Part shown: positions 1-23,310 of the stretch, piece after piece | Position numbering within the stretch: the first letter of the stretch is position 1 | How the letters are laid out: every line of letters begins with the position of its first letter | Origin: a virus | Length of the DNA stretch: 23,310 nucleotides | Virus record (IMG/VR): IMGVR_UViG_3300020601_000079 | Location: 1-23,310 of that record | Reading direction: 5' to 3' (one strand) | Position numbers and translations under genes: made by a program | The notes under the pieces: generated by a model | Told to the model about the DNA's origin: nothing | Database searches by the model: none | The model's input: only the letters and a program-made list of their open reading frames with translations

Positions 1-1
1 C

Positions 2-736
2 CTCTGTGCTGCGCTTAACAGGGAAGGCATATCAGCAGAGCACATATCTGGCTACACACCAGAGAGCGAAAGATTGGCACTCTACGAGGCTCACCGGGCA
101 GGTGACTTTCAACTGCTATGCAACTCCATGCTTCTCTCGGTCGGATACGATGACCCTGGAGTGTCACTGCTTTGCGACATGTACAGCACTAAGAGCAAAA
201 TCATGTTCACGCAACGAGCGGGCAGGATCTGGCGCACGGCACCGGGAAAAGAGGATAGCGTCTATCTAGATTTTGCCGGTAATCTTCGCAGGCATGGCTT
301 TCCAGAGGACATCATCCCGGTCAGTCTTGATGATGGTGAGAAGAAATTCCGGGAAGAGAACCAGGTAAAGAAAGAAGAGAAAGAGCCTAAGATGAACACC
401 TGCCCGCAGTGCAGCTCTCTGTTTCAAGGCCGTCGCTGTTTCTCGTGTGGCTATGAGATACCAAAAAATGAGTCTATCTATCACGACGACCAGATCCTAA
501 AGAAAGTCGAAAAGGTTACGATGCAAGACAAGACTCGGTTTTACCAGGAGCTATTAGGTTACAGCCTAGACCAAGGATACAACGAAGGTTGGGCAGCGTG
601 GACTTACAGGGACAAGTTCGGAGTCTGGCCAAAGGGCATAGACAAGATCGCTCGCAAGCCTCGCAGCGATGATGTTCTGGGATTTATCAAACACAAAATA
701 ATAAAGGCCTCACATGCTAGAAGAAATACTCGGTAG
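2..736 (+). CDS. SF2 DEAD/DEAH-type helicase, C-terminal part (5' end outside window)
   Basis: The reading frame is open from the first bases, so the gene starts upstream of the window. The visible 244 codons hold the second RecA-like domain of a superfamily 2 helicase: a GIS..HI.GYTP..ER stretch (about nt 26-75), a VGYDDPGV motif (about nt 140-163), and motif VI QRAGRIWR (nt 212-235), whose arginines normally contact ATP. A CPQC...CFSC zinc ribbon follows (cysteines at nt 401-412 and 437-448), then a lysine-rich tail. The expected role is DNA unwinding in phage replication or recombination, in the cytoplasm. The C-terminal zinc ribbon is common in phage helicases of this group. The gene overlaps the primase-like gene by 23 nt, which suggests translational coupling. 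The helicase call is firm; the exact substrate is unknown. Confidence 0.9.
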   Translation, partial: LCAALNREGISAEHISGYTPESERLALYEAHRAGDFQLLCNSMLLSVGYDDPGVSLLCDMYSTKSKIMFTQRAGRIWRTAPGKEDSVYLDFAGNLRRHGFPEDIIPVSLDDGEKKFREENQVKKEEKEPKMNTCPQCSSLFQGRRCFSCGYEIPKNESIYHDDQILKKVEKVTMQDKTRFYQELLGYSLDQGYNEGWAAWTYRDKFGVWPKGIDKIARKPRSDDVLGFIKHKIIKASHARRNTR

Positions 737-1160
737 GTTAGATAAGGTAAGAAAATCAGGCAAGAACTACACAGCCTGCTGCCCAGTTCACGATGACAAC
801 TCGCCATCGATGAGCATTACAGAGAAGGATGGTCGGGTGCTGATGCACTGTCATAGCTGTCTCGCTAACGGTAGAGACGTGGTAGCCGCATTGGGATTAC
901 CCATAGACGTGCTCTTCGCTGAGGCCAGAGAGCGCACACATGACCCTGATTGGCTGCTTAAGAAAACTGAGGATGAGGATTCAGCTCTGATCGTGATAGC
1001 ATACGCCGGAATAGAAAGGGGCGAGCGCCTCAAGTACAGCGACAGGAAGGCCTTGAAGGTCAGCATTGCTAGGAGGGAGCTAAGAAAGCAAAAGGGCATC
1101 CCTCAGCTCAACATGTATTTAGATTGGAACCCATTTGATGAAAGCCAACTTCCAGTTTAG
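714..1160 (+). CDS. DNA primase-type zinc-binding (CHC2-like) protein
   Basis: A 148-residue protein whose first 60 residues match the zinc-binding domain of DnaG-type primases: C23-x2-H26, an SPSMSI strand at about 30-35, then C46-x2-C49 and a GRDVVAALG helix. In this family the zinc domain recognises the template trinucleotide that starts a primer. No TOPRIM catalytic domain is present. The remaining 85 residues are charged, with an RRELRKQK basic patch, and are not recognised. It is therefore either a stand-alone zinc module acting with a polymerase or helicase encoded elsewhere, or part of a split primase. The start codon at 714 has AAAGG six bases or so upstream and lies inside the end of the helicase gene. 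Replication role likely; exact activity uncertain. Confidence 0.8.
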   Translation: MLEEILGRLDKVRKSGKNYTACCPVHDDNSPSMSITEKDGRVLMHCHSCLANGRDVVAALGLPIDVLFAEARERTHDPDWLLKKTEDEDSALIVIAYAGIERGERLKYSDRKALKVSIARRELRKQKGIPQLNMYLDWNPFDESQLPV

Positions 1161-1362
1161 GCGTAGATACGAACCGCCTACCCAAGAAAACAAGAAAGAA
1201 CTCCAAGCTCAATTAGATCAACAAGTTAGACAGTTTCTTGAGAATGGTGGTAAGATACAGAAAATTCCAACCGGCCTATGTGTGAATCACAGTAGGGTCT
1301 CACGCGATTCTAGGCAGGTCCGGTCAATGAGCGAAGAATCATCGGGGTTAAGTGATGGGTAA
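1138..1362 (+). CDS. Small hypothetical protein, possible transcriptional regulator
   Basis: A 74-residue basic protein. A TTG lies directly before the ATG at 1138; I chose the ATG, which has GGAAC about eight bases upstream. The middle part, with QAQLDQQVRQFLENGG followed by KIQKIPTG (about residues 25-48), resembles a short segment seen in small phage proteins often labelled transcriptional regulators. No helix-turn-helix is obvious to me, so that label is weak. The C-terminal third is rich in Ser and Arg and looks disordered. The gene overlaps the primase-like gene by 23 nt and the next small gene by 8 nt, so it sits in a tightly coupled chain leading into the terminase genes. Confidence 0.65.
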   Translation: MKANFQFRRRYEPPTQENKKELQAQLDQQVRQFLENGGKIQKIPTGLCVNHSRVSRDSRQVRSMSEESSGLSDG

Positions 1363-1546
1363 GGGTTCAGGCAGAAGGCCTTTAAAAATAGACAAGGCTA
1401 AGTTCGAGTCTAACTGGGATCAAATCTTCGGGAGCAAGAAGAATGCCGATCAGAAAGACCAAGAAGGGTTACAAGATAGACCGAGTACCGGGTTACAGCG
1501 AGACGAAGAAGGAAGCCGAGAAACGGCTCCGAGCGGTCAAGGCTAG
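1355..1546 (+). CDS. Small hypothetical phage protein (KGSGRRP...NWDQIFG type)
   Basis: A 63-residue protein. A GTG at 1352 precedes the ATG at 1355 in frame; the ATG is chosen, with GGGG about eight bases upstream. The first 30 residues carry MGKGSGRRP and NWDQIFGSKK, a pattern I recognise from very short phage proteins of unknown function encoded just before the terminase. Those proteins usually end soon after the IFG motif. Here the frame continues for about 34 more residues across the next ORF (start 1443), and that tail is probably just the out-of-frame reading of the nested gene. Function unknown. The motif makes the N-terminal half credible; the tail is doubtful as a selected sequence. 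Confidence 0.6.
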   Translation: MGKGSGRRPLKIDKAKFESNWDQIFGSKKNADQKDQEGLQDRPSTGLQRDEEGSRETAPSGQG

Positions 1547-1574
1547 CCAGGCAGCAAGGTCCAAGGGAAAGTAA
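1443..1574 (+). CDS. Small basic hypothetical protein, nested out of frame in the previous gene
   Basis: A 43-residue Lys/Arg-rich ORF starting MPIRKTKKGYKIDRVPGYS and ending in AARSKGK. It begins inside the previous small gene in a different frame and overlaps it by 104 nt. GGAG lies about eight bases before the ATG. The pattern KGYKI..VPG followed by a T/SxxEAEKRLRAVKA helix is familiar from tiny proteins found next to phage terminase genes, which is why I believe this frame is the selected one here. It has about 17 basic residues and no membrane segment, so it could bind nucleic acid; that is inference only. The next gene begins two bases after its stop codon. Confidence 0.6.
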   Translation: MPIRKTKKGYKIDRVPGYSETKKEAEKRLRAVKASQAARSKGK

Positions 1575-1575
1575 G

Positions 1576-1731
1576 ATGATCCCGGTGGACGATGGGTTAG
1601 TGCCTATGACTAGGGACGAGATAGAAGCTCTACTTAAGAAGCACGGAAACCCTGTCCACAACGAAAAGTGGTTAGAGGAAGTATTCAAGATCGCCAGACT
1701 AATCGAACGAGCACATGGTATATACCTATGA
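1576..1731 (+). CDS. Small hypothetical protein upstream of terminase
   Basis: A 51-residue ORF with the sequence start MIPVDDGLVPMTRDEIEALL. It contains an acidic helix (about 13-22), a KHGNPVHNEKWLEEVFKIARLIERAHG helical stretch (quoted in two parts: KHGNPVHN and EKWLEEVFKIARLIERAHG), and no cysteine or membrane segment. It starts two bases after the stop of the nested basic ORF and its stop codon overlaps the ATG of the small terminase (ATGA, 1728-1731). That tight packing and the continuous open frame support it as a real gene. Such small helical proteins next to terminases are common, but I do not recognise a named family. Function unknown. Confidence 0.6.
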   Translation: MIPVDDGLVPMTRDEIEALLKKHGNPVHNEKWLEEVFKIARLIERAHGIYL

Positions 1732-2120
1732 CAGCAGGACGCCCATCTAAACTGACCGACGCTCTCATTGAGCAGGCAGGTAGATACGCAACAAAAGACT
1801 ACAGGCTACAAGGTGAAGTCATTCCAACAATAGAGGGATTGGCTTTGTTTCTAAATGTATCAAGGTCCACGCTCTACAATTGGAAGGGCGAGAATCAAGA
1901 ATTTTTGGACATTTTAGAGAGCCTTATGTCAATGCAGGCCAAGGAGCTTGTTTCTAACGGCCTAACAGGCGATTTCAACTCGACTATCACAAAGCTTATA
2001 CTGACTAAGCACGGCTACTCAGACCGTGTTGAGCAGGACGTGACAAGCTCTGATGGCGCATTAGCCCCGACCAGTATTGTACTGAGGGGAGTGCGGGCAG
2101 ATGACAGCAGCGACGATTGA
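1728..2120 (+). CDS. terS: Terminase small subunit (gp3-like DNA-packaging protein)
   Basis: A 130-residue protein that recognises phage DNA and hands it to the large subunit during packaging. The frame is open further upstream, but the ATG at 1728 gives the typical MTAGRPSKLTDALIEQA start and forms an ATGA overlap with the previous gene. Residues 33-50 (IEGLALFLNVSRSTLYNW) form a helix-turn-helix, the DNA-binding unit of small terminases. The section with LTGDFNSTITKLILTKHGY (about 86-104) matches the C-terminal region of the P22 gp3-like packaging family. The acidic tail ends in DDSSDD. It overlaps the large subunit gene by 20 nt, as expected for partners made together. Confidence 0.88.
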   Translation: MTAGRPSKLTDALIEQAGRYATKDYRLQGEVIPTIEGLALFLNVSRSTLYNWKGENQEFLDILESLMSMQAKELVSNGLTGDFNSTITKLILTKHGYSDRVEQDVTSSDGALAPTSIVLRGVRADDSSDD

Positions 2121-3378
2121 TATACCAGACAAGCTAGTCCCTGTCTTTGAGGGTAAGGCTAGATACCGTGGTGCCTATGGTGGCCGTGGTTCTGGCAAGA
2201 CTCGCACCTTCGCTCTAATGACGGCTCTAAGGGGTTACCAGGAAGGCAAGGCGGGCAGGGAGGGCATAATACTCTGCGGTCGTGAGCATCTAAACTCTCT
2301 CAGCGAATCCTCTCTCGAGGAGATCAAGGCCGCTATCGGTTCCGTGCAGTTCCTAGCTGACTACTACGAGGTCGGTGAGCGGTACATCCGCAGCAAAGAC
2401 GGAAGGATCAATTACGCATTCGCCGGTCTCCGCACTAACGTAGACTCCCTTAAATCTAAGTCACGCCTACTGTTAGCCTGGGTGGATGAGGCAGAGAGTG
2501 TAAGTGAGACAGCGTGGCAGAAGCTCATACCGTCGGTCCGAGAGCACGACTCAGAGATTTGGGTGACATGGAACCCAGAGAGCAAGAACTCAGCAACTCA
2601 CAAGCGATTCCGTGAAGACCCGCCTAATGATGCCAAGATCGCTGAGATCCAGTGGTCAGACAATCCGTGGTTCCCTGATGTACTAGAGCAGGCAAGGCTA
2701 GAGGACCTAGAGAAGCGGCCAGACATCTATCAGCACGTCTGGGAGGGTGACTTCCGTATACACGTTGAGGGCAGCTATTACGCCATAGAGATGCTACAGG
2801 CCAAGACTGACGGCAAGATCTGCGCTGTGCCCTATGACAAGTCTGCTGCGGTGGTGACTTCTTGGGACCTTGGTATGGCTGACACGACCTCTATCTGGTT
2901 CGCTCAGTACATCGGCAAAGAGATCCGCATCATTGACTACTACGAGAACTCTGGCTGCGCTCTAGACCACTATGTGCAGATGCTCCAGGGTAAAGGCTAC
3001 ACCTACGATCAGCACATCCTACCGCACGATGTCCGGGTCAAGGAGCTAGGCACCGGCAAGTCTAGGCTAGAGGTATTGCAGTCTCTAGGTCTGAACAACG
3101 TCATAGTCGCCCCTATGCTTGGCATCGAGGACGGCATACAGCAGGTGCGCTCAATGATCCCGCAGTGTTGGTTCGATGAGGAACGCTGCGAGCGTGGCAT
3201 TGACGCTCTAAGGCAGTACCGCAGGGATTGGGATGAGAACGGCAAGCACTGGCGTGGCAGGCCTCTACACGATTGGACCTCTCACGCATCTGACTCATTC
3301 CGTTATCTAGCAGTGGGTTACAAACCTACACACGTCTGGGGCGGTCCTATCCGTCGCAACATCCGAGGGATCGCTTAG
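2101..3378 (+). CDS. terL: Terminase large subunit (packaging ATPase-nuclease)
   Basis: A 425-residue motor protein that pumps DNA through the portal and cuts concatemers. The ATPase domain shows Walker A GGRGSGKT at residues 27-34, Walker B LLLAWVDE at 123-130 with catalytic E130, and the coupling motif VTWNP at 155-159. The RNase H-like nuclease domain shows SWDLGMADTTS with D256, LPHD with D310, and HASDSFRY with D398, which are the likely metal ligands. The length is close to the usual 420-500. The pattern fits the Terminase_3/PBSX-like group. Its start overlaps the small subunit gene by 20 nt. All key residues appear intact. Confidence 0.96.
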   Translation: MTAATIDIPDKLVPVFEGKARYRGAYGGRGSGKTRTFALMTALRGYQEGKAGREGIILCGREHLNSLSESSLEEIKAAIGSVQFLADYYEVGERYIRSKDGRINYAFAGLRTNVDSLKSKSRLLLAWVDEAESVSETAWQKLIPSVREHDSEIWVTWNPESKNSATHKRFREDPPNDAKIAEIQWSDNPWFPDVLEQARLEDLEKRPDIYQHVWEGDFRIHVEGSYYAIEMLQAKTDGKICAVPYDKSAAVVTSWDLGMADTTSIWFAQYIGKEIRIIDYYENSGCALDHYVQMLQGKGYTYDQHILPHDVRVKELGTGKSRLEVLQSLGLNNVIVAPMLGIEDGIQQVRSMIPQCWFDEERCERGIDALRQYRRDWDENGKHWRGRPLHDWTSHASDSFRYLAVGYKPTHVWGGPIRRNIRGIA

Positions 3379-3382
3379 TCTG

Positions 3383-3392
3383 TGTTATACTC
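3383..3392 (+). promoter_or_regulatory. Candidate extended -10 promoter element
   Basis: The 40-bp gap after the large terminase contains TGTTATACTC, which matches an extended -10 (TGnTATAAT) with one mismatch. No -35 hexamer is seen at the right spacing. It would place a transcript start about 20 bases before the start codon of the 3419 gene. The same ten bases occur again at 6193-6202. Sequence match only; it could be chance. Confidence 0.3.
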
Positions 3393-3418
3393 ATGTCATC
3401 GGTACATGAGGACATCAC

Positions 3419-5560
3419 ATGGCAGACCCCAGAGATCTAGAGAAAGCTTTGTACGAAAGGCTTCGCAATAGATACCCGGCAGCAATACCTCAACAGATGA
3501 TTCCAACAGATATGTCTCTAAGGGACAGGATGTCGTCTGGAATATTAAACATGATGGGTGAGAATACTGATCCTGTCGCAAGGCGCAGAGCGCAAGGCTT
3601 AATGAGCGCAATGGACTTTGGCCCTGGTGTTGTTGTTGGCGCTGTAGATCTTCTAGATGCTCAGAACGCATACGAGCAAGGCAATAAGGCTGAAGCTGCT
3701 ATTGGAGCAGGAACAGGTCTACTGTCCATAGTTCCGGGCGGTAGAGCGGTGGCTCAAGGTGCTGAGACTGTTGGCCGCTCAATCATGAATAAAGCAAAGC
3801 CTGCTATAAACTTAACCGATCTGCCGAGAGCTAACATAGTTCAGACAGTGCCAAAGGAAGTAAAAACCGCCGAGCGAGTAGGCACAACTGGTGCTTATCG
3901 TGGCGCCCCTAGAAATGTAGATAGCGAAGGCAAGTTAAGGACTATGAGAAAGAATCTTAGGGATTCTTTATCCAGGGGCACTATTGGTCGTGATTGGTAC
4001 GAGAGAAGCTCTCGCACAGCCTCTGAGTTAACTGGCGGTCGTGAGGGTTATAAGGATTTATACTCTGGAACCGTTGCCCTGACTTCAGCAGGTGCGTCTG
4101 TTCCTGCTAACCAGACATTCGCTGTGCGTGGCTATAATCAAGCTATCACAGGCAATGAGATAAACACCGGCAGATTCCCAACCAATGCAGCAGCGGGAGT
4201 TCAGGGCATGTTATCTGGTCAGCCTACTGAGTTTGGACCGAAACGTGGGCCATTCTATGAGGCTTTGAACGTGCCTCCTGGTGAGTCTGCATCTCGCCCT
4301 ACTAATGATCTGTGGATGGCTAGAGCGTTCGATTACAGGACCCCAGAAGGTGAAACCTGGAGTGAGGGTTTAGGTGAGGCTCAGCACCGATTCATGGACA
4401 AGGAAATTAATAACCTGGTTGATTGGGCTAACGACAACAAGGTAGGCGGTTTTGATAACTGGACTCCAGAGAAGGTCCAAGCATCTATCTGGGTAGACAC
4501 TAAAGCGCGATCTGAAGGCACGAGCGTAGACGCTGCTGCTTACGATTTCTCTGATAACCTGCGCCCATTGACAGCTAACATCAATGTAGAGTCCGAGCCT
4601 GCTCGTGGTCTTATGCACTTAGCGGGATCACAAGACAACCCAATGTATGCTGAACTGCTACAAGAGGGCCAGAGACGCATTCTAAGCAACGATCAAGGCC
4701 AAGACATGGTTGCGCTCGCTGCCGGTGGATTAACTCGCCAGACGGCCCCTGGTTATGGATATTACAAGGGTGTCTCAGCTCCTGCCGATACCATTAGGGT
4801 GATGGCCGCTCCATCTACCGGAAGCAATCAGATTGATCCTGCATCTAGAGGTCTTCTTGAGGGAATAGCTGCTACTCAGGGCCTGCTTAGAGGACAAGAG
4901 TCAGTAGGCTATAACTTCGTCCGTCCAGGCGGCAAGCTAACAGAGCGCAACGCTGCTATGGTTGATATAGGTAAACCGGCAGAGCAGGCGCAAATGCTTT
5001 CCGTAGGAGCAAGGTTAGACGAAGAGTTTGGTGGAGCAATCATACCCACCAACACTGACTACGGTATGAATTACCTGGTAGTGGATGACCTATCAGATTG
5101 GGCAAGGTCGAATGGAATAGATCCAGAGAATGCAGATGCTGTGGCTAAAGGTTGGCAGGCTAAACTTCGGCAGATAACTAAAGCTGAGCTAGACGCCAAA
5201 CCAGAGTTCGGCGTAAACAGCGGTGATCTAGTAGGCTCTTTTGAGGCATTTAAGCCAAGCGAGTACCTGCCCGCAATAGAGCAATCAGGTGCTACAGGCC
5301 TTCTCAGTAGAGCCGCCCAGGATGCAGCCCCTGCTTTAGAGCAGCTAGATGAGGCGCTGATTAAGGAGTACCCAGATATAGGCGTCAGGAGTCAGATTCT
5401 GATGACGACTCGGAATGCACTAGCCGAAGGTGGCATCGCTCGTGTTCGTGAGCTTGTGGATCAGGGTATACTACCTGTGGTGGCTCTTGCTGTAATTGGA
5501 ACCGCTGCCGTGACTCAGCAACGATCTCGTCGAGACGGCGGTGGAACCGACGGAGTTTAG
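3419..5560 (+). CDS. Large putative virion (internal/ejected) protein, unknown family
   Basis: A 713-residue protein. The ATG at 3419 has ATGAGGA about eight bases upstream. Residues about 60-125 form a Gly/Ala-rich, weakly hydrophobic segment (MDFGPGVVVGAVDLLDAQ and the following GAGTGLLSIVPGG) of a kind seen near the start of large internal virion proteins. Residues about 165-375 form a compact, charged, Trp-rich domain with GPKRGPFYEAL (273-283) and TNDLWMARAF (295-304). Similar blocks occur in hypothetical proteins of environmental phages, but I cannot name a function. A short hydrophobic stretch lies near the C-terminus (about 685-697), before a basic RSRRDGGG tail. Its last 176 nt run opposite to a probable minus-strand gene. 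Virion role is inferred from position and composition. Confidence 0.7.
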   Translation: MADPRDLEKALYERLRNRYPAAIPQQMIPTDMSLRDRMSSGILNMMGENTDPVARRRAQGLMSAMDFGPGVVVGAVDLLDAQNAYEQGNKAEAAIGAGTGLLSIVPGGRAVAQGAETVGRSIMNKAKPAINLTDLPRANIVQTVPKEVKTAERVGTTGAYRGAPRNVDSEGKLRTMRKNLRDSLSRGTIGRDWYERSSRTASELTGGREGYKDLYSGTVALTSAGASVPANQTFAVRGYNQAITGNEINTGRFPTNAAAGVQGMLSGQPTEFGPKRGPFYEALNVPPGESASRPTNDLWMARAFDYRTPEGETWSEGLGEAQHRFMDKEINNLVDWANDNKVGGFDNWTPEKVQASIWVDTKARSEGTSVDAAAYDFSDNLRPLTANINVESEPARGLMHLAGSQDNPMYAELLQEGQRRILSNDQGQDMVALAAGGLTRQTAPGYGYYKGVSAPADTIRVMAAPSTGSNQIDPASRGLLEGIAATQGLLRGQESVGYNFVRPGGKLTERNAAMVDIGKPAEQAQMLSVGARLDEEFGGAIIPTNTDYGMNYLVVDDLSDWARSNGIDPENADAVAKGWQAKLRQITKAELDAKPEFGVNSGDLVGSFEAFKPSEYLPAIEQSGATGLLSRAAQDAAPALEQLDEALIKEYPDIGVRSQILMTTRNALAEGGIARVRELVDQGILPVVALAVIGTAAVTQQRSRRDGGGTDGV

Positions 5561-5594
5561 CCTGGAATAATTCGTCGTGCTCTGGTGTGATCAT
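5385..5594 (-). CDS. Probable minus-strand small gene antisense to the 3' end of the 3419 gene
   Basis: A 69-residue ORF on the minus strand, starting MITPEHDELFQAKLRRFHRR. I chose the ATG at 5594 because AAAGGGAG (plus-strand 5602-5609) sits seven bases before it, one of the best ribosome sites in the window. The frame is open further up to a TTG at 5624, without a comparable site. A near-consensus sigma-70 promoter lies upstream at 5651-5679. The protein has a basic helical first half and a Ser/Glu/Asp-rich tail (SESSSESDS), with no membrane segment. I do not recognise the family. It lies fully opposite the last 176 nt of the large gene plus 34 nt of the gap. If transcribed, its RNA would also pair with the mRNA of that gene. 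It could be a small regulator or an antisense RNA; function unknown. Confidence 0.55.
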   Translation of the reverse strand: MITPEHDELFQAKLRRFHRRLDEIVAESRQRFQLQQEPPQVVYPDPQAHEHERCHLRLVHSESSSESDS

Positions 5595-5601
5595 GATGTG
5601 G

Positions 5602-5609
5602 CTCCCTTT
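5602..5609 (-). promoter_or_regulatory. Strong ribosome binding site for the minus-strand gene
   Basis: Read on the minus strand, this is AAAGGGAG, seven bases before the ATG at 5594. It fixes the start of the antisense gene and is hard to explain otherwise, because it lies in the non-coding gap 5561-5666. Confidence 0.55.
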
Positions 5610-5650
5610 AGCTGTATGCCGCAAAGTAGGAAATAAATCGCAAGAGCGTG

Positions 5651-5679
5651 ATTATAGGACATAGAAATGGCAATCACAA
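5651..5679 (-). promoter_or_regulatory. Minus-strand sigma-70-type promoter
   Basis: On the minus strand, TTGTGA (plus 5674-5679) and a perfect TATAAT (plus 5651-5656) are separated by exactly 17 bases. The -10 matches consensus 6/6 and the -35 4/6. The expected start of transcription is near 5644, giving a leader of about 50 nt to the ATG at 5594. The -35 lies inside the first codons of the adaptor gene. This is the best promoter-like sequence I found in the window. Confidence 0.55.
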
Positions 5680-6287
5680 CTTACACAGAGCTGAAGTCTA
5701 CAATAGCTGACTTCCTCAACCGGGACGACCTGACGGCTGTTATCCCTACGTTCATCTCTCTGGCAGAGGCTCAGATGGAACGTGAGGTGCGTCACTACAA
5801 GATGCAGAAGCGATCTGAAGGTCAGATAGACACCAGGTACTCACAGTTACCGGCAGACTTCCTCGAGCCTGTTCGCTTTCACCTTGATGACGGCAGATCT
5901 ACCCGGCTAGAGCTTGTTACCCTGGATGACATGCTGCAATTCCGCATGGAGAGCAACGACGCCCAGGGCAAGCCTAGATACTACGCTATGTCAGGCGAGG
6001 CCATTGAGGTCTTCCCTACGCCAGACACTACCTACAGCGGCGAGCTACTGTACTACGCAGAGCTAGAGCCACTATCAGACTCTAACGCCTCTAACTGGCT
6101 GCTAGAGATGTCACCAGATGCCTACCTGTACGGGGCGCTTATGCAGTCTGCACCGTACCTGAAGGATGACGCCCGAATGGCGGTCTGGAGTATGTTATAC
6201 TCTGGCGCTGTAGCAGGAACTAATTTGCAGAGCGATAAAGCCAAGTCAGGCGGCTCTGGACTACGACTTAAGATCAGGAGCTATTAG
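5667..6287 (+). CDS. Phage head-tail adaptor protein (SU10 adaptor-like)
   Basis: A 206-residue protein that would dock on the portal and connect it to the tail. The N-terminus, MAITTYTELKSTIADFLNR followed by IPTFISLAEAQMEREVR, and the SQLPADFLEPVRFHLD block (about residues 59-74) match adaptor proteins of phiEco32/SU10-type podoviruses. A PDAYLYGALMQSAPYL helix (about 151-166) is also typical. AGGA lies seven bases before the ATG. The TAG stop is directly followed by the ATG of the next gene. The 106-bp region before it holds the minus-strand promoter and no other plus-strand gene. Confidence 0.82.
   Translation: MAITTYTELKSTIADFLNRDDLTAVIPTFISLAEAQMEREVRHYKMQKRSEGQIDTRYSQLPADFLEPVRFHLDDGRSTRLELVTLDDMLQFRMESNDAQGKPRYYAMSGEAIEVFPTPDTTYSGELLYYAELEPLSDSNASNWLLEMSPDAYLYGALMQSAPYLKDDARMAVWSMLYSGAVAGTNLQSDKAKSGGSGLRLKIRSY
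6193..6202 (+). promoter_or_regulatory. Second copy of the candidate extended -10 element
   Basis: TGTTATACTC, identical to 3383-3392, lies inside the adaptor gene about 85 bases before the next gene start. No -35 is visible. A related TGGTATACT occurs at 12668-12676. Weak evidence. Confidence 0.2.
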
Positions 6288-6671
6288 ATGAGCTTTACTA
6301 ACGCATTTGAAACAGATGTCCTCTCGTGGGGCTTAACAGCAGACTCAGTTACACGCCCTACAGCGTGGTACATCGGCCTGTTTACATCGGACCCTACTGA
6401 CACTGGCGCTGCCGGTACAGAGGTCACAGGCGGCTCATACGCTCGCACAGCGGCTACCTTCACTGTTACAGGTGACACGGCTAGCAACAGCGGTGCGGTA
6501 GAGTTCCCTGCTGCTACTGCGGATTGGGGCACAGTGAGCCACATTGGCGTATTCACGGCCTCTAGCGGCGGCACTATGCTAGTCCATGCGGTCCTCACGA
6601 CTGCCAAGGCTATCGCCACAGGGGACGTTTTCCGCATCCCTACTGGTGATCTGGACATTACTCTAGACTAA
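6288..6671 (+). CDS. Tail fibre-like structural protein (Gp80-like)
   Basis: A 127-residue beta-rich protein. Key signs are the RPTAWYIGLFTSDPTDTG stretch (about residues 23-40), TEVTGGSYART (about 44-54), FPAATADWGTVSHIGVF (about 73-89), a GGTMLVHAVL strand, and a closing PTGDLDITLD. This pattern is that of a small protein commonly annotated as phage tail fibre protein. It starts directly after the adaptor stop and shares one base with the next gene (TAATG at 6669-6673), so the genes are translated as a block. Its exact place in the virion is not shown by the sequence. Confidence 0.72.
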   Translation: MSFTNAFETDVLSWGLTADSVTRPTAWYIGLFTSDPTDTGAAGTEVTGGSYARTAATFTVTGDTASNSGAVEFPAATADWGTVSHIGVFTASSGGTMLVHAVLTTAKAIATGDVFRIPTGDLDITLD

Positions 6672-7279
6672 TGGCGCTGAGAGCCGGTTACGGCACTGGT
6701 CCATACAACGTAGCAAAGTATGGCTATCCGCAGGTATATGAGGCATCCGTAGCAGACAGCTCGGCAGCCTCTGTTACCGTGTCTGGCGCGTACACCAAGC
6801 TATCAAGCGTATCGGTCAATGTAACCTCTGGTGCGAGTAATCCCAGGTTAGTCAAGCGCCGGGTAGGCTACGGAACTGGACCTTACAGCGAGGCCCGCTA
6901 CGGTTACCCTGAGATCTGGGAAGGCGCATCTGCTGTCTCTGTGACCTCAAGTGTTACCCAAGCTGACTACGAGCGCATAAAGAATGCAGTAGTAGCAGAT
7001 GCCTCAGCGGCCTCTACAGCAATGATTGGGGTCAGGGTAAGGCTAGGTAATGTAGCAGACACGACATCTGCCACAGTAGACGCTCAAGGCTTCGGGTCCA
7101 TAGTGGGCGAGGCAGCAGATAGCGTTACGGCTTCAGTAGCAATAAACTATGTTAGAATTAGACCATTCTCTGCTAGTGATAGTGCCGGTTCAGACATTGG
7201 CACGTTTGCTAGGTACAAATGGATAGAGCAAATTAATGCGTCCGAAACATGGACGGAATCTGATTACCGAGGTGACTAA
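6671..7279 (+). CDS. Putative virion protein with duplicated GYGTGPY motif
   Basis: A 202-residue Ser/Ala/Val/Thr-rich protein of probable beta structure. The segment [15 protein letters not shown] (residues 6-20) returns as [15 protein letters not shown] (66-80), exactly 60 residues later, so the N-terminal 85 residues look like an internal duplication. The rest contains repeated (V)ADxSAAS-type strands, such as [11 protein letters not shown] and [11 protein letters not shown]. The Trp-rich C-terminal end ([19 protein letters not shown]) may be an attachment or assembly segment. I do not recognise a named family. Its place between fibre genes, in a one-base TAATG overlap with the previous one, suggests a head or tail decoration protein. 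Confidence 0.6.
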
Positions 7280-7281
7280 CG

Positions 7282-7947
7282 ATGGCTGATACAACCACCA
7301 CAACCTATGGCTTAACTAAACCCGAGGTCGGTGCATCTGACGACACCTGGGGTACTAAGCTCAATACTGACCTAGATCTGATCGATGATCTGCTAGACGG
7401 AACCACGGCCATCGCGCCTAACCTGTCTACGCTGACTATTGCCGGTACTGCGGTAACAACTACAGCGGCAGAGATCAACCTTCTGGACGGTCTCACTGCT
7501 GATGCAGCAGAGCTAAACATTTTAGACGGAGCCACAGTTACAACGGCAGAGCTGAATATACTTGATGGTGTTACCGCTGACGCTACAGAGCTTAACCTGT
7601 TAGACGGAGTCACAGCTCTGGTCACAGCGACTAGCACTGACACGTTCACTAACAAAACCATCCGAAGCACTGTATATGCTTTGTCAGGCACAGCCTTTGA
7701 CGCTACCAACGGCGCAGTACAGACAAAGACTCTCTCTGGTAACACGACCTTCACAGACTCTCTAAGCTCTGGTGATGCCATTATCCTTCACCTCGAAGGC
7801 GGTGCTACATACACAGCAACTTGGCCTACAATCACTTGGGTTACTTCTGGTGGCAACGTAGCACCTACGCTCACTGCCAAAGACACATTGGTATTCTGGA
7901 AGGTATCAACAACACTGTATGGAGCCTATGTTGGGAGCTTTGTCTAA
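7282..7947 (+). CDS. Tail fibre protein with tandem AELNILDG repeats
   Basis: A 221-residue fibre-like protein. The N-terminus contains [20 protein letters not shown] (residues 9-28), a motif shared by many phage fibre proteins and probably used for attachment to the tail. Residues about 61-112 hold four copies of a 13-residue unit of the form AE(I/L)N(I/L)LDG followed by a threonine-rich link, a type common in trimeric fibre shafts. The C-terminal 100 residues are beta-rich ([23 protein letters not shown]) and resemble small head domains of fibres. The stop overlaps the ATG of the next gene (TAATG, 7945-7949). Host attachment role is likely. Confidence 0.78.
7459..7617 (+). repeat. Four 13-residue (39-nt) repeats in the tail fibre
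   Basis: The glutamates of the four AE(I/L)N motifs sit at residues 64, 77, 90 and 103, exactly 13 apart. The nucleotide copies differ mostly at third positions, so the repeat is kept at the protein level. Confidence 0.75.
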
Positions 7948-9329
7948 TGACTATCTTAAGCACAACATTGATTGCAGCGGCAGGTAATGCTGCGGGCGGG
8001 GGTAATTATTGGGTTAATGAAATAATTCCTCCAGACACCCAAACTTATATAACAAGGGTTGCAGTTAATCCTAGTAAAGAAACAATTATACTAGGGTCTA
8101 ATCGAGTCGATGCTGCAAATCGAGTAATGTATGAGTTTGATTATGATGGCAATATCTTAAGGCAAGGACAACATACCCCTGATTCTGGTTCTGCCACATA
8201 TTCGTATTCTTTAGCTAGAGGGATGAATGACCAATATCTTGACTCGCATGCCGATAACAACACACATAAAATTACTAGGTATGATAGCGCCACTTCTGGG
8301 AGCATCCAAAGGTCACAAGCAGTTAAGTATAATGGTTACGGCACTTATTACAATATTTATTATCATGCACCAAGAGGGACTATTTACTCTGACGACGATT
8401 ATTGTTTAATCCCGTATGGAGGTTATACGAATCCATATTACACAGGTTACGGATACCTTTTTCAGCCTTATTTTGGTGTTGGTCGTTTTACCTATACATC
8501 AGCAGGAACAGTAGCATATACAAATGATTATATGTGGGAGCTTTCCATAGATGCGTACTCAGATAGCAGATCTATACAGGTATCTGAGGCATCTAGCACT
8601 GGTTGGCACATAATCAGAGGTTGGCATTATTCTGGTAGAACTTATTGGCATTCTTTCAGGGGCTCTCAAAGTGGAACAGAGGCAGTATCACGGTGGAGTC
8701 AGATCCCAAGCAATACTGATGGTGTTGCAATACTTGTGGACAGTGAAGACAAGTTTTTTGATGTCATTGGCCTAACCTCTGTAAAAGTATTTAGAAACAC
8801 GTCTATCGCCCTGCCTAACGGTTATTATCCAAATATTTATTGGAATGTCGTGCCTAGTTTCTCAAGCGGCAACTGCTGTGGAGCGGATTTAGACTCGTCA
8901 GATAATCTGTACATAATGTGGAATGAGGGCTATATAGCTAAATTTAATTCTAGTATGGTTCTTGAGTGGGTAGTAAGGGTGCAGGATACTCAATCTAGCG
9001 TTGAATCAAACGCCTCCTCGTTCGGAAGCTTTGGTATAAAAACAATAGATGGAGAAGATGTAATATTTGCATCTCTTACTCAGTCTTCCAAGTCGGGGCA
9101 GTCTACAAAAAATATAAACTTGTTTAGATTGCCGATTAATCTAGATGAGTACACTGGAACTTATGACCACTACTCAATAACTTCAGCAGGCTCGATATCC
9201 GTGACTAGTACAGGCGTAAGTCCTCAGGCTACTAGTAACGGAAATGCCGTCGGCGCAAATACTACTAACTTTAATGCTTTTAGTAATATAACAACTACTA
9301 GCTCAACTATAACTAATACAGAAATATAG
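7947..9329 (+). CDS. Putative receptor-binding/tail spike-like protein
   Basis: A 460-residue protein. The frame is open further upstream, but the ATG at 7947 overlaps the previous stop (TAATG) and gives a sensible [19 protein letters not shown] start, so the upstream 42 codons are taken as non-coding. The body is rich in Tyr, Ser, Gly and Asn, with recurring short strand-turn patterns (YEFDYDGNIL, ADLDSSDNLYIMWNEG, VSRWSQIPSN). These resemble beta-propeller or beta-helix blades. The C-terminal 50 residues are almost only Ser/Thr/Asn/Gly. Position after a fibre gene and before a tail assembly chaperone-like gene points to host recognition. Base composition is clearly more AT-rich than in the genes before and after. 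No named family recognised. Confidence 0.65.
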   Translation: MTILSTTLIAAAGNAAGGGNYWVNEIIPPDTQTYITRVAVNPSKETIILGSNRVDAANRVMYEFDYDGNILRQGQHTPDSGSATYSYSLARGMNDQYLDSHADNNTHKITRYDSATSGSIQRSQAVKYNGYGTYYNIYYHAPRGTIYSDDDYCLIPYGGYTNPYYTGYGYLFQPYFGVGRFTYTSAGTVAYTNDYMWELSIDAYSDSRSIQVSEASSTGWHIIRGWHYSGRTYWHSFRGSQSGTEAVSRWSQIPSNTDGVAILVDSEDKFFDVIGLTSVKVFRNTSIALPNGYYPNIYWNVVPSFSSGNCCGADLDSSDNLYIMWNEGYIAKFNSSMVLEWVVRVQDTQSSVESNASSFGSFGIKTIDGEDVIFASLTQSSKSGQSTKNINLFRLPINLDEYTGTYDHYSITSAGSISVTSTGVSPQATSNGNAVGANTTNFNAFSNITTTSSTITNTEI

Positions 9330-9336
9330 GTTTTAT

Positions 9337-9804
9337 ATGTATATAAAAAGCGATGGAGCTCAAATAATTAAATACCCATACACTATTTCTGACATGAAAA
9401 AAGATCATTCAGATGTTTCGTTTCCGAAAAATATTACAGAGGAAATGCTTGCAGATTATGGTGTTAGCCGTGTCTTTATTCCTGAGCCTGATGAACATAA
9501 TCAAGAAACTCACCGTGTGACATTAAATGATGCTCCTATATATGAAAACAATAGGTGGGTTCTTGGTTGGACTGTTGTTGCAAAAACAACAGAAGAGATT
9601 GATGAAGAGCTTGAATTCAAAAAGTCTAATATTCGTCATGCAAGAGATGAACTGCTATCAAAATCAGACTGGACTCAGCTTCCAGATGCTCAGTTAACAG
9701 AAACACAAAAAACAGCTTGGACTAAATACAGGCAAGAGCTGCGAGATGTGCCAGAGCAAGAGGGATTCCCTAACTCATTTGAGTGGCCTTCTGTTGGTAA
9801 TTAG
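9337..9804 (+). CDS. Phage tail assembly chaperone-like protein
   Basis: A 155-residue protein. The C-terminal part carries a pattern typical of the phage tail assembly chaperone family (PF16778-like) found beside fibre genes: an R.ELLSKSDWTQLPDAQ-like stretch (about residues 103-119), then AWTKYRQELRDVPEQEGFP (about 127-145) and a closing FEWP. The first half shows YPYTISDMKKDHSDVSFP (about 13-30), also usual for this group. Such proteins help fibres fold or attach. ATAGG lies six bases before the ATG, and only seven bases separate it from the previous gene. It lies in the AT-rich island and ends inside the start of the sulfotransferase-like gene. Confidence 0.75.
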   Translation: MYIKSDGAQIIKYPYTISDMKKDHSDVSFPKNITEEMLADYGVSRVFIPEPDEHNQETHRVTLNDAPIYENNRWVLGWTVVAKTTEEIDEELEFKKSNIRHARDELLSKSDWTQLPDAQLTETQKTAWTKYRQELRDVPEQEGFPNSFEWPSVGN

Positions 9805-10426
9805 TAGTCAGCACGAGTTTGTATTTATTAGAGTGCCAAAAACAGCATCTACTACTTGCGCGTTCTATTTTTTAGATTCTGGTTTAGTATCTGATGAAGA
9901 TAGATACTCTAATAAAACTGCTAAACGTATAAAGTCGATAATACGAAAAACTGATTCAAAAGAAGGTCATAGATGTGTTGAAGATATAGAATTTACAAAA
10001 TATTCCCACACTAAGCACAGAGATATAGTAATAGATTACCCAGAGGTTAAAGATTATATGTCTATAGCCACTGTTCGCAATCCGATAGATAGAGTTATAT
10101 CTGCTGCCATAATGCTTTGCCAGAAAAATATTACAGCTAATAAACTTAATGAATACATAGAGTTTATATTAACTGGCAAGCATATATTTTCAGTGGCGCA
10201 ACACGAGTTTGTTTCAAAAGATACAATATTGTGGCCGATTGAAAATGTACAAGAGAAAATTGAAAAATTCATATTAGATCGTGGTGGGAATATGAGAGAA
10301 CAATGGCACTGTCGTAAAAATAACTCATGCGACTACACAAATTTGGTTAGTATCGACCTAAAGAAGCAGATAGAAGCTAAATATAGTAAGGATTTTGAGT
10401 TATGGGAAAAAGCCTTGACTCAGTAG
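9794..10426 (+). CDS. Sulfotransferase-like protein
   Basis: A 210-residue protein with two motifs of PAPS-dependent sulfotransferases. One is the 5'-phosphosulfate loop FIRVPKTASTT near the N-terminus. The other is the 3'-phosphate motif ATVRNPIDRVISAA near residue 80. Enzymes of this type move a sulfate group from PAPS to a sugar or other hydroxyl; the acceptor here is unknown. I place the start at TTG 9794, which gives MVISSQHEFVFIRVPK, the spacing usual for the family. The ATG at 9746 is in frame, but its extra 16 residues are only the out-of-frame reading of the conserved chaperone C-terminus. The gene is AT-rich and sits among tail-fibre genes. Catalytic activity is plausible but unproven. 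Possible targets are host surface glycans or the virion itself (inference). Confidence 0.72.
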   Translation: MVISSQHEFVFIRVPKTASTTCAFYFLDSGLVSDEDRYSNKTAKRIKSIIRKTDSKEGHRCVEDIEFTKYSHTKHRDIVIDYPEVKDYMSIATVRNPIDRVISAAIMLCQKNITANKLNEYIEFILTGKHIFSVAQHEFVSKDTILWPIENVQEKIEKFILDRGGNMREQWHCRKNNSCDYTNLVSIDLKKQIEAKYSKDFELWEKALTQ

Positions 10427-10435
10427 GTGATAAAA

Positions 10436-11917
10436 ATGGCTTTAACACCGTTACAGATACAACCAGGCATCTACCGCAATGGCACGGATCTTCAATCATC
10501 GAACAGGTGGCGAGATGCTAACCTTGTTCGGTGGATTGACGGAACCATGCGTCCTGTTGGTGGATGGCGTTTAAAAAGCGACAACGCTGCGGATAACTCT
10601 ATTCGTGGCATGTTGACGTGGAAGGATAATTCTAATGTTCGCTACATTGCGGGCGGGTCATACAGCTCTCTCTACGTCTGGAACCAAGGCGGTGTTCGTT
10701 ACGATATCACGCCTGTCGGGTTTACTGCGGGCAGGGAAAGCGCGTCTTCTTACACTGGATACGGCGCAGCAACCTACGGTTTTGAAACCTACGGCACGGA
10801 GCGTTTAGATAATCAGACTATACTTCCTGCTACTACCTGGTCGCTAGACAACTGGGGCGAGTACCTTGTTGGTTGTACACGAGACGACGGCAAGATCTAC
10901 GAGTGGCAGCTAAACTCTGGCACACCTGCTGCGGTAGTGGCTAACGCACCTACAAGTAATATTGCACTAATGGTGACAGAGGAGCGGTTCCTGTTCGCTC
11001 TTGGCGCCGGTGGCAATCCTCGCTTAGTGAAGTGGTCCGATAAGGAAGACAACACTACTTGGACGCCATCTGCTACCAACGAGGCGGGTGACCTAGAGCT
11101 ACAGACTGCCGGTGAGATCATGTGCGGCATCCGAGTTCGTGGTCAGGCTCTTATTCTGACTAACATCGATGCACACGTTGCTAGCTACCAGGGTCCTCCT
11201 TACGTTTATGGTATAGAGCGCGTTGGAACCTCATGCGGAATTATCTCTCAGAAGGCCGTCGCTACAACTGACCTTGGTGCTATCTGGATGGGTCGCAGAG
11301 CATTCTTCACTTACTCTGGCGGGTCAGTAGCTAAGGTGCAGTCTGATGTTTCTGACTATGTTTTCTCAGACATCAACGTATCGCAGCAGTCTAAGGTGTT
11401 CGCAGTGACCAACTCTCGCTATGGTGAGGTTTGGTGGTTCTATCCGTCTGGTGCATCTAACGAGTGTGATCGCTATGTGGTCTACAACTTTGTTGAGAAT
11501 ACTTGGTCTATCGGATCTTTAGCTAGAACCTCTGGAGTAGATCACGGCGCATTCCGTCATCCAATCTGGGCAGACGCAGACGACAACAAGATCTACGAGC
11601 ACGAGGTGGGTCTGTCATACGGTAGCCTGACACCATTCGCTGAGAGCGGTCCTATCATGATTGGCACCGGTGATCAGATAGCCTCTGTGGTTGAGATGAT
11701 CCCAGACGAGCGCACTGCCGGTGACGTGTCTGCTACCTTCAAGACTAGATTCTATCCGAACGATGTCGAGAGAGAGTACGGACCTTATTCTATGTCATCA
11801 CCTACTAGCATGCGATTCACTGGTAGGCAGCTACGCATCCGTGTAGAGGGCGAGGTGCTCTCAGATTGGCGTGTAGGCATCAATCGTCTAGACATAGTGG
11901 CGGGAGGTAGGCGTTGA
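10436..11917 (+). CDS. Tail nozzle/stabilisation protein (P22 gp10-like beta-propeller type)
   Basis: A 493-residue protein. A GTG at 10427 opens the frame, but AGGTGA at 10425-10430 is correctly spaced for the ATG at 10436 and would overlap that GTG, so the ATG is chosen. The N-terminus has PGIYRNGTDLQSSNRW followed by LVRWIDGTMRPVGGW (quoted separately), which is typical of the tail nozzle or DNA-stabilising proteins that close the short tail of P22- and phiEco32-like phages. Many Trp/Gly strand repeats follow (YLVGCTRDDGKIYEW, EVWWFYPSG, NFVENTWSIG), in keeping with a propeller. A GYGAATYGFETYG motif occurs near residue 109. Composition returns to the GC level of the main genome here. The last four bases overlap the next start. 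Confidence 0.72.
   Translation: MALTPLQIQPGIYRNGTDLQSSNRWRDANLVRWIDGTMRPVGGWRLKSDNAADNSIRGMLTWKDNSNVRYIAGGSYSSLYVWNQGGVRYDITPVGFTAGRESASSYTGYGAATYGFETYGTERLDNQTILPATTWSLDNWGEYLVGCTRDDGKIYEWQLNSGTPAAVVANAPTSNIALMVTEERFLFALGAGGNPRLVKWSDKEDNTTWTPSATNEAGDLELQTAGEIMCGIRVRGQALILTNIDAHVASYQGPPYVYGIERVGTSCGIISQKAVATTDLGAIWMGRRAFFTYSGGSVAKVQSDVSDYVFSDINVSQQSKVFAVTNSRYGEVWWFYPSGASNECDRYVVYNFVENTWSIGSLARTSGVDHGAFRHPIWADADDNKIYEHEVGLSYGSLTPFAESGPIMIGTGDQIASVVEMIPDERTAGDVSATFKTRFYPNDVEREYGPYSMSSPTSMRFTGRQLRIRVEGEVLSDWRVGINRLDIVAGGRR
11902..11907 (+). promoter_or_regulatory. Ribosome binding site deciding a TTG start
   Basis: GGGAGG lies six bases before the TTG at 11914. The TTG overlaps the previous stop (TTGA), and no ATG or GTG is in frame nearby, so this strong site supports the rare start. 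Confidence 0.6.
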
Positions 11918-12585
11918 GTGAACAGCTCCCACAGCCCTCTGGTGGCGCTTGGCAGACGTGGGCTAATCGCCTACTGCAACACCTGAGAAGAACCCGAAAC
12001 CTGTTAGGTCATAAGGGTGACGATGAGCGAGCCACAGAGGATGGCTTGCTTATGTGGGAGCGTGACGGTAAATACCCGGTTGTGTCTAAGGACCTAGCGT
12101 GGTGGCCTCTTGCTCTAGGTGGAGGGCAGGTTCATTACGCCTACATTGTTGATACGACTATCCATGCTGCTGCAACTGTAAACACGGCAACAGAGATAAC
12201 CTGGAACACTACGGTATCAGCAAACGGCATCTCTATTGATGGCACTGACGCATCTAAGATCAACTTCACAAAGTCTGGCGTGTTTCACATCACGTTTACT
12301 GCTGAGATGCACTCAGAGTCAGCTAACACCAAGGTGTTCTATTTCTGGCCCCGAATCAATGGCTCAGACGCACCTAACACGACAATGGTAGACACGCTGC
12401 ACAACAACGATCAGCGCAAGACTATATGCCGGTCAGCAATATTCTCTGTTACTGCCGGTGATTACTTGCAGGCGATGTTTGCTACAGACGATCTAGACGC
12501 AGATCTACATGGAACTGCTGCTACAGCATTCTCTCCTGCGTCACCATCGGTAACACTATCTGTATTGGAGGTGGTGTCATCGTAG
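11914..12585 (+). CDS. Virion fibre protein with C1q/TNF-like jelly-roll domain
   Basis: A 223-residue protein with a TTG start that overlaps the nozzle gene stop by four bases and follows GGGAGG. Residues 1-70 are a charged, Trp-containing anchor (WANRLLQHLRRTRNLLGH and DLAWWPLALGGG). Residues about 75-220 look like a jelly roll: GVFHITFTAEMHSES, VFYFWPRINGSDAP, IFSVTAGDYLQAMF and SPSVTLSVLEV are the alternating strands seen in C1q/TNF-like head or tail fibre proteins. The likely role is attachment or decoration on the virion surface. The last seven bases overlap the next gene if that gene starts at ATC 12579. Confidence 0.7.
   Translation: MSEQLPQPSGGAWQTWANRLLQHLRRTRNLLGHKGDDERATEDGLLMWERDGKYPVVSKDLAWWPLALGGGQVHYAYIVDTTIHAAATVNTATEITWNTTVSANGISIDGTDASKINFTKSGVFHITFTAEMHSESANTKVFYFWPRINGSDAPNTTMVDTLHNNDQRKTICRSAIFSVTAGDYLQAMFATDDLDADLHGTAATAFSPASPSVTLSVLEVVSS
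12567..12573 (+). promoter_or_regulatory. Strong ribosome binding site ahead of an apparent ATC start
   Basis: GGAGGTG is placed five bases before the ATC at 12579. No in-frame ATG, GTG or TTG lies between this site and codon 37 of the downstream frame, so the site is the main reason to believe in an ATC start. Confidence 0.55.
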
Positions 12586-12938
12586 ACGAGTTTATAAGGT
12601 GCTCTAAGTGGATCGAGGACGCACTGGCCTATGGAGGCGGTACTCACGACCTACAGGACGTATTTGATGGTATACTGTCAGGAAATATGCAGCTATGGCC
12701 CGCCGAGCGCGGGTGTATTGTTACGGAGCTAGCGGTATATCCCAAAAAGCGAGTGTTACATATATTCCTCGCAGGAGGGGAGCTAGACCAGATCACCGAC
12801 ATGCACGAGGATGTCATTCGGTGGGCAAAAGCACAAGGCTGCACTGCACTGACACTGGCAGGCAGGATGGGATGGAAGAAGGCTCTAGCACCGTTTGGGT
12901 GGGAGCCGACACTACTAACACTGAGCAAGGAAATTTGA
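12579..12938 (+). CDS. Small GNAT-like phage protein with apparent ATC start
   Basis: The conserved frame reads VDEFIRCSKWIEDALAYGGG before the first ATG (12687), so starting at that ATG would cut off about 36 good residues. Start codon ATC at 12579 gives 119 residues and sits five bases after GGAGGTG. The protein has an acidic helix, then LQDVFDGILSG, QLWPAERGCIVTEL and the strand VLHIFLAGGELD. An AKAQGCTALTLAGRMGWKKAL block follows, quoted here as AKAQGCTALTL and AGRMGWKKAL. The order of strands and the closing GR.GW...L..FGWE fit an acetyltransferase-like fold often seen in small podovirus proteins near the internal virion genes. No activity can be claimed. The ATC start could also hide a sequencing error. 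Confidence 0.68.
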   Translation: MVDEFIRCSKWIEDALAYGGGTHDLQDVFDGILSGNMQLWPAERGCIVTELAVYPKKRVLHIFLAGGELDQITDMHEDVIRWAKAQGCTALTLAGRMGWKKALAPFGWEPTLLTLSKEI

Positions 12939-12939
12939 T

Positions 12940-13437
12940 ATGTCAGGTGGAAAAGGCGGCAGCCAAACAACACAGGTAGAGATACCCAAGTATATTGAGG
13001 ATGCCTCTCGAGCCAACATCGCTCAGGGCAAAGAGATCAGCCAAATCGGCTACACACCTTACTACGGTCCAGACGTTGCAGCGTTCACGCCTATGCAGGC
13101 AGCAGCCATGCAGTCAGCGGCTAACTTTGGATCAGCCTTTGGTCTAATGCCTCAGATGGACGCAATGGCCGGTATGCCTGAAGCACAGACCTTTGAGGGT
13201 GGTGTCCGAGGCTACTCATCTGCACCTCTCTATGAGCAAGCAGTAGCAGAGCTTGCAGCACGTCGTCCAGGTCAGGCAGCACTGATCAACAAGCAGTTTA
13301 TAGATCCCTACGGCACTGGCACAGATGTTACTCGCATTCCCGGTTTTAATGACCAAATGGGAATGATAGATGAGTACGGTGGCTACGGCGGCGGCTACGG
13401 TGGTGGCGATTTCGCCAACGGTCGACGAATCAACTAG
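12940..13437 (+). CDS. Hypothetical virion-associated protein
   Basis: A 165-residue protein starting one base after the previous stop. The first 60 residues (QTTQVEIPKYIEDASRANI and EISQIGYTPYYGPDVAAFTP) are a block I associate with hypothetical proteins in podovirus structural regions. The middle is Ala/Met/Gln-rich and helical; the last 25 residues are Gly/Tyr repeats (YGGYGGGYGGGDF). The next gene follows 10 bases later, and its ribosome site (AGGAG, 13436-13440) overlaps this stop. Position within the block of Ala/Gln-rich proteins suggests a virion component or assembly helper. I do not recognise a function. Confidence 0.6.
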   Translation: MSGGKGGSQTTQVEIPKYIEDASRANIAQGKEISQIGYTPYYGPDVAAFTPMQAAAMQSAANFGSAFGLMPQMDAMAGMPEAQTFEGGVRGYSSAPLYEQAVAELAARRPGQAALINKQFIDPYGTGTDVTRIPGFNDQMGMIDEYGGYGGGYGGGDFANGRRIN

Positions 13438-13447
13438 GAGCACCACT

Positions 13448-15463
13448 ATGGCGGGTTCAGCAGGCGGCATACAAGCAGCAGCTCAAAAAAGGGCGCAGCA
13501 AGGCGTTAATCCTACGTTGGTTCAGGCTAATCAACCTCAGCAGTTTACGCAGTTTGCAGGCGCAGGTGATCCCATTGTGGATGGCAACGTGGCGCAGACG
13601 ATAGCTAATACTGTAGGCAATGCTGCACGTCAAACAGCGGCGGGAATGAGTTTTCAGCCACTAAATGTTCAAGCTGCCCAGATTGGCTCGCAAGGCTATA
13701 ACGCAGCTCAGGCAGCAGCTCAGCAAGCGGGATCTCAGGGTTACACAGCAGGCGGTTATACAGCGGCAGATGCGGCAGCTCAACAGGCTTCTGCTCAGGG
13801 CTACGATGCTACAGCAGCATCTGCTCAAGGCTATACTGCTCAACAAGCAGCAGCAGAAAGAGCGGCGGCAGAAAGAGCAGCGGCTCAAGGCTACAGTGCT
13901 GAAAGGGCGGCAGCAGAAAGAGCTACAGCTCAGGGATATGAAGCTCAGAAAGCAGCAGCAGAGAGAGCATCTGCTGAAGGCTATGGCGCAGAGCGTATTG
14001 CAGGTGTTGGTCCTGTTACTGCAGATCGAGTTACCGCAGGTCAGCTAGCAGGCACCAGTTTAGACCCTTACTTTAACCCTTACGAATCTCAGGTAGTACA
14101 GCAGTCGCTATCAGACCTCGAGCGTCAGAGGTTGATGCAGCAGAATGTCACTGGGGCGCAAGCTCAGGCAGCGGGCGCATTCGGTGGTTCACGTCAAGGC
14201 ATTGCAGAGGCAGAGACTAATCGAGCATTTGCAGAGCAGGCAGCTCGCACAGCGGCAGGACTACGTCAAGCAGGCTTCACACAGGCTCAGCAAGCAGCGC
14301 AGCAGGACATCGCTACACGCATGCAGGCAGGATTAGCTAATCAAGCTACAGGCTTACAGGCGGCTACTACAACAGCTACCCTTGGTCAGCAAGCGCAAAT
14401 GGCCAATCAGGCAGCAGCGAATCAGGCAGCTCAATTCGGTGCTCAAGCTAGAAACGTGGCGGGCTTGCAAAACGCGCAACTGGGTACTCAAACTAATCTT
14501 GCTAATATGGCAGCGGCTAACCAAGCTGCTCAATTCGGCGCACAGGCTCAAAATGTAGCAGCATTACAGAATGCCCAATTAGGTACACAGGCTAACTTAG
14601 CGAATCAAGCAGCGGCTAACCAGGCTGCTCAGTTTGGATCGCAAGCACAGAATGTTGCTGCACTGCAAAACGCTCAGTTAGGCACTCAAGCAAACTTACA
14701 GAACGCTCAGCTAGGAACTCAAACTAGCCTTGCTAATGTTGCAGCTCAGAATCAAGCGGCACAGTTTGGTGCTCAGGCTCAGAACGTCGCAGCTTTACAA
14801 AACGCAGCAGCTCAGAACCAAGCAGCCCAATTCGGTGCTCAAGCGCAAAATGTTGCGGGTCTCCAGAATGCTCAGCTCGGAACTCAAGCTGCACTCCAGA
14901 ACGCAGCACAGCAGAATGCAGCGGCTCAGTTTGGTGCTCAAGCAGGTAATGTAGCAGCTCAGTTCGGCGCACAGGCGGGCAACGTAGCAGCACTACAGAA
15001 TGCTCAGCTAGGCACACAGACAAATATAGCCAACATGGGCGCACTGAACCAAGCAGGACAGTTCGGAGCAGCGGCAGCTAATCAGGCTGCTCAGGCTAAC
15101 CAAGCAGCAATGATGCAGGCCCAGACAGCTAACCAAAGCGCAGGACTCTCTGCTAATCAGCAGCGTCTAGGGGCAGCAGGTCAGCTAGCTAACATCGGCA
15201 ACCTCGGTTTCGGCATGGTTCGTGACGTACAGTCTGATATAGCTCAGGCAGGTCTACAGCAGCAAGCAGCACAGCAGGCTCTGATAGACGCAGCACGAGG
15301 ACAGTACGCAGGATACACTGGCGCACCAACTCAGGCTCTACAGACTCAGCTAGGCGCGTTCGGTGGCTCTCAGACAGGCGCTCAGACGCAGACCTCTAGC
15401 AAGCAGCCAGGACTGTTCGACTACTTACAGCTCGGCGCGTCAGTATTCCGACCCGGAGGCTAA
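13448..15463 (+). CDS. Ala/Gln-rich repeat protein with 11-residue repeats, putative internal virion protein
   Basis: A 671-residue protein. The open frame reaches back to 13370, but AGGAG at 13436-13440 points to ATG 13448. Layout: residues 1-80 low-complexity N-terminus; 81-185 repeats built on (S/A)QGY...AAAERA whose lengths are multiples of five; about 190-300 a more ordinary helical region (SLDPYFNPYESQVV, AFGGSRQGIAEAETNRAF); 301-564 a run of 24 consecutive 11-residue units; 565-671 a helical end with GNLGFGMVRDVQSDI and FDYLQLGASVF. Almost no charged residues occur in the 11-mer region. It would form a very long helix or helical rod. A role inside the capsid or during DNA ejection is inferred from its neighbours. 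Confidence 0.68.
   Translation: MAGSAGGIQAAAQKRAQQGVNPTLVQANQPQQFTQFAGAGDPIVDGNVAQTIANTVGNAARQTAAGMSFQPLNVQAAQIGSQGYNAAQAAAQQAGSQGYTAGGYTAADAAAQQASAQGYDATAASAQGYTAQQAAAERAAAERAAAQGYSAERAAAERATAQGYEAQKAAAERASAEGYGAERIAGVGPVTADRVTAGQLAGTSLDPYFNPYESQVVQQSLSDLERQRLMQQNVTGAQAQAAGAFGGSRQGIAEAETNRAFAEQAARTAAGLRQAGFTQAQQAAQQDIATRMQAGLANQATGLQAATTTATLGQQAQMANQAAANQAAQFGAQARNVAGLQNAQLGTQTNLANMAAANQAAQFGAQAQNVAALQNAQLGTQANLANQAAANQAAQFGSQAQNVAALQNAQLGTQANLQNAQLGTQTSLANVAAQNQAAQFGAQAQNVAALQNAAAQNQAAQFGAQAQNVAGLQNAQLGTQAALQNAAQQNAAAQFGAQAGNVAAQFGAQAGNVAALQNAQLGTQTNIANMGALNQAGQFGAAAANQAAQANQAAMMQAQTANQSAGLSANQQRLGAAGQLANIGNLGFGMVRDVQSDIAQAGLQQQAAQQALIDAARGQYAGYTGAPTQALQTQLGAFGGSQTGAQTQTSSKQPGLFDYLQLGASVFRPGG
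13688..14002 (+). repeat. Tandem QGY/AAAERA repeats with 15-nt length steps
   Basis: From residue 81 the protein is divided by (S/A)(Q/E)GY motifs. The spacings between successive motifs are 15, 20, 10, 20, 15 and 15 residues, all multiples of five. The filler is mostly AAAERA, AAAQQA and similar, so the region probably grew and shrank in five-codon steps. Confidence 0.7.
14348..15139 (+). repeat. 24 consecutive 11-residue (33-nt) repeats
   Basis: Residues 301-564 can be cut without a gap into 24 units of 11. They are of three recurring kinds: AANQAAQFGAQ, AQNVAALQNAQ and LGTQANLANQA. They usually follow in that order to make a 33-residue superunit, but single units are skipped or doubled without breaking the register. 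Nucleotide copies differ at many silent positions. Confidence 0.85.
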
Positions 15464-15472
15464 GGAGTTCTC

Positions 15473-15781
15473 ATGAACTATCAAGACTACGTCAAAGCTC
15501 AGCAGATGCAGATGCAAGTACCTCAGTATCAGACCGCTCAGATGATGCCAATGCAGCCTATGGAATCAATGGTCACTATGCAGCCTATGACGGCTGAGGA
15601 GCAGGAGTACAAGCGTCAGCAGATGGCTATGTCTGGCCTAGACCCTGACAGCATGGGTGACCGCATGCGCTACGCCGGGCAGAACGTGATGGCTATACCT
15701 GCCCGCATCATGGAAGCACCGAGTACAATAGGCAAGAAAGCCAAGAAGCAGGCAAAGGGTCTGCTAGATCTATTTAAGTAG
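15473..15781 (+). CDS. Met/Gln-rich small hypothetical protein
   Basis: A 102-residue protein. AAGGAG lies just before the ATG, in the nine-base gap after the repeat protein. The first 55 residues are extremely rich in Met and Gln (QQMQMQVPQYQTAQMMPMQ). The second half has a mixed segment (MSGLDPDSMGDRMRYAGQN), then a helix and a lysine-rich end (IGKKAKKQAKGLLDLFK). No known family is recognised. The basic amphipathic C-terminal end could touch DNA or membrane (inference). It lies between two putative internal virion proteins and is likely co-translated with them. Confidence 0.6.
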   Translation: MNYQDYVKAQQMQMQVPQYQTAQMMPMQPMESMVTMQPMTAEEQEYKRQQMAMSGLDPDSMGDRMRYAGQNVMAIPARIMEAPSTIGKKAKKQAKGLLDLFK

Positions 15782-15791
15782 AGAGAGAATT

Positions 15792-17126
15792 ATGGCCGGT
15801 TTATTAGACGATTACAGGCTTCAGCCGAATCTACCCGCAGCAATGGGTCAGACGCCTATGCCAGATATGTCGGCGCTCAATCAGGCAGATAATCTAGGTA
15901 GGCTTAATCAGATGGCTAATCAGCCTACACCTCCCCAACCACCTCAGACTCTCGGTAGCCGAGCTATGGGGATTCTTGGCGCTATTGGTGGCGGGATTAA
16001 GCGAAGCGTTCAAGATCCTAACTTTGCTGATCGTTTAGTGATCGGTTTAGGCGGTATGTCCATGAACCCTAACCAGGTCCTCATGCAGCAGGCAGCAGCT
16101 AACATCGAGCAGCGTCGCGCTATGGATCTTCTTGGCAAGCAAGCTAATCAAACAGCGGAATGGCTCAAGACTCAGCCAGGTGGTGCTCCATATGCTCAGC
16201 TACTAATAGACAACCCAACCCTTAAAGCAACTGACGTTATTGCTATGTATAACGCAGACAAGTCTAAAGAGAAATTTGAGACTATTACCGGTGATGTCCT
16301 TAACCAGAGATTTAACGTCACTGGTTATGATCCTCAAGCTCTTTACAAGGTCAGCTCTAACGGCGAGATAATTGCTATTCAAGGAGCAGAAAAAGAACCA
16401 GAGCAAATCAGAGCGTATAACACTGCTGTAGCTCAGGGATTATTTGATGGCTCTTTTGAGGAGTTTAAAAGATTAGGTTCTGCTGAGCAGTTACCGCCGA
16501 CTTCTTTTAGGGAATATGAGCTAGCCCAAGAAGATCCTGCTTATGGAGAATACTTATCAGAAAGGCAAAGGCAGCAGGCTGAGATAGCAGCAGGAGCAAG
16601 GCCAGTGTCTGATTCTCAAATGCTGTCTGCCGGATTCTATAGAAGGGCGCTTGATTCACAAAGACTTCTGACTAGCCCAATTGAAATTAATGGAGAGATG
16701 GTTCCATTAGAGTTTGCAGGCACTCAATTGAGCGCATTAGCAGAATCTCTTCCACTAGGAGGAGCTGAAAGATTCTTGATGTCTGATGAATATTTGCAGT
16801 TCCAACAAGCAAAAACTAACTTTGTTACTGCTGTTCTGCGTAAAGAATCTGGCGCTGCAATTAGCGCGGAAGAATTTACAAACGAAGATAAAAAATACTT
16901 CCCTCAGCCAGGTGATAACGAAAAGCTGATTGAGCAAAAAAGAAAAGCAAGAGAGCTTGCAATACAGAACTTGAAGAATGAATCAGGTCGAGCTATTGAG
17001 CCTCAGAGATTAGTTCCTATGGGTAATACTTTAGTTTTATCCGATGGCAAGGTTGTTCAATTTGATAGCCCAGAGAATGCAGCAGCAGCAGCCAAAGACA
17101 TTAACGCTAGAATGGGATTCAGATAA
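15792..17126 (+). CDS. Putative internal virion protein
   Basis: A 444-residue protein with GAGAGA-type site before the ATG. The N-terminal 60 residues are Pro/Gln-rich. LGSRAMGILGAIGGGIKRS (about 53-71) is a glycine-rich, weakly hydrophobic helix; the next section ends in a long amphipathic helix. The C-terminal part has FVTAVLRKESGAAIS followed by FTNEDKKYFPQPGDN and a Lys/Glu helix (about residues 340-395). That block recurs in large virion proteins of many podoviruses. The ATG of the next gene shares one base with this stop (TAATG at 17124-17128). A role in the capsid interior or DNA ejection is likely but not shown. Confidence 0.66.
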   Translation: MAGLLDDYRLQPNLPAAMGQTPMPDMSALNQADNLGRLNQMANQPTPPQPPQTLGSRAMGILGAIGGGIKRSVQDPNFADRLVIGLGGMSMNPNQVLMQQAAANIEQRRAMDLLGKQANQTAEWLKTQPGGAPYAQLLIDNPTLKATDVIAMYNADKSKEKFETITGDVLNQRFNVTGYDPQALYKVSSNGEIIAIQGAEKEPEQIRAYNTAVAQGLFDGSFEEFKRLGSAEQLPPTSFREYELAQEDPAYGEYLSERQRQQAEIAAGARPVSDSQMLSAGFYRRALDSQRLLTSPIEINGEMVPLEFAGTQLSALAESLPLGGAERFLMSDEYLQFQQAKTNFVTAVLRKESGAAISAEEFTNEDKKYFPQPGDNEKLIEQKRKARELAIQNLKNESGRAIEPQRLVPMGNTLVLSDGKVVQFDSPENAAAAAKDINARMGFR

Positions 17127-18733
17127 TGGAAGAAGATGAAATCATCGCTAAATACGGCGGCGTTGTTGTAGGAACTCCAGAAAGCCAAACTCAGCCTATT
17201 GCGCCTGCTGCTAATAGTGGCTCTACTCCCTCATTAGGCTATGGGTCAATGCTAGGTCAGGCTGTTTACAACGCTCCTAGGTCTGTGTACGGGTTAGGTA
17301 AAGATCTTGTCACTGCGGTTATGAATCCAATAGATACCGCTCAAGGTGTATTAGATCTAGGGGCAGGTGTATTGAGCTATGTTTTGCCAGACAGCATGGT
17401 TGAGGCTCTTAATAATTTTGAAGCCAAGTATTGGGGTAATACAGAAAACGCAGAGAGAGCCAAACGCACTGCTGATGCTGTAGGTAAGCATTTCGTTGCG
17501 AAATATGGCGGTTTAGAAAACGTAAAAAGGGCATTTGCCGAAGATCCCGCCGCAATAGCCGCAGACCTATCAATGGTAATGGGTCTTGCTAGTAAACTAC
17601 CTGTTATAAGTAAAACAGCAGCAGGTGCTAAATTAGCTGAAACAGCTACTGTTATTGAGCCTTTGACAGCTACAGTTAAAGCCGTTCCTAAATTAGCAGA
17701 AAAAGCAGGTGATATAACAACTTCGGTCTTAGGAGTTACAACTGGAACTGGACAAGAGCCTATACGTCGAGCCTATCAAGCCGGTCGTGAGGGTGGCGCT
17801 AAAGCTGAGCAGTTTGTAGATGCTCTTACAGGTCAAGGTAATTACGATCAGATATTAGAGGCTGCAAAGGAAAACTTAAGCCTTCTAAGACAGCAAAGAT
17901 CCCAACAGTATCAACAAGGAATGAGCAAGATTGAAACAGATCAAACTCAACTTTCTTTTGATGATATTGATGCAGCTATAGAGTCTGCCGCTGATCGTGC
18001 TCGCTTTAAAGGCGCTCCGGTTGATAGCACTCTGAACAATGCTTTATTCGAAATAGAGAAAATTGTAAATCAGTGGAAAGCATTAGATCCTGAGTTCCAC
18101 ACTCCTATGGGTATGGATGCTCTTAAGCAGAAGATATTCAATGAGATTGTTGGTAAGCTTCCTTACGATCAAGCAGCAAACGCAAGGGCTGCTACAAATC
18201 AAATAGTACAAGCTATCAGGGGCACAATCTCAAGACAAGCTCCAACATACGCAAAAGTAATGAAGGGGTACGAAGATAGCAGCAACGTCATTCAGGAGAT
18301 AGAAAGGTCTCTATCTTTAGGTGACAAGGCTTCTGCTGATACGGCAATGAGAAAACTGCAATCTTTGATGCGTGATGATGTACAGACTAATTATGGCCAA
18401 AGACAAAAGCTCGCAGATGAATTAGAGGCAGCAGGCGGTCCTGAATTTAGGTCTGGGCTAGCAGGTCAATCATTATCTCCCATTGCTCCTAGAGGATTAC
18501 AAAGGGGTACGTCTGGACTATTAAGCTATGGAGCTTATGGTGCTGCGGGCGTTCCTGCCGCAGCTATAACCGCGCTCGCTTCTTCTCCAAGAGCTGTTGG
18601 AGGAGCTGCTTATAATTTGGGAGTAGGTGTTAGAAAGATGGAGCCAATGACCAGAGAGGCGGCTATGTTGGCGGCTAAGGGCGATCCCATACTAGCTAAC
18701 TTGCTATATCAATCTCAACAGATAAATCAGTAG
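17126..18733 (+). CDS. Putative internal/ejected virion protein
   Basis: A 535-residue protein coupled to the previous gene by a TAATG overlap. Residues about 47-95 (APRSVYGLGKDLVTAVMNP and TAQGVLDLGAGVLSYVLP) are amphipathic. They are followed by FVAKYGGLENVKRAFAEDP (about 123-141), an arrangement familiar from podovirus internal virion proteins. Residues 225-450 are mostly long charged helices. The C-terminal 80 residues include a Gly/Ala-rich hydrophobic stretch (SYGAYGAAGVPAAAITALA) that could insert into a membrane. No lysozyme or transglycosylase motif is visible. It lies just before the portal, where ejection proteins are often encoded. Function inferred. Confidence 0.65.
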   Translation: MEEDEIIAKYGGVVVGTPESQTQPIAPAANSGSTPSLGYGSMLGQAVYNAPRSVYGLGKDLVTAVMNPIDTAQGVLDLGAGVLSYVLPDSMVEALNNFEAKYWGNTENAERAKRTADAVGKHFVAKYGGLENVKRAFAEDPAAIAADLSMVMGLASKLPVISKTAAGAKLAETATVIEPLTATVKAVPKLAEKAGDITTSVLGVTTGTGQEPIRRAYQAGREGGAKAEQFVDALTGQGNYDQILEAAKENLSLLRQQRSQQYQQGMSKIETDQTQLSFDDIDAAIESAADRARFKGAPVDSTLNNALFEIEKIVNQWKALDPEFHTPMGMDALKQKIFNEIVGKLPYDQAANARAATNQIVQAIRGTISRQAPTYAKVMKGYEDSSNVIQEIERSLSLGDKASADTAMRKLQSLMRDDVQTNYGQRQKLADELEAAGGPEFRSGLAGQSLSPIAPRGLQRGTSGLLSYGAYGAAGVPAAAITALASSPRAVGGAAYNLGVGVRKMEPMTREAAMLAAKGDPILANLLYQSQQINQ

Positions 18734-18743
18734 CAGAGACACT

Positions 18744-20804
18744 ATGAAGCCAAAGCAACTCACAGACGACGAAATTGAAAGCATCGTAGCAACTGCTATT
18801 ACTGATGCGGTGGACTTTGTTGAGTCAGAGATAGCACCTGACCGCATCAAGGCGCAACGCTACTTCGACGGCGAGACTGACCTTGGTTTTGAGGATGGTC
18901 GATCAAAGGTTGTGGCTACCAAGGTGCGCGACTCTATTCGTGGCATCAAGCCTAGCCTCATGCGTATATTCCTATCTACTGAGCGCCCGGTAGAGTTTGT
19001 GCCTCGTGGCCCAGAGGACGTTGCAAGCGCAGAGCAGGCTACCTCTTACATGCACTGGAAGTTCGGTGAGATCAACGGCTACAAGGTTCTCTCTGACGTA
19101 TTCCACGACGCCCTAGTAAAGAAGAACGGCATAGCCAAGATCTACTGGGAAGAGTACCAAACAGGCAAGACCTACACGTTTACTAATCTCAGCGACGAAG
19201 AGTTTGCTCTGATTGTGAACGAGGACGACATTGAGGTCATCGAGCACTCAGAGGTTATTGAGGTCGAGATGGATCAGATGGGCATGCAGGTACAGACCCG
19301 CAAGCACGACATCAAGATCATCAAGACAAAGGACGACGGCAAGCTTTGCGTAGAGTCTGTGCCTCCAGAGGAATTCTTTGTAGACCGCAACGCTCGCAGC
19401 ATTGACGACGCCTATATAGTGGCTCACCGTACAGAGATGCGCGTGGCAGATGTTGTAGCAATGGGTTATGACTTTGATGAGATCTCAGAGCTATCTGGTA
19501 TCTCAGAGACTGACAGCCTGGTAGACGAGGAAGACTTCGCTCGACGTGGCTACAGCCGGGATCGTGCAGAGGAAGACTACAACGATCCGTCAATGAAAGT
19601 AGTCCTTATTACTGAGGCCTACATGCGCGTTGATGTGGACGGCACAGGCGTACCTCTCCTGCACAAGTTCACAATGGGCGGCAACGGATACAAGCTTCTG
19701 GATCTCATGCCATGCGACGAGATCCCATTCGCTGTGTTCGAGTGTGACCCAGAGCCTCACGCATTCTACGGCCGATCAGTGGCCGATCTGATCATGAACG
19801 ACCAGGACGCATCTACGTCAATGCTTCGTGGCATGCTAGACAACGTGGCTCTGACTAACAACCCACGTCAGCAAGTGATCGAAGACCTAGCTAATATGGA
19901 CGACGTTCTCAACAACGAGATCGGCGCTATTGTCCGGGTTAAGCAGATGGGCGCGATACAGGACCTCTCTGTGCCATTCATTGCAGGCAGCACCCTGCCC
20001 GCTATGCAGTATATGGACGACCAGACAGAGCAGAAAACAGGCGTATCTAGGGCATCACTAGGCCTAGACCCAGACGCTCTCCAGAACGCCACAGCGACGG
20101 CTGTAGCCAATACTATGCAGGCAGGTGCCGGGCAGGTAGAGGTTATTGCGCGTAACTTCGCAGAGGGCGGCATGCGTCGTATGTTCAAGCTCATGCTAGA
20201 CCTGATGATTAAGAACACTACAGACGAAGAGATGATGCGTCTCAATGGCAAATTCATCCCTATAGACCCAAGGGTATGGAACTCTGCTATGGACGTGTCT
20301 ATCAACGTCGGTCTGGGCACTGGTAAGGACGAGACTAAGATTGCAGCACTTAATCAGGCTCTACAGTATCAGATTCAGGTGTACCAGAATTACGGACCGC
20401 AGAACGGTCTAGTAACTATGACGCAGATCCGTAACTCACTAGGTGATATTCTGGCGATGTCAGGCGTTCGTAATACAGACCGCTACTTCGCACCTATGGA
20501 CCCGCAGACAGAGGCAGCTCTACAGGCAATGGCTGAAGAGGCTCAAAGAGCTTCAGCACAAGAGCAGGTAGATCCTAACCAAGCCTATCTACAGGCAGAG
20601 CAAATGAAGGTTCAGGCTAAGTCTGAAACAGATGCAGCTAAGATGCAGATGGATATGGCTAAGGCTGCTGCTAAGGATGACCTCGAGCGTGATAAGATGG
20701 ATCAAGACCTCATGCTCAAAACTGCCGAGATCTACGGCAAGTATGAGACAAGTGTAGAGACAGAGAAACTTAGGGCACTCCAACGTGCTCCAAGAGGTGT
20801 ATAA
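18744..20804 (+). CDS. Portal protein (P22-like)
   Basis: A 686-residue protein, the dodecameric ring through which DNA enters and leaves the capsid. Typical parts are a charged helical N-terminus, KVRDSIRGIKPSLMRIFLS (about 60-78) with RPVEFVP just after it, VPPEEFFVDRNARSIDDAY (about 206-224), YGRSVADLIMNDQDASTSML (about 339-358) and VSRASLGLDPDALQN. The C-terminal 90 residues form a long Gln/Ala/Lys-rich helix like the barrel of P22-type portals. The length is near the family's usual 650-730. Its stop is directly followed by the TTG start of the next gene, and the portal end carries the AAGAGGTG ribosome site for it. Confidence 0.93.
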   Translation: MKPKQLTDDEIESIVATAITDAVDFVESEIAPDRIKAQRYFDGETDLGFEDGRSKVVATKVRDSIRGIKPSLMRIFLSTERPVEFVPRGPEDVASAEQATSYMHWKFGEINGYKVLSDVFHDALVKKNGIAKIYWEEYQTGKTYTFTNLSDEEFALIVNEDDIEVIEHSEVIEVEMDQMGMQVQTRKHDIKIIKTKDDGKLCVESVPPEEFFVDRNARSIDDAYIVAHRTEMRVADVVAMGYDFDEISELSGISETDSLVDEEDFARRGYSRDRAEEDYNDPSMKVVLITEAYMRVDVDGTGVPLLHKFTMGGNGYKLLDLMPCDEIPFAVFECDPEPHAFYGRSVADLIMNDQDASTSMLRGMLDNVALTNNPRQQVIEDLANMDDVLNNEIGAIVRVKQMGAIQDLSVPFIAGSTLPAMQYMDDQTEQKTGVSRASLGLDPDALQNATATAVANTMQAGAGQVEVIARNFAEGGMRRMFKLMLDLMIKNTTDEEMMRLNGKFIPIDPRVWNSAMDVSINVGLGTGKDETKIAALNQALQYQIQVYQNYGPQNGLVTMTQIRNSLGDILAMSGVRNTDRYFAPMDPQTEAALQAMAEEAQRASAQEQVDPNQAYLQAEQMKVQAKSETDAAKMQMDMAKAAAKDDLERDKMDQDLMLKTAEIYGKYETSVETEKLRALQRAPRGV

Positions 20805-21035
20805 TTGGATATTAAACAACGAGCTGCTCGCGCCCGCGCTTTACTAGCGGATGACAACTTCAAGACCGTCATGGACGAATTGAAGCAAGAGCAGATCAAC
20901 GTCTTTCTGAACTCTGGGTCTTCGGACTCTGAGTCTAGGGAAGAAGCGCACTCCATAGTGAGTGCATTAGGTAAGATCGAAGCCAGACTCCAATCCGCTA
21001 TAACGGACGAGAAAGTCTTCGAAAAACGTAAGTAA
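20805..21035 (+). CDS. Small helical protein between portal and scaffold
   Basis: A 76-residue protein with a TTG start immediately after the portal stop. AAGAGGTG (20792-20799) precedes the TTG by five bases, and no ATG lies in frame nearby, so the TTG is well supported. The content is helical: RAARARALLADDNFKTVMDE, then an acidic-serine middle, then IVSALGKIEARLQSAI. Small proteins with this sort of sequence are commonly encoded between portal and scaffold in podoviruses, without known function. It is likely to be co-made with the portal and may help head assembly (inference). Confidence 0.7.
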   Translation: MDIKQRAARARALLADDNFKTVMDELKQEQINVFLNSGSSDSESREEAHSIVSALGKIEARLQSAITDEKVFEKRK

Positions 21036-21052
21036 CAAAAGGAATCAGGACC

Positions 21053-22039
21053 GTGGATACGACTGATATGGACGGCAGCATAGACTCCGTCGCAGACAGC
21101 CTAATTATGGGCAATGAAGGTGAAGAAAATCCAACAGACGAGGATCTGCTAGACCAACCCGAAGAGGAGTCTAACGAAGCAGGGCCAGAGGATGATGGAG
21201 AGGATCTTGATGATACGACTGATGAAGGGGATAACCCAGACGAGTCAGATGATCAAGATGAGGATGAAGCAGAAGAGGCTGAGGACGCCGGTCAACAGGA
21301 ACTTTACACCGTCAAAGTAGATGGCGAGGAACGTGAAGTAACCCTAGATGACCTCAAGCGATCCTTCAGTGGCCAAGCTTACATCCAGAAAGGGATGCAG
21401 GAAGCAGCCGAGGCTAAGAAAGAAGCCGAGGGTGTCTATCAGGCTCTCTTGAATGAGCGACAGCAACTGTCAAGCCTACTGTATCAAGCCCAAAGCGGGC
21501 AGATAGCGCAGCCACCAATACCGCCGTCAAGGGAACTGTTTAACAACGACCCTATCGGATATATGGAAGCAAAGCTATCTTATGATGAGGCTCTACAGAC
21601 CTACCAGAATCAGCAGTATCAGATTCAGCAGGTCACAGAGCAGCAGAATCAGCAGATGCAGATAGCACAGCAGCAGTATCTCCAAGGTGAGATGCAGCGG
21701 CTAGCGCAAGCGATACCAGAGTTTAGTGACGCCAAGACGGCATCTAAGCTCAAGGAAGACTTAGTGCAGTTTGGTAGCAAGCTCGGTTATTCCGAGGCAG
21801 AGCTATCAGAGGTTATGGACCACAGGGCTATCCTGGTTCTGCAAAAGGCCATGAAGTACGACCAACTCGTTGAGGGTAAGTCGAAGGCAACGCAGAAAGC
21901 CAGTAACGCTAGACCAGTGGTTAAGCCAGGCACAAAGAAAACCGGTAGAACAGGCGCAGCCAAGCAACGGCAGAACGCTCAAGCTCGGATGAAAAAGACC
22001 GGCAGCATCGATGATGTCGCCAAATTTTTATTAAGCTAA
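21053..22039 (+). CDS. Capsid scaffolding protein
   Basis: A 328-residue protein with a GTG start; AAAGGAA lies about eight bases upstream, while the ATG at 21068 lacks a good site. The first 85 residues are very acidic. A short fold follows: LYTVKVDGEEREVTLDDLK (about 84-102), GQAYIQKG, then a long Gln-rich coiled coil (about 115-225). The C-terminus is basic (KPGTKKTGRTGAAKQRQNA) with a final helix SIDDVAKFLLS. An acidic front, a helical core and a basic tail that binds the capsid protein are the marks of podovirus scaffolds. The position between portal and capsid genes agrees. It acts transiently inside the procapsid. Confidence 0.87.
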   Translation: MDTTDMDGSIDSVADSLIMGNEGEENPTDEDLLDQPEEESNEAGPEDDGEDLDDTTDEGDNPDESDDQDEDEAEEAEDAGQQELYTVKVDGEEREVTLDDLKRSFSGQAYIQKGMQEAAEAKKEAEGVYQALLNERQQLSSLLYQAQSGQIAQPPIPPSRELFNNDPIGYMEAKLSYDEALQTYQNQQYQIQQVTEQQNQQMQIAQQQYLQGEMQRLAQAIPEFSDAKTASKLKEDLVQFGSKLGYSEAELSEVMDHRAILVLQKAMKYDQLVEGKSKATQKASNARPVVKPGTKKTGRTGAAKQRQNAQARMKKTGSIDDVAKFLLS

Positions 22040-22058
22040 CTACTTTAGGTGAACTATT

Positions 22059-23024
22059 ATGGGCGTAACAGCTAACACTAACGAGACTTATGATGTCTCT
22101 ACCATCAAAGAAGATCTGCAAGACGCGATGATCTCTATCTCTCCAACTGACACACCTGTGATGTCTGCTATTGGCCGTCGCAACGTGGAAAATACTTACT
22201 TCGAGTGGGGCGTAGTATCTCTAGCAGCAGCTAGCGGCGCTAACCGTGTAATCGAAGGTGAGTCTGCTCCCGGCAACGACGCACCAACTAACGCTGTCCG
22301 TCAGGGCAACTACACGCAGATTTCTGACAAGGTTGTAGAAGTATCTGACACTGCCAACGCTGTAAACGGCGCAGGCGATGCACAGACTACTGCCAAGCAG
22401 ATCGCATACAAGCTCAAAGAGCTGAAGCGTGACATGGAAACTATGCTTTGCGACAACGTAGCAGGCTCTGCCGGTGCTTCTGGCACTGCTCGTGCTTCTG
22501 CGGGTCTCCCTGCATTCCTTCGCACTAACGCTAACCGTGATGCCGGTGGTGCCGATGGTACTACTTCAGGTTCTGGCGATTCAGGTTACGTTGATGCAGC
22601 AGCAACTGACTCAGGCACTACTCGCGCAATCTCTGAGACTCTTCTCAAGAGCGTGATCGCTGATTGTTGGACACAGGGCGCTGAGCCTTCAGTCGTAATC
22701 TGTGGTCCTTCACAGAAGCAGACTATCTCTACCTTCACTGGTAACGCTACTCGCTTCAAAGAAGCAGAAGACAGCAAGCTGAACGCTGCTATCGATGTCT
22801 ACATCTCAGACTTCGGTGAGCTTCAGATCGTTCCTTCGCGCTTCAGCCGCTCACGCGACGTTTTGGTCCTTGACCCTAACTACGCACGAGTAGCATACCT
22901 CAAGCCTACTTCACAGAAGCCTCTAGCGCGTACAGGTCACGCCGAGCGTCGCTTGATCTCTGTTGAGTTCGGTCTCCAGGTAGACAACGAAGCAGCACAC
23001 GGTGTCATCGCTGACATCACATAA
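22059..23024 (+). CDS. Major capsid protein (SU10-type)
   Basis: A 321-residue HK97-fold capsid subunit. AGGTGA lies six bases before the ATG. The N-terminal part shows SPTDTPVMSAIGRRNVENTY (about 28-47) and FEWGVVSLAAASGANRVIEG (about 48-67). QISDKVVEVSDTANAVN, KELKRDMETMLCDN and the C-terminal SRDVLVLDPNYARVAYLKP also match the SU10 major capsid family. Codon use here is tuned toward C-ending codons, as in highly expressed genes. It is the last gene before a strong intrinsic terminator, which fits the end of the late structural operon. Confidence 0.93.
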   Translation: MGVTANTNETYDVSTIKEDLQDAMISISPTDTPVMSAIGRRNVENTYFEWGVVSLAAASGANRVIEGESAPGNDAPTNAVRQGNYTQISDKVVEVSDTANAVNGAGDAQTTAKQIAYKLKELKRDMETMLCDNVAGSAGASGTARASAGLPAFLRTNANRDAGGADGTTSGSGDSGYVDAAATDSGTTRAISETLLKSVIADCWTQGAEPSVVICGPSQKQTISTFTGNATRFKEAEDSKLNAAIDVYISDFGELQIVPSRFSRSRDVLVLDPNYARVAYLKPTSQKPLARTGHAERRLISVEFGLQVDNEAAHGVIADIT

Positions 23025-23033
23025 GTAGTACAG

Positions 23034-23064
23034 CAGGGGGCTTCTAACGAGGCCCCCTGTTTTT
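23034..23064 (+). terminator. Intrinsic transcription terminator after the major capsid gene
   Basis: CAGGGGGC (23034-23041) pairs perfectly with GCCCCCTG (23052-23059) around a 10-base loop, followed by TTTTT (23060-23064). This GC-rich 8-bp stem with a T run is the clearest terminator in the window and marks the end of the capsid cassette. Confidence 0.9.
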
Positions 23065-23077
23065 CTATGAGATGATT

Positions 23078-23310
23078 ATGCCAACACCCAGAAAAGGTAA
23101 GGCCAAAGTAAAGGTCACATCGTCAGGCAAGAAGGTCTCCTATGGGCAGGCCGGCAAGGCTAGCGATGGAGGACCCAGAGTCAGACCCGGTACAAGCAAG
23201 GGTGACTCATATTGCGCTAGATCATTAGGCATCAAGAAAGGCCTATCTAAAGAAAAACAGAACGACCCGAACACACCAAACAATTTAAGCCGCAAGCGAT
23301 GGAAGTGCAA
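23078..23310 (+). CDS. DUF6321-like phage protein (3' end outside window)
   Basis: An open frame of 77 codons runs off the window. It begins MPTPRKGKAKVKVTSSGKKV and contains YGQAGKASDGGPRVRPGTS, KGDSYCARSLGI and NDPNTPNNLSRKRWKC. This spacing of YGQAG, RPGT, YCARS and PNTPN..SR..W.C is the pattern of the DUF6321 family of small phage proteins of unknown function. The two cysteines and many Lys/Arg residues suggest metal or nucleic-acid binding, though this is inference. It starts 14 bases after the terminator, so it either has its own promoter downstream of the hairpin or depends on read-through. No strong ribosome site is seen. Confidence 0.75.
   Translation, partial: MPTPRKGKAKVKVTSSGKKVSYGQAGKASDGGPRVRPGTSKGDSYCARSLGIKKGLSKEKQNDPNTPNNLSRKRWKC

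Follow-up and report, generated by a model that had tools for sequence, protein, structure and literature searches.

The window analysed here is the whole 23,310-nt stretch of a virus record of 23 kb. Family searches of the Pfam/PHROG type identified SU10-type head genes within it (terminase, SU10 adaptor, portal and major head protein). The recognisable genes are all carried by the plus strand, apart from one that starts in the 106-bp gap (5561-5666) between a large late-region gene, P0002 (3419..5560, plus), and the SU10-type adaptor gene (5667..6287, plus; Pfam PF24175, 5.3e-35). In this gap and its margin, a minus-strand promoter of the sigma70 type (5651..5679) is formed by TTGTGA at 5679-5674, a 17-nt spacer and TATAAT at 5656-5651, the -35 box sitting within the first codons of the adaptor gene. 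Transcription is expected to start near 5644 on the minus strand. A Shine-Dalgarno sequence, AAAGGGAG (5602..5609, minus), stands 7 nt before the ATG (5594..5592) of a 69-aa ORF, P0001 (5385..5594, minus), of which 176 nt are antisense to the end of P0002. Elsewhere on the plus strand, a sulfotransferase-family protein (PF03567, 1.1e-9) is encoded among the late genes at 9746-10426, and a long protein that is rich in A/Q/N and contains internal repeats (QLGTQ...NVAALQNAQ) at 13370-15463.

The promoter, ribosome site, start codon and 69-codon ORF were all recovered where an initial annotation had placed them, and its description of a lone minus-strand gene in a window otherwise read from one strand agrees with the gene content. 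That annotation had also called the gene antisense to a large virion gene. The antisense overlap stands; a virion role for P0002 is not established, as P0002 has no match in Pfam, PHROG or PDB and the longer among its homologues match the polyvalent-protein domain LPD23. A promoter scan returned TTGTGA-17-TATAAT as the sole promoter-like match in 3000-8000. Because shuffled sequence gives an expected 3.8 such matches per same 5 kb and antisense ORFs of at least 60 aa are many within the window, these signals by themselves are not beyond chance.

Structure prediction gives P0001 as mostly alpha-helical, with a long helix at residues 4-35 (mean pLDDT above 90 over residues 11-30) and a loose tail. 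P0001 has no match in Pfam, PHROG or PDB, and family and structure searches with the small proteins likewise gave none.

Fold and distribution of the leader

The initial annotation had noted a leader of about 50 nt between promoter and ORF. The leader is indeed present, and it holds what that annotation did not see, a structured RNA with a SAM-II core that could sequester the Shine-Dalgarno sequence. This candidate compact SAM-II-like riboswitch occupies 5602..5643 on the minus strand and is matched at 5602-5647 by R1, a covariance model that we built from these leaders only. The 5' strand of P1, UGC (5640..5642), pairs with GCA at 5617-5619. It is followed by L1, GAUUUA (5634..5639), which is invariant in 24 sequences and equivalent to the third strand of SAM-II/V (GAUUUG in the SAM_alpha consensus), and by the P2 5' strand UUUCCU (5628..5633), an anti-Shine-Dalgarno that pairs with AGGGAG at 5607-5602, a segment overlapped by the Shine-Dalgarno site. 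The P2b 5' strand, GCG (5620..5622), pairs with C5614, G5612 and C5611, and AGCUAAA (5607..5613), again invariant in 24 leaders, is equivalent to the SAM-contacting GCUAAA of SAM-II/V (PMC6061858, PMC11508383). Since P1 opens before the P2 loop and closes inside it, and the last helix holds the Shine-Dalgarno sequence, the arrangement is that of an H-type pseudoknot. From the usual -10 spacing, the first base of P1 probably lies at about +1.

Covariation supports these helices. In the set of 24 distinct leaders, pairing holds in 89.9% of P1/P2b cells, against 76.8% in shuffles, and 27 cells are doubly changed, against 10.3 in shuffles, none of which reached the observed value; sliding the P1/P2b partners collapses the pairing signal. 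P1 occurs as GUGC/GCAC, ACGC/GCGU, AUGC/GCAU, AGGU/ACCU and CGU/ACG, the P2b pair 5620/5614 is G-C, C-G or U-A in relatives, and a Shine-Dalgarno helix of 3-6 bp with nnCCU is possible in every leader. Thermodynamic folding of single leaders gave no significant z-score, as expected of a folding program that cannot model pseudoknots. Compared with L004, L005 and distant leaders, the core has an additional U in the window, L006 and L008 (UACUUUGC; window 5622-5625, minus).

A 17-base piece of the leader matched 27 viral loci, and about 24 distinct leader sequences were found, in front of small proteins of two or more mutually unrelated families. In most loci, though not all, the layout is TATAAT, about 8-11 nt, GATTTA, nnCC, TACTTGC, a variable stretch, AGCTAAA, AGGAG and ATG. 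The window's own family A (MITPEHDELF...) and family B (MPYKDVTYDNG...FPSANHR...) share the leader and show no relation by profile comparison; further small ORFs follow it as well. TATAAT is retained in all family-A relatives, and family-B contigs have TATAAT, TACAAT or TATACT at the equivalent position. In all checked contigs that carry a P0002 homologue, the element faces the 3' end of that gene on the opposite strand, in convergent orientation; this is so both where the adaptor gene comes next on the plus strand and where a different gene does. Phage isolates gave no match to P0001, P0002 or a family-B protein, and a DNA search with this region gave none either.

In bacteria the element is rare, with strong matches in three genomes of one order; 1-2 of the 390 genomes drawn per search carry it there, a frequency so low that a bacterial regulon cannot be used to identify the ligand. 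Several genome matches, among them L250, L255, L266 and L274 in Pelagibacteraceae, lack a Shine-Dalgarno sequence or start codon and are likely due to chance, as are most results of a loose motif scan (a TACTT core without GC) among the matches listed.

Several further copies were observed. At the end of a gammaproteobacterial contig (L349:60-430), two copies lie about 260 bp apart, each followed by a ribosome site and start codon of its own; the first gene encodes a homologue of P0001, and the second runs off the contig. L347 and L348, from the same MAG, have two separate copies among bacterial-looking genes; the proteins encoded behind them are paralogues of about 53 aa (MRYRYR...). At L346:8935-9174, element and small gene are antisense to a remnant resembling the P0002 C-terminus, near a transposase-like ORF, and the locus looks like a prophage remnant. 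In L336:4106-4480 and L239, where the context is phage-like and unrelated, the element has P1 AGGU/ACCU and a 6-bp Shine-Dalgarno helix and is followed by the gene of a 111-aa protein whose start resembles a signal peptide. In L033, L035 and L038, further phages of this group, the corresponding gap immediately upstream of the adaptor gene has other minus-strand small ORFs with strong ribosome sites and without this leader (MKLFPVINTDAEIPEELSIP..., MNNKVTLVRGKHCVTLSK...).

Kinship with SAM-II and SAM-V

Rfam left the leader unmatched at permissive thresholds in the window, in seven related contigs and in a short leader fragment. The phage leaders did not reach the gathering cut-off of SAM_alpha (RF00521) and gave no match to SAM_V (RF01826). 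Weak glutamine and guanidine matches near 5700-5790 were discarded; they fall within the adaptor gene, on the plus strand.

We ran R1 over 36 bacterial loci (110 kb) that Rfam models marked as SAM-V or SAM-II. With E up to 10, all 10 matches fell on the right strand at an annotated SAM-II/SAM-V or at a position in tandem with one. The best two (L298, 2.8e-7; L299, 6.4e-7) lie about 10 nt upstream of the Rfam SAM-V before metY in Pelagibacterales; three weaker matches lie at the same tandem position and five on annotated SAM-II/SAM-V, with none elsewhere. The 442-aa protein behind SAM-V in L298 and L299 is a putative MetY, identified by its sequence, and metY is known to be preceded by SAM-V in Pelagibacter (PMC2704228). 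In Pelagibacterales metY leaders, SAM-V thus appears to be preceded, at a distance of about 10-13 nt, by a compact SAM-II-like element, clear in L298 and L299 and weak in L301-L303; the Rfam gathering cut-off does not report it (L298). The published tandem is a SAM-II/SAM-V pair at bhmT whose linker resembles a terminator (PMC2704228, PMC11508383).

This metY element is the closest match to the phage leader. It reads GCC-GAUUUG-UUCCUA-UUGCG-GGC-UUACAGCUAAAGAGGAA (R1 E 2.8e-7) and has, across L298-L303, a short P1, a short L3 and UUCCU/AGGAA pairing; it differs in a core that is one nucleotide shorter and in standing in tandem with SAM-V before metY. The SAM_alpha consensus, CGUGGU-GAUUUG...CCGG-CUUGC-A-gCCACG-UUAAAcAAgU-C-GCUAAAgAGG, has every core block in common with the phage leader, GC-GAUUUA-UCC-UA-CUUGC-G-GCAUA-C-AGCUAAA-CAGG, in the same alignment. 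Like SAM-II (RF00521), the leader is an H-type pseudoknot with covariation in P1 and P2, and the two share the core GAUUU[G/A], [C]UUGC-N and N'-(A)GCUAAA with a CC/GG helix, R1 matching annotated SAM_alpha weakly. They differ in dimensions: P1 is 6 bp in SAM-II and 2-4 bp in the phage leader, and L3 is about 10 nt and A-rich in SAM-II and 1-2 nt in the phage leader. SAM-V (RF01826) is likewise a compact translational pseudoknot at the Shine-Dalgarno sequence, with a major-groove triplex that includes SAM, and shares the UUG and CUAAA-AAGGAG letters with the phage leaders; it has other helix lengths and a P3 helix (PMC6061858).

The SAM-V pocket is built by U8-U10, U19-U20, U47 and A48-A50 (PMC6061858), and SAM-II contacts its ligand through U10, U11, A20, U21, U22, U46, A47 and A49 (PMC11508383). 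With positions mapped between the leaders and SAM-II/SAM-V by our own alignment of core blocks, the SAM-contact letters, among them UU of L1, UU of P2 and U-A-A-A of the tail, are invariant in the 24 leaders except at position 20, which is C as in the alphaproteobacterial SAM_alpha consensus. By sequence model the leader is homologous to SAM-II, and it is best read as a compact relative of that class with SAM as its presumptive ligand. We do not call it a member of RF00521, because it falls below the Rfam cut-off and its P1 and L3 dimensions are unusual.

Gene context differs between the two. SAM-II precedes methionine or SAM genes; the phage leaders precede small phage proteins without known family, and the homologous Pelagibacterales copies precede metY together with SAM-V. 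As the genes behind the phage leaders are not recognisable as sulfur or methionine genes, context lends no independent support to SAM as the phage ligand. With a P1 of 2-4 bp in some leaders and an L3 of 1-2 nt, the phage fold may bind SAM weakly or bind another ligand. An RNA of SAM-II lineage could therefore have changed its ligand in phages, to SAH, another adenosyl compound or none, or have become a protein-bound translational operator. The short P1 and L3, the unrecognised genes and a core (UAC-UUGC) one nucleotide longer than the Pelagibacterales UA-UUGC are all in keeping with such a change. However, the loop positions that match known SAM contacts are all invariant, the C before UUGC occurs in the alphaproteobacterial SAM-II consensus too, and autoregulation by a protein is hard to reconcile with one RNA common to unrelated proteins. 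We regard a changed ligand or a protein-bound operator as rather unlikely.

Selection on the overprinted frame

The 69-aa ORF is encoded in seven viral contigs, two of them near-identical and five with about 85% DNA identity. Identity in the gap 5561-5666 is 95-100% in these relatives and about 84-86% in the flanking genes. We compared silent sites in the 57 codons of the plus gene that form the overlap with those in the rest of that gene. Four-fold sites of P0002 were variable at 5 of 26 positions in the overlap and at 214 of 286 elsewhere (Fisher 2.7e-8), and the amino acids of the plus protein are no more conserved in the overlap than elsewhere and, if anything, less so. Within the overlap, variation is highest at plus position 2, the third codon position of the minus frame (12 vs 6 and 10); outside it, plus position 2 is variable at 54 sites, against 102 and 453 for the other positions. 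This is the pattern of a minus frame under protein selection, rather than of selection on an RNA.

An independent homologue points the same way. A gammaproteobacterial contig encodes a standalone relative of P0001 (MINKKDHPELYAAKLRRLDRTMKKMIAERRRNFKL; 45% over 38 aa, E 3e-10 in a single comparison) with its own leader element and TATAAT in front. The locus thus shows both marks of an overprinted gene: silent-site change is suppressed in the frame that it overlaps, and there is an independent homologue. The two comparisons that the initial annotation had proposed, a search for the 69-residue protein in relatives and a comparison of silent sites across 5385-5560 in both frames, have therefore come out in favour of the gene, and its proposal of a promoter, ribosome site and protein product is borne out by the conservation of both signals as well. 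We conclude that the minus-strand gene is real and its protein frame under selection, a conclusion strongly supported by conservation, which is the proof.

The initial annotation had also allowed for a role as antisense RNA. Antisense RNA or transcriptional interference might mainly lower expression of P0002, with the ORF incidental, and the tail-to-tail overlap with P0002 homologues is kept across divergent contigs. Against this, the minus ORF is under amino-acid-frame selection with its ribosome site and start conserved, and bacterial contigs carry a standalone element and gene with no P0002 homologue detected there. We consider this explanation very improbable, and a purely antisense-RNA role is not supported, since what is under selection is the amino-acid frame together with the structure of the leader; for the same reason the conservation can be explained without an antisense effect on the late gene, even if one could occur as a side effect.

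There is still less to recommend the conserved gap as a DNA operator or a plus-strand promoter or terminator for the adaptor gene. The element does often lie just upstream of that gene, but L338, L339, L343 and the bacterial contigs have a gene other than the adaptor next to it, and a minus-sense small ORF still follows; R1 is moreover strand-specific, with matches on the coding strand of metY and SAM_alpha, and no terminator was found in the gap. That a chance ORF lies in a recently recombined and hence identical stretch, as the near-identity of the gap among family-A relatives might suggest, can be set aside as having almost no probability: plus-strand amino acids in the overlap differ as much as elsewhere or more where silent sites do not, which rules out a recombined patch, the codon-position results contradict it too, and distant homologues with other proteins retain the same leader.

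A proposed SAM-responsive switch for accessory genes

Taken together, these results make it likely that the locus combines a host-type sigma70 promoter, a compact SAM-II-like translational OFF switch and an overprinted small accessory gene. The riboswitch would start at about the first transcribed base, and the small gene would be overprinted antisense on the 3' end of P0002. When S-adenosylmethionine is plentiful, the nascent leader would fold into the H-type pseudoknot, formed by P1 and the loop-tail helix P2b/P2, in which UUCCU would pair with the Shine-Dalgarno AGGGA and turn translation off. As SAM falls, the loop strand would leave the groove, the Shine-Dalgarno sequence would open and the protein would be made. 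That high SAM closes the Shine-Dalgarno sequence is proposed by analogy with translational SAM-II and SAM-V; in SAM-V, the ligand has been proposed to close a short helix over it (PMC6061858). We infer SAM as the ligand, the OFF direction and a SAM-gated, moron-like accessory role for a protein acting on the host.

With promoters of host type that stand opposite the late operon, the small genes may be expressed independently of late transcription, in the manner of moron genes. Our guess is that P0001 is a host-directed accessory or counter-defence factor, not a late structural protein. Because a common input precedes unrelated proteins, what is retained at this place seems to be the SAM signal rather than a particular protein.

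Phage riboswitches are rare, and marine examples are mostly glutamine riboswitches (PMC9004378). Those of the Melnitz and Mosig phages resemble the present case in being carried by marine phages (PMC9004378); they belong to another RNA class with another ligand and are associated with a tmRNA gene rather than with an overprinted small gene. A SAM riboswitch in a phage was not found in the open-access literature among the matches listed, which does not prove its absence; if the present reading is true, this would be the first described in phages, as far as the literature was searched, and its SAM-II architecture would be unusually small. With 45 nt and an L3 that is close to absent, the SAM-II-like pseudoknot would also serve as a useful minimal test of ligand binding by this fold, and its occurrence ahead of SAM-V at metY points to a tandem not yet annotated in one of the ocean's most abundant bacterial groups.

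On balance, we lean towards a marine phage lineage that keeps a minimal SAM-II-class riboswitch (~45 nt) as a fixed input before interchangeable small proteins, tail-to-tail with P0002, and that turns an accessory protein on when host SAM is depleted. Such a locus would offer a route to accessory genes in which unrelated small proteins come under one regulatory input at one place. Restriction-modification, other methylation-based defences and phage SAM-degrading enzymes all depend on the methyl-donor pool. If confirmed, the switch would mean that a virus reads the methyl-donor level of its host to switch on a small protein, linking infection to the methyl-donor pool.
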